This document shows, piece by piece, positions 1 to 64,000 of a DNA stretch of 64,000 nt. Below the pieces are notes generated by a model that saw only the letters and a program-made list of their open reading frames with translations, did not search any database and had not been told where the DNA came from. This DNA comes from Corbicula japonica (lineage: Eukaryota > Mollusca > Bivalvia > Venerida > Cyrenidae). Each line of letters begins with the position of its first letter. Position 1 is the first letter of the stretch. Location of the stretch: positions 682,001-746,000 of the forward strand of contig JAZAYU010000220.1 in the NCBI GenBank assembly GCA_038501625.1. Reading direction: 5' to 3'. The translations under genes were made by a program, and so were the position numbers.

Positions 1-1571
1 CTTTACATTATTTATACCTGCAAATTATCTGTGTTTTATTGATGTGTATGGTTGACATTATGTCCAAAGTGAAAGCTGGCCATTTATTTTTGGTGTAACT
101 AAAAAGATGACTCCATCGTTTGGTATTGTCTAAAGAGAACAGGATTTGGAAGCAAGTGAACTGGATATTTTTTTAACTGTGAAACACTGTGGAAGAAAGA
201 ATATTCAAAACAAGTTCATTGGGAAGCTTTAATACACAAATTCCTCAGGATGTTTTTGGTTTGTACCATTTGTTTTACAGTGAAATTTTTAATTGCTCAC
301 CTGTATGTTTCTGTTTTCAGGCAAAAAACTGTTACTGTCAACTAGGGTGTAACTGATCTAGCAAATAAGGGCAACATTGATAGGGGCAGGGGTTCCATTT
401 GCCCAGGATATGACCCTTTCTTGAAATTTTCAAAAAAGCCTTATGTTGTCCCATATGGTTTTAGTTAAAGGGTAATTTTTACCTTTAATTTGGGCTATTC
501 AGCTATTAATTGGCAGTCCCCTAAAAATGATCAAAATGGCTTGATTCAGCAGCTAGTGGAACCTTTAGAGGGTTCTTTAGGGGTTCTTGTATATTGTCTA
601 AAAATATTATTAATGAGCATAATATTTTTGAATAAATGGGTAAAGGGACCTTTTTTTCCAGTGTCACACATAGTCATTTGTATTGTTCTTGAAGCCACTC
701 GGCGCAGGGTCGGGTGCAAGATTTTCCCGATCGGGGTTTTGTTTGGGGCATTCTTAGGGTAGTTACACATTAATTTCTAATTTAACTGCCAAAATCCCCA
801 TTGCTGCCTAATGTCCAAAAAGGGGGTTCAAGAAATCCTACTAACTCGTTCATTGATCGACCCCAGCAGCTACAAACTATATATGACTTTATCCTTAGAT
901 TTGGTGTAAATGATTCAAAAGGGATAGATTTATCGTGCAAAAAAATCATTGACATATATTTAGTGATCAACAATACAGTCAAATCTGTCTTCAAAGACCA
1001 TTCAATAAAACTTTAAAGTGGTCTTTGAAGGCAGAATGTTTTTGTTCACAGTGAATTTTTTCTTTTAATCAGTCAGTAGGCCAAATAAAACGAACCCATT
1101 TTCCAAAGATGGTCTTTGTTTACAGGTGGTCTTTAATAAAGGTTGGACTGTATTTGCATTCATGCAAAATAAATATCCATTAGTCTTAAATTTAGCTCTT
1201 CTTCTTTCCTTTAAACCTTTAATTTAAATCCTTCTTTCTTCTAAAAGTACTCTTTCACACCATTATCGAACAATGAAGCTGAATCACTTATTGAGTGATT
1301 ATACGTTAATTTGCCGTCATGGAGTGATTGATTGCTTCGGGTTTTGCCCTGCCCATACACAAAGGACGAATTTTGTAGAAAACAGAGATTCGGAAATTCA
1401 ATCTCTGGTAAAAACTAACCAAGCCATCCATCTTGCAATGTTCAAATGAAAGTGTCCTTTGATATTGTTTTATGGGGACCACAAACACCTTTGTGAATGT
1501 TTTATTTACATTATTATATAATTTATATAACACCCTAAATGGTCAGATTGTTTATTCTTACTACAGATTGA
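1..1571. other. Upstream region, nothing recognised
   Basis: AT-rich non-coding sequence with no member of the repeat families and no exon-like segment. The frames near 490-1016 overlap on both strands and lack coding character. Confidence 0.6.
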
Positions 1572-1899
1572 TTAACCTAGTACTACACTAGATACATCTT
1601 TATCAAATAATTGCATGGATAAACAGTGTAGATCCAGATCAGCTGGCACATTCATGCTGTCTTATCTGGATCTACCTTGTATTCTTTTAGATTCATAGGT
1701 TATTTCTGACCAAGCTGCATTCAGTATAGATCCAGATTAGTTGGCATGGATGTGCTGGCTGATCTGGATCTACACTGTTTGCTACTTGGTCAGAAATAAC
1801 CTAATAAATCAAAAAGCAAACAGTGCAGATCTATGCCATCTGATCTATTTCCACACTGTTAAACCACACCATAAAGGCTTAAAATGGAGGAAAGGGTTC
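1572..1899. mobile_element. Family A MITE, long variant
   Basis: TTAACC...start, GTAGATCCAGATCAG and CTGATCTGGATCTACACTG modules, ends in aaagggtt. About 90 bp longer than typical because a third half-module is present. Confidence 0.8.
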
Positions 1900-3305
1900 A
1901 ATAGAAATTGCGACAAAGACTGAAAACACAGTCCAATTAAAATCAAGCAACTTTTTAAAGTATGTTAATTTCAAGAACAAAATTCTGATCATCCCCGTTT
2001 AAATTGAACTGAATTTTAATGAATTAATTATTTGCATTAAACTTTGCGAACACGTTAGGAGTGATCCAAAAATTTCAAGTGGGCAGCTGAAGCTGCAGGC
2101 TTCTCAGATTTGTCCTTTGTTAAGACGGAAAGCTTGAGCTATAGGAAATGTCGGTAAAGAGTAACGACTTTAAACATCTTCTGTGTACAATTAAGTTTTT
2201 AGGAAAGAAACTTAATTGAAGATGTAACTCAAAATTTTTTTCATGGACAATATTTACTACACTAAAATTTATTTAGTCTGACTTTGTCCACCAGCAATAA
2301 ATTTAATGGAAGCTGAAAATATTCTGAGATTTGTGGAAAGCTTTTGTTCCCGTAAGGTCATGTGACTGAAGCTAAGTCTTTGTCAAGTGGGAGCTTGATG
2401 ATAGTCCCTGCAGCCATATGACAGATACAGACAGATTGAGCATTAAAACTTTGCGGAGCAAATTGAAAATCATTGATTCGCACAGAAATGTTTCTGTGTT
2501 TTCTATTTTTGTGATTGTAAAGTTGTTACATGGAATAATTAACGTAGAATAGACTGTACAAGACTGACACTTGGTTGTGTTCATTCTATGTCTTTTAATA
2601 TTTTCTAATCTGCTTTGATCGCTCGGAAGACGGTAAGCCTTTATCTGTAACACTGTTCACTTTTGTGCTGGGGATTCACATTGAAAGTGTTTGCTTTATC
2701 GCGGATCACGCTGTTTAGGAACGCTTAAAGTTTCCTTTTATTATGGGAAGCTTCAATGCTAAGTGTTTATAATGGATTGATCTAGTTTTATTGTTGAAAG
2801 TTTTCATTCGGAGATAACGTACATTTCAAAACAATTTTTGACTCTGAGGACGAAACATTTGAGTCAATATTTAAGTAGATTTCTATAACTGAAATATTTT
2901 TGCAATTCATTCATTTTTAAAATAAAAATAAAAAATAAATTACTTGAGATAATAAAATGATGAGTTTAACAAAATGACAACAATTTAATAATCTAAGCAT
3001 TGCTTTTCCAAAAATGAAACTGGATACCTGATTTCCCATCCCAAATGGTCAATTATTGATTCCATGAAGGAAAACAATCTGTGTAATTAGGATTTAACCC
3101 CTCAAACAAATTGATTGATTGGTGCAAACAGATAATATTTGAAAAGTAAATAAAACATATTTGCCTATGATAAACTTAGTTGGCAAAAACTTCAAGAGAG
3201 ACAACTCATTCTAGATATAGTATGCCACTGATAAGAGTTCCCTCCCTTGTTCATTGTTACACTGCATTGTTTGTATCATACATATTAATGAAAATGTTAT
3301 TGCAG

Positions 3306-3349
3306 ATTGAAAAGAGGGTATTGAGCTCAGCAGGATTGAGACGGACAAG
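3306..3349 (+). other. Rbfox: Candidate non-coding leader exon of Rbfox
   Basis: A 44-nt segment lies between an acceptor (attgcag) and a good donor (AAG|gtaggt). It has no start codon and is not a multiple of three, so it would be 5' leader. Two TGCATG words follow in the intron at 3386-3391 and 3430-3435, a position that usually promotes inclusion by Rbfox. Splicing to 4784 or other first exons is inferred only. It could be a chance match. Confidence 0.25.
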
Positions 3350-4783
3350 GTAGGTCTCGGATTGGAGATGTTCTGCATCTCGTTTTGCATGAGGAATGAT
3401 TATGTCCACACAATTTTCATGTTGAATATTGCATGTCATTCTGATTTCAAGAATTTGTTTTATACTTGGTTTTGGTTTAGATGCTTGAATTGGTATAAAA
3501 TGTTTGTATTTTACTTTCATGTTATGATTTCATGCTACTTTATGGTTGACTAGAAATGTGTGCTAAACTGGCATGGCCTATTTATAACACCGAAACAGTA
3601 ATGGTTTCCGGGATACATGTTTGCTTCTGAATGACTATTCCACTGCTAGCCTTTATGTAGTCAGAAGACCTAGTATATTCTAGTGTTAAACTAATCCCTA
3701 GGTTTGCAATTCTGTTCTAAAATATGTATGTTAAACTGTTAGCACTGTCATCTGTTTCTGTTGTGTACTGACAGATCTATTTAAAGAACATGTTGTCAAT
3801 TTCACTGTCACTTGTTTGAATTCTATATTTTTAGAATTTGTTGTACATTTCAGCACCTGTCAAATTTAAAAATATAATTTACGTCTGCTGTTGTATGAAA
3901 ACTGATGTTTTAAATATCCAGGGATTTCTGTTGTTTTATTTTGAAAAAAAAATTTTGGTTTATGACTTTTGGTCCAAATTGTTAGCATGTACCCCATATT
4001 TGAACCAGGACAAAAAATATTTTCCAACAACAACAATAATGATTGGGAAAACCTGAACAGAGATCTATGGGTATGTACTGTATATGAATCATCCTTCCAC
4101 AAGATCATGATTATATTTCCTGAAAGCTTAATCAGATGAAGTTCAGTTCCTACCTTTAGAAAATATACCTCATATTATCAGAACCTACTGCTTATCAGCA
4201 TCTGGCTGCCAGAGAGGCTCCATTGGGTATATTTTTTCCATTCCATCACAAAGAGAAGAAAAAATATTATTTATTAAGCCTTGAAGGCCATAAAAGGTTT
4301 TGCATTTGAGTCAGGAAAGAATTCCCAAACCATAATTTGCTTTATATTATGAAATTATTATCTGTCTGTTTTCCATTTTTTTTATTTTGCTCAGAGAATT
4401 TGTGATACATTATTTTATAAGTATGTAATGGCAGTCTGTAGAATATGCATGAAATCCCCTAAGAGCATGGTTTGTAGATACTTATATTACTGATGGGTCC
4501 CTATCAATAAATTCTCTGTTTTTGCCAGTTTTCTTTGGCAATTTGAGAGGTAAATACATGAAAAATTGCTGATAAGTTTGTATACCCATGGGTTACCTCG
4601 GTAGTTTGTTGAATTTGGTACCTTCTGATTGGGTGAACACTGATACCATCTGACCCCCTGAGACTGTGATGAGTCTAATTCATGCCAGATGCACGCCTTC
4701 TCTACATTTTCTTATGAAGTGTTAGACTGTTTTGTTCTAGTAAATTGTTGTTGTGTTCCTAGTTGATAAGTCATTTGTTTTCC

Positions 4784-4873
4784 ATGTTGGAAGAGGACAG
4801 TTACCTAGGATTTGCCTATGATCCTAACTTGTCTGTGATGTGGCCTGCAGGAACTCTAGGAGCTAAACCTCTG
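4784..4873 (+). CDS. Rbfox: Rbfox alternative first coding exon 1a
   Basis: The ATG at 4784 opens 30 codons (starting MLEEDSYLGFAYDPNLSV, ending GAKPL) to a donor CTG|gtaaat at 4874. The exon ends in phase 0, as needed to join 11307 (HMVQNQ) or 7243. An in-frame TAG lies eight codons upstream of the ATG, so the start is well defined. The peptide looks protein-like and lies outside repeats. Vertebrate RBFOX genes are known to use several first exons joined in one phase; by analogy this would give a distinct N-terminus from a distal promoter. Not confirmed by transcripts. Confidence 0.55.
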
Positions 4874-5470
4874 GTAAATTTTAAACCTGTTACAAAACTT
4901 TTCTGATAAATTCGGGTAGACAAGTTGTCAGACATCTTGGATTTTGTTATTGGCAAAATTAAATCTTTGTGTTTTGGTATCTTTAAAAATGATGTTTTGT
5001 GCAACGGAGACTTGGATTAGAAAGTGTGCACTATTGTCTTTGCTAGGCTCTGTCTTTTGTAAATAACCAGACTTTTTGCATGATATATATTAGTTAAACA
5101 GCATGACAGCAATCAAACATATCTTTATACAATTTTCTGCTGTGGGGTTCTTGAGTTCTTGCAATTAGCGTAAGTAATTTTCACAATTTGAACAGATTTA
5201 AGCAAACAAACTTATATAAGTTTTTGTGTTGAGCTTGTTTAAAGTTTTTGTTCATAATGAAAATATGTTTCATAATTAGATTGACCTAGGCACTTGTAAG
5301 TTGTATCACATTTGGAGAGTTTAGCATGAAACTGTTGTATCTCCCAAAAAAACTGAAGCAGATACGATTGTTTTATGCCAAATCCACAAATTCATCTTCA
5401 CTTAAGTAACTTCCTGTTTAGTAATCAGAATCTTGATTTTCATTTCTAACAGGATGAATTATAATCCCTA

Positions 5471-5714
5471 TAACTCTTTACTCTATCGATACATCTTCAT
5501 TGCATGGGCGAAAATTGTAGATCCAGATCAGCTGGCACATTGGTGATGTCTGATCAGGATCTACACTGTATGTAGCTTTTAGATTCATTAGGTTATTTCT
5601 GACCAAAATGCAACCAGGGTAGATTCCCATCAGATGGCACGAATGTGACAGCTGATCTGGATCTACACTGTTTTCACATGCGAAAAACACTGTATAAATG
5701 GAGTGAAGAGTTAA
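5471..5714. mobile_element. Family A MITE, full length
   Basis: taactctttactct start and gagtgaagagttaa end with both internal GATC-rich hairpins. It lies downstream of exon 4784-4873. Confidence 0.85.
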
Positions 5715-6055
5715 ATTGAAGAAATGTCTGATTGCTGTTAAAATGTTTAGTTCTTAAGTTAAATGAAAAAACTGCACCCTTACACCCATGTAACATGATA
5801 TGTAAACAGTATTAAACCTGGATGCAAACTGCATGTTGGATAATTAATGCCTGTTATGTTCGAAATAACAGATCTCTGTTGCTTATTATGTAAAATAAAA
5901 ATAGTTTCTCAACCACTGTTCCACCTGGTCATTTTGAATGTCTGAGAGATTTGTTGCATTTTCAGAAAATTCAGTGTGGCCATTGTTGATGTCTTATTTT
6001 CAGTTAGGACTTTTTAATGTAAACTTATTTGAAATTCTGAAAATTCAGTTCATAG

Positions 6056-6412
6056 TTAACTCTTTAACCAATTACTCCATAATATGGCTTTGATCCTATA
6101 TGCAAGCAGTGTAGATCCAGATCAGCCAGCATATCCATGTAGTGTGATCAGGTGCTACACCAGTTGCTTTCAAAGCCTGTAGGTTATTTGTGACTTAAAT
6201 TCTGTGCCCAAGGTTATAAAGCTGAGCATCGAAACCAGTCTCAAATCTCAAGCATCTGATTGGCTGAAATGGCGACCAGTCGCCATTTCAGCCAATCAGA
6301 TGCTTGGGATTTGAGACTGGTTTCCAAACTCGGCTTTATAACCTTCAGCCCTGATGTGCAGGCTAGTCTGGAAGCCACAAGATAATCAGCCTTATCCATG
6401 GAGAAATGGGTG
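6056..6412. mobile_element. Family A MITE split by a family B insertion
   Basis: TTAAC start, tgtagatccagatcagcc at 6112, then interrupted at 6205-6351 by family B; 'gatgtgcaggct' and 'ccatggagaaatggg' resume the element. Right half degraded. Confidence 0.7.
6205..6351. mobile_element. Family B palindromic MITE nested in A
   Basis: gcccaaggttataaa ... ctttataaccttcagccc; the two halves pair almost completely around cgaccagtcgcc. Confidence 0.9.
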
Positions 6413-7242
6413 CCATATTTATCACATTTGCAGCTGGTTAGTTTTATCAGGTTCTACACTGTTCACTAACTGTTCACTATTCAAGTTGATAGGAACAGTG
6501 ACTGGACAGTCCTAAATTGATTGAAGTGTTGGTCCACTACATCAATTAAGCAGGTTAAATGTCAATCATTTCACTCAGATACCCCATTGTTAACATTGAT
6601 TTAGTCAACTTCATTTTAAACTGAACCTACTAATTAGCTGTCCAAACTTCTTAAGATAGAGAGCTGAATATACAGAGCAGTGAACATGGTCACTACTAAT
6701 TAGCTATCGAGTTTTAAGAGTCATGCAGAACTAACCATAAAACTTTTGAATAATTGAGAACAAATTACTTATTCCTGCCTTTGTCAAGTCAGCTATGTTT
6801 TAGGACTGGGGCCAACATCATAAAATTTAAACTGGAGACAGACTGGTCTCTTGATTTAGTTTTATGATATTGGGCCTTGGTCCTGATTTCAGCATTTTAG
6901 ATTCTGAATTTTCCATTTATATTGAAAAATCAAATTTAATAATTTGAAAACAGGAATTTCATGCCTGGATTATAAATAGGCCTGTTTGTATATTTATCAG
7001 ACCCTTTGTCCATGAATGTATGAAAAGATTTATTCCTTAAATTCTGTATCAATTAGTTTTTATGTAATTCTGCCATTTGTTTTTATGCAAAATGGATATT
7101 TTAGAGGAAATATTGGGAAAATATTTGAGACAGATGATTGTTGGAACTGACAATTGGTCATGGTCTCACACATACTTACAGAAATATTGGTTTCCTAGGC
7201 AACCGTTAGAAAATCACAGAGAGGCAGAGCATCTCTTTTTAG

Positions 7243-7371
7243 ATCAATTCTGAATCTGCCATTTACAAAGACATGGCAGGTTTGCTCAACATGTATCTTA
7301 CATTATTAACTCAAAATAAGAAATTGGGAATACCAACAGTAAATGGGGCATCCACTGCTTTGCAGCTTCAG
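7243..7371 (+). CDS. Rbfox: Rbfox alternative exon 1b (first or internal)
   Basis: The ATG at 7273 opens 33 codons (MAGLLNMYLTLLTQNKKLG ... ALQLQ) to a strong donor CAG|gtaagg at 7372, phase 0, fitting 11307. The same frame is open back to 7243, directly after a pyrimidine-rich acceptor (ctctttttag), and the TAG of that acceptor is the first upstream in-frame stop. So the segment can be read as an internal phase 0-0 exon of 129 nt following exon 4784-4873, or as a first exon starting at 7273. It is not part of any repeat seen here. Confidence 0.55.
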
Positions 7372-7916
7372 GTAAGGAATTAATAATCCTTTTCTGTTTC
7401 CATCATATTGATTTATATTTGTTATATAGTTGTCTAATTTTAGCAGTAGGTCATCATGGAGTCACAAGAATTTTCAGGCCATTTTAGCATATAAAGGGTG
7501 TGAAAAATAGCATCTATCTAAATTTGACACATCCAAGCGCATATATTAATATAATATAATTATTTGGTCAAATCAGAGTTTTTGTTTACATTGGATTAAA
7601 CAACAGCAAAATGGCTAAACAAGAGAATAAGTTGTTGTTTAAAAAAAAAACACCAAAAAAGTGTCCTTGATTTAACAGGGAAAACATGTGTAAAGTTTTC
7701 AAATATGTTTGCTTGAAAAACTTCCTGGAAACCCTTTAGATAAGTGTAGTTAGCTAGGTTGTAAGTGTGGTGTCCACATGTGACACTTGAGAGTTTACTT
7801 GACACAGCAGGGGCTCCCCCACTGATAGGAATAAACAGCTTAGGGGCACTCTAGTCTAATATACAAGATGGCATCTGGTTTGTAACTGATACAGATAAGG
7901 CATCACCATTAGAAGC

Positions 7917-7925
7917 CTATATATA
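7917..7925 (+). promoter_or_regulatory. Possible TATA box of proximal promoter
   Basis: A TATATATTA-type stretch lies about 95 bp upstream of the 8017 start codon. Spacing would put initiation near 7948. AT-rich sequence is common here, so this is only suggestive. Confidence 0.15.
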
Positions 7926-8016
7926 TTAATGATTATCATCATTTAGCAGTTGACCAGTACAGAATTACTTGTATAAGCAGTTAGAACAGAAGAGGGCAAA
8001 ATTAAGTGAAAGTAAA

Positions 8017-8109
8017 ATGGAAGGTTCCAAAGTGGAAAGTTTAAAGCTAGAGCAGGGATTATACTCACAACTTCCTGCAGAACACTTCTATCACCCTCTC
8101 ATGATACAG
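8017..8109 (+). CDS. Rbfox: Rbfox first coding exon 1c (proximal)
   Basis: ATG with good context (aaaATGG) opens 31 codons ([19 protein letters not shown] ... FYHPLMIQ) to donor CAG|gtaagt, phase 0, joining HMVQNQLPP at 11307. The ending PLMIQ resembles the PGLIQ ending of a vertebrate RBFOX1 first exon, which supports homology of the junction. An in-frame TGA at 7951 upstream, and no phase-compatible acceptor, favour this as a first coding exon. I chose it for the reference CDS because it is nearest and best formed. Confidence 0.75.
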
Positions 8110-11100
8110 GTAAGTTTCTCATTTTATGCTTAAAATCAAAATTTTTAAGAGCTATATGTTAATCATAGAAGTGGAACTTTTCCATGACCCCTTTCTATCA
8201 AATTTTGTTCATGATAAAACAACAACTACAGTAGAAAAGTTCAAACTTGTTGGTTTCACAAGTTATAAAGAAAAATCTTCAAATGAAAAAAAACAGTTCT
8301 ATGAGAGCTATTTTTGGACATAAGCCTTTTTTTGGACATTTTGTTATTTGGAGCTTTTCAATCAGTTACTGGTAATTTTTGAACCCAAATCACAGTCATT
8401 CTTCATGAAATATCATGTTGTTATTTGAGCGTGATTGCTAAATGCAGAAATTGGGTTAGACACAAATAAAATCCTGGATAAAACAAATGGATAAGAAGTT
8501 AATACTTGCTCATAAAATATATGGTAGATGGACAAATATATAATCATGTATTAATTGAAACATGTTTTATTTTAACAAAAAAAGTTTTATTTCTAGTTTT
8601 GCTCATGAAACAGATAAGAAGTTGAATTTCATTAATACATCAGAAAACCATTTTTAGATAATTAAATTAATTTGTATTTTTGTGATATGTAAAACAACTT
8701 CCTTTAATAAAAAAATTTTTTCAGTTTGCCCAATACTGGAAATTTGGATTAAAGTGACCCCTTCACAGCAGATCAAATTAAGCTAGAAAAACTAAAGACC
8801 TGAAATTATTGTTTATATATTTCTGTCTTTTCACTTAGAAGAAACAAAGCGGGGTTTAAGTAAATGTCAGGATATCTTATAAACAAACCTTTTATTAACC
8901 CTTTTGAACCTTTTTTTCAAAATAATAATAATAATTATATAGGCTTCCAGTGGCAGATAAGTAGTATATAAGTTGAACATGGTATTTTATAGATGTACTG
9001 CAAATTTTCATACATACCTCTATTTTCTGAACATTTGTGTTCAGGAGTTTTATCTTGTAGCATTCATTAGAAGTGTTTGAGATCTATTTTTGAGCTTGTT
9101 TGTGCGCCATAGTAACAGATTCAGCATTGTGTTCTGTGACCAGGAGGCTACTGTATGTACGATGACAGAGGGTTGTAACAGTTCATTGATTGATCATAGG
9201 GACCTGTTAGTCGTTCATTATTCATGTATTGTGTCTTAAGAAGCTGACTTTAATTAATATAGAGATATTGAGACAGACTGATGAATTAATAATTAAACTG
9301 GAACACAGATAGAGAATAATTACCCCCTCTTCTTAGCTTTGTGTCTTGCAACATACAAATATGGCCAAATTTTGCATAAAGCAAATGTCCCAGGGGACCC
9401 TATATTGATTGACTTTCAGGCAAATAAAACTTTTAGATTAATTGCAATAGCAAGCTATATGAGGGGTTCTGGTTGCTTATTTCACAGTAGTTGTATTGTT
9501 GTTTGGGATGATGTGTTCGTGAAGAATGAATTTGGAATCCACTAAGTTTGCTATAGAAAAGGACACAAGTTTGGATATGATTTCGAAAGAAGATTCTAAG
9601 GTTTGCATTATACTAAGATTTGGATTTTGAATGGAAGAAATCTCAGCTTTTTTGAAATCTGATGAAATTCAACCATTTATTGAAATGGAAGTAGACATTT
9701 TCAGTTTCAAAAATATGTGCTCTGTTCTCAAAGTTTTACCAGAATAAAGCTTAAAATAACTGCAGTCCAAGGAATAGAAAATATGTTCAAATGACAACTA
9801 AAGCAATTATTTAAATGAATTCTCCAAATTCTCTGGAAATGTCAAGCCACCAAAGACTAATTTGGACAATTATCTGCATTTATTTCCCAGAATGTCAAGG
9901 ATATAATGATAGAGAATTCGGTAGCAAATGTAAGGGCATTTTGGGACCAAGATTTCATACTCTGTCATAACTAATTCATGTCATTTAATCTAATTGGACC
10001 AAAGATAATTTGGTTTGGCCTTTCATGCTTGTATATATATCTGCCTCATTGTATTGTCTAATTAAATTAGTTCATAATATGTGCGGTTAATGTAGAGTGG
10101 GGAGGGTAACACAATCATAGATTATACACATAAAAATATTCAATTAGGAATCTAACAGCAAGGAGACATGATGTGGGTATGCTGATTCTTTGTTTTTGTA
10201 TACTAGTAGGTTTTCCGTCAGCTGGACGTTTAGGGGATTTTATTTCGAAGATATAAATGAAGTTATAAAAGGATTGATTTGTGTAAAATAAGACAATGGG
10301 GAAGTAAGTGGCTAGGGTAAGTCAAGTGCTCAAGGAAATGCCGTCGTGTTAGTCCGGATGCTGTTCAGGAAATCACAACTTGTGCTTATACAAGAGCAAG
10401 AATAATTGAAGTGTTTCAGCTTTTGGAACGCAATTTACTCCACCAGTCATTGTCACAGTGTTTTATGTTCTTGAGTTGTGCATGTTGTCCTACAATGGAT
10501 TTATCAAATGTTAAGCTTACTACAATTGTATGTATATTTTCCTTGATAAAATCGTGTAATTTCTGGCATGATATTTTTTTCTGCACCAATAACATTATAT
10601 CTTGTTCTTGTCTAATACATAGACATATTTTGTGTTTCATACTCTTATATTTAAGTGTTTTGTAGATACATGTGTCATGTGCAGGTTTTGTTAATATACA
10701 GATCACAGTTTGACATTTTGTTTGTTTGGCAGCATGTTTAATATAATACCAACTGTTATCATATTGTGCAACTGTACATGAAAGTGTTACTAGATCTAAC
10801 TGCACAGTGCATGCACAACAGTCAACCTACTGGAATATTTTGCTAAAACAGTGTTTGGAATATACCATCTATCAGTAATTTTGAAAGAAGAGTAATTTAA
10901 TGGTTTTACTATGTTAAGATTGAATAATATATAAATTATTAAGAAAACAGGAGTTATGATTATTGTTTTGTGATCTTTGAGAATGGTGTGTTTTAAGCTT
11001 GATTTTTAAGATGTTATAAAATCTACATCAACATAAAATTATATCATTATTTAAAAAACAAACAGGAGTTATGATTATTGTTTTGCGATCATTGAGAATT

Positions 11101-14100
11101 GTGTGTCTTAAGTTTTTTAAGATGTTATAAAAGGCCATGTCAGTTTGGTTTTTATAAATAAAAATTTCATAGCATTTTGTTTCAGCTATGCAATCCGGAG
11201 GTTTAATGCCTTTTGAAGGAGACAAAGCTGCTAGTCTTGCTAGCCTGAATGGTTAACTATATTATGTACAAGGAAAGCTTATATGTGTTATGTTGTATAT
11301 CTTCAGCACATGGTGCAGAATCAGCTCCCTCCTACCTACCAGTATGCCCAGACACCCGGGCTTGAAGAATATCAGCCAGTCATGGTACAAACTCCCGTCT
11401 CCTCTCTGCCCGCAGAGTACAAAACTGACCCATCAGTGTTCACATCCACAGCTATCACCACGGTGACAGCCAATGGTGGCGTAGAGCAGCAGACGGTAAG
11501 GACCAGGGGAAACTTAAATGTACGTGAAGTATTTTGATATTTCTAGGCATGGGTTTGCGGTGGTGGACTAACCAATATGTATGTACCTCCTTAGTCAATA
11601 CATTCACACAGGCTTTGGTTTTAACTAGTTTAGTTTCACTTTTGTAAGTATTGCGTATTTGGCAGTTAACTTTTCTGTTGAGAAGGATTTCATGCTAAAG
11701 TCAAGAGGGTTTGCCTCAATTTTAGTTTAGCTATCCTGTTGTACTGCTCTGCTGATAATTATAAAACTGAGATTTGAAACCAGTCACAAATCTTAAGGTT
11801 GTATTAAGGTAAATAACTCAGTATTCATGAAAGCAATTTCATGCCTATATCTCGTTTGGTAGAGGCGTACTAGTTCCGGAAGAGCGGATGTATATTTTTG
11901 GCACCGTATTTGCGATACCGCCTTTAAAATACGGTCTGTTCGGTTAGAGATCAGTAATTTTCTTACAAGTAAGTTAACCCCCCATTTGCTGTGTGTTTTT
12001 GAATAGATGAAATGTAGATCTTCACAGTCATATATGGTTGTCTAGAAATTAAGATGATAGAAATCATGTTAATGTGCATTGAATATTGGGAATTTAACAT
12101 TGAGGTCTATGGGAATTGGATTTACCTTGGTTCAACCTTAAGCATCTGATTCAGTGATTGGCTGAAATTGCGACCATTCGCCATTTCAGCCAATCAGATG
12201 ATTGAGATTTGAGACTGGTATCCAATCTCAAGTTGTATGATTTTGACCCATGGTTGAATATTTGTAGTCTACTGCACAAAATATTGCCTGTATAATTATG
12301 TTCTATTGATCTCAGACAAATTTCTCCTTAAAGATCTGAAGATATTTCATTATTTCATTCTATTGGACTGTATAATGATTAGTTGGGAGACTGGGAATTA
12401 GTTTCCTACCAAAATAATTGCTCTTGGGGAAGGGTCATGAGAGTCTGATGTAGTGAAGAGTTTTGTGCAATAACAGATTGTCACATACTAAATTATATGC
12501 TTGACCTAACTTTGGGCTGCTTCTGAAGTTGAGAAAGTGGGAATTTGATTTGATATGTGTTCAGTTAATACCTACATTAAAAGAATAGTAAAATTTGCAA
12601 TCCTTAGACAAATTTCAAATTAAATATATTTAAAAGCCATTTTGCTTCTGTAGCTAGAAACATAGAGTTGTTGGCAATTAAGATTTATCTAATGCTGGCT
12701 TAAACTTATTCAGATGGTTTTTCTGTGAACACATTTAAATTCAGGGGCAAAAAACATTGTTTTTCCTTTTCTAAAATCATGTTTACATGAAATAATGTTG
12801 TTTTTGGAGATTTTTGAGATTTAAAATGTTCAGATTGCAAATTTTCATAAAATAAATGAAAACTAGTACCCCAAGATGAAAACTAGTACCCCGCAAATAT
12901 TAATGAATTCACAGTCAAAGAGATGGTGCTTGTAAAGACTATCATATAATCAGCATCAGATTCCCAGGTAGTCAGATTGATAAAAAACAAACAAGATTAA
13001 ATCAAATGTTGCTAATAGTGAGTTTGCTAATGCATTAATATTAATTTAAAACTCATGGGACACTGTTAACTCGTTTAAACCATTAACTCACTAAATTGAT
13101 GTAATGGGTTTGACTTCCTTTAAATTTGAGCCATTCTGTTGGTTATTCATGGGGTTTTGTAACAGAATTTAGTAACTGTATGGATACACCTTTTATCACA
13201 TGAGTGACCTGTGTAAATCCAGATTCTCTTCCACATCCATGCACTCTGATTGATTTTGGTCAGAAATAATTAAATCTTAAAGACTAGTGTGGTTAGAAAG
13301 CAAAGAGGTGCAGGTTGATCTGGATCTACATTGGTTGCTAAGGAGAAAATGGATCAAATGAATAAAGGAATAGCATACAGTTTAGCATCAAATCAGGTTG
13401 CACTGATGTGCATGGCAATGTGACATAAGCAGCACTCAGTAACTAAAAGAATTTTTTCCTGTAAAACCCAAACTTTTTTAATTTACTTCACATTATGAGT
13501 GGACTAAATTTGAAATGTATATATTTTTAGTAGATATTTTCAATAAATTTTGCTAAAACAATAATAGTGGTTGGTCCTGCAAAAACCAAACTATTTTATT
13601 TGCTTTATAACTGTCATTTTTGATTATAAAATATAGATACATGTTCTGGTAGCAAATGCTTTAGAAACAAAGTGCTTTGGATGTGATGTTGCTGGGGGCA
13701 GATTAGCTGCTAATTATGACACATCCTGTAGCCCCTGAATTGATGGTCTTTGTACCAGATGTTAAGTGGAAGATTATGGATCAATACTAATATTATAACA
13801 GGATCCTGTCCTTGTGTGTGTCATTATCACATTGTCATCCATGCCAGCTTTTGTTTGTTCAGCACAGATCCTGGTTGTGATACTAACATAAAAGATGTTG
13901 CACTAACATATAACCTCAGTTTTGGATAAAATAATTTAGTGTTTGGATTGGGAATAACATCTAACATAACATTGGAACTCGGGATTGGAATGGGAGATAA
14001 ATAGTTTTTGATTCACAATATCAGATATCAGAATGCAGTTAATTGGATTAAATTTAAGAGTGAGGAAAATTTTCAGTCATTTTTCATTTGCATTTATTTA

Positions 14101-17100
14101 TGGAAATTGTTTGAGACTTGATAGCATAAAATTGGCTGTGAAATTAGTTGGAAATGCTCAAATACATATGTTTATCTCACTTCAGCTAAATACTGTAACC
14201 TTTTGTTTCTCTGTTAACATATACATTGACATTTCTATGCCTATGTTTGAAAATGCCATGAGAAATTCTGGGTAAACAATCCTTAGTTTTATTAATGTAG
14301 AACAGCTGTTTACTAAATTTAATGCTTTGATAGAGGAATATAAAGATATCTTTTAAGCAACATCATCAAAGACTGTAACAGTCTTTAGTCTTAAAGATGG
14401 TTATACTTACATTAAGAGAAAAACCCATGTTAATTTCAGTTAACCAATTAACACATTCAGTTTTGTAGTGAATATTAGATCTAATTCAATGCAGTTAGAG
14501 CATGTTTTAATAGCAACTGCACTTTAAACCTTGAATATTGATTTTAATTTATTAATACAATGTATTTTTTATTAATTAATTTCAGTTATCCAAGATCCTT
14601 TGTTAGTATATATGAAAAGTATAAAAACAAGAAGTCTTCTTTTCTAAACACATAAATACAAAAAAATTCAGACCTGTAATTAAAGAATTTAGATTAGAGA
14701 ATATTCTCAAATCCCAAGCATCAAATTGGCTGAAAATAATGGAAACAAGTCTACCATTTCAGCCAATCAGCTGCTTGAGATTTGAGACTGGTCTCCATTC
14801 CAGCTCGTAAATAAACCAATTTCATCATTATTTTTGAATTTAACTATTGTATTTGGTTTGTATATAGCAGACAGATCTAGTGGAGGGCGAAGCCGTGTCT
14901 CAGCAACAAAGCCCATCGGAAGCGGGCTCCAAGGTGGAGGCTCTGTCACCAGGCTCAGCACAAGGACCAAAGAGATTACATGTATCAAATATACCATTCA
15001 GATTTAGAGAGGCTGACTTAAGAAACCTCCTAGGGGTAAGTGAATATGACAAAAAACATTCTTTTAAAGTTTTTATCGGTGGACAAAAACTTTACAGGCA
15101 AAATTATCAAAAAAAAGTTTAACCCCACTCCATGGGATAAGGTGTTATGTATACATATATATGTTTGCTTTTAGATTATTTCTTTTCTGTCAGTTACCAG
15201 TGTAGATCCAGAATCAGACAGCACAAATATGTTTTGGCCGATCTGGATCTACACTGGTCGCATGTGCTATATATTGAGTTAATCATGAATAAAGTTTTGC
15301 CTTTGTAATCGAAAGGCAGCAGAAACTGTTAGTATTACTCATAAAAAAAATTTCAGAACTCAAAAAGTATAATAATATGTTTCATTTCTTTAAAAAGTTA
15401 TTTTTCCTACCATGCACAATTCATAGGAGATTTTGTCAGAAGCAGATTTTGTAACATATTGCTTTTACCAGGGTCCTAGTTTCCATTAACCCTTTCCTTG
15501 ATATATATGCATTTTTACTCGCGTGAGACCATTGTAGATCCAGATCAGCCAGCACATCCATGCCGTCTGATTTGGATCTGCACTGGTCACATTTTGGTCA
15601 GAAATAACCTAAAAAATCAAAAAGCGAACAGTTTAGATCCTGATCAGACGGCACAGATGTGCCGGCCGATCTGAACAGATGTAACGGCTGATCTGGATCT
15701 AAACTGTTCGCCCTAGCAATAAAGGTGTATCTATACAGGAAAGGGTTAAATGTTGAAAAGGTTGTTAAGAAGATTTGGTAAACACTGGTTTTCAGGAAAT
15801 CCAGGAAATTTGTGGTGGTGTTGACTAAAATTAATGATAAATCGCAGAACAACAACAAAAACTGATAAATATTACTTTGATAAACACCACCGTAGGTTGC
15901 ATGTCTTGTTCAGAAACATTATTATTATAAAATAAATTTCTCTAACAAATTGTTATAATGGTTTCTATAAATTGCAGCAATTTGGTGCAATTTTGGATGT
16001 GGAGATCATTTTCAATGAGAGAGGCTCTAAGGTAAGCCAGTTGTTGTTAATCTGTCAGATGTTTTCACAAACTTTTACACTACAAGCACTGAGAATGTTA
16101 AGGCTTGTCAGGGTCCAGGGTCTTCCTCGTCCGTGTGCCTAGCTGGACCAAACTCTCTGCACCTATGACTGGAACAACCTCATGCCTTATACTGGAACAA
16201 ATGCCTGTCTGTTCACATGTCTGGTACGATTGTCACGCTGTCAAGGTTTACTGGAACAAGCTTTCTTCTTAACTCTTTCCTCCATATGGCATGGGCCAAT
16301 AATGTAGATCCAGGTCAGTTTTCACAAATGTGCCAGCTGATCTGGATCTGCACTGTTTGCTCATGCAATAAAAGGCGTTTATGTTGAGGATAGGGTTAAT
16401 ATGTGACGGGAACAAATGTCTGTCTGCAAACATGACTGGATCAAGCTTCCTTCTGTACATATGACTGGAAAAAGTTTCCTTCTGTACACATGACTGGAAC
16501 AAAGTCAAAGAGAATGTAACAGTGCTTGTAGTACAACTTTTTCATTAATTGCAACTTGCTATTCGAACCTAGACTATGAGTTTATAATTAAGAATGAGTT
16601 ACGTTTGCAAAATGATGACATTAATAATTTCATATTTTGTAAGGATGTAATTTAAGTTAAATAAAAGCACAGAATATTTACTGATTTTAATTTAAATATA
16701 AAAATCTTTATTGAAAATTAAGAATGATATAATTGAGTCATTATTAATTATTTGTTTATAGATTTCAGATTTATTTATAAATTTCACAAGATGCATATTA
16801 ATCATCAATTTTCAAAAAATATCACAATTGGAAAAATTAATATATCAAGTACTTATTTAAAAATGAGCAAAACTGAAAAAAAATGTCAACTGATTTCTGT
16901 AAACAAATAAAGCTGATTATTATGAAGACTTTTTTTATCAGTGTGGAATAAACTTGAATCCAATGTTTCAAAATGTGACGGTTTTCTGAGGTTTAATACC
17001 CTGCCAGCCTCTTAATTAGTGGTTTTTTTAATTGTGGACACATTTTTGGGATAATTGAAGACTAAATGCTATATAAATTTCTCCAGTGCATTGAAATTAC

Positions 17101-17663
17101 CAAAGTTTGGCAGAAAGGATACATTATTGTTTGGCTAATTCATATCATGTTTTCAGAAATGCATAATGGCATTGCAAGTGGAGTAATCTTTATACATCTG
17201 ACAACATTGGATTCCAGTATACGTCATTCTGATTTTTATGCGATAAAATATGCAATGTGCGTCAAGATTCCATGTGGCTTCGAGCAAAACACTGGTTAAT
17301 GTGAAAATATTATAAAAAATTGCACAAGTTTATTCATAGGGTAGGAATTCTGAGTGCCAAGTCTTTTATTACCGGATCGGAGATTGGAACCAAACACTTG
17401 ATGTTAGATGCCACATGGAATAATGGTGCCAATCTTTATATATTATGAAATTAAGTCAAAATTGTCACATTATTGTTATGATGTGTTTAATGTTATGTGT
17501 ACTATGTATGTCAGTACATGCCAAATCACAGCTAGTGTGTTTTATACTCTGATTGTTGTTACGCCTGCCAATACCAGAATAGATTATGTGATGAATGTAC
17601 CCAAGAAGCTGCACATGTCTGTGTATGTGTATATGTTAGGTGTGAGAGCCAGTGTTTGTCCTC

Positions 17664-17700
<37 letters not shown>

Positions 17701-19693
17701 TCTGGGCCCAAGATCATAATACTTATCAGGAGACCAGTCTCAGATCTCAAGCAGATGCCTGAAATTTGAGACTGGTCTCCAATCTCAGTTTTATAACCTT
17801 GGGACCAGTCTGTTCTGTTATGTTAATGATGTCCCATGTGTATGTACATTTTGTACATTCTGTGTGTTTGTCTGTTTGTCCATTATGTCATCATAAGTGT
17901 GTGTGTCATTTTCTTTGCCTGTCCCCTTCACTGGCCAGGGAAGGGGTTTATCAAGGAAGTAAGGACCATCTGTCTGTATGTCTGTCCGTCTGTTTGTATG
18001 TGTATGAGAGGATGTGTGTGGCAGCTGTTTTCAAGCATGTAGATCATGTCGCTTACCTAGGCACTGGCATGTTCAAACTGTCATGTCGACTACGGCAGAG
18101 TTCGTGTTTCTTATCTGCGTAACTCCTTGTTTAACTTCAGATGACTATGTACTGTGATGTATTATACAATCAGAGGCATGTGTTATATGTTTTAATTTAA
18201 ATGACTGACTATGATTATTACAAAGATACATGTATTGACATTGATTCGTTTGCACGAATTTAATGCATGTTTCCTTATTTTTTCCTTCGTGCATGTAGGG
18301 ATTTGGTTTCGTAACTTTCCAAAATAGTGCCGACGCTGACAGAGCACGTGAGAAACTGAACGGTACAGTGGTTGAGGGACGCAAAGTTGAGGTGCATGTT
18401 TATTCATTATTTTGTCGTAGCACACAAAGACACTTAAGACCTATACATATAAAAACCTGTGCAGTATAAAGAAATGCCTGTACGTCGTTGTAAGTGTTTG
18501 TTGTTATTTGCCTTGTGTGTATAAGATCTATACGCATCTCGTTCGTTTTTTTCAATCCCCCCATTTGTCAGTGACAGTTTTATATATTCTTTTCTTATTT
18601 TTCACTGAGGCAATGAATTGGTGCATTTTGAGTTGAAATCACATGAAATGGATGACCTATTTTTTTTTACCAAAACATGCCTTAAATGTTATTCTCAGTT
18701 TTGTTGACGAGTACTGTTTTTCAGTTAGTGCAATTGGGACTGCAATATGTGTGCATTTTGGTTAAACGGAGTAGTTGTTATGTATTTTTCCTATATTCTT
18801 GGCTGTATTTGGCACCAGTATATTCCATTTATCTCTGTGTTATTACTGATAGTATGATCTTATCTGTAACACTGTTTTTTTAAGCCTTTACTTCATAGAT
18901 ACGCCTTTTATTGCATGGGTGAACAGTGTGAATCCAGATTAGCAGGCTAGACTGTGCAATCTGATCAGGATCCACACTGTTCACTTTTAAATTCATTAGG
19001 TTACTTCTGAACAAGGTTACTTATGATGTGTAGATCCTGATCAGATGGCGTGGATGTGGCAACTGATCCGGATCTACACTGGTCTCGCATGTTATAAAAG
19101 GCATATCGATGAAGTGAAGGATTAAAATGCCAATACCCCTTAGAGATTTTGAAAAAGTATTTCTGTTTGTCTGGCATTTCTTCATTCTGTGCTGTGTCGC
19201 AGTTATCTAACCCTGTCTTTGGTCTTTGAAAAACGAGAGAAAAGGTTATATTACAACAACACTTACAATGCGATTTTATTTATAAGGCAATACATACCTA
19301 AGTTCTCTGGTCCTTGATAGGAGATCAGCAAGTAGGTAGGTGATATCAAGTTTTCTTTTTCATTACTTTTATGCAATTTGTAACCCTTTTCTACCCATAG
19401 AAACTATTTACATCTCATGTGGGACATAAGTAGTCCCAGGTCAGCATGCATGTCAGTGCCGTCTGATCACTTTAGGTTCATAAGGTTAATTTTGTCTGAG
19501 AAGTAAACTGTAGATCCAGATAATACTGTGTGGATGTGCAGGCTGATCTGGATCTATATTGTCACAGATGGGATATAAGTGGTATTGATGGAGAAAAGGG
19601 TTAAGAGATAGGTATTTCAAACAATAATGTAAAATTGGTTGCATGTGGCACCATAGAAGACCAAAACATTAAAAAAAGATTCTAAGAAGATAA

Positions 19694-19750
<57 letters not shown>

Positions 19751-22700
19751 CAAAAGCAGGCCTAGTTTATTTCAACTCTTAGCTCTCAAATGTAACAGAC
19801 TCACTATTCTTTGAATGTAAGTTAGTAAATTTGTTGATCTTACGATTTTTTGCTAAAATTTATCCAATGAATGGCAAACTATCTGGACCCTGATCAGACA
19901 GTGCAGATAAACTGACTGGTCCCAAGGTTATAAAACTAAGTTCCAGTCTCAAATCTCAAGCATCTGATTGGCTGAAATGGCGACTGGTCACCATTTCAGC
20001 CAATCAGATGCTTGAGATTTGAGACTGGTTTCCATGCTCAGTTTTAAACCTTGACACTGATCTTGGTCTACACTGGTTGCAAATGTCACATTAGCTTTCT
20101 CTAGTAGTTTCTCCAGTTCTAATCAGGTTAGGTTATGATCCTCTTATATCACCACCTTAGTGCAATAACAGTATAAGTACAATCAAAATAAAAAGAAGTT
20201 AAACCGTTTTTTGCATTAAGATGACAGGAGAAATATTATTATGAGAGTAAACGTATATCAGTCTTTAGTAAACAGAACACCATATTGATCATGGAGATAT
20301 TCACAGCAGTCCGCCTCCAGGATTCCCTAAGGCTCCATGTAGCTGATACATCAATTCCAACTAATATTCAAACATTCAATGTCTGAAACCTATTTCCCTG
20401 GGGTGATATTCTGGAGTTTAGTGCTTTCTTTGAGCTGGCATCTGGTCTGTAACTGAAGATTATAAAACTGAGAATGGAAACTAGTCTCAAATCGCAAGCA
20501 TCTGATTGGCTGAAATGGCAACTGGTCGCCATTACAGCCAATCAGATGCTTAAGATTTGAGACTGGTTTCCATTTTCAGTTTTATCATCATTAGCCCTGG
20601 TCTGTAAATTCTGGCTGTTGATTATCAGAAGATAGAGCATTCTTCATCAATTACTGCTTATCAAACTAACCATCTTGGATAGTGTGATTAAGATTTATGC
20701 ATTTGAATTCATGACTTGCTTGTAATTCATTTATAAATATTTATTTACCTCTTGCTGTGAGTGACTCTCATTTTTTGTGAACTGCTTGTTTTTATGTAGG
20801 TTTTTGCAAGGTGATATTTTGCCTGCCAAGAAATTATAATGGTTTAGTTATTTCATTAATAAAAAAGAGGCTTTTGCGTTCTAAAAACTCCAGAAATATC
20901 TTTGTTTGATAAATACATTGCTTTATTTATGTAGATTTTAGAAATATTTTTGGTGCAATTGAAATTTGTTTGAAATACCTATCTCTTAGACTAAATTGTT
21001 TATCTTGGCTGAACATGAATGCAGTGTGTATTTCATGGAAAACCAGTTTGATTGATGTTAATACGGTTTTTAGCAGTCTTAGACCAGTCTTACATAAGAA
21101 AATACCTTTCCCAACTGACTCATATAACCTGACTGCAAAATGAACCACATATGCCTTTTAGTATTCAATAGTAGCTTCTGTAATAATAATAATAATAAAT
21201 GAAAAGATTGAAAATCATTTGTCCAGTATAATTGTGCTTTCAGGGATTCTCATGCAATATTTGTCATGAAAATGTCATATAATATACATATGTCCTCAAG
21301 TTATATTGCGATTCTATTTTGATCACATCTTGGCCTTATGTCTCGTATGGTTATTAACAGTTTCTTCATATGTTACTTGGTTTCTAGACAGCAGAAGAAA
21401 ATCCTCTTTAATCATTTCAGTAGTGCCAAAGTAATATCCTGCATCGGAGAAGAAAATCAATAGCATTTCTAGAATTTGGTCTGAAAGCTCATTTTGGGGG
21501 ATGAATTAGGTGTCAATGGCAAATATTGTATGAGAGATCCCAGTGTGAGAATTCGCACCCGTTTCCTGTATTCCCTGAATATGCGCGAGTCTTCATCAAA
21601 CAAAGAATATCAACTGAATTCACTTACTTTTTGGCATAATTAGATCTGTTTGGATGTCAAAATTTTGCGAGAAAATTAGTTTTCTGATGTCTTACTTTCA
21701 AAGGAGTTAAACCTTTTATTCCATGTATATAGCTTATAAATAGCCCTTATGCAACCAATGTAGATCCAGATCAGCTTGCACATCCATGCAGCCTGCTCAG
21801 GATCAACACTAGTCACTTTTAGATTCATTATGTTATTTCTGATTAAAAGTATAGAAGCAAACAGTGTACATCCAGATTGAAACTTATGAATGAGCTGGCA
21901 GATCTGGATTTATGCTGTTTGCAGATGGTATGTAAAGGGTAAACAGAGACTCGCTTAACAGGGATAAAGGAAAGCGTAAAAGTTTAATGAAATGCACATT
22001 TTTGTCCTTTTCTTAAAAGAAAATCATATTTCGATAAAAGTGTTCTCATTCTTTTCTGTTTTTGCGTAATGAAATACATCAAAAGGGTTTTACAGAACTG
22101 TCAACAACTGGTTCCAAGGTTTAAAACTGAGAATGAAAACCTGTCTCAAATCTCAAGCATCTGATTGGCTGAAATGGCGACTGGTTGCCATTTCAGCCAA
22201 TCAGATGCTTGAGATTTGAGACTGGTTTCAAATCTCAGTTTTAATATCTTCAGCACTTAGCATCTTCAGCTGTTACTTTTGAAGCCTTAAAATATAATGT
22301 TAATGACATTGCTGGGTTCAAGTTGTTGATTGTTCTATATCAATTCTCTCTCCAAAAATAGCTTACAACAGAATATTTGATTCTTGAGAGAATTGGTATT
22401 ACTCCTTCAGGATTGGATAACCATCTAATATGATCAATACATACATAAGTTTCATGATACATTATTAGCTTCACATGTTCCTATGTGGGTGTTAACTCCT
22501 TTCGTGCAAGTTAGTTACCCAGTCTTCAACAGAGCACATTTTTGTCTAGTTGGAGCAATAACTCTAATGGAAATGTACTTCTCTTATAATGTTATTTCCC
22601 TAGCAATCAAATTATGAATATTATAATTAAATTAGTAAACCTGGGAAAGGCATATATTCATACATCAAAAGCATGAAAGGTAGACCACATCACAGCTGTT

Positions 22701-25700
22701 TGATGCTCAAGAAGATTATCAGATCTCTGTAGTAGTTTTACAGAAGGTCATTATGTGTTACAGAATATTCTTTTCTTCAACACATATTTTGGGGAAGGGA
22801 GATGTCAATTTCATACTAAGGGGTTTATGCTTACACTGGTTTCCAACCCAGGAAATACATAATCATGGGCACATAGCTGAAATGAAAACCTTTACTTGCC
22901 ATTCTTATTAGTTTAAGCTTTATTGACTGAAAAGCAAACAGTGTAGATCCTGATATTACTGCACGGATATGCAGGCTGATCTGGGTCAACACTGTTGATT
23001 AGCACATAGATAAATTTAATTCACACACAGAAAAAATCAACATAATTATATAAATAGTATGAGAAGAGTTATCCCATCCTACAAGGAGTGCCCTTGTGTA
23101 TATGTTGCATTGAATGATGATGAGATTGTATGCTATGTTTGTATATACTCGGATTTCCTCATTGCTAATGTCTTACCATCCTTCGTCAGGTCAACAATGC
23201 TACTGCTCGTGTTATGACCAAAAAAACTGCTGTTGCACCTGCAATCCCAAATGGTAAGACAACGTAACATGAATGTTTTATTTACTTTTTTTGTCACAGA
23301 ATTTTTCGATACACATTCCAGAGCTTTCCTTAAAGATTTTGTTCAGTAACATTACCAAACTCAATCCTTACAAAAACTAATCTAATGGCAATTTTAAGTA
23401 TTTATGGTTTTCACAGAGAATTCTGATTATTGCTCTTTTTTCCTGATTGGCGGGGAATAGAAATTCAACTCGGGGAGAAAAATAGGATGAAATTAAGTAA
23501 AATTTGTGTTATGATGTATTATTTCTATGAAAGAGACCTAGCACAAAAGGTTACCATGGAGAACATTAATTTATGAAATATAATCCTTTGATAATCATTA
23601 GGCTTGTATCTTTGAAAATGTTCCAAAACAAAGATATTTGCACACTCCCCAAGATTTCAGGCATCATGCATTGAAAAGAAACAGCACGAGTCCATTTAGA
23701 CAAGAAATTAAGATCTGTGTATCTGCCCGGTACACCTGCATTCCTATCTTGATTGGATAGAAGCCATAATTATTGGATCTGATGCTAATATTTACCAGAA
23801 AAATACAACATTCCTTTGTTGTTTGAGGATGGAAGTTTTATGTAAATATTGGGGGGTATCTCTTGTAATATCTGTTATCCGCAGGGAATCTTCAGTAGAA
23901 TATAACGTCAGTGTTTGCTGTCAATCAGACAGTTCCTGTCATACTCTATCAGTACAGCCATATCTTTCTGTTAAAATTCCTGGCATTGTTTATGTCAGTT
24001 AGAATTTTCATTCCGCTATATTAAGCTCATGATAAGAAATATTCTGGAATATTGGGCAAGGTTCCAGCCCCAGTCGCTGCTGGTTATGTTCCCTGCTAGA
24101 ATAAAGTACATTATATACATATACTTGAAAATTTTAGTTATTACTGATTGTTAAATCTTTACTCCATATTTCTAAATTGTATCACATGTGCGACCAGTGT
24201 AGATCCAGATCAGCTGGCACATCTGTGCTGTCCGATCAGAATCTGCACTGTCGGCTTTTTGGTCAGAAATAACCTAATCAATTAAAAAGCGAACAGTGCA
24301 GTTCATGATGAGATGGCAAGATCTACACTGTTCGCCCATGCCATGAAGGCATTTATATGGAGGAAAAGGTTAAACCCAAAAATTAGTTTGAAGATCTTTT
24401 TACAACTTTCTTTAAATAACAAAATGTTTAATAATTCAGTAGCAGAAGCCTTGTCAGTGGGTGAACATGAAATGTAATGATATTGGGGGCAATATTGACA
24501 GCATTCACAGTGCAAGTGATGTATTAAAGATACCAAGTAACTGTGGGGTGAAAATTAGTGATTATTGATTGCTCCCTCAAGGTGGAAAATATGATATTGT
24601 GAGAAAATTGTTTTTATTTGTCGATCCCTCCTGCGATTTTATTTGCTCCCTCAGCAGAGGTGGTGGGTGGGGAAAAGGATAAAAGGTTGATAATAATCCC
24701 TCAGAACTAAGGTGGAAAATTGAAATGATATATTAGGGTGAAATATTTTTTATTGGTTGCTCCTTCATGCTCCTTCAGCAGAAGTGTGTGGGGGGGGGGG
24801 GGTGGGGGTGGAGAGGTCACAGTTTGATGATAATTTCTCCCTCAGTGGTGAAGTTAAATGATATTGACTGCTCCCTAAGTCCTGGTTCACAGCATGGTGT
24901 ATGCTTCTCTGTTGTTCTCAGAATCTAGCTGCAAACAACATTCAACATTGACCAATAACAAACCAACATGGAATCTTGTGCATGACAACTGGTTTCAGGA
25001 GTTACTTTTCAGAGCATAAGTAGAACTTGCTAAAAGATTAATACCTATGTCCCAATTCTATATTGCATAAAAAGTTTGATATAATATATATATAATATGG
25101 GTTGGATAAATAACCAGAATGCAGGTTGTTGGTCTTGTTTGCTCTCTGATTATTGATGTCATAATGAAACTGCTCGCATCCCTAATTTGAGCGTCTGTTA
25201 TGCAATACGATGCCAATTATACTGTGTGAGTAGATTATAATATAATGATTTTTAGAGATGCTAATTTCCCCTCCCCTCCTATAATACAGCCTTAATTCAA
25301 AACTTTGGAATGACGTTAAACACAATCCATTGCATAAAACAGGAAATGCATTTGCATTTATGTGCAAAAAACTGCTATGCCCTTCTACAATAACTTGCCT
25401 GAATTTTTCTGACATTATAAATATTTGGAAGAATGCTATATTATTTTTCTTTGTCATAAATGTGGTTGTGCATGATGTAGAAATGCCATGTAAATGAACA
25501 TGTTTTCCTTGTAGTTATATCGCCAGTCTCGGCAGCCGCTCTGCGAGGTGTGGCATTGACAAGAGGTCGTGCAACAGCAGCATTGGCTGCACGAGGAATG
25601 TACACAGCAGCAGCAGCGGCTCAGCTACAAGCTGCAGCTTTACGTCAGCCGACTCCCTTACCAACAGCCACAGCTTTACCATATGCCACGTAAGTATCCT

Positions 25701-28700
25701 GCAATGAAGAAGCACATGCACCCAAAATACACTTTTAAACTCCGTTGCATAAGAAAATATATTTTTTAATATCTTTAGAGCATTAATTTTAGTTGTTTTT
25801 TTTATTGCAAAATTAAACAGAAAGCACAACTCCTAATCTGAGTATGAAAGAATCTTTTTTTTTAATTATATAGTAAACAGACAACACACATTGTATATAT
25901 GAGCTCAGCAATTAGAAAAGATGTCTTTTAGTTGAAATAAATTCCTAAAATGATGTCACAAGCAGACAACATTACTTTTTAGCATTTCTTGGAAATCATT
26001 AGACAGTCTATTTAGTATGGTCAAAATTTGTAACAATTTTGATCAAAACAAAACAAAATCATATCATTTTTTTCGTAGGAAATTAAATATGATCTTGAGT
26101 TCTTATTAACAATGCGGAAAACTTACAATTCATCATTTTCATGTAAGACGCATTTCCCATTAGGAGGTTAGGGTCTATACTAATAGTTGCATAACTGACG
26201 GAAAGGGAATCAAGCAAGATTACAGCATGTGAAATCCTGTAAAATTTAGCACTGTATGTATCAATCCAGGGCCAGTAAATTAATGCAGTATCATTAATTT
26301 TCTGATGGCTTGAATTTTCACCTGCAATACCACTGTGACACAATTCAATTGTTGACCTCCTAAGCACGGAATGATAAATATTGTTTGTGAAATTCACATT
26401 TAGATTATCATGCTATAGTGATCTAGTGGTTTCATGGGCCACCAATGAAGATTGTTACTTTACCCTTTCCGCCACAGATACACCTTTTTAGCTCACCTGA
26501 GCACGAAGTGCTCATGGTGAGCTTTTGTGATCGCCTGATGTCCGTCGTCCGTCCGTGTGTCGTCAACTTTTTCTTCAAACGACTTCTTCTCCTGAACTCC
26601 TGGGCCAATCTTGCTGAAACTTGGCAGGAATGTTCCTTGCATGAAGCTCTTCCAAAGTTGTTCAAAGAAATCAATTCCATGCAGAACTCTGGTTGCCATG
26701 GCAACCGAAAGGAAAAACTTTAAAAATCTTCTTGTCTGAAACCACAAGGCCTAGAGCTTAGATATTTGGCATTTAGCATCCTCTAGTGGAACTCTACAAA
26801 GTTTGTTCAAATTATTTCCCTGGGGTCAAAATTGGCCCCGCCCCAGGGGTCACTTCATTTTACATATACTAATATAGGAAAAACTTTAAAAATCTTCTTG
26901 TCTGAAACCACAAGCTGAGAGTACTTTTGTAGTCAGGTGAGCGATATAGGGCCATCATGGCCCTCTTGTTTATATACACAGAGGTGCCATCTGATCAGGA
27001 TCTAAACTGTTCGCTTTTTTATTCATTAGGTTATTTCTGATCAAAATGTGACCAGTGCAGATCCTGATCAGATGGCATGGATGTGCTGGCTGATTTGGAT
27101 CTACAATGGACGCACATGTGTTAAAATGTGTATATATATGGAGGAAAGGATTAACCCTTTACTCCATGGATACCGCTCATATCCCATCTGCCACCAGTGT
27201 AGATCGGGATCGTCCTGCACATCTATTAAGTCTAATCAGGATCTACACTGTTAGCTTGTAAATTCATTAGGTTATTTCTGACCTAGAAGCAAGTTGTGTA
27301 TATCCTATTTGGATTGTACAGATGTTCAGGCTGATCCGGATCTTCACTGGTCGGACATGTGATATAAGCGGTACCCATTGAGTAAAGGCTTAATTTGAGC
27401 TATTATCATGTAACCGAGTAAAGCAAGAAATGTTAAGTGTTATTAACATTCTGTAGAGTATGCAAGTATTATATTTTCTTTTTGTTTCTTTGTGTCCCCT
27501 GCAGTCAAAGGCTACAGTAAGTCGCCAGTTGTTGTGCTGTTATAACACCCAGGGGTGTGATTCATCACCTTCCTATTATTGCAGTGTTTCATAATACATA
27601 TCAAAATTGAAAAAAAATGTTTGAAAATGCGACGAAATATTTCCTGTTTATATAGCAAAATGGTTCCAAGCCGATCACACCCTTGAATCCCCCATTCTGT
27701 GCATGCAGTGTTACAACATTTCTTAGATACTTGAATGGATTGATTTTGTAGTATTTTGATTGGTTGTGTTTTTCGATTAATCTGAGATCTTTTCAACAAT
27801 ATTTACTTGTAAATTTAATGGTAAAAGGAGAGCTATACTTGGTTTTTACAACAACTGAAAACAAAAATAGAAACTTATTTAATCATGACTGGTCAGCTAA
27901 TTAATTAATTTTATCACATGGACAACCAGTGTAGATATAGATCTGGATCTTGTTGGCTTTGATGTCAAATATAATAATATGACTCTGAAAGCAAACATTG
28001 TAAATCCTGATCAGATTGCTTGGATGAGCTGACTGATCTGGATCTACACTGGTGGCATATGTAATATTAGCTGTATTCATGGAACAAAGGTCTTTATAAT
28101 TATGTTAGAACACTTTAGGGTCGTCATTGAATAAAGTAGCATTTTTCTACTTGCATGCTGCCATTGCTTTTATAGACAGCATGAAGTTTGTTTGGCTGTT
28201 TTCATATTTAAGAGTGAAGTGATATTGCTCCATTTTTTAAAACACAGCATAAATAATTCTTTGTCCATACAACAGCATTAAAATAACTAAAACTGATTTT
28301 AACTGCATATACACTGATATTAATTTTCTGTTCAGACAGCAAAGTTTAATAAAAAAAAACAATCTTGGAAGTCTGATGACAGATTGATGCAGATTACCAT
28401 ATTACCCGGATCATAAAACTAAAACTCTAGACCAGTCTCAAATCTCAAGCATCTGGGCCCAAGATTACAAAAATGAGATTGTAGATCAGTCTCAAATCAC
28501 CAGCATCTGATTGACTGAAATGTTGACGGTTCAACGTAGCATTACAGTCATTCAGATGCTTGAGATTTGAGACTGGTCTCCAGTTTTAGTTTTATGATCT
28601 CGGGCCCAGATGTGTCGATTAATCCACTATTTAATGTTTCTCCTAGAATAATTTTAAACAATTTTCCAACATTATTTTTTTTACAGCATGCAGTATGCTG

Positions 28701-31318
28701 CAATGGATCCAACGTTTTTAGCAACATACGCTGCTGGAGCAGACCGTTACCAGCTTGTTACATCGCTTCCACAGGCCGCGGGAATCCCGATCTCAGCTGC
28801 CAGATATACCATACCAGCGATGGCAGGAGCAGCAGGTGTAACTTACGCTGCTGCAGGGTACGTAACTCTTCTCCTCAAGATTCATTGTTTTGAAAACATT
28901 TTAGCCGGTTTCTTGCATAATGTCAAACAGTGTTAAAATTATTTGGATACCTTATATGAAAAAACTTTTTAGTCTTCTTTTTTAAATGTTGTTTGCCTAA
29001 CCCCCTTTACTCAATCGATAGGCCTTTTTTGACATTGGCAACCAATGTAGATACAGATTCGCTGGCATATCCATGCTGTCTTATCTGGATCTTATTGCTT
29101 CTTGGTGAGAAATAAACTAATGAATCTAAGAGCAACTAGTTTAGATGAAGATCAGATGGCATGGATCTGTGCCCAAGATCATAAAACTAAAGCTGGAGAT
29201 CAGTCTCAAATCTCAAGCATCTGATTGGCTGAAATGGCGACCAGTCGCCATTTCAGCCAATCAGATCCTTGAGATTTGAGACTGATCTCAAATCTTAGTT
29301 TTGTGATCTTGGGCCCTGCTCTGTTCGCCCATGTCCTAAAAGGCATATAATGATATGGAGTTAAGTGTTAAAATAATTAAGTGCACTGACATTCAAATTA
29401 ATAAAATCCATACTTTATGTAGTATGTTAGATTGATACAATCAATAAGGTATACAGCAATAATTATTCATGTTTCCCTGAAGGCCAATTTTGCTAGAGAC
29501 TGGCTCATAATTCCATAAGCATTTGTTACAATATCACAGCTGTTGCTGTAATTAGATCTGTGAAATTTTACAGGTAGTTGTCAGTGATGTTAGAAGGTTA
29601 CAAATGATGTAGCAGAATGACACTAAAACATGTGCTGAAAAAATTAATACTGAATTTGGGATCCGTCCTCTTGAGATTTTAGGCAAGAGCGAACCCTTTC
29701 CTCCATATATACAGATATGTATACAGATTTTTATGCGACTGGTGTAGATCAGATCATCTGGCACATCATTGCCGTCTGATCAGGATCTGCACTGACCGCA
29801 TTTTTGTCAGAAATAACCTAATGAATCAAAAAGCGAACAGTTTAAATCCTGATCAGCTGGCATGGATGTGCCAGCTGATCTGGATCTAAACTTTTCGCCC
29901 ACGCAATTAAGATGTGTCTATGGAGGAATGGGTTTATGAGCTACCTGTTACCTCAGTATTTTATTTGAAACATTTGCTTTCATTGATTTGAAAGAGTAGA
30001 AACCAGAAGTGCCTAGTGTACGAAACCTGAAACTAGCATACACAGATGGTTTTCAGTGCACCAGATACTGTTTTGTAGAGTCCTTTGATGTTGAACTCTT
30101 GCAGGTTATCCTAGATTAAATGTTAAAGTGTATTGTACTGTTTATTATATACATGAACAACAAGAGTGAATACATAAACTGATATTGTTTTATCCCATGT
30201 GTAGCCAGTGTATATACATATAAGCCTGCACGTCTTTGATTTACAGTGTTTGTTTTAAGATTTGCTAGATTATTTCCACCCAAGAAGCGAAGATCTTGAT
30301 TAGCTTGCAAATCCTTGCAGTCAGATGTAGATCTACAATTGTCATACTTGTGGGATATAAGCTTTGTACATGGAATGAAGGGTTAAATCAAAACAGTCTG
30401 ATCTAGATCTACAATGGAGTAAAGGGTTAAAAAGTTGCGTGTTTTGTATTGAACAGGTACACAGGTCGTGAGTTGGCTGAAGCAGCATCGGCAAATCAAC
30501 TGCTCGGACACAGTATTGGACCAGTACCAGGATATGGGGTACTTTTCTTACCTAGTTATATCTTAACATAAAAAATTGTCATATGAAATTTGTAAACAGT
30601 TTGTTAGCGTAAAACAGCAGACTTGATTCATTGATCTCTCATTTGATTAGGGGCATGATTTAATCAGAGAAAAATGTTTCATAAAATGGATTTGTCATTT
30701 TACTCCTTTCACCATTTGGTGTACTTCAAATACCAAAATTTAAAAGGAAAATTTAAGAACTGTGATACATGTTGCTTGGAACTGATGTTAACTGTTCAAT
30801 AATAGTGAACTAGTAGGTGCAGTCAGAGTAGTCATGTGATTAAACACCTGGTGTATTCCTTTTGGTGTACTGTACCTATAAAGTAGTAGGTGCATCCAAA
30901 TTATTTATGATTTAACATTTCAGCACATTGTTCTAAGCCAGCTAAACCACTCCATTTGGACTTGCACGCAAGATCTTGGTTTTATGTTTTAAGTACGTAG
31001 TTAATAGCTTATTTTGGCTCAGTCATGGGATAAGCTAGTGGCTCTTTAGAGACTTTTTCTCCCATCTTCCCTTGAGGCCATTCATTTGTAAATACTTGTA
31101 ATAATCTGGGTTGAAGATTATAAAATTGAGATTGGAAACCAGTCTCAAATCTCAAGCATCTGATTGGCAGAAATGGCGACTGGCTTGAAATTTGTGACAG
31201 GTTTTCATTCTCAGTTTTATATTATTGGGACCAGATTTTGTTAAATAACAACACGATTTTGATTCTTTCCATACAGGCTGTTTACAGAGGTGCATACCAG
31301 AGGTTCACTCCATACTGA
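8017..31318 (+). CDS. Rbfox: Rbfox (Fox-1 family) RNA-binding splicing regulator, spliced CDS
   Basis: Join 8017-8109, 11307-11495, 14868-15035, 15978-16031, 18299-18391, 23190-23253, 25515-25689, 28687-28857, 30458-30539, 31277-31318: 1131 nt, 376 residues plus stop. All joins have GT/AG borders and matching phase. Seen: a single RRM at about residues 130-205 with RNP2 LHVSNI and RNP1 KGFGFVTF, followed by [10 protein letters not shown], and a C-terminus ending [11 protein letters not shown]. Known: Fox-1 proteins are mainly nuclear splicing factors that bind UGCAUG; sites downstream of an exon usually promote inclusion and sites upstream usually promote skipping. The 54-nt and 93-nt RRM exons match the vertebrate exon sizes. 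The N-terminal (1-129) and C-terminal (206-376) regions are low-complexity and diverge from vertebrates. Alternative N-terminal exons and a microexon are listed separately. Family identity is near certain; the exact transcript set is inferred. Confidence 0.95.
9526..9600 (+). CDS. Weak candidate: further alternative first exon of Rbfox
   Basis: ATG opens 25 codons ([20 protein letters not shown] ... SK) to AAG|gtttgc, ending in phase 0, so it could also join 11307. An in-frame TGA lies two codons upstream. The donor is poor (gtttgc). The peptide is charged and protein-like, but a run of this length can arise by chance. Confidence 0.25.
10944..11133. repeat. Direct duplication, two ~80-bp copies, 115-bp spacing
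   Basis: Copies 10944-11027 and 11059-11133 share caggagttatgattattg, the following gagaat..gtgt..ttaag block and aagatgttataaaa, with scattered changes. The pair ends about 175 bp before the exon 2 acceptor. Confidence 0.75.
11307..11495 (+). CDS. Rbfox: Rbfox exon 2 (N-terminal P/Q/T-rich region)
   Basis: 189 nt, 63 codons, phase 0 at both ends: acceptor cttcag, donor ACG|gtaagg. Encodes residues 32-94, beginning [18 protein letters not shown] and continuing with P, Q, V and T-rich sequence to GGVEQQT. The Met at 11310 could serve as a start when joined to a non-coding leader. No structured domain is expected. Codon choice is richer in G and C than the surrounding intron, as in the other exons. 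Confidence 0.93.
11757..12238. mobile_element. Family B MITE split by element E
   Basis: Left part ends caaatct near 11793, right part resumes aagcatctga at 12139. Joined, the halves form a normal B palindrome with a short internal duplication. Confidence 0.85.
11793..12141. mobile_element. Element E, ~347-bp MITE with terminal inverted repeats
   Basis: Ends aaggttgtattaaggtaaat and atttaccttggttcaacctt are imperfect inverted repeats; TAA/TTA flanks may be the target site. Inserted within a B copy. Only copy in this window. Confidence 0.75.
12851..12892. repeat. Short tandem duplication (~20 bp x2)
   Basis: gatgaaaactagtacccc occurs twice in succession. Confidence 0.7.
13178..13368. mobile_element. 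Family A MITE, degraded
   Basis: ggatacaccttttatcacatg, ggtcagaaataa and gatctggatctacattgg remain; ends are eroded. Confidence 0.65.
14704..14808. mobile_element. Family B MITE, truncated
   Basis: ctcaaatcccaagcatc ... gatttgagactggtctcc; outer ataaaactgag arms missing. Ends 60 bp before exon 3. Confidence 0.75.
14868..15035 (+). CDS. Rbfox: Rbfox exon 3 (linker and start of RRM)
   Basis: 168 nt, 56 codons, phase 0-0: acceptor tatatag, donor GGG|gtaagt. Encodes residues 95-150. The first 34 residues are an S/E/Q-rich linker beginning [14 protein letters not shown]; the RRM starts at [23 protein letters not shown]2 (LHVSNI) and the following PFRFRE loop match the Fox-1 family, where aromatic residues of this loop contact the UGCAUG RNA. 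Vertebrate proteins have RDPDLRQMFG where this one has [10 protein letters not shown]. Confidence 0.96.
15195..15262. mobile_element. Family A fragment
   Basis: One half-module only: cagtgtagatccag ... gatctggatctacactggtcgc. Confidence 0.75.
15486..15749. mobile_element. Family A MITE, full length
   Basis: TTAACCCTTTCCTTG start and AGGAAAGGGTTAA end, with ggtcagaaataacct centre. Clear TTAA at both ends. Confidence 0.9.
15978..16031 (+). CDS. Rbfox: Rbfox exon 4 (54 nt, central RRM)
   Basis: 18 codons, phase 0-0, [18 protein letters not shown] (residues 151-168). Acceptor attgcag, donor AAG|gtaagc. The 54-nt size and sequence agree with the vertebrate RBFOX exon; only single changes (A for K after QFG) are apparent. 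It forms helix 1 end, strand 2 and the loop leading into RNP1. Confidence 0.96.
16269..16399. mobile_element. Family A MITE, internally deleted
   Basis: TTAACTCTTTCCTCC start, one GATC-rich module, gatagggttaa end; only 131 bp, so half the interior is gone. Confidence 0.8.
17665..17699. repeat. (TGTC)n microsatellite
   Basis: About eight units; similar ctgtctgt words recur to about 18000. Confidence 0.9.
17702..17809. mobile_element. Family B MITE, internally deleted
   Basis: gggcccaagatcata ... gttttataaccttggg; central gattggctgaaatgg part lost, leaving aagcagatgcctg. Confidence 0.8.
18264..18269 (+). promoter_or_regulatory. Rbfox binding word TGCATG, 30 nt upstream of exon 5
   Basis: Exact TGCATG. 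Upstream Fox sites are known generally to repress exon inclusion. It is one of three within 135 bp around the 93-nt RRM exon. Confidence 0.6.
18290..18295 (+). promoter_or_regulatory. TGCATG adjoining the exon 5 acceptor
   Basis: Exact TGCATG immediately before the TAG acceptor (tgcatgtag|GG). Protein bound here would cover the 3' splice site and polypyrimidine end. Confidence 0.7.
18299..18391 (+). CDS. Rbfox: Rbfox exon 5 (93 nt, RNP1 half of RRM), likely regulated
   Basis: 31 codons, phase 0-0, beginning [18 protein letters not shown] and ending EGRKVE (residues 169-199). It supplies RNP1 with K168 of exon 4. The 93-nt length equals the vertebrate exon whose skipping yields an RRM-defective, dominant-negative Fox protein (established in vertebrates). 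Here skipping would remove 31 codons in frame. The donor GAG|gtgcat is weak and includes a TGCATG word; another TGCATG adjoins the acceptor. These sites are what the sequence shows; autoregulation in this animal is inferred. Confidence 0.96.
18393..18398 (+). promoter_or_regulatory. TGCATG inside the exon 5 donor
   Basis: The donor reads GAG|gTGCATG, so the Fox word begins at the T of the GT. U1 snRNA and Rbfox could not easily bind together, which would favour skipping when Rbfox is abundant. Confidence 0.7.
18879..19125. mobile_element. Family A MITE, full length
   Basis: TTAAGCCTTTACTTC start and GAAGTGAAGGATTAA end; attcattaggttacttctga centre. Confidence 0.85.
19381..19604. mobile_element. 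Family A MITE
   Basis: taacccttttctaccc start, ggagaaaagggttaa end; interior diverged. Confidence 0.8.
19695..19750. repeat. (GATT)n microsatellite
   Basis: About 14 uninterrupted GATT units. Confidence 0.95.
19919..20055. mobile_element. Family B MITE
   Basis: cccaaggttataaaactaag ... tgctcagttttaaaccttg; arms pair around gcgactggtcacc. Confidence 0.9.
20452..20597. mobile_element. Family B MITE
   Basis: ctgaagattataaaactgag ... ttttcagttttatcatc; palindromic core intact. Confidence 0.9.
21717..21942. mobile_element. Family A MITE
   Basis: TTAAACCTTTTATTCC start, tgtaaagggtaa end; gatccagatcagc and gatctggatttatgctg modules. Confidence 0.8.
22112..22254. mobile_element. Family B MITE
   Basis: ccaaggtttaaaactgag ... 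tctcagttttaatatcttc; core gcgactggttgcc. Confidence 0.9.
22926..23000. mobile_element. Family A fragment
   Basis: Right-hand half-module only: agcaaacagtgtagatcctg ... ggctgatctgggtcaacactg. Confidence 0.7.
23190..23253 (+). CDS. Rbfox: Rbfox exon 6 (end of RRM)
   Basis: 64 nt starting [19 protein letters not shown], ending in phase 1 (AAT G|gtaag). The [10 protein letters not shown] motif closes the Fox RRM and matches vertebrates, where the equivalent exon is 61 nt. The K/R-rich tract after the RRM may contribute to nuclear localisation (inference). Confidence 0.95.
24151..24374. mobile_element. Family A MITE
   Basis: TTAAATCTTTACTCC start, ggaggaaaaggttaa end; ggtcagaaataacctaatc centre. 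Confidence 0.85.
24787..24812. repeat. Poly-G tract
   Basis: Run of G broken by single T bases; may form a G-quadruplex in DNA or intronic RNA. Confidence 0.7.
25515..25689 (+). CDS. Rbfox: Rbfox exon 7 (Ala/Gln/Arg-rich C-terminal region)
   Basis: 175 nt, phase 1 to phase 2, residues 221-279: [18 protein letters not shown], then an Ala-rich stretch with [11 protein letters not shown] and [17 protein letters not shown]. Acceptor ttgtag, donor CAC|gtaagt. The position corresponds to the vertebrate Ala/Tyr region with an RGRGR motif; here R is present as [10 protein letters not shown]. Such regions mediate protein-protein contacts in the family. Many 'gcagcagca' repeats make it open in several frames. 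Confidence 0.92.
26458..27154. mobile_element. Family A MITE split by element C
   Basis: Left end ttaccctttccgccac to 26488; right part resumes gaggtgccatctgatcagg near 26981 and ends ggaggaaaggattaa at 27154. Confidence 0.85.
26489..26975. mobile_element. Element C (AGCTCACCTGAGC repeat)
   Basis: Starts ttagctcacctgagcacg and ends gtcaggtgagcgatataggg ... ccctcttgtt. Contains gtccgtcgtccgtccgtg and two copies of ggaaaaactttaaaaatc (26710, 26877). I recognise this type as a common dispersed repeat of bivalve genomes. No coding capacity seen. Confidence 0.85.
27151..27393. mobile_element. Family A MITE sharing its TTAA with the previous copy
   Basis: TTAACCCTTTACTCC start directly at the right TTAA of 26458-27154; ends agtaaaggcttaa. 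Confidence 0.85.
27505..27516 (+). CDS. Rbfox: Candidate 12-nt in-frame microexon of Rbfox
   Basis: TCAAAGGCTACA lies between a long pyrimidine tract ending tgtcccctgcag and a consensus donor gtaagt. Between phase-2 exons it changes ATM to ATQRLHM, adding four residues without a stop. A TGCATG lies at 27700-27705, 184 nt downstream, in unique sequence. Microexons of this size are common in neuronal genes and are often promoted by downstream Fox sites (known). Inclusion here is inferred. Confidence 0.5.
27899..28091. mobile_element. Family A MITE, degraded
   Basis: attttatcacatggacaac, gatctggatctacactggtgg and atggaacaaagg remain. Confidence 0.7.
28404..28453. mobile_element. Family B left half, truncated
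   Basis: cccggatcataaaactaaaa ... caagcatct stops where the next B copy begins. Confidence 0.8.
28454..28607. mobile_element. Family B MITE
   Basis: gggcccaagattacaaaaat ... agttttatgatctcgggccc; core diverged (gttgacggttcaacg). Confidence 0.85.
28687..28857 (+). CDS. Rbfox: Rbfox exon 8 (C-terminal Tyr/Ala region)
   Basis: 171 nt, phase 2 to phase 2, residues about 279-336: [20 protein letters not shown] then [32 protein letters not shown]. Acceptor ttttttacag, donor AGG|gtacgt. Spaced Tyr residues resemble the vertebrate C-terminal Tyr-rich segment required for assembly into larger splicing complexes (known for RBFOX); sequence identity is low, so the role is inferred. Confidence 0.92.
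28997..29371. mobile_element. Family A MITE split by family B
   Basis: taaccccctttactc start, ggagttaagtgttaa end; interrupted at 29171-29315. Confidence 0.8.
29171..29315. mobile_element. Family B MITE nested in A
   Basis: gcccaagatcataaaactaa ... gttttgtgatcttgggcc; perfect core gcgaccagtcgcc. Confidence 0.9.
29691..29936. mobile_element. Family A MITE, full length
   Basis: gaaccctttcctcc start, tggaggaatgggtt end; gtcagaaataacctaatg centre. Confidence 0.85.
30180..30386. mobile_element. Family A MITE, degraded
   Basis: gttttatcccatgtgtagcc ... ggaatgaagggttaa; a second end fragment (gatctagatctacaatgg) follows to 30430. Confidence 0.7.
30458..30539 (+). CDS. Rbfox: Rbfox exon 9
   Basis: 82 nt, phase 2 to phase 0, [20 protein letters not shown] then GPVPGYG (to residue 363). 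Acceptor tgaacag, donor GGG|gtactt. It follows ...AAG of exon 8 and resembles the vertebrate 'GYGRVYAA...TIGP' segment in layout. The donor is moderate. Confidence 0.9.
30540..31276 (+). other. Rbfox intron 9
   Basis: 737 bp. A partly deleted family B copy (31113-31233) lies near its 3' end; otherwise no recognised feature. Confidence 0.85.
31113..31233. mobile_element. Family B MITE, asymmetric deletion
   Basis: Left arm intact, right arm lost from gtcgcc to ttgaaatttgtgac. Confidence 0.8.
31277..31318 (+). CDS. Rbfox: Rbfox terminal coding exon 10
   Basis: [13 protein letters not shown] then TGA at 31316-31318. The ending matches the family-typical YRGGYNRFAPY terminus. Acceptor tccatacag, phase 0. 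It continues without a visible donor into 3' UTR. Confidence 0.94.
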   Translation, partial: AVYRGAYQRFTPY

Positions 31319-32800
31319 TTGGCTTATGCAAGTCGTGATGATCTGATTGACCAATAGTATTCTCATCATTTGGTCATATGATCTTATAGATCTGTGATGG
31401 ATGGAGGAACAAACTAAGCGAAAGTGAAGCTCAAAGACTTCTAAAAAATCTTTCGCAGTCTACTCAAGTATTACAACAGAGATTTTTGAAAAAACATGCA
31501 CAGTGCAATGATTTTTTTCTTTTAAACAGTGCTGAATCGGTGCTCTGACATTCTGTTATAATTTATAATTATTGTTATACAGTACTGTTTAATGAGATTC
31601 TATGATAAAACTAAAAAGCTGCCATGTATAGAAGAGGAGGAGACTAAAGTTGTTTGTGCGTTGGGATAACTCTGTTGGTTTGTACAGTAATATATTGGAT
31701 GAAGCAATAATCAAAAGGCTTCTGCCACCATTTATAAATTCAATTATTATTTGTGAAATAAAAACAAAAATGCAGATCATAAAGACGAGTGCACCTGAGG
31801 CGTAAAACTTCCATCTGATAGATGAAAAATTACATTTTTCTGAAGCATTTTTGGTTACATCAGATAGATGAAAAAGTACATTTTCTGTAGCATTTATTGT
31901 GAAAAAAGGCAGATACCTCATCAGTAAATTGGCAGACTTTATTAAGAACAAAACATCTAGTCAAATGTTGTATTTATTTTTTTTGCTGTACCTCTTATAA
32001 CTTTTTACAAGTTGCATATTTCGTATATGTACAAGGTGTTTGCATTTACACGTATTTTTATTTCTTATATCAATTCATTCATTATGCATTATATTAGTCT
32101 AGATTATTGAGGGGAGAGAACTTCATTTTAAGAAGTAACAACACACAACTATTGGTTATCTCCCTTATTTTCAGCATTTTTTTTAAAGACTGGATTATTG
32201 TCTAATTTATTTACTGGGAGCAGATGACTTGTTCTGGTGAATAATGTTACAATTGCAGATTTTAGGTAGACGTACTTTTTGTTTGTACAAACTGCAGTTG
32301 ACACCACAACATAATTTACAAACACCTTGATGTGTACTTAAAGTTGCGAACACTTGCAAATTATTCTTACCTGTATTGAAAATATTTCTGATCATATTGA
32401 AATATTTCCCATTATGGTTACTTAAATCAAGCAGAGACTGCAATCGAGAATGTTAAGCAGCAGATGTCAACAAAACTTTTTCACAAAATTAATTAATTAT
32501 GCCACCACTGAATCTCTAGTTTACCATAAAGGCTAAAAATCTCATTTGAAATCCGTCTGCAACTCTGTAATTTACTTAATTATTATTTGATTGAAAGTGT
32601 TATAAACTCACTAATTTTTGTACTATATTTTATTTTGGTTTGAAAAGTGTGATTAATTTAAATTTTTGTATTAATTCAGATGTCCAGGGGATGTTTTCAA
32701 GCGAATAGATTTTATTTTCAAGTCATGAGAATGTGATAATTTAATCTCCACAACCAGTTGATATTTTATCTGTTTAAACAGCATTGAAAGTTTTGTTCTG
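31319..32800 (+). other. Rbfox: Rbfox 3' UTR (end not fixed)
   Basis: Repeat-free AT-rich sequence follows the stop. The first AATAAA is at 31757-31762; later ones occur near 34025, 34323, 35486 and 36239. The first family A element starts at 32802. A UTR of at least 450 nt is likely; the true end cannot be read from sequence. Confidence 0.5.
31757..31762 (+). terminator. Candidate polyadenylation signal AATAAA
   Basis: First canonical hexamer after the Rbfox stop, 439 nt downstream. A GT-rich stretch does not clearly follow, so use is uncertain. Confidence 0.3.
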
Positions 32801-32801
32801 T

Positions 32802-33044
32802 TTAGCCCTTTACTCCAAATATACAGAGTTTATCGCCTGTGCAACCGGTGTAGATCTGGATCATCTGGCACATCTTTGATACGCAATCTAGACTTACATT
32901 GGGTGCATCTTAGTAAAAAATAATATAATGAATCTAAAAGTTAACAGTGTAGATCCTGATAAGATGGCACAGATGTGCCAGCTGATCTGGATCTACTCTG
33001 TTTACCATGGGATAACAGCTATATCATACAGAGTAAAGGATTAA
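32802..33044. mobile_element. Family A MITE
   Basis: ttagccctttactcc start, gagtaaaggattaa end; both modules present. Confidence 0.85.
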
Positions 33045-33967
33045 GTAAGTCTGTGTAATGTCTTGCTTTAAATTAATGTTATATAGCCATAAGCATTTAA
33101 TTTATTCTACGCATTGAATCTTCCATTTGTAATACTTGGTGTGTTTCTGTTGACAGAATGTGATCTTTTTTTTTCTCTAGTCTTGTTTGAATTAGTATAG
33201 TCATTGTTTGATTTCAGAGTTAATTTTGTCACTTTTGGCAATATCTCTTCTTGCTGTTTTGGTTGCCACATTGCTTCAGCAGCAGAAAAGTGTAAGATAC
33301 ATCAATTGGCACAAAAAGAAATATAATTGAAATACTATACAACATTTCATAGCATATACTGCTACTGTAGTAGTTTTAGCCAACAGTAAGTCATATTTAG
33401 ATTGGTATTTTTAAAAGTTTTCCTGCCAATTAAGACAGAATTCGGTATTTCAAAAGTTCTCCAGCCAATTTTAAAGAATTTGTAATTCAGTAGAATTAAC
33501 AGGTTTTTAAGATACTTGTTAAGAGTGACAAAAGTAGCCAAAAGAATTGGAGGTTTTAGATCAATTTCTTGCCAAAAAGTCTTGCCTCTAAAATATGTCT
33601 GCCAGTTGATTTACAGTAATTGTACTTCAAAATCATCTTGTACTTTTAATTGTTTGTTATTGTAATCATTGTACGGGGTCTGTTTTGACCCCTTTATTTT
33701 GAATCTCTAGTTAAGTGCTAAACTTATGTTGGTTTGGAACAGTGTTAGACAAAACCTAGTGCAATACTCCGGATCTCTGTTTTCACTGGTTTTGGACACT
33801 TCACTTTCACTATAAATACTGATAAAAATCTAAATGTTTTGGTGTTTTACATTATTTTAACTACAGCAATTTTATCTAGCACTGTTTCAAAGCAAGTTTT
33901 TTTCATGTAGCGGAAAATTGGACTTATCCAAAATGCAATGCTGTGTTTGGCACATGTAAAAAAATCC

Positions 33968-34314
33968 TTTCTGTAGGGATGCATATTTGAAAATGAGCCA
34001 ATTAAAGACACAATGTAAAGATAAAATAAATTTTGATGCAGTCATGCAGTTTATGTTAAACTAACCCTTTCCTCCATAGACACACCTTTATTGCATGGGC
34101 AAACAGTGTAGATCCAGATCAGCCAACACATCTGTGCCATCTGATCAGGATCTGCACTGTTCGCTTTTTTATTCACACATGTGTAAAAATGCATATATAT
34201 GGAGGAAAGGGTAAAAAAAGAAAAAGGAGTTTCTGTAGGGATGCATACTTGAAAATGAGCAAATCAAAGACACAAGTTGACGATAAAATTAATTTTGATG
34301 CAGTTGTGCAGCCT
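33968..34314. repeat. ~85-bp direct repeat flanking a family A MITE
   Basis: Copies 33968-34051 and 34229-34314 start tttctgtagggatgcata and end ttgatgcagt..tgcag; the A element 34061-34213 lies between. Confidence 0.85.
34061..34213. mobile_element. Family A MITE, internally deleted
   Basis: ctaaccctttcctcc start, ggaggaaagggtaa end; second module missing. Confidence 0.85.
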
Positions 34315-34554
34315 TAGTTAAATAAAGCATGTTATATTTATTTTACAACTCTGTGGATCGATGTATTTTATTCAGTGTCGTGCCAGTGTGGAGATTTATT
34401 CTCCTCTCAGCATTATCTTGATTTTTTTTCAACAATTGCAATATTTTTTACATTTGAAAAATGAATTGTTTTATGACAGTCATTGAAAATCAAAATAATA
34501 AAAGTTAATGTATAAATGCCGTTTTATCAAGTGTTTCTTCAGAGGTTGATATTC

Positions 34555-34829
34555 TTAACCCTTTAATCCATATATGTGCCATTATTTCCTAGGCGAACAG
34601 TGTAAATCCTAATCAGAAAGCACTAATGTGCAGGCTGATCTGGACTTACACTGGTCGCACATTAGATCCAGTGTAGATCTGCACTGTTAGCTAATTGTTC
34701 AGAAACAAATCAAATATAAAAAAAAAGCAAACAGTGCAGATCCTGATCAGACAGAATTGCTGTGCTGGAGGATCTTGCTCTACATTGGTCGTATATGCGC
34801 TTAAGACATATATATGGAGTAAAGGGTTA
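34555..34829. mobile_element. Family A MITE, long variant
   Basis: TTAACCCTTTAATCC start, GGAGTAAAGGGTTA end; an additional module inserted in the middle. Confidence 0.85.
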
Positions 34830-35069
34830 TTTGTATTTGTGGATTCCTTTAGTTAGTACATAACCAATCATTGAATTGTTTAATCTCAAAAATGACCAAT
34901 CTTTATTCAAAATTGATCGGGGAACATTTTCCATAAGATGTTGCCCTAAACCGACCAGAATATCATGCAACCAATTTCTGGAGTTTACCAGTTCAGATAA
35001 AGTACATGTGTCGACCCTATATGTAGATATACATTGTTGAAGTATGTTATTTTATAAGTTGTTCTGGCC

Positions 35070-35215
35070 TGAAGGTTATAAAACTGAGAATGGAAACCAA
35101 TCTGAAATTTCAAGCATCAGATTGGCTTAAAGGGAGAACAGTCACCATTTCAGCCAATCAGATCCTTGAGATTTGAGACTGGTTTCCATTCTCAGTTTTA
35201 TAATCTTGGAGCCTG
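35070..35215. mobile_element. Family B MITE
   Basis: gaaggttataaaactgag ... ctcagttttataatcttgg; core diverged. Confidence 0.88.
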
Positions 35216-35957
35216 GCTTTTGTTAACCCACTGCATTCATCTTGTACTTAGCACTTTAACTTTGTACTTGTTCGACCTAGCACAACATGCATTGCTTTGC
35301 TCTGGATCAAGAAACCTTCAAGATTGTGAAAAAAACAACAACCAGAACCTAGCTACTTTGGGAAAATCACTTTTTTTAGAATAAATGACAAAATTTATGC
35401 GAATGAGTGCATTGCTAGTTGGAATGGTCGAGCAAGGTTTACAGATGTAATGTTTGGCATGAATGGTTTGCATACAGAACTGTATTGTAGGAATAAAGTT
35501 TTCATGCAATATGTACAGCAATTATCATGGCATGAGTTCAGAGATGCATGTGTAATACAGTAACAGAATGTATGTTTTGGGATGGAGTTGGACCTTTCTT
35601 CTGACTAGCATGCCTGCACATCGGACAAACTGTTCTAGACAGAAAATTGTAGAAGTGATCAGCAGCTATTGTTTTCTGTTTGTTTGGACCTGTATATAGA
35701 TCTACCTATGTAGAATGTACTCTGTATATATCATCTATTTATCACATAATCGCTTAGATCTATGTTGTGCTATGTATTTAGCAGTGTAGTTTATCCGTCA
35801 TTTAATCTCGAGTTTTCTTTGTCAGTTTGGAAATTAATTAATTCTTATAACTGTTATATTTAATAACATGCAGCCTACAATTGAAAGTTTTGGGATGTTT
35901 TGAAATCTGTGATTTGAATTCCTATTGGTAATTGAATGAGGGCAAAGTTAAATTCTG

Positions 35958-36131
35958 TGCCCAAGATCACAAAACTTAGAATTGAGACCAGTCTTATATC
36001 TCAAGCAACTGATCGGATGAAATAGAGACTAGTATCTGATCAATTGAAATAGAGACTAGCTCTATATCAGCCAGTCAGATGCTTGAGATTAGAAACTGGT
36101 CTCCCAGCTTCAGTTTCAGGATCTTGGTCCC
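35958..36131. mobile_element. Family B MITE with internal duplication
   Basis: gcccaagatcacaaaactta ... tttcaggatcttggtccc; 'gatgaaatagagactag' is duplicated near the core. Confidence 0.8.
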
Positions 36132-36299
36132 TGTGGAATTTTGGCTGTGTGTGCAGTTTTTGCACTTGTTACTTTACAGGTTTGGAAACAACCCACATTT
36201 TTGTGCATATTTCTTGGTTTTTATCAGGCTGTTATATTCAATAAAGTGTTGTATATTGAGAATGAATATCTGTCACTCTGTTTTTCCAATTGTGCTCAA

Positions 36300-36436
36300 G
36301 GCTGAAAATTATAAAACTGAGATTTGAAACCAGTCTCAAATCTCAAGCATCTGATTGGCTGAAATGGTGACCAGTCTAAATCAGATGCTTGAAGATTTGA
36401 GACTGTTTTCAAATCTCAGTTTTATAACCTTGGGCC
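36300..36436. mobile_element. Family B MITE
   Basis: ctgaaaattataaaactgag ... cagttttataaccttgggcc; short central deletion. Confidence 0.88.
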
Positions 36437-36655
36437 AAAATCTTAGAATTTCTGCTCATTTGAAGGCTAATTGTTTGCCTATCACATTTGCAGAAACTGT
36501 GTGTTCTCTCTTATGTTTATTGCATGCTATTAGATTCAGCTGAGTTTTCAACAAGACTCATTCATAGTGATCCTTTTTTTATGCAGTGCCCCAAGAACAT
36601 TTAGTTAGGCTAGTTTAAAGTTAATCTTTTAAAGCTAAATTGAGAATTTGATAAC

Positions 36656-36865
36656 AAACCCTTTACTCCATAGATACGCTTTTATCACATGGACAAACAG
36701 TGTAGATCCAGATCAGCTGGCATCTCCTTGGTTTCTGATCAGGATCTGCACTTATTGATTCATTTAGGTTATTTCTGACCAAGAAGCGAACATTGTAGAT
36801 CCTGATCACCTGGCACAAATGTTTGCACATGCGATAAAATCGTTTTTTATGGAGTAAAGGGTTAA
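36656..36865. mobile_element. Family A MITE
   Basis: aaaccctttactccatag start, ggagtaaagggttaa end; right module shortened. Confidence 0.88.
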
Positions 36866-37050
36866 AAGAATTTTGTAGATTTTCTTTGTGCCATAAGATA
36901 AGCTTTAATTGTGCATCTATCAGGATGTCTGCATGTAAGAAAGTCCTGCCATTAGGCAAGCAGATAATGGAGATGTTAGTTCATTTAAACAATTAGCTTT
37001 CGGCATAAAATTAAACCCACATTGCTTAGTACTGCTAATAACAAATTTTG

Positions 37051-37117
37051 CAAACACTATAGACCCAGATCAGTCTGCGCAGCAACACTGGCTGATAAGG
37101 GTCTACACTGTTTACTG
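37051..37117. mobile_element. Family A fragment
   Basis: actatagacccagatcag ... gataagggtctacactg, one half-module. Confidence 0.65.
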
Positions 37118-37415
37118 TAGAGCTTGTTCAGTCAATTAATGATGCAAACATTTCTAACATTTCGAAGAACAAATGAAAGGACTAGCCTTTACATTAATTT
37201 TGTGCATTAAGAGTTCAGTAAACTAGTATCACAATGTGAGTCTTGTATAGCAAAATGCATGAACTGGGACCTTGGGAACTAAGGAATGCTAAAGTATACT
37301 CCTTAACATTTCTCATTCTTTGCTGAAAATGTCTCTCTTAAAAATTAGCATGGCTTTTAGGTATGTTTTGAAAAATGATTGGATTTCATAAACAAGGTAT
37401 GAACAATGAAGTAGG

Positions 37416-37601
37416 AACTTTTTACTTCATGGGATACAGTTTATACAGGATCTGCACTGTTTGCTGTTTGATTCATAGGTTATTTCTTACCAAAATGTGA
37501 CCAGTGCAGATCCTGATCAGACGGCACGGATGTGCTGGCTGATCTGGATCTACACTGGTCGCACATGGGTAAAAATGCGTATATATGTAGGAAAGGGTTA
37601 A
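37416..37601. mobile_element. Family A MITE, left end deleted
   Basis: tttttacttcatgggat start, aggatctgcactgtttgc, then full right module to ggaaagggttaa. Confidence 0.8.
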
Positions 37602-37633
37602 GTTCTACCCAAGTTGAAAGACCATTTTTTAAA

Positions 37634-37863
37634 AACTTTTTACTCCATATATACTTGTTTTAACAGATGTGTGACCAGTGTAGATCATCATGCACACGGC
37701 ATCAGATCTGGATCAGCACTGGTTGCATCTTAGTGAAAAATAACTTAGTGCATCCAAACGCAAACAGTTTACATCCTGATCAGACAGCACAGATGTGCCA
37801 GCTGATAAGGATCTACACTGTTTGCCCTGGTAATAAAAGTGTATCTATGAAGTAAAGACTTAA
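37634..37863. mobile_element. Family A MITE
   Basis: tttttactccatatatac start, gaagtaaagacttaa end; lies 32 bp from the previous copy. Confidence 0.82.
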
Positions 37864-38251
37864 ATAAAAAATCCAATAATCTTTCATTACACATGCCTTT
37901 GCTTAATTTGAAATTTAAGTATTAGTTGATTTTTTATTTCTGTGGAATATAAACCATGGAGAGAATTTTTTTCCAAATTGTAAAGTCCTTGACTGCATAT
38001 CATACGTTGGGTATGCAATTACCATACAATACAAAATTAATAAATTAAAAAGCCACATTTTCAGCAACAGAGAGTTTTTGTCAAGATTTAAATGCATGAT
38101 TTGAGTACAATATGTAAGAGTTACCTAACACCACTGCCTTTGTCGAGCACATGGTTTGTATGTAGACATGATGATGTAGATCCATAGTGCACCTACCTAG
38201 ACATGCAGCTGCCAAAGGACGAGTCAACTACCATGGATTACCTTGCTTACC

Positions 38252-38494
38252 TTAACCCTTGACTCCATGTATACACATTTTATCACATGTGTTGCTAGTG
38301 CAGTTCCAGTTCAGCCGAGGGATCCAAGCTGTCTGATCAGGATCTGCACTGGTCGCTTTTTGGCCAGAAATAACCTAATAAATAAAAAGGTGAACAGTGC
38401 AGATCCTGATGAAATGGCACCAATATACCTTCTGATAGATCTGGATCTACCATGTCACCCACATCATAAAGGTTTATGTATGGAGTAAAAGGTT
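38252..38494. mobile_element. Family A MITE, full length
   Basis: TTAACCCTTGACTCC start, ggagtaaaaggtta end; ggccagaaataacctaat centre. Confidence 0.88.
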
Positions 38495-38583
38495 ATGTGT
38501 TGGCCATAATAAATATTGGCATATGACATGGAGGCAACACATAACATTACTGGTCCATAACTGCCCAAGGACTAGTCTTCCAA

Positions 38584-39803
38584 TAACCCTTTCCTCCATA
38601 GACACACATTCAGTGCATGGGCGAACAGTGTAGATCCTGATCAGGATCTGCACTGTTCCCTTTTTGTGTCGCCCTTTTGAAGAAATGGCGATAAATAGGG
38701 ATCACTTTGTCCGTTCGTCCGTCCGTCACGAAAACTTAACATTGGCTATAACTTTGCCATTTCTTAATATTTCTTCATCAAACTTTCAAATTATACTGCT
38801 TATGACAACACGGTCATGATTATGCCAAATTCTTTAGGTCAAGGTCACATTTGATGGAGTTATGCCCCTTTTTCGTCACGAAAACTTAACATTGGCTATA
38901 ACTTTGCCATTTCTTAATATTTCTTCATCAAACTTTCAAATTATATTGCTTATGACAACACGGTCATGATGATGCCAAATTCTTTAGGTCAAGGTCACAT
39001 TTGATGGAGTTATGTCCCTTTTTCGTCACGAAAACTTAACGTTGGCTATAACTTTGCCATTTCTTAACATTTCTTCATCAAACTTTCAAAATATATTGCT
39101 TACAACAACACGGTCTTCATGATACCAAAATCTTTAGGTCAAGGTCACATGCAACAAAGTTATGCACCTATTCATACTTATATTTTGTCATGAAAACTTA
39201 ATCTTGGCTATAACTTTGCCATTTCTCAATATTTCTTCATGAAACTTTCAAATTATATTGCTTATGACAACACACTCATGATGATGCCAAAATCTTTAGG
39301 TCAAGGTCATATTTGTTGCAGTTCTGCCCCTTTTTGTACTTGGATTTTGAAATAACTTTGCCATGTCTCTATACTTCTTCATGAAACTTTCAAATTATAT
39401 TGCTTATGACAACATGCTCATGATGATGCCAAATTCTTTAGGTCAAGATCATATTTGTTGGAGTTATGCCCCTTTTTTGTACTTGGATTTTTACACGAAA
39501 ACTTAATGTTGGCTATAACTTTGCCATTTCTCAATATTTCTTCATGAAACTTCCAAATTATATTGCTCAAGACAACACACTCGTGATGATGAGATGTTGT
39601 TTCGGTCAAGATGGAGTTATGCCCCTTTTTGAACTTGCATTTTTTTCCGACATTGTACCAGAGGGCGACACAAGTGTTCAAATGAACACCCATCTAGTTT
39701 ATTCGTTAGGTTGTTTCTGACCGAAATGTGACCAGTGCAGTTCCTGATCAGACGGCACGGATCGCACATGCATAAAAATGTGTATATACAGAGGAAAGGG
39801 GTA
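38584..39803. mobile_element. Family A MITE split by element D
   Basis: taaccctttcctcc to gcactgttccc, then element D, then attcgttaggttgtttctg ... gaggaaaggggtaa. Confidence 0.85.
38665..39700. mobile_element. Element D with internal ~150-bp tandem units
   Basis: Bounded by gtgtcgcccttt and agggcgacac inverted ends. Inside, a unit with cacgaaaacttaac, ggctataactttgccat, ttcttcat and ggtcaaggtcacat repeats about six times; the first three are spaced 150 bp. Also ccgttcgtccgtccgtc. It may be a bivalve-type dispersed repeat. No protein. Confidence 0.85.
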
Positions 39804-41087
39804 ATCACACTTTCTTCCAGAGACAAAATCTGACCAGTCCTAAAAATTACAAGAATATGCAAAGTACAATAAGTACATTGTTCAGTAATTACGTATAACA
39901 GTTAGTTAATCAGATTTTGAAAACTAAGATACTAAGCATAAAAATTAAGTGAACTAAACAGATGATACATTTCCACAAGACTGTTGATGTGAACACCGGT
40001 AACATTGAAGAAAAATACTTTCCAAAGATAAAAACACTAGCATTTGTTGTTTCCTATAGCCTTGAGCCTTCCATACTGGTGTACAATGCTTTAAATGAAC
40101 TTTGAAATGAACATGACATTTAGTAGTTATGTTTTGAGTGTGTTTTTGAGGAAATTTTTCTTTCGTGAATTTTATTTAATTGAGCTAATACTGTATATTT
40201 TGTTGCACTGCTCATAAAAACAAATTCAACATTTTTCAAGTTTAATGTACATTTAAAGGAATTAACACAGCTGAGGAAAGCTTCAAGGCTATAAGCTACA
40301 GTAAATTGGACTTGGTGTAAACTTGTCATTTTACGCTTAAAAGACTATTTCCAAAGATAGTAAAATAACTGAACTTTAATACTTTGGAAAAACACAATTA
40401 ACTGTTAAAATAGTGGATGTTGCCCATTTTCTCTCCCCTTTCATTTGTTTATCCTCGAACATAACTGCGGAATGAATTTCTGGTATTGTGAACCAGTTTT
40501 GACAGTTTCTTAGTGAACAATACATAAGCTTCTATTCCAATTATATATAAACCCTTTTTACTTTGGAAAAACTTTTTTTATAAATATATATAAATTAGTT
40601 TGTCATATTTGAGACTCATAATATGGGATTTTTAAAAAACGTATAGGCAAATTGAAACAATATTCCTATTAAGGGACCTAATTTTTATTAAGTTCCGTCA
40701 ATATCTAATAGTTACACTTCAACTTGATCCTCTACGATGAAGTCTTATTCACCTAACAAATCATAATTCTGATGGTACACAGTGTGAAGTATTACTGTAA
40801 GAGGTGTGGATACAGTTAAAAGCGGCACACAATATATGAGCACACTGTTTTGACATGTGACATCAATTAGCACACATGTTTTGCCATGAGTTGCTGAGAA
40901 AAAAATGTGCCATTCCAACAGCCATTTGATAAAAGACGTTTTTTCATGATTTCTCCTGATAATTTCTGTATTCATGACACTCTCTTTAAACAACCCAACT
41001 GTTTTCCGTCAAATATCGATTCAATACTTTAATTTTAAAAAGTGTAAGGAAAAAAATATCAAAAGACACAAACATATTTAAGTTCTC

Positions 41088-41324
41088 TTAACCCTTAACT
41101 CCATATATATACATTCTATTGCATGGACAAACAGTGTAGATGAAGACCAGTCAGCATATACACTGTTTGCATTATGATTTATTAGGTTATTTCTGACCAA
41201 TAAGCAAACAGTGCAGATCCAGATCAGATGCACGTGCGATAAAAACCCTTATTATATGGAGATGATCTGGATCTTCACTGGACGCACATAGGATATAAAT
41301 TGTACATGTTGAGAAAAGGGTTAT
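41088..41324. mobile_element. Family A MITE
   Basis: TTAACCCTTAACTCC start, gagaaaagggtta end; interior rearranged. Confidence 0.85.
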
Positions 41325-41334
41325 TGACAGTATA

Positions 41335-41780
41335 TAGTTATTTCATATGTGATTTGGGAACAGTTAATCTGTTGGCCCGAGGTGGAGGGGCTAGCGTTTT
41401 GAACTGTTGCCCGAGGCCGTAGGCCAGGGGCAACAGTTCAAAACACTATCCCTGACACAGAGGGACAACCGTTTGACTGTTCCCAGATCACATATGAAAT
41501 AACTGTTTTATTACCTGATCAATTCAATGGGGGAATCCTCTATGACTTTAGAGCGTGCGAGGGAAACAGTTGAAACTATTGACCGGTCAACAGTTTGCTC
41601 AACAAACTGTCACTCACAGGGGGGGAATCCTCTATGATGTCAGAGCACTCGAGGGAAACAGTCGAAACTATTCACCGGTCAACAGTTTGCGAACAGGGAC
41701 GTTTTAAGAATTTCAGAAAACAGTAAGAAATACCAAATTACATTTATATAAGGTATCAGGTAATAAATTAAACTATAACA
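41335..41780. repeat. Composite foldback repeat
   Basis: gttatttcatatgtgat (41337) pairs with atcacatatgaaataac (41489); gttttgaactgttgccc pairs with gggcaacagttcaaaac; a direct duplication (ggggaatcctctatga ... accggtcaacagtttgc) follows at 41529 and 41623; tattacctgat pairs with atcaggtaata at the right end. Confidence 0.8.
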
Positions 41781-42261
41781 TAGTCCTTTAAGCTACTAAG
41801 CTCTCATATGTATACACCAAGCTGTTATAATTTACATTAAGACTGGTGAGAACAATTGTCCAGAACAAGTGATATCTTAGTTCTTTTCATTAACATTGTT
41901 TTATATGTTTGTGTGCTTTTGCATGCAACATTGTTGAGATGATGGGTAGGTTGAAGTTATTTCACCAAGACAAATTGTACTTGTGTCTTCATATGATAAC
42001 CTGTTGGGGCTAGTATGAGGTTGGTGCACCTTAGAACCTTGTTTAAACCCCCAGTGACAAATTGTTTAGCCCATGACCGTTCCAAGGCAGTAACCCCTCA
42101 GGTTCTCACTTCTGTTAATTGTGGTGTCCATATTAAAACTGATTTTTGTAATACCATGCTATCTTCTCCCCTCTTCTTTTTGGCTGTGTGGGGAGGATGT
42201 GTCTGCTAGATATGGCCTTTGCATATTTCACTTTTATAGCAAATATGGAACGAGAGACAGT

Positions 42262-42280
42262 AAGAGAGAGAGAGAGAGAG
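42262..42280. repeat. (GA)n microsatellite
   Basis: Nine to ten GA units. Confidence 0.9.
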
Positions 42281-42341
42281 CCATACCCCCAGCAAAGAAT
42301 TCATTGATGAGGCTACAGGTAACATGCAAAGGGGCTATTTC

Positions 42342-42556
42342 TTAACCCTTTACTCCATGGCATATTGTTTTTATTTATAAACAAGTCAGCTTGCACATCC
42401 ATTCCATCTGATTAGAATTTTCAATGTTGACTTTTTGATTCATTAGATTATTTCTTACCAAAAGCCAAATTGTACATTCTGATCTGATGGCACAGATCTA
42501 CACTGTTTGCACATGCGATAAAACCAATATACATGATTGTATATGGAGTAAAGTGT
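42342..42556. mobile_element. Family A MITE, degraded
   Basis: TTAACCCTTTACTCC start, ggagtaaagtgtt end; modules eroded. Confidence 0.8.
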
Positions 42557-42700
42557 TGCAGCTAAATATGACATGGGGATAATAGATCATTTATGGCATT
42601 CACTGACCCAATAGGCATTGTGACATAATAATTCTTGCTTAAAGGTAATTAAGACAAAAAAATCAAATTAACAAAATTCCAACTACCAGTAAGAAATCTA

Positions 42701-43300
42701 AACTAGATGGGTGTTCAGTTGAACACTTGTGTCGCCCTCTGGTGCTATGTCAGAATAAAAATGCAAGTACAAAAAGGGGCATAACTCCATCAAAGAATTT
42801 GGCATCATCATGAGCGTGTTGTCATAAGCAATATAATTTGAAAGTTTGATGTAAAAATATTAAGAAATGACAAAGTTATAGCCAACTTTAAGTTTTCGTG
42901 TAAAAATCCAATTACAAAAAGGGGCATAACTCCATCAAATGTGACCTTGACCTTGAGAATTTGGCATCATCTCATGCAAGTTGTCATAATCAATATAATT
43001 TGAAAGTTTGATGAAAAAAAATATTAAGAAATGACAAAATTATAGCCTACGTTAAGTTTTCGTGTAAAAATCCAAGTACAAAAAGGGGCATAACTCCATG
43101 AAATGTGACATTGACCTTGCGAATTTGGCATCATCTCGAGCGTGTTGTCATAAGCAGTATAATTCAAAAGTTTGATAAAGAAATATATTAAGAAATGGCA
43201 AAGTTATAGCCAACGTTAAGTTTTCGTAACGGACGGACGGACGGATGGACAAAGCGGTCCCTATGTATCGCCATTTCTTCGAAAGGGCAACACAAAATTT
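42701..43300. mobile_element. Element D, second copy, reverse orientation
   Basis: aactagatgggtgttcag, ttgtgtcgccctctgg ... cgccatttcttcgaaagggc; three internal units against about six in the first copy. Confidence 0.85.
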
Positions 43301-43654
43301 GATTAATTTTTATGCATATGCATGAAAATACATGTCAGGCAATTATTACCATGGTATCAACCAACTGTTCTTTCACCTTAAGGCGTCGCAAACATTGCAT
43401 ATGGCGAAAACAGGCTAAAATTTCAAAAATGAATTCTGGGAAAAATACTTATTGCCACCTAGATTTTAGTAAAGAAATGTATTAAGCTAAGGATGTAGTT
43501 AATGTTTGCAAGCTCAATATAGTCTAATTCATGTTCGAATTATCAAGCACATACTAAAACAAAAGAAAAACCGTTTGCATGAGAACTCTGAAATTCATGG
43601 ACAATATACCAAACCAACTCGTACCTGAAATAATTATATGCTGGTCTACAAAGA

Positions 43655-43775
43655 ATAATTTGATGAAGAAATATCAAGAAATGGCAAAGTTATAGCCTAT
43701 GTCAAGTTTTCATGATGGACGGACAGACACAGCTATCCCTATGTAACGCCTTTTCTTTGAAATGCCAAGACAAAA
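43655..43775. mobile_element. Element D fragment, reverse orientation
   Basis: gatgaagaaatatcaagaaa, gcaaagttatagcc, gatggacggacagac, then ctatgtaacgcctttt. Confidence 0.75.
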
Positions 43776-44097
43776 ATGAAGGTGCAAGTTGTATAATTAT
43801 AATAACATCAAGATTACGATGGTATTATGTCATTTATGATTTATTTAACCATTCTTAGCTTTAAAATAGTTCTGGCTTTTTATGAGTATTATGAGATCAC
43901 TCATCACGGGTGAACAGGTGGGCTGCATCCTGATTTTGGTCTGGAGCAAAACTCCAACACAAAGCTATCGACAGTGTAATGTACAAGAACAATCACTCTG
44001 CACTTCGTAATTTTGGAGTTCGTTTTTTTGTAGTTGGTTTGTTCCCCTTTGTTTAATTTTTTTTTATACTGAGTGTAACTCCTATGTACGGAATTCC

Positions 44098-44225
44098 ATA
44101 TAGGACAGCGTACTGCTTACTGCCAACTGCATACGGCTTACTGCTTAATGCTTACGGCTTACTGCGTTCTGCTTACTGCTTACGGCTTTCTGCTTGCTGC
44201 TTACCGCCTACTGCGTGCTGCTTAA
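44098..44225. repeat. Degenerate 7-bp tandem repeat
   Basis: Reiterated tactgct / tacggct words (gcttactgcttacggc) over about 125 bp. Confidence 0.85.
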
Positions 44226-44559
44226 AGTTGAAATGAAAGTATAAAGCTGCGAGAATTGAGTGCCCGAGATGGACGGGCATGCAGACCATTTGTTTCAGAA
44301 GTACTTGGATATGAATTATAGTATTGTAGAGATTACAGCAACACTCGGAAGCAAACATGGTTTATTTTTCAGGAATGATCTAATGTTGTTAACCTTGATC
44401 GATTTTGCTCAAACAAAATATACACTAAATTTTTAATTTAACAGTCGTCTCAAACACAGTAAATATACTGAGGTTCGGACAGGACTGCATATAGTGTATA
44501 TTCAGTTCAATAGCTACTAGGCTTGTATCACTTTAGATTAACATAACTTGATAGAAATA

Positions 44560-44690
44560 ATCTGCGCGCTCATATAAAATGTGTTGATTTTGCGCGAACA
44601 TTCTTTTTTTTGCGAAATAAAATACATGTATCATAGTATGGCTCGCTGGTCGCTGGTTCTTCCTGACATCGCTCCCCATCGTCTTTTAAC
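44560..44690. repeat. CGCGAAAT-type repeat, copy 1
   Basis: gcgcgaaca, gcgaaataaaatacatg, tagtatggctcgctgg, ctgacatcgctcccca; paired with copy 2 near 45490. An open frame of 102 codons here coincides with the repeat and is not accepted as a gene. Confidence 0.6.
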
Positions 44691-44934
44691 AGAAATCGCC
44701 AAAACGATCCCACCTTCCAATCCCCACTTCCCGGTTCCTTTTGAGCTACTTTTGGAACAACGAGAGGGGCGTAACGTGAATATGATTAGTGTTACTCATG
44801 AGACGGGTTTGGGAGGACCATCTCCCGGGTTTGGTAATGGAGTCCGAGGGTGGACCGCGGGAATTATGTTTTATTCTTGCGGCTACTAACGAGTTTTAGA
44901 AATTACTTTTAAGCATACAGATTAATTTACTGAC

Positions 44935-45198
44935 CAATAAACCATTCCCTCAATATGTTCACCTTTTTCAAATGATCTCACGTGCGAACAGTGTAGATCC
45001 AGATCACCCAGCATATCCGTACCATCTGATCAGGATCTGCACTGTTTTCTTTTTGGTTATTAATAACATAATAAATGAAAAAAGTATAAAGTGCAGATTC
45101 TGATCAGATGGCCGCGGATGTGTCGGTGATCTGGATCTACATTGTTCGCCCACAGATACAGGTCATATCCTATGGAGAAAAGGGTTAAATTCACTTCT
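44935..45198. mobile_element. Family A MITE, last copy in window
   Basis: cgaacagtgtagatccagat ... gatctggatctacattgttc, ggagaaaagggttaa end. Confidence 0.8.
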
Positions 45199-45484
45199 TG
45201 ACACGAAAGAGTCCCATTTCACACATATAACTCACATTTTAATGCATTTTCGTATTTTTAAAGAGTTTCATGTTTTCAACCTTTATTAAGTTTCACGAGA
45301 GAAAATGACTTTATTTAAATGAGAATAAATGTGGTATCATTTTATTTCGCGCGGGTTTAAATTTTGCGCATTTCGCATCCGTCAATACGCGAATTTAAAG
45401 CCCTTTGAATTAACTATGTGTGTTAGTTTATCTTAATAGAAAAATATCTTAATAGAAAAATACAATTGCTCGCTTAAATTGACC

Positions 45485-45590
45485 TATATCATTTGTTGCT
45501 TTTGCGCGAAAAGTCATTCTCGCGAAATTAAATGATATCACAGTATCGCACGCTGCTACGCTCCTGACATCGCCCCACAACTCCACCCAC
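45485..45590. repeat. CGCGAAAT-type repeat, copy 2
   Basis: ttgcgcgaaaagtcattctc, gcgaaattaaatgatatcac, tcctgacatcgccccac; degenerate direct repeat of 44560-44690. Confidence 0.6.
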
Positions 45591-46050
45591 GTCCATCCCT
45601 TAGCTTCCCCTGGAAGTTTAATCGACACTGGCAGAAGACAGAATGCCCTTGTGAATAGATTCATTCATTGACAATCATTTATACAAAAGGTACCCTCAGA
45701 AGGGCCTCACAAATAATCATTTTAACAAAAGAGTGAAGACAAAGTTTGCAGAACCAATCACATTCACAATAGTGGACAGGATAAAGATTTAAATATCAAA
45801 AAGTCCTATTTTAAATAATAAAAGGTGCCTGCACGCGTGAACAATTTAGAGATTAGTTGGAAGTTTTGGTAAAGGGGGATATTTCTTATGAATTTAGACC
45901 TACATGTATCCTGGCCGCATAGGAGGTAAAATATTTCAAAATTTTGTGGTTACTATGAGAATGTTCTGCTAAAATTAAAAGCTACATTTACATGTTACTC
46001 GGGAAATAGGACATCGTTGAGAAAAATGTGCAGTAGTGTCCGTATTTGTT

Positions 46051-46120
46051 GGCCTCGGTAGCTCAATTAGTAAAGCGTTGGTACAGGAAGCCGGAGATCC
46101 GAGGTTCAAATCCTGAGCCC
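46051..46120 (+). repeat. tRNA-derived SINE head or tRNA pseudogene
   Basis: ggcctcggtagctcaattag (A-box-like) and gaggttcaaatcctgagccc (B-box-like). Acceptor ends pair only partly (ggcctcg/tgagccc) and the anticodon arm is poor, so not a working tRNA gene. Abuts a family B copy. Confidence 0.6.
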
Positions 46121-46260
46121 AATATAATTAAACAAACTGGAGACCAGTCTAAAATCTCAAGCATCTGATTGGCTGAAATGAAAACTATTCTCCATTTTAG
46201 CCAATCAAATGCTTAAGATTTGAGACTAGTCTCCAATCTCAGTTTTATGATCTTGGGCCC
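46116..46260. mobile_element. Family B MITE
   Basis: gcccaatataattaaac ... agttttatgatcttgggccc; core caaaactattctccattt type. Confidence 0.88.
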
Positions 46261-46405
46261 AGTGCCCAAGGTTATAAAACTGAGCATGAAAACCAGTCTC
46301 AAATCTCAAGCATCTGATTGGCTGAAATGGCTACCAGTCGCCATTTCAGCCAATCAGATGCTTAAGATTTGAGACTGGTTTCCAAACTCAGTTTTATAAC
46401 CTTCA
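46261..46405. mobile_element. Family B MITE, adjoining the previous copy
   Basis: agtgcccaaggttataaaac ... cagttttataaccttcac; nearly perfect palindrome of the other subtype. Confidence 0.9.
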
Positions 46406-46449
46406 CACAAGGTCAGTGTTTAAACATTTGTCTCCTCCGTTAGAAGTAT

Positions 46450-46650
46450 CATTGAATTCCGCGGGGACGAAATTTCGCGGATAAGACATAAATGAGCGCG
46501 CGGGTATAAATTCTCATTATTGTCATAAAATGAGACAGTCGATAGATCGATTTCCCTGGGAATTTGATATCGCGCGCTTTCCAAGCGCGAAAGAAGTGCT
46601 CGAAATGCGCGAAATATGCGAAAAATGAACCCGCGCGAAATATAACTGAT
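46450..46650. repeat. CpG-rich CGCGAAAT element
   Basis: cgcggggacgaaatttcgcg, gagcgcgcgggtataaatt, gcgcgaaatataac. Resembles dispersed bivalve repeats with gcgaaat words; boundaries unclear. Confidence 0.5.
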
Positions 46651-46798
46651 AGGATAGTATTTCATTGGTGATTAATAATTTACTCTAGCAGCATTGACTG
46701 GGATATTTGAACCGGATCTGCATTGTTTAAAGTAGACATCTGCTGATTAAGCGACTATGTCTAATGTAGGAGAGAGTTATGTGTTAAGTGTTTGACTT

Positions 46799-46862
46799 AG
46801 GTGGCTTAATTTGTAGACCGTCGTGCTGAGCCAGAGATCCGATATTCGAATCTTAACAAACT
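46799..46862 (+). repeat. Degraded tRNA-derived SINE head
   Basis: aggtggcttaatttgtagac with gagatccgatattcgaatct: A- and B-box-like words similar to 46051-46120 but decayed. Confidence 0.4.
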
Positions 46863-47792
46863 GAGTCAAAACATAATATTTGTATAGTTTACAAATGTAT
46901 CTTGTTTGGATTAACTGATAAAGAGCGATTGTTGTGTTCTATTACATGTAAAAAAATGCCTGGGATACGAAGTGTGATCCGTATACAGTGTTTAGATTTT
47001 CTTTTAAATTTAAATATTCCCAGTTAACGTTTAACTGTACAGTAAATATTCTTCGAATTCCCGTCAATCTGTCACTGTAATAAACACCACTTTCTATAAT
47101 TAAATTAATGTACATTTTGACAGGTGCTTCCTGAGAAATCCGGTTCCGACCAGTTAGCGATCTTCTGCTGCCTGCAGATTCCACGAACGAAGAAAGTTTT
47201 AGGCAACGCGAAATTTAAACGGTAAGATTTTAAAAATTTGTTAATTCAAATCAGTGGCACTCCATATTAATTTTTAACCAAATTTGATTTCTAAACTCAT
47301 ACCATCAAACGGTTAAATCTGTGGATTCGGGGAAGAAGGGGGGTGGGGTGTGTAGGGGGAGCGACCGCGAGGTTGGATGAGATATATTATTCTTCAAATA
47401 TTGTTTTATTTTCATTTTATTATTATTTTTGACTCCGACCAATATATTTTATTTAGTGGGAAAGTAGATGGTAGGAGTGTTGGGCAGCAACCCTCGCCCC
47501 CCCCCCCCTAAAAAACCCATTCAACAATATTGTTGTGCGAGTATTGGGGTGGATAAAGAGTACCGGAGAATCAGGGAATGGTGGGTGCGGTACTCAGTTG
47601 CAGTCCACCAAATAAAAAACATATTTGTTTTATGAAAAAGATACCCGTTTTCTGCCCGTTTTCTGCTTCACCCAAATAGTTTTATTTTCTTTTACATTTC
47701 CCTATAATTTTTTTAGAAAACAACGAAAGTTCTTAAGACGGTGTCGGGAAGGGTAGGGTGAATAAGAGATTGACTACATGCACATTCATAGT

Positions 47793-48313
47793 AATATCGT
47801 CGCCTTATTATTACAATGTTCTAACTTACTTTTTTACAGTTTGGAGAAAATCGTCTTCAAAGTTTCAGATTTCTCTAAAACCTTCATATTCCACCGAATA
47901 TGCTCAGAAAAACAGCAGCGTGTGTGTTTTGATGAAGTCTATAAATTACATGAGTTTGTGTTTAGTCTTTATCTTTAACTTTTTAAAAATTCTCTACTTT
48001 CGGTTTAACCTAACCAGTGTTCTTGGACTAACCAGTACTTACCATTATTTTCTCCGCAAGTAACTCGTCGCCTTATTATTACAATGTTCTAACTTACTTT
48101 TTTACAGTTACTTAGAACAGTGTAATCCTTACACGAGTGTGAATAAACCGCAAGATAGAACATTGTGTGATTGGGAATTTTAAAAACTAAAGTGAATCAA
48201 CCAATTCTGAAACCATATTCAGATAGGTCTTTTTTCCACGATTACAACGGTATAAAAATCTCATTTTTCGAAAAATATCACTTAGAACATTGTAATAATA
48301 AGGCGACGATATT
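47793..48313. mobile_element. ~520-bp element with perfect 31-bp terminal inverted repeats
   Basis: Left end 47793-47823 begins aatatcgtcgccttattatt; right end 48283-48313 is its exact reverse complement. A 45-bp internal direct copy of the left end region (47797-47841) recurs at 48065-48109. No transposase; the open frame inside (47758-48063) has no family I recognise. Confidence 0.85.
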
Positions 48314-48737
48314 TTGACCGGCCGTAAAACCAAACACCAATGTTCGAGCGATGGGACGTGGAAGGACGGGGCACTATAATTTTTAAGTTTTGGGTATGTT
48401 CTTTTGTAATCATATTGGTTTTGCGGAGTTAGTAATTTATTATGAACGTCGCAAGTTCAAAGCTTTTTAATGCGCATCTGCTTAACACTTATAAACTTTA
48501 AAATACTTAGAGCAAATGTTTCCATTTCTTAATTTCAGCTCAACATATTTATTCAAATTGTGAACAGATTATAGTTTTTACTTGAAATACTTAAATAAAA
48601 TAAAATGTTCATGGAAATATTTCAAATTCTATCATAGATGCTTGAGTTCAAGCATAGATTTTTTAGTTTTTACTCAAAAGCTTAAACCTATGCTAGTATC
48701 TAGTATGCATGGTATTTACAGAATTTTAAAATGATCA

Positions 48738-48891
48738 GGGCCCAATGTCTTCATAAAACTAAGACTGGAGGCCAGTCTCAAATCTCAAGCATCGGATTGG
48801 CTGAAATATCGACCGGTTGACGTGTCAGCCAATCAGATGCTTGAAATTCTAGACTGGTTTCCAGATTTAATTTTATGATCTTGGGCACAGT
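48738..48891. mobile_element. Family B MITE
   Basis: gggcccaatgtcttcataaa ... ttaattttatgatcttggg; core tcgaccggttgacg diverged. Confidence 0.85.
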
Positions 48892-49494
48892 ATGAGTTCA
48901 TTTTAAAATCCAATTTCGTTAATATATCCCATTCATTCTCTCTCATATCTTCTGGAATGAAATACCTGCGAACCATTGTAAAAAATTAAACTCTGTAATT
49001 GCTCTGTTTAATATAAAGTTTTATACTGACAGATTTTTGCGGAAGATTTCAAGTGTCGAGAACCAGGAACCAACAGACTACAAGAACCTACATTCATACT
49101 TAACTGTGACAAAGTATGAGGACATTCATACTTTATAGTGTTGTGTTATTCAGTGGAAGGACTTGCTTCAAAATTGGCAAGACCATTAGAAGTCCTGTGA
49201 GTACAACCTGTTTCATGGGGTATTAAGATATTCTGGCATTAAGCAATCTACACTAGTATCAAGTTAGTATCTATTTTTAATATTGATAATTAATATTCGC
49301 TTCCTTAAACTGCTAAAATTTCAGAATATCTTTTTATCCAATTATATGGCGTCATAACCTTAAACTAGTTTTAAAATTTATTATACCTATTGTATGCCAT
49401 GCGTTCAAACTTTCAGGATTTCGCTATGTAAACTTATATTATAGCAGTCTGGCACGATCGCCAGTTAGGTAATGGCCCACCACTGGATGTTGGA

Positions 49495-50260
49495 AAAATA
49501 TTGCTAGTTAGGAAAAGCAACTAAAATGCAAGTCAGGAAAAGCCACACAAACCGCTAATCAGGAAAGCCACAAAAATGCTAGTCAGGAAAAGCTAAACAA
49601 ATGCTAGCCAGGAAAAGCCACACAGTTGCTTGTCAGAAAAAGCCACACAGTTGCTTGTCAGGAAAAGCCACACAGTTGCTTGTCAGGAAAAGCCACACAG
49701 TTGCTTGTCAGGAAAAGCCACACAGTTGCTTGTCAGGAAAAGCCACATTGTTGCTAGTTAGGGAAAGCTACACAAATGCTAGTCAGGAAAAGCCACACAA
49801 ATGCTAGTCAGGAATAGCCACACAGTTGCTTGTCAGGAAAAGCCACATTGTTGCTAGTTAGGGAAAGCCACACAAATGCCAGTCAGGAAAAGCCACACAA
49901 ATGCTAGTCAGGAATAGCCACAAATGCTAGTCAGGAATAGCCACACAAATGCTAGTCAGGAATAGCCACAAATGCTAGTCAGGAAAAGCCACACAAATGC
50001 TAGTCAGAAATAGCCACACAAATGCCAGTCAGGAAAAGCCAAACAGTTGCTAGTCAGGAAAAGCCGTATTGTTGCTAGTTAGGGAAAGCCACACAAATGC
50101 CAGTCAGGAAAAGCCAAACAGTTGCTAGTCAGGAAAAGCCACATGGTTGCTAGTTAGGGAAAGCCACACTAATGCTAGTCAGGAAAAGCCAAACAGTTGC
50201 TAGTCAGGAAAGCCATATTGTTGCTAGTTAGGGACAGCAACACATTTTCTTGTAAGGAAC
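49495..50260. repeat. 25-bp minisatellite
   Basis: Unit gccacacagttgcttgtcaggaaaa and variants (caaatgctagtcagg). The block 49610-49745 is nearly homogeneous; flanks diverge. No spacers, so not CRISPR-like. Confidence 0.92.
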
Positions 50261-50612
50261 AATACCACAGCTTCAAAAAAAAAACAATCCAGCTGCTAGT
50301 TTGAATAGCTACACAGCTGCAAACAAGGTAAAGCAACACAGCTTTTTGTTAGGTATTTATGAGCAATAACACAGCTGCTAGTTTGAAATAGCAACACAGC
50401 AATCAAAGCTGCTTGTTAGAAACAGTAACACAACTGCTAGTTAGGTAGTTAGGAACAGCAACACAACTGTTGGACGTATGAAAAAGCAACACAACTGCTA
50501 GTTAGGTAGTAAGAAACAGCAACACAACTGCTTGTTAAGAACAGCAACACAGCTTCAGGAAAAGCAACACTGCTACTAGTTAGGAATAGCAACACAGCTG
50601 CTAGTTAGGAGT
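50261..50612. repeat. Diverged continuation of the minisatellite
   Basis: agcaacacaactgctagtta units of variable length with small insertions; same words as the 25-bp array but older. Confidence 0.8.
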
Positions 50613-51452
50613 CATATTTTATGAATGCAGTTATACAGCCAATTATGCTGTTTTAATAGTTTAGTGGACTTTGAATTTTAATAAACATTATATTACGTAC
50701 AAGAGGTAAGTGTCCCATATTGAGATATCCTGCAACTGGAGGAGACTGGAGCGGTTGGAAAGGTGGGGGACCTGAGATGAAGACATGAGGTATGAGCTTG
50801 AACTAACACTGTTTGAAAAGTTGAAAAGTTTTTATTCAGTTGGCCGGTATGTAAAGTCCAATATGGTACACTTGGTGCCATGGACTTTTTCCCTTGAAGA
50901 GATATACACACAACTTTTGAAGTTATTTATAAATATTCATACAAACAACATACACACACCCACACGTTCACTGTTCTGTTTATTGCTTCGTAACATCTGT
51001 ATCCGAAATAATAAATTACAGATGATTTCATGGGCGGATGCAGGGGGGGGGGATTACAAACTCTCTTTTCCGGCTGCAAAAATTAATTTTTCGACCAAGG
51101 TGTTTATACTGACTACTTTGCTATTTTTCACCTAATTAATTAAATATTACAAGCTTTTAATGACACTACATATATTATATCGGATGCTCTTGCGCTATGT
51201 TTTATTATTATGGTTATGACGTCATTTAATTTATTCTTGCTGCATGCTAGTTATAACTTGAAATGTCGCTCATAGATTTCAAAAAAGACTGATATGTTTT
51301 CTCTCAGTAGTTTAATAATTAGCTTTAATAAAAGAAAACTGGATAATTTCCAACCATTTATGGACCTTCATGTTTAATGTAGATTATAACAAGTTTGGAC
51401 CTATCTAAGAGCGAGTTTATTTGTGAAGTTCTTCTTTTAGCGGATTGTGAGC

Positions 51453-51597
51453 TGGCCCCAATATCATAAAACTGAGACCGGTAACCAGTCTCAAATCTTA
51501 AACATCTTACTGATTGAAATTAAGACCAGTCTGCAAATTGACCAATCACAGGCTACACCACTGAGACTGGTCTCCAGTCGCAGTTTTATTATCATAT
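51453..51597. mobile_element. Family B MITE, diverged
   Basis: ggccccaatatcataaaact ... gtcgcagttttattatc; core replaced. Confidence 0.82.
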
Positions 51598-51825
51598 TAA
51601 GAATTTTCATTCAGAGGATTAAAGCAAAACTAGACATTGCTAGGGTGTCCGAGCTGTCCTGATTTGGTTCTAAGGCGATTCCCTTACCCAAACTGAACGG
51701 GTTAACATTGTTAGTAACCTGGTCATGTTTTTAATTGGTAATATACTTGTCATTGGTATCTTATTTTGTAGAAATGTTTCTACTTCGATCAACCTGACCA
51801 TTGCAGTCCAAGGTTAAAACCAGTA

Positions 51826-51900
51826 TATGTACATTCGCAACCGTTGTGAGATTCGAACTTGCGAACTTCGCGGATCAATTAAAACCCATCCTACAGCTTT
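51826..51900 (-). repeat. Possible tRNA-derived SINE, minus strand
   Basis: On the minus strand aagttcgcaagttcgaatct has a B-box-like word; the A box is not clear. Confidence 0.3.
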
Positions 51901-52037
51901 CCTTCTCCACGTTGATAGTTTGATAAATATAAAGATGAACTTCACAAATAAACATTTCACAAACATATCACAAACATCACACGATCCATCATCTACATGT
52001 ACATTTAACAACAATCTATATTATTTGTTTTGACATT

Positions 52038-52310
52038 GTGTACAGTTTGTGTGATAAAATTAAGATCGAGTTGCAAGGGCACACGCAAAAGAGTAAAGTT
52101 AAAGAAAGAATTAAATGTGATATAAAGGTTAATTCGAATAAATTCCGGAAATTTTCAATGCGAGAGGTTCGGTACATTTTGTCGACGTGTCCTGCACAGT
52201 GCGGTGAATGGTATTTTGAATTCCGGAAATTTTCAATGAGAGAGGTTCGAAAGATTTTTCGACGTGTCGATTCTAGTGCGGTTTTGAAATGCGATCGGCC
52301 TTTTGTTTGA
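52038..52310 (+). CDS. Doubtful small ORF with in-frame 26-residue duplication
   Basis: 90 codons from ATG to TGA. A 78-bp unit starting at 52141 and 52219 repeats FRKFSMREVR in the same frame, ending in different tails. Basic, no recognised domain. It may be coding, or a tandem duplication that happens to keep frame. No supporting splice or promoter signal. Confidence 0.25.
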   Translation: MYSLCDKIKIELQGHTQKSKVKERIKCDIKVNSNKFRKFSMREVRYILSTCPAQCGEWYFEFRKFSMREVRKIFRRVDSSAVLKCDRPFV

Positions 52311-52422
52311 TACCCGAAATCTGTTTGGACGGTAATTATGTCTGTTATATCATTTACAATGCATTTTGGAATATTTCGGTTTTGAAAAATATCGGCATAT
52401 TCAAACTTTCCTTTTGTTTTAG

Positions 52423-52490
52423 AGCATCGACTGTTCAGGCTTCAGCAAATGAAAGAAGATGGAAATTGGATAGAAATGTTGAGATAAAAT
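52423..52490 (+). other. Exon-like segment
   Basis: 68 nt between cttttgttttag and AAAT|gtaagc, open as ASTVQASANERRWKLDRN.. in one frame. No partner exon identified; could be chance. Confidence 0.2.
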
Positions 52491-52765
52491 GTAAGCATAC
52501 GTGTTTAATAGCTCAATGTTTATTGAGCATAATTTACTGCATAGTTAAGTTCCCTTACGCACATAACTTTAACTTACAAAAACATCGGTATTTACGCTAA
52601 TTTTACAGTCGTCATTTTGAGTCGGCATTTCGAGGATTGTTAACGGTTTACTCCCTTCTTTTCCAAATTCCTATGTTTGAACCTACTGTACCAGTCTTTT
52701 CTATATGTTCTGAACTGTTTAACAAACACTCGGACGACAATGGATTAAAATGCTATTTAATGTAA

Positions 52766-53054
52766 TTGAAGATGTATAACGGAAGCACATCTTCAAGAAA
52801 TTACGGTGTGTACAATAAAATTTCGGACATTTTGAAGCAGCGACGCTCAGAAATTGTTCGGCTTTTTTCGAATTCGGATTTTCGGACATTCGCAGCTTTT
52901 ATCCGGAATGCAGTCTATAAGGTATGGTATTTCATTCTTGTTTTTTTTAAGAATAATTGAATTTCACGAGGCATTCGAAATAGTTCGTGTGTTTTTGAAG
53001 ACAAATAAAGATTTTTTTTTTCAGAATCTACAGGTTCTTCGAGTTGTGGTTTGA
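52766..53054 (+). CDS. Doubtful two-exon small gene
   Basis: Exon 52766-52921 (52 codons, MKMYNGSTSSRNYGVYNKIS ... FIRNAVYK) ends at AAG|gtatgg; after a 102-bp intron ending tttttttttcag, exon 53025-53054 adds NLQVLRVVV and stop. Total 61 residues. The middle part (ISDILKQRRSEIVRLF) would form an amphipathic helix. No family recognised. Intron is short but has a strong pyrimidine tract. Alternatively, part of a repeat. Confidence 0.25.
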
Positions 53055-53585
53055 GATGTGACCTTGGTGCTTGGTTTGTTCTGCAAATGAATGATGTAGA
53101 AGACCGGCGAGGAATGCGGGGATACAATGTAAGCCTATAGTTATTGTAGAATCGTTTAGTTATAAGACTGGTATGTTGGTTTCCCTTAGAGTACAAGTCA
53201 AATAATTCCCGTACTGGGCCAATTTGGCAAGAGATTTAAGGCATGAACATGGCGAACGTATACTCGGGTGATTCAAAATGGCGGCGTGAAAAGGCGTGTT
53301 TATCAGATCAGAAGAGCAATCGGACATTTCAAACAATAACGCAATTCGTTTAAAGCGCGCAAACCTGGAGATTTCTGACACGTTATTTTGATCTGTTACG
53401 ATTTCAAGGAGAAGCAGCATTGTACCGGAACTGCGTATTTTTTAACGAGTTTCGCTATATTCCTGATTCGACTGGAATGATGCCACCGTGTTAAAATAAT
53501 GTAAGTTTACCTACATAATACTATTACATCTTTCTTCAAAACTAAGTAGATATTAGAGTTTAGCTCAATGCATTAAATGTTTTCT

Positions 53586-53713
53586 GGGCCAAAGATTGGA
53601 GACAAGTCTCAAATCTCAAGCATCTTATTGGCTGAAATGAACCGGACTCCATTTCAACCAATCAGATGCTTGTGATTTGAGACTGTCTTCAGTTTGAGTG
53701 TTATTATCATGAA
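53586..53713. mobile_element. Family B MITE
   Basis: gggccaaagattggagac ... gtgttattatcatg; left terminus shortened. Confidence 0.85.
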
Positions 53714-53748
53714 CCGTGTTCAAGCGTATAGTCTTTGTCATAGATGGT

Positions 53749-53882
53749 CAGGGCTGAATGTTATAAAACTGAGATTGGAAACCAGTCTCAAATCTCAAGC
53801 ATCTGGTTGGCTGAAATGGCGACCAGTCGCCATTTCAGCCAACCAGATGCTTGAGATTTGAGACTGGTTTCCATTCTCAGCT
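53749..53882. mobile_element. Family B MITE
   Basis: gctgaatgttataaaactg ... tttccattctcagct; very clean palindrome, right tail missing. Confidence 0.9.
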
Positions 53883-53920
53883 AAATTGTTTAAAAACATA
53901 CAAATATCGTTGTCTTTTAG

Positions 53921-53996
53921 ATCAGAAAGAGCCTGTAGTGTTAAGATCAAAGGACGAAAGACAGAAGAGCTCCTTTATTCAAGCGTTGCACTCATG
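53921..53996 (+). other. Exon-like segment
   Basis: 76 nt between ttgtcttttag and CATG|gtgagt, open in one frame (SERACSVKIKGRKTEELLYS..). Not linked to any gene here. Confidence 0.2.
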
Positions 53997-54218
53997 GTGA
54001 GTAGTTGGGTTTTCCAACAGTTGTACAGCGTGGGTGTAAGCAGTTTGGGCTAAATTGGAACATACGGTGGGCAGAAAATTTCAGTAAATGAAATGAAGTC
54101 CACAAACGGATTGCTTATTTTATGTTAGCACCCAAACTGTACAATGAAGTTACTAAAGTATGTTATTGTTTATTTGTTATTTGCATTTAATGCTAAACTT
54201 ACTGCACGAACATCTTAA

Positions 54219-54360
54219 CCCAATATCAGACTGAGATTAAAGACAAGTCTCGAATCTTAAGCAGATGATTGGTTGAATCTGAGACCACTCTCTAAATTGA
54301 CCGATCAAAGCTATAGAGCTTTGAGACTGGTCACCGCTCTCTGCATACTGATCTTAGTTA
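54219..54360. mobile_element. Family B MITE, diverged
   Basis: acccaatatcagactgag, gacaagtctcgaatctt, gctttgagactggtcacc. Confidence 0.7.
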
Positions 54361-54697
54361 CCCATCATAAAACTAACCAAAACTTATAAGAAAATTAAAT
54401 GAAATAAAAAACAACAACAAGACAAATCAGTTAAACCATGCTCACATTAAAAAATAAATAAGGAACATAAATCTAAATAAGGGAATGGAAATATAAGAAT
54501 TAGTGTTAAATACCTCCTTCACAAAATCAGTCCCGGTGTTTTCTTTGCGAATACAAACCATATACACGTGCTTCAGAACTCGGTCGGGTTTTACTTTGGT
54601 TCGATATCGGTTATTTTATTTTTCGGCGTTAGCTGTCTAAGCTCACTTTTGACCTAGTTTTTCGACCAATGAAATGTTGTAAATAATACTCGTATTC

Positions 54698-54850
54698 TCT
54701 TATTATGCAGAGGGAAAATGAAATAAACTATTTCGATTGGTTGCTATTTACACCAGAGAGGCATCTAGCAGGGTGGAGAGGTATCTAGTGGGATTTTTAT
54801 TATTATGCAGCGGAAAAATCAAATAGATTAATTCGATTGGTTGTTAGTGA
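54698..54850. repeat. Direct duplication (~100-bp spacing)
   Basis: ttattatgcag.gg.aaaat followed by ttcgattggttg occurs twice. Confidence 0.75.
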
Positions 54851-55080
54851 GCGTTGTATTGGAGGAAAAACATATTTACGATTTAAGTAACCAGTTAAGT
54901 CAATATTGATGGCTTAAATACAATATTATATGGAATATTCTTGGGTGTCAGGTAAACACTTGCATACAATACACAGTATAAAACGAAAGAGAAGTGTAGA
55001 TATTCCTAGTTCTTACTGGTTCCTTTCTAGTTTCTTTGATACTGATTGTTAATTTCAAGTACGAAATACAAGTTTATTGT

Positions 55081-55145
55081 AGTGTAGTGGCTAACACTCT
55101 TGCCTCTCAAGCGGAGGCCCCGGGTTCAATACTTAGGACGGACAC
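55081..55145 (+). repeat. tRNA-derived SINE head
   Basis: tagtggctaacactcttgcc (A-box-like), then ctctcaagcggagg and ccccgggttcaatac (B-box-like). Arms do not fold into a full cloverleaf. Confidence 0.55.
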
Positions 55146-55569
55146 TTTTTTTAAAGTTAATATACGTACAAGTTTGTAGATTTCGCTCTTGTAACAGGCT
55201 GTTATTATTTATATTTATTAAATTTCAAGGACATTTATTCATCTTGAATTCTCACTCTACACGAGGTATTTTATTGAAACTGAATATTTTGCTTCAGTAT
55301 CTTTAATCGACTTGTTATCACTGTATGAAATTGTTGCAACAGCTTCAACATTTTTTTGAAAGACACTTTCAATAAATTTATGAGTTGTCATGATTCGGTC
55401 GCTTAATCTCTAATTCATACTAAGAAGGCAGGGAGGGTTCGTCGACAGCTATAACAAATAAAATGAAATAACTAAACTGTGTCTGCTTTGCCTCTCTGTA
55501 TTTCTTTCTTTCTTATATACATGTATATATAAATCTTTTCCATCAACGCCGTTTATCTTTTTTAAAGAT

Positions 55570-55905
55570 ATTTCTTGTTTGGCAGTTTTATTACGCGGAC
55601 ACATCGTTTATTTTATTTTTCGGCAATTTTGTAGTGCAGCCGCTTGAGTGTGTTGTGAAACACATACGCGGCATTTTTTCGTCACCTCCAAGACTGACTG
55701 ATTTACGGTATATTGATGTACCCAAGGCAGCCAGGAGAGAGCTCGGTCAGTTTTTCAGTAATGTGGTTTGAAATCGGTTATTTTTATTTTCCAGCAGTTT
55801 ATATTATTCACGCTTTTGTAATGCGGGCACATACACGGCTTTGTTTCGTCACATACAAGACTGACTGATTCACGGTGTTTTGACGTATCCACGGCAGTCA
55901 GATGG
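55570..55905. repeat. ~190-bp direct duplication
   Basis: Blocks near 55580-55740 and 55775-55905 share cagttt.ttatt, cggcattttttcgtcac-like and aagactgactgatt..cggt words, diverged. Confidence 0.7.
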
Positions 55906-56079
55906 CAGTTTGACTTACAGAAGAATTCTTCCGGCGGAGACCTTGTAACGATGGAGGTTGTTATTTAATGAACTGGTAAGAATTGTGACGTTTGTATATA
56001 TTCTTTTTTTGTTAAAAATCTATTTTAAGAGTTCCTAGTTTGAAATATATTTGATGATCGGAGGGGTTTGTGAAATGAC

Positions 56080-57060
56080 ATGGTGTAGATGGCGAAAAAG
56101 CGTGGTGGAGGTGGCGAAGTGGCGTGTTGGAGATGTCAGAGGCGTGGTGAAGATTGCGAAGAGGCGTGGTGGAGGTGGCGAAAAGGCGTTGTGGAGATGG
56201 CGAAAAGGCGTGGTGAAGATTGTGTAGTGGCGTGGTGGAGATGGCGATGTGGCGTGGTGGAGATGGTGAAAGGGGTGGTGGAGATGGCGAAGTAGCGTCG
56301 TGAAGATTGCTGCGAAGTAAGACTTCATAGCAGAATTGTTACCTTTGTATATGTTCTTTTTTATAATTTTGATCAGGGGAGATTGTGAAGAGGCGTGGTG
56401 GAGATGGCGAAGTGGCATGGTGGAGATGGCGAAGTGGCGTGGTGGAGATGTCGAAGAGGCGTGGTGGAGATGTCGAAGAGGCGTGGTGGAGATGGTGAAG
56501 CGGCGTGATGGAGGTGGCGAAGTGGCGTGATGGAGGTGGCGAGGTGGCGTAGTGGAGATGGCGAAGAGGCGTGGTGGAGATTGTGAAAGGCGTGGTAGAG
56601 ATGGCGAAGTGGCGTAGGGAAGATGGCTGCGAAGTAAGGCTTCATAGCAGAATTGTTACCTTTGTATATGTTCTTTTTTAATTATTTTGATCGGTGGAGA
56701 TGGCTAAGTTGCGTGGTAGAGAAGTGGCTGCGAATTAAGCCTTTATTACAGAGTTGTTACACATCTATATGTTTTTTGTTTATAATCTAGGTGAAGACTT
56801 CCTTGTTTGATATATATTTGGTAATTGGAGGATATTGTAAAGAGGAGCGTTGGAGATGGCGAACTGGCCTGACGGAGATGGGGAAGAGGCGTGGTGATTA
56901 TGACGAAGAGGCGTGGTGGAGATTGCGAAGAGGCACGATGGAGGTGGCAGTGGTGTGATAGAGGTGGCGAAGTGGCGTGCTGGAGAGGGCGAAGTTGTGT
57001 AGTGGAGATTGCGAAGAGGCGTGGTGGAGATGGCGGTGGCGTGGTGGAGATGGCTGCATA
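56080..57060. repeat. 21-bp minisatellite in three blocks
   Basis: Unit gcgtggtggagatggcgaaga with variants, in blocks 56090-56310, 56380-56635 and 56840-57055. The blocks are separated by a repeated spacer (gcagaattgttacctttgta). The 21-bp period keeps frames open on both strands, giving artefactual RHLHHA-type repeats. Confidence 0.93.
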
Positions 57061-57498
57061 TAAGTAAGCTGATATAAAAAAGAGCGATATTCTGTAAGAA
57101 TCAGAAATATTAATATCACTGAATACAGATTACTTTGAATACATTGTGGTTGAAAGGTGAAAGGCCATTGTCAAAAAGATCTCTTATTAAAAATGGTTTC
57201 TGATCAATAACTAAAAAACAATTTGAACTTCATAACTCTTTTCACTACAGTAAGGGGGCATGTCTTTGGCAAGAAGATATTATGTCTTTTGCGATACATT
57301 TGTCGTGATCAGAGGTCAAGGTCACAGTGAACTTTAATTGAAATTGGTATTCGATCAATAACTGAAGAATGGTTCTTCCAACAGAAGATGTCAGCTGATC
57401 TTGAAATTGAACCGACACAGCGACATAACGTTCAATAATATAAGTTGACCATCATTCATTTCAAATGTTCTGGATAAGCTGTCCTAGAACAAAGGTAT

Positions 57499-57610
57499 AG
57501 GCAAAAGATCATAAAAAGCTAAAACTGGAGACCAGTCTCAAGTCTTAATCATCTGATTGGCTGATATGGCGACTGGTCTCCAATCTCTGTTTTATTACCT
57601 TTTGCCTATG
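57499..57610. mobile_element. Family B MITE, internally deleted
   Basis: taggcaaaagatcataaaaa ... gttttattaccttttgccta; most of the right inner arm lost. Confidence 0.8.
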
Positions 57611-57664
57611 AAGCTAAATAGTTGGCTCAGATCAAGTTTGCCTAACCTTGCTAGGGAATGCTCT

Positions 57665-59552
57665 TTTTTACAGCTTTAAAACACCATTTAGGTTAATATC
57701 AGTACCTCCAACAAAGTAAAAATCAAGCCATGCCGTGGTTCGAACCTTAACGTTATTTTACAGCTCTCCATTATCATTTACGTATATATCAGGTCCTGCG
57801 CGAAACAGAAATCAAACCAAGCCGTGGTTCGAAATTTAAGATTATTTTACAGCTATCCCGTATCATTTACTTATATATCAGGTCCTTTGCCGAAGTAAAA
57901 ATTAAACCATGCCGTGGTTCGAACCTTAAGGTTATTTTACAGCTGTCCCGTATCATTAACGTATATATCAGGTCCTGTGCCGAAGCAAAAATCAAACCTT
58001 GCCGTGGTTCGAACCTTAAGGTTATTTTACAGCTTTCCTGTATCATTTACGTATATATCAGGCGCTGTGCCGAAGCAAACATCAAACAAAGCCGTGGTTC
58101 GAACCTTAAGGTTATTTTAAGGCTGTCCCGTATCATTTACGTATTTATCAGATCCTGTGCCATAGTAAAAATTTAACCTTTCCGTGGTTCGAACCTTAAG
58201 GTTACTTTACAGCCCTCCCGTATCATTTACGTATACATCAGGTCATGTGCCGAAGCAAAAATCAAACCTTGCCGAGGTTCGAACCTTGAGGTTATTTTAC
58301 AGCTACCCCGTATCATTCACGCATATATCAGGATCTGTGCCGAAGTAAAAAATCAAACCATGCCGTGGTTCGAACCTTAAGGTTATTTTACAGCTGTCCC
58401 GTATCATTTACGTATATATCAGATCCTGTGCCGAAGCAAAAAGCAAACCATGCCGTACTTCAAACCTTAAGGTTATTTTACAGCTGTCCTGTATAATTTA
58501 CGTATATATCAGATCCTGTGCCGATGTAAAAATCAAACCTTGCCGTGGTTTGAACCTTAGGACTATTTTACAGCTGTCCCGTATCATTCACGTATATATC
58601 AGGTCCTGTGCCGATGTAAAAATCAAACCATGCCGTAGTTTGAACCTTAAGGTTATTTTACAGCTGTCCCGTATCATTTACGTATATATCAGATCCTGTG
58701 CCGAAGCAAAAATCAAACTTTTCTGTGGTTCGAACCTAAAGGTTACTTTACAGCCCTCCCGTATCATTTACGTATATATCAGGTCATGTGCCGAAGCAAA
58801 AATCAAACCTTGCCGAGGTTCGAACCTTGAGGTTATTTTACAGCTGCCCCGTATCATTCACGTATATATCAGGATCTGTGCCGAAGTAAAAAATCAAACC
58901 ATGCCGTGGTTCGAACCTTAAGGTTATTTTACAGCTGTCCCGTATCATTTACGTATATATCAGATCCTGTGCCGAAGCAAAAAGCAAACCATGCCGTACT
59001 TCAAACCTTAAGGTTATTTTACAGCTGTCCCGTATCATTTACGTATGTATCAGGTCCTGTGCCGATGTAAAAATCTAACCATGCCGTGGTTTGAACCTTA
59101 AGGTTATTTTACAGCTGTCCCGTATCATTTACGTATATATCAGGTCATGTTTTGAAGTAAAAATCAAAACCATGCCTGCTGTGGTTCGAACCTTAAGGTT
59201 ATTTTACAGCTGTCCCGTATAATTTACATATATAAATATCAGGTTCTGTGCCAAAGCTAAAATCAAACCATACTGTGGTTCAAACCTTAAGATTATTTTA
59301 CAGCTGTCTGTATCATTTATATATATATCAGGTTCTGTGCCGAAGCAAAAATCAAACCATGCCGTGGTTCGAACCTTTAGGTAATTTTACAGCTGTCCCG
59401 TATCATTTACGTATATATCAGGTCCTGTGCCGAAGCAAAAATCAAACCATGCCGTGGTTCGAACCTTAAGGTTATTTTATAGCTGTCCCGTATCATTTAT
59501 GTATATATCAGGTCCTGTGCCGAAGCAAAAATCAAACCATGCCGTGGTTCGA
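57665..59552. repeat. 90-bp satellite array, ~21 units
   Basis: Unit includes gccgtggttcgaaccttaag, gttattttacagctgtcccg and tatcatttacgtatatatca; starts at 57911, 58001 and 58091 show the exact 90-bp period. 90 is a multiple of three, so 30-residue repeat frames appear. Variants recur at 541 bp. Confidence 0.95.
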
Positions 59553-59640
59553 AGTATAATGATATACCAAAGCATCTAAGAGTTGTAATTTTTGAAAAAG
59601 GAGAATGCAGATGAGTCTTGCACGAACATTGGTTGCGGGA

Positions 59641-60545
59641 AACTATTATTTTATTTAGATTTGATAAAGCTTGAAATATTTTGATATTTCTTATGTCAGA
59701 GTGGGGAATCACGTGGCAAAAACATGGCCGCCAACCAAAAAAATCTCTCGGTTCGAGGTGAGTTTTTACTTGTTTCTCGCTTATTCCTGGACCATTTTTA
59801 ATGAAATAAACACTAAAGTATCCCGTACACGAAGACAGATTGCATGGTGTATTCCAAATTTTGCCAGCTTTTGTAGTTTATGCGGTATTTCGTGTACAGT
59901 GTTTGTCAGCTTGAATTGCTTGGGGATAGGGTACATTTGGATCTTTATTAAATCGTTCTTCTGGCAAGTGAGCCGATTGTTGTATGAAAAATTTGTTATA
60001 TCCAGACAGACTGAGTGTTACTGGTGCAAAAATATCCAGTTTCTGTATGCAACCGATGTGAAAAACGCAAAAATGGAAAAGGATTGGGAACAATGGCCGC
60101 GACGTTGAGGATAGGGAACACTTGTATTTTTGAGAAGCAAACTGTTTGCCAGTCAGTGCGATCAGTTTGCGAATAATCCATAATTTTTTTTCATTCAACA
60201 ATCAGCTCTCTTGCGAAAACTTGCCAGAAGAACGATTTCATCAAGATCCAAGTGTACTCTATCCCGAGCAATGCAAGCTGACAAACACTGCACACGAAAT
60301 ACCGCATAAATTATCAAAGCTGGCAAAATTTGAAATACGCCATGCAATCTGTCTTCGTGTACGGTGTACTTTAGTGTTTATTTCATTAAAAATGGTCCAG
60401 GAATAAGCGAGAAACAAGTAAAAACTCACCTCGAACCGAGAGATTTTTTTGGTTGGCGGCCATGTTTTTGCCTCGTGATTCCCCACTCTGACATAAGAAA
60501 TATCAAAATATTTCAAGCTTTATCAAATCTAAATAAAATAATAGT
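59641..60545. repeat. Large inverted repeat (~340-bp arms, ~215-bp centre)
   Basis: Left arm 59641 to about 59975, right arm about 60190-60545, near-complete reverse complements (attattttatttagatttg and caaatctaaataaaataat at the ends). Centre is unique. A 145-codon frame (59671-60108) spans arm and centre and has no recognised domain. Confidence 0.92.
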
Positions 60546-60640
60546 CCAGGAACAAGCGAGAAACAAGTAAAAACTTACCTCGAACCGAGAGATTTTTTTG
60601 GTAGGCGGCCATGTTTTTGTCACGTGATTCCCCACCCTGT
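60541..60640. repeat. Third partial copy of the inverted-repeat arm
   Basis: gtccaggaacaagcgagaaa ... cacgtgattccccaccctg, same orientation as the right arm and directly after it. Confidence 0.9.
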
Positions 60641-60827
60641 ATGTCGTATGCTAGCTTTTGGAAAATGTAATTGTCCTTAAGCTAGCTACAAAAAGTTGGT
60701 TGGAAACCAATGATACCCCTGTCTTGAATAGATAATACCTCATGCTTGCATGTACATACAGTGTTTAATATCTCTTACAGTTAATATATGACCAGAATAT
60801 ACACCAATGAAAATTATAAATGATCAG

Positions 60828-60898
60828 TGCCCAAGGTTATAAACTGAGCATGGAAACCAGTCTCAAATCTCAAGCCAGTCGCCATTTCAGCCAATCAG
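60828..60898. mobile_element. Family B MITE, truncated
   Basis: gtgcccaaggttataaactg ... cgccatttcagccaatcagg; middle and right arm missing, next copy follows at once. Confidence 0.8.
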
Positions 60899-61039
60899 GT
60901 GCCAAGGTTATAAAACTGAGATTAGAAACCAGACTCAAATCTCAAGCATCTGATTGGCTGAAATGGCGACCAGTCGCCAAATCAGATGCTTGAGATTTGA
61001 GACTTGTTTCCATGCTCAGTTTTATAACCTTCAACCCTG
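60899..61039. mobile_element. Family B MITE
   Basis: gtgccaaggttataaaactg ... cagttttataaccttcaac; short deletion in the core. Confidence 0.88.
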
Positions 61040-61287
61040 ATTGTAGCTTTGGAGTCGTAGGATTGCTGCTATTTTACATGAGCTTCTGAAAATAATAAAA
61101 GAACCCATAACACTTACTCCATATAGGCCTTATCTGGCAACTGAGAAATTCAATCTTATGAGAGTTTTTCAAACTTTTTTTCTAAGTAGACCTTTAAGAA
61201 AAAATTTGAGGCCATAACACCGATTTATGATTTCTTTTTTAATTAAATTTTGTCAAATATTTGTTGAGATTGACTTAAATTTATTAA

Positions 61288-61556
61288 GTTCATATGGGGC
61301 GCGTAACGGGAAAAGGTACCTTCGGACAGTTGACGTAAATCCTTGATATGACGTCATATATAAAGTTGAGCAGAAAACATTTTATGCATTTCGCGTTAAA
61401 ACTATCATTTTATTGTCAAAATATGTGAGAAAAGCACTTGTTAGTTTTTTAAATATAAAGATAGTTGTAAGTTCTTTTTAAATAATATAATAGTACAACT
61501 AAAATGTCACAAAATATGACCGAAGGTACCTTTTCCTACGGCACGCCCCAAATGAC
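61288..61556. mobile_element. ~265-bp MITE with GGTACC-containing inverted ends
   Basis: Left ggggcgcgtaacgggaaaag then gtaccttcgg; right ccgaaggtaccttttcctac then ggcacgcccc. About 36-bp imperfect inverted repeats. Interior AT-rich, non-coding. Confidence 0.8.
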
Positions 61557-61559
61557 AGA

Positions 61560-63080
61560 GTGAGCAGGTAAGTACTAGTAAGCAAATTTAAGGTGGAACG
61601 CGACACTTTGCGAATTTTCGAATTTCTTTATGAAATTTGGAATGGTATTTATTGACGATGACTCCAGCACGAATCCGCAAACCGATTTTCGATCAATCAA
61701 ATAGTTGTTTAGATATTTACCTTCATAGTTAGCTATCAACGCTAGTTTTCTGCAGTGACATCATTGACGCTCGCCGAACACTTTTTCGGAGCTGGCTGAT
61801 AAATGGGCTTTTCAATTTCATTTATTATTTCACAGATGAATTGGCGCTGAAAATACCTTTCCGGTGATATAAGTTTTAACATATTGTGACGAGTTTTAAC
61901 AACGCTATTTACCGTTAAACGCCATTTTCGCGTTAAAAATGACGTCGACTTTTGCCCTTTTTCTGTCGACTTTTTCAAAATTGTGAAAAATTCCCGAATT
62001 TAATTTTTGATTTTTTTGCTTAAAAAGTTTGAAAAAAGCAATTCCAATCGAATAAGCGAATAAAATTTGAAGGTCACCGACTTAGTTATTGTGCTATTAC
62101 TACTTTAAGTACCCCTATCCCCTTTTGAATAAATACGTTATTTTTGGAAATCTTAGAAAAAAAATTAGCTCATTAATTAAAAACTTCGCCAAAAGACACC
62201 AAGGGAGAAGTTGAAATAAATTGTCAAAAAATGACATCTAATCGATTTCTCTTTTGTTTTGTTTTTTGTCAAAAATATCTTTGAAAACGCTACTACGGGT
62301 AAAAAACGAACATTCCAAAAAGCGTATACGAGTACATGTATATAATACTAACGTCAAATATTTCTATTCGGACGTTACACTTAAAATTATCATGTACAGT
62401 TTTTGGAAGTTATACTTACAACTTCATAAATTCTGCGGTGTTTTTTTTTCTAACATAATCTTTTGTCAAAGCATTTTCGCAAAGGTTTGCTAACTTTATT
62501 TAATAGTGTTCTTAATTACTTACGAAATGCACAGTCACGATTTCTTTGGTAGTTATAGACGTTTGATTAAAACTGTTCAATTTTTTGCCTATGCACGTAA
62601 TAGAAATATTATAGCGCCTAAATTTGTGCGCGGTGACGCCTAAAATAATTAAAAATATTTCGTAGCCCCAGCAGATCTATTAAAAGAATATCTATCTAAT
62701 TAGCTACGTGCCTTTTTTTGTCTTGTAAAATGTTAAAAGGATGACAAATAATCCATCAGCCGCCATGCGTATGTTTGATTTGTTCCCATTATTTGCTGCA
62801 AATATACATCTTTTGACTTGTCAGCTGCAATTTCAAATGGTTGACGTTTATTTTACCTTCATCTAAGGTATTTTTATTGTTCCATAATGGGGTATTTTTC
62901 TAACAAATGTTTTCTTAGTTTGAATATACATTGATTTTAATTTTGAAATTTGTTTAACATACCCTTAACATGTATCAAGTAACGACTGATCACATTTTAT
63001 TCATTGACAATGAGTTCCGACATTTCTAATAATTACAGCAACGTATGATTGAAACAACTTTTTTTATGAAATTTTATTTT
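61560..63080. other. Non-repetitive stretch, nothing recognised
   Basis: AT-rich. Frames at 61742-61978 (minus) and 62254-62493 (plus) lack recognisable domains or splice context. Confidence 0.6.
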
Positions 63081-63198
63081 AGCGTTAATCAGTTAAGTCT
63101 TGTTAATCATAAGTTAATCATAAGTTAAGTCTTGTTAATCATAATTAAGTCTTGTAAATCATAAGTTAAGTCTTGTTAATCATAAGTTAAGTCTGTAG
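63080..63198. repeat. ~22-bp tandem repeat
   Basis: aagtcttgttaatcataagtt repeated about five times with small deletions. Confidence 0.9.
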
Positions 63199-63227
63199 CA
63201 ACACTAGAAAGTAGTTTGGAGCGACCT

Positions 63228-63362
63228 TAACACTTTCAGTCTCAACACTCAGACGTTTGATTGGTCGATTAGGAGACTGGTGTGTATTTCAACTAATCAG
63301 ATGCTTGAGATTTGAGACTGGACTCCAGTCTCACCAGTCTCACCTTTATGGTATTGGGCCCT
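63228..63362. mobile_element. Family B MITE, diverged
   Basis: ttcagtctcaacactcag ... tcagatgcttgagatttg, gtattgggccc terminus. Confidence 0.75.
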
Positions 63363-63566
63363 ATTTGCATGCAACATACTTAAAAGGGAGGTCCAACAGT
63401 ACCCTTTTATGAAAAATTGTCGCTTGACCGCAAGCCCAGTTCCTGTCATTCTTTCAAAAATAAATGATGGTATTAACACATAAACAATTCAAAGCTAGAA
63501 TCTTTTATGTTAGTGTAAAATCAAACATGAATAGAGTGCGAAATATTAAATGTACATGCAAGTATG

Positions 63567-63593
63567 AGGGGGTGGGGGGGGGGGTGGGGGGGA
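63567..63593. repeat. Poly-G tract
   Basis: G runs separated by single T; G-quadruplex potential. Confidence 0.7.
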
Positions 63594-63664
63594 CTGGTTA
63601 CCATGGACAATTGCATGTGTCCATTGTGTTGGATCAAATTTATAAATGGCTGTTTTACTTGTAG

Positions 63665-63739
63665 ACTGAAGTGTCATTACAACGGAGGGATTCAGCTCAG
63701 GACTGTTTTACATGAACGCTTTGAGACTAGTTAAAAATG
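63665..63739 (+). other. Exon-like segment
   Basis: 75 nt between ttacttgtag and AATG|gtaagt; ATG at 63712 opens MNALRLVKN into the donor. Could be a first coding exon of a gene beyond the window; weak. Confidence 0.2.
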
Positions 63740-64000
63740 GTAAGTGGAATAGATTATCTAAAACAATGATGAAAACGTTGCGTTGGCCACTAGCAGGACG
63801 ACGTTGATTTACATGATCAAGTTGATTTACACGATCAAGATAAAAAACACAATTTATAAATTTATGAAGAATTAAATAAATTGATAATTTCTATGTCCCG
63901 GATAGTCGGGTACATGTAGAGATCGCCGTGTCCGTCAATCCATCAGATCTCTGGATATCTGTCCGTCTGTCTTGTTTTAGAGCATGTCTTGACAACCCTT

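Follow-up and report, generated by a model that had tools for sequence, protein, structure and literature searches.

Does a bivalve RBFOX gene carry the splice switch through which mammalian RBFOX proteins limit their own activity? In mammals, RBFOX3 makes Rbfox2 skip exon 6 and a dominant-negative form results (excerpts of PMC3126832), and this form and its loop are also described in excerpts of PMC5577181 and PMC6884704. The DNA analysed here, hereafter the window, is a stretch of 64,000 nucleotides from the clam Corbicula japonica, in which the exon at 18299-18391 is flanked by three TGCATG words. We consider it likely that this exon is the equivalent autoregulatory cassette exon of the RNA recognition motif (RRM) in a bivalve, repressed by RBFOX and probably giving a dominant-negative product when skipped. 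A report on this exon in molluscs was not recognisable by title or abstract in open-licence PMC; an Octopus paper names Rbfox (PMC5736919).

Most of an RBFOX gene lies on the + strand of the window, where coding exons were placed by tblastn with five relatives (Table 1). The best protein match is a full-length form, the 352-residue record P0002 (96%), followed by records from Mercenaria and Ruditapes (89%), Mactra (87%), Mya (80%) and Dreissena (78%), and the best named matches are the fox-1 homologues of the bivalves Mercenaria and Ruditapes. Among PDB entries, 4zka, 7vrl and 2n82 match best (E about 1e-43), all three named RNA binding protein fox-1 homolog 1, with 2cq3 and 2err next, and the clam RRM differs from RBFOX1 of 4zka at 10 of 81 residues by manual count on the alignment. 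Pfam finds one RRM_1 match in the clam protein, a single RRM of the Fox-1 type as in the RBFOX family. Judged by these matches, the clam gene is an RBFOX gene of the bivalve type.

Table 1. Features of the clam RBFOX locus, in window coordinates.
Feature	Position	Strand	Basis or remark
Alternative first coding exon, MLEEDSYLGFAYDP...	4784-4873	+	Matches N-terminus of record P0011
Alternative first coding exon, MAGLLNMYLTLLTQNKKLGIP...	7273-7371		Fits N-terminus of Mya P0012 by eye
N-terminal coding exon	11307-11495 or 11307-11519 (two donors)	+	tblastn with relatives
RNP2 exon (LHVSNIPF)	14868-15035; tandem TAGCAG acceptor (14868 or 14871)	+	tblastn with relatives
Exon upstream of cassette, 54 nt	15978-16031	+	tblastn with relatives; donor GTAAGC
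TGCATG site 1	18264-18269	+	Begins at -35 from cassette exon start
TGCATG site 2	18290-18295	+	-9 to -4; abuts TAG acceptor (18296-18298)
RRM cassette exon, 93 nt, phase 0/0	18299-18391	+	Encodes RNP1/beta3, alpha2 and first beta4 residue
TGCATG site 3	18393-18398	+	Begins at +2; its T is common to donor GT (18392-18393), donor GAG|GTGCAT
Exon downstream of cassette, 64 nt	23190-23253	+	tblastn with relatives
C-terminal-domain exon	25515-25689	+	tblastn with relatives
C-terminal-domain exon	28687-28857	+	tblastn with relatives
Coding exon	about 30458-30538	+	tblastn with relatives
Coding exon	31280-31315	+	tblastn with relatives

Further variation is apparent in the 5' half of the gene. Two alternative first coding exons offer N-termini like those of P0011 and Mya P0012. 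At the tandem acceptor TATATAGCAG (14861-14871), the choice of 14868 or 14871 gains or loses one Gln, which is present in P0002 (QTDL) and absent from Ruditapes P0005 (TTDL). Similarly, use of donor 11519 rather than 11495 in the N-terminal exon adds VRTRGNLN, a stretch found in P0002, present as VRARGNLN in P0009 and not in P0005.

What would the protein lose if the cassette exon were skipped? The coordinates that the initial annotation gave for the skip junction, 16031 to 23190, are correct; such a join keeps the frame, and the skipped product is open throughout. Skipping removes 31 residues (145-175 of the P0002 model), comprising beta3 with RNP1, alpha2 and the first residue of beta4, and the Pfam RRM_1 score drops from 63.1 bits in the full form to 19.7 bits in the skipped form, below the cutoff of 20.7. 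In AlphaFold2 models, the mean pLDDT of the RRM blocks is 80-87 in full P0002 versus 50-59 in the skipped Ruditapes record P0009, a rough comparison because the runs used different alignments (21 and 22 sequences). The earlier proposal that this is the RRM exon skipped in vertebrates was supported: it corresponds to the 31-residue segment that forms an alternative RRM exon elsewhere, and its in-frame loss breaks the domain. With beta3 (RNP1), alpha2 and the beta4 edge gone, the skipped product should not bind RNA, and in the clam it would probably dampen RBFOX activity as a dominant negative.

Skipped forms of this exon are annotated widely in related species. A query of 42 residues spanning the skip junction, which favours skipped forms, gave 3727 matches. 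Among the best 120 of these, 112 lack exactly these 31 residues (NERGSK|VNNAT) and 8 are full. Within the 112, molluscs account for 10 rows from seven bivalve species and 5 from three gastropods, and other lophotrochozoans for one brachiopod (Lingula) and one annelid (Paralvinella); the rest come from chelicerates (12, from seven species), insects (36), vertebrates (44) and others (3). As these are the best 120 of 3727 matches, a group absent from them may still have the skipped form. Ten pairs of full and skipped forms, from nine molluscs and from Lingula, were compared, and each pair differs by exactly 31 residues; the segment is 31 residues long in each of the 142 full forms measurable by script. 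A search with shorter length limits returned 48 proteins, including 8 newly seen with the junction, none of them a mollusc by name. One Mya record (P0252) runs from the exon into other residues and looks like a mispredicted join.

The skipped isoforms are mainly predicted records, and the exon might be constitutive in this clam, or the skipped isoforms elsewhere might be artefacts of annotation; the nearest record, P0002 (96%), is indeed full-length. However, the identical junction recurs across many species and in records that carry several different source tags. Three of these records (P0175, P0191 and P0214; tag lgn) lie on short contigs, which may be assembled transcripts, judging by length and source tag. 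We regard a constitutive exon, or artefactual skipping elsewhere, as extremely unlikely. The initial annotation had named a lack of skipping as an argument against the switch; this is countered, in other species, by the annotated skipped isoforms of seven bivalve species and across Bilateria. These records suggest that the clam exon, too, may be alternatively spliced.

The question then becomes whether the sequence around the exon points to RBFOX itself as the regulator. RBFOX-type sites over the splice sites of the RRM exon are a defining feature in vertebrates, and Damianov and Black are said to have reported in 2010 that Fox elements overlap splice sites in Fox-1 and Fox-2. A sequence scan found such sites overlapping or touching both splice sites of the clam exon (Table 1). 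The initial annotation had placed three TGCATG words around the 93-nt exon, two of them touching its splice sites, and their positions hold on the + strand: the second copy ends at the TAG acceptor and the third starts with the donor's T. All three read TGCATGT, the DNA form of UGCAUGU, the heptamer known from Fox-1 structure work; in the window, 13 of the 39 + strand copies of TGCATG are followed by T, these three among them. Site 1 shares one base with TTAAT (18260-18264), a candidate branch point whose A, at 18263, is 36 nt away from the exon; the candidate is defined by a yTnAy match only, and other such matches have their A at 22 and 55 nt. The seven coding exons between 11307 and 28857 were tested for nearby TGCATG. 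The six other than the cassette exon have no TGCATG within 300 nt downstream and none within 45 nt upstream; copies lie farther upstream at -80 (exon 15978-16031) and -46 (exon 25515-25689).

The initial annotation called the donor GTGCAT weak, and this stood for its intron side, as it is the only one without a G at +5 among the 8 donors scored (7 exons), the other seven being GTAAGN or GTACGT. It did not stand for the donor as a whole. Four of the other seven donors have the same total consensus match of 6/9, and with this tie the reading of the cassette donor as the weakest overall was dropped. In terms of duplex energy, the donors of the exons starting at 11307, 14868, 15978 and 23190 are stronger than the cassette donor, but that of 25515-25689 is not. 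A special RNA fold holding the exon was also considered and rejected: the region 18240-18440 folds with -42.8 kcal/mol and its shuffles average -45.9 (z 0.72), indicating no special RNA structure at the exon.

How readily could chance have placed these words? The window is AT-rich and holds more TGCATG than expected, with 71 copies observed on both strands versus 50.4 expected, a count reached in none of 100 shuffles. The earlier estimate of about one chance copy per 4 kb per strand was too low for this DNA, where the + strand has 39 in 64 kb, or one per 1.6 kb. The cassette exon region is the sole + strand spot in the window with three TGCATG within 135 bp; clustering alone is modest evidence, since 11 of 300 dinucleotide shuffles (3.7%) also give such a + strand cluster somewhere. 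The position of the words at the splice sites is more telling than their clustering. TGCATG falls within 10 nt before 9 of 3678 AG dinucleotides and overlaps positions -6 to +8 of 26 of 3763 GT dinucleotides, which gives a joint rate of acceptor and donor overlap of about 1.7e-5 per random exon, with the rates supplied by the same window, the observed sites counted in and the test framed after the sites had been seen.

The exon could also be alternative through other regulators, with the words a by-product of a window rich in TGCATG. The excess over expectation (71 versus 50.4) and the 11 shuffles in 300 with a comparable cluster speak for this, as do two fish-like paralogue records (P0268 and P0270) that seem to be without the words. 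The joint overlap of about 1.7e-5 per exon speaks against it, as do the sharing of the full heptamer TGCATGT by all three words and the fact that the overlap falls on the very exon with a known mammalian RBFOX loop (excerpts of PMC3126832). On balance, we find coincidental words quite improbable.

The two fish-like records came from a comparison in which intron read-through open reading frames served as a proxy for the exon flanks; among 277 proteins, only P0268 and P0270 were readable in this way. Presumably they represent fish rbfox1l, as they carry a VVTKKPQ stretch like that of Hemibagrus P0271. No TGCATG was apparent at their readable splice sites when back-read by eye from the residues, and the arrangement at the splice sites may therefore not hold in every RBFOX paralogue. 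Scans of two contig collections, viral_contigs and genome_contigs, did not find an RBFOX locus. With the 81-residue RRM as query, viral_contigs gave 24 pattern matches and no relatives, and with alignment A1 it gave 110 pattern matches, with 11 loci at 30-43% that we took as generic RRMs. The genome_contigs scan gave 124 pattern matches with one relative, an archaeal RRM at 41%, and the pattern TGCATGNAGGGNTTYGGNTTYGTNAC had no matches in the contig scan.

If RBFOX does act on its own exon in the clam, the anatomy lends itself to a simple switch. With scarce RBFOX, U2AF/SF1 and U1 would recognise the exon and full-length protein would be made. With abundant RBFOX, the protein would occupy three copies of UGCAUGU: the one at -35 beside the candidate branch point, the one at -9 that abuts the AG, and the one at +2 within the U1 site. 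Bound RBFOX would then mask the acceptor and a donor that lacks the G at +5, and perhaps the branch point as well, and exon definition would be blocked. The 54-nt exon would be joined to the 64-nt exon (16031 to 23190), and the resulting protein would keep the frame and its N- and C-terminal domains and lose beta3 (RNP1), alpha2 and the beta4 edge.

The direction of the effect might also be reversed, in that binding of RBFOX, particularly at the donor, could raise inclusion and make the loop positive or mixed by position. RBFOX sites downstream of exons generally activate and those upstream usually repress; site 3 falls in the intron part of the donor, which favours activation, but two of the three sites precede the exon. 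In MYH9, RbFox bound at the donor of exon A2 compensates for the weakness of that site and raises inclusion (excerpts of PMC13158602), yet the mammalian homologue of the clam exon is skipped upon addition of RBFOX3 (excerpts of PMC3126832). Activation by RBFOX is accordingly an unlikely reading of this exon, and repression is the one that we carry forward.

Comparison with known systems places the proposed repression in a wider frame. As in the RRM exon of mammalian RBFOX1/2/3 (exon 6 of Rbfox2), skipping in the clam means an in-frame loss of half the RRM. On the mammalian side, RBFOX3 raises skipping of the exon and rat Rbfox2 has a '-93' isoform (excerpts of PMC3126832, PMC5577181 and PMC6884704), whereas regulation of the clam exon by RBFOX is proposed. 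The clam exon also resembles that of the Drosophila Fox homologue, for which an equivalent alternatively spliced exon is reported (excerpts of PMC3126832). The autoregulatory exon of MBNL, conserved across Bilateria, is a further parallel, as a deeply conserved loop of a splicing factor whose outcome is a protein of altered function and not decay; unlike the clam exon, it belongs to a different protein and controls localisation, not RNA binding (excerpts of PMC10773944). The MYH9 A2 exon shares with the clam exon the presence of RBFOX-type sites at a weak donor, and RBFOX acts on the donor there, but in that case inclusion is promoted and RBFOX does not act on its own gene (excerpts of PMC13158602).

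By analogy, these likenesses suggest that the clam exon fits the self-limiting mammalian switch and that the switch may be very old in animals. More tentatively, and with somewhat less than even confidence, we propose that self-repression of the RRM exon, through RBFOX sites embedded in the splice sites, was in place in the urbilaterian RBFOX gene, and that this cis-arrangement, along with the skipping, was kept in bivalves and vertebrates, with selection for the overlapping site keeping the donor weak. The lophotrochozoan cis-anatomy is new here; the mammalian loop was already known and the fly equivalent already reported. With exon and frame shared between a bivalve and mammals, a skipped form annotated across Bilateria and the clam sites lying on the splice sites, two questions can be put to a direct test: did a self-repressing splice switch, cis-sites included, already exist in the last bilaterian ancestor, and can an exon needed for full function keep a donor weak on its intron side because of such a switch?

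Two minor observations concern the remainder of the window. The TGCATG at 25469, 46 nt before the C-terminal exon 25515-25689, may mark a further RBFOX-controlled exon. In addition, short open reading frames in which VDPDQ or VDPNQ precedes a similar stretch recur on both strands (for example at 5478-5753, 15480-15674 and 26970-27158) and resemble copies of a dispersed repeat.
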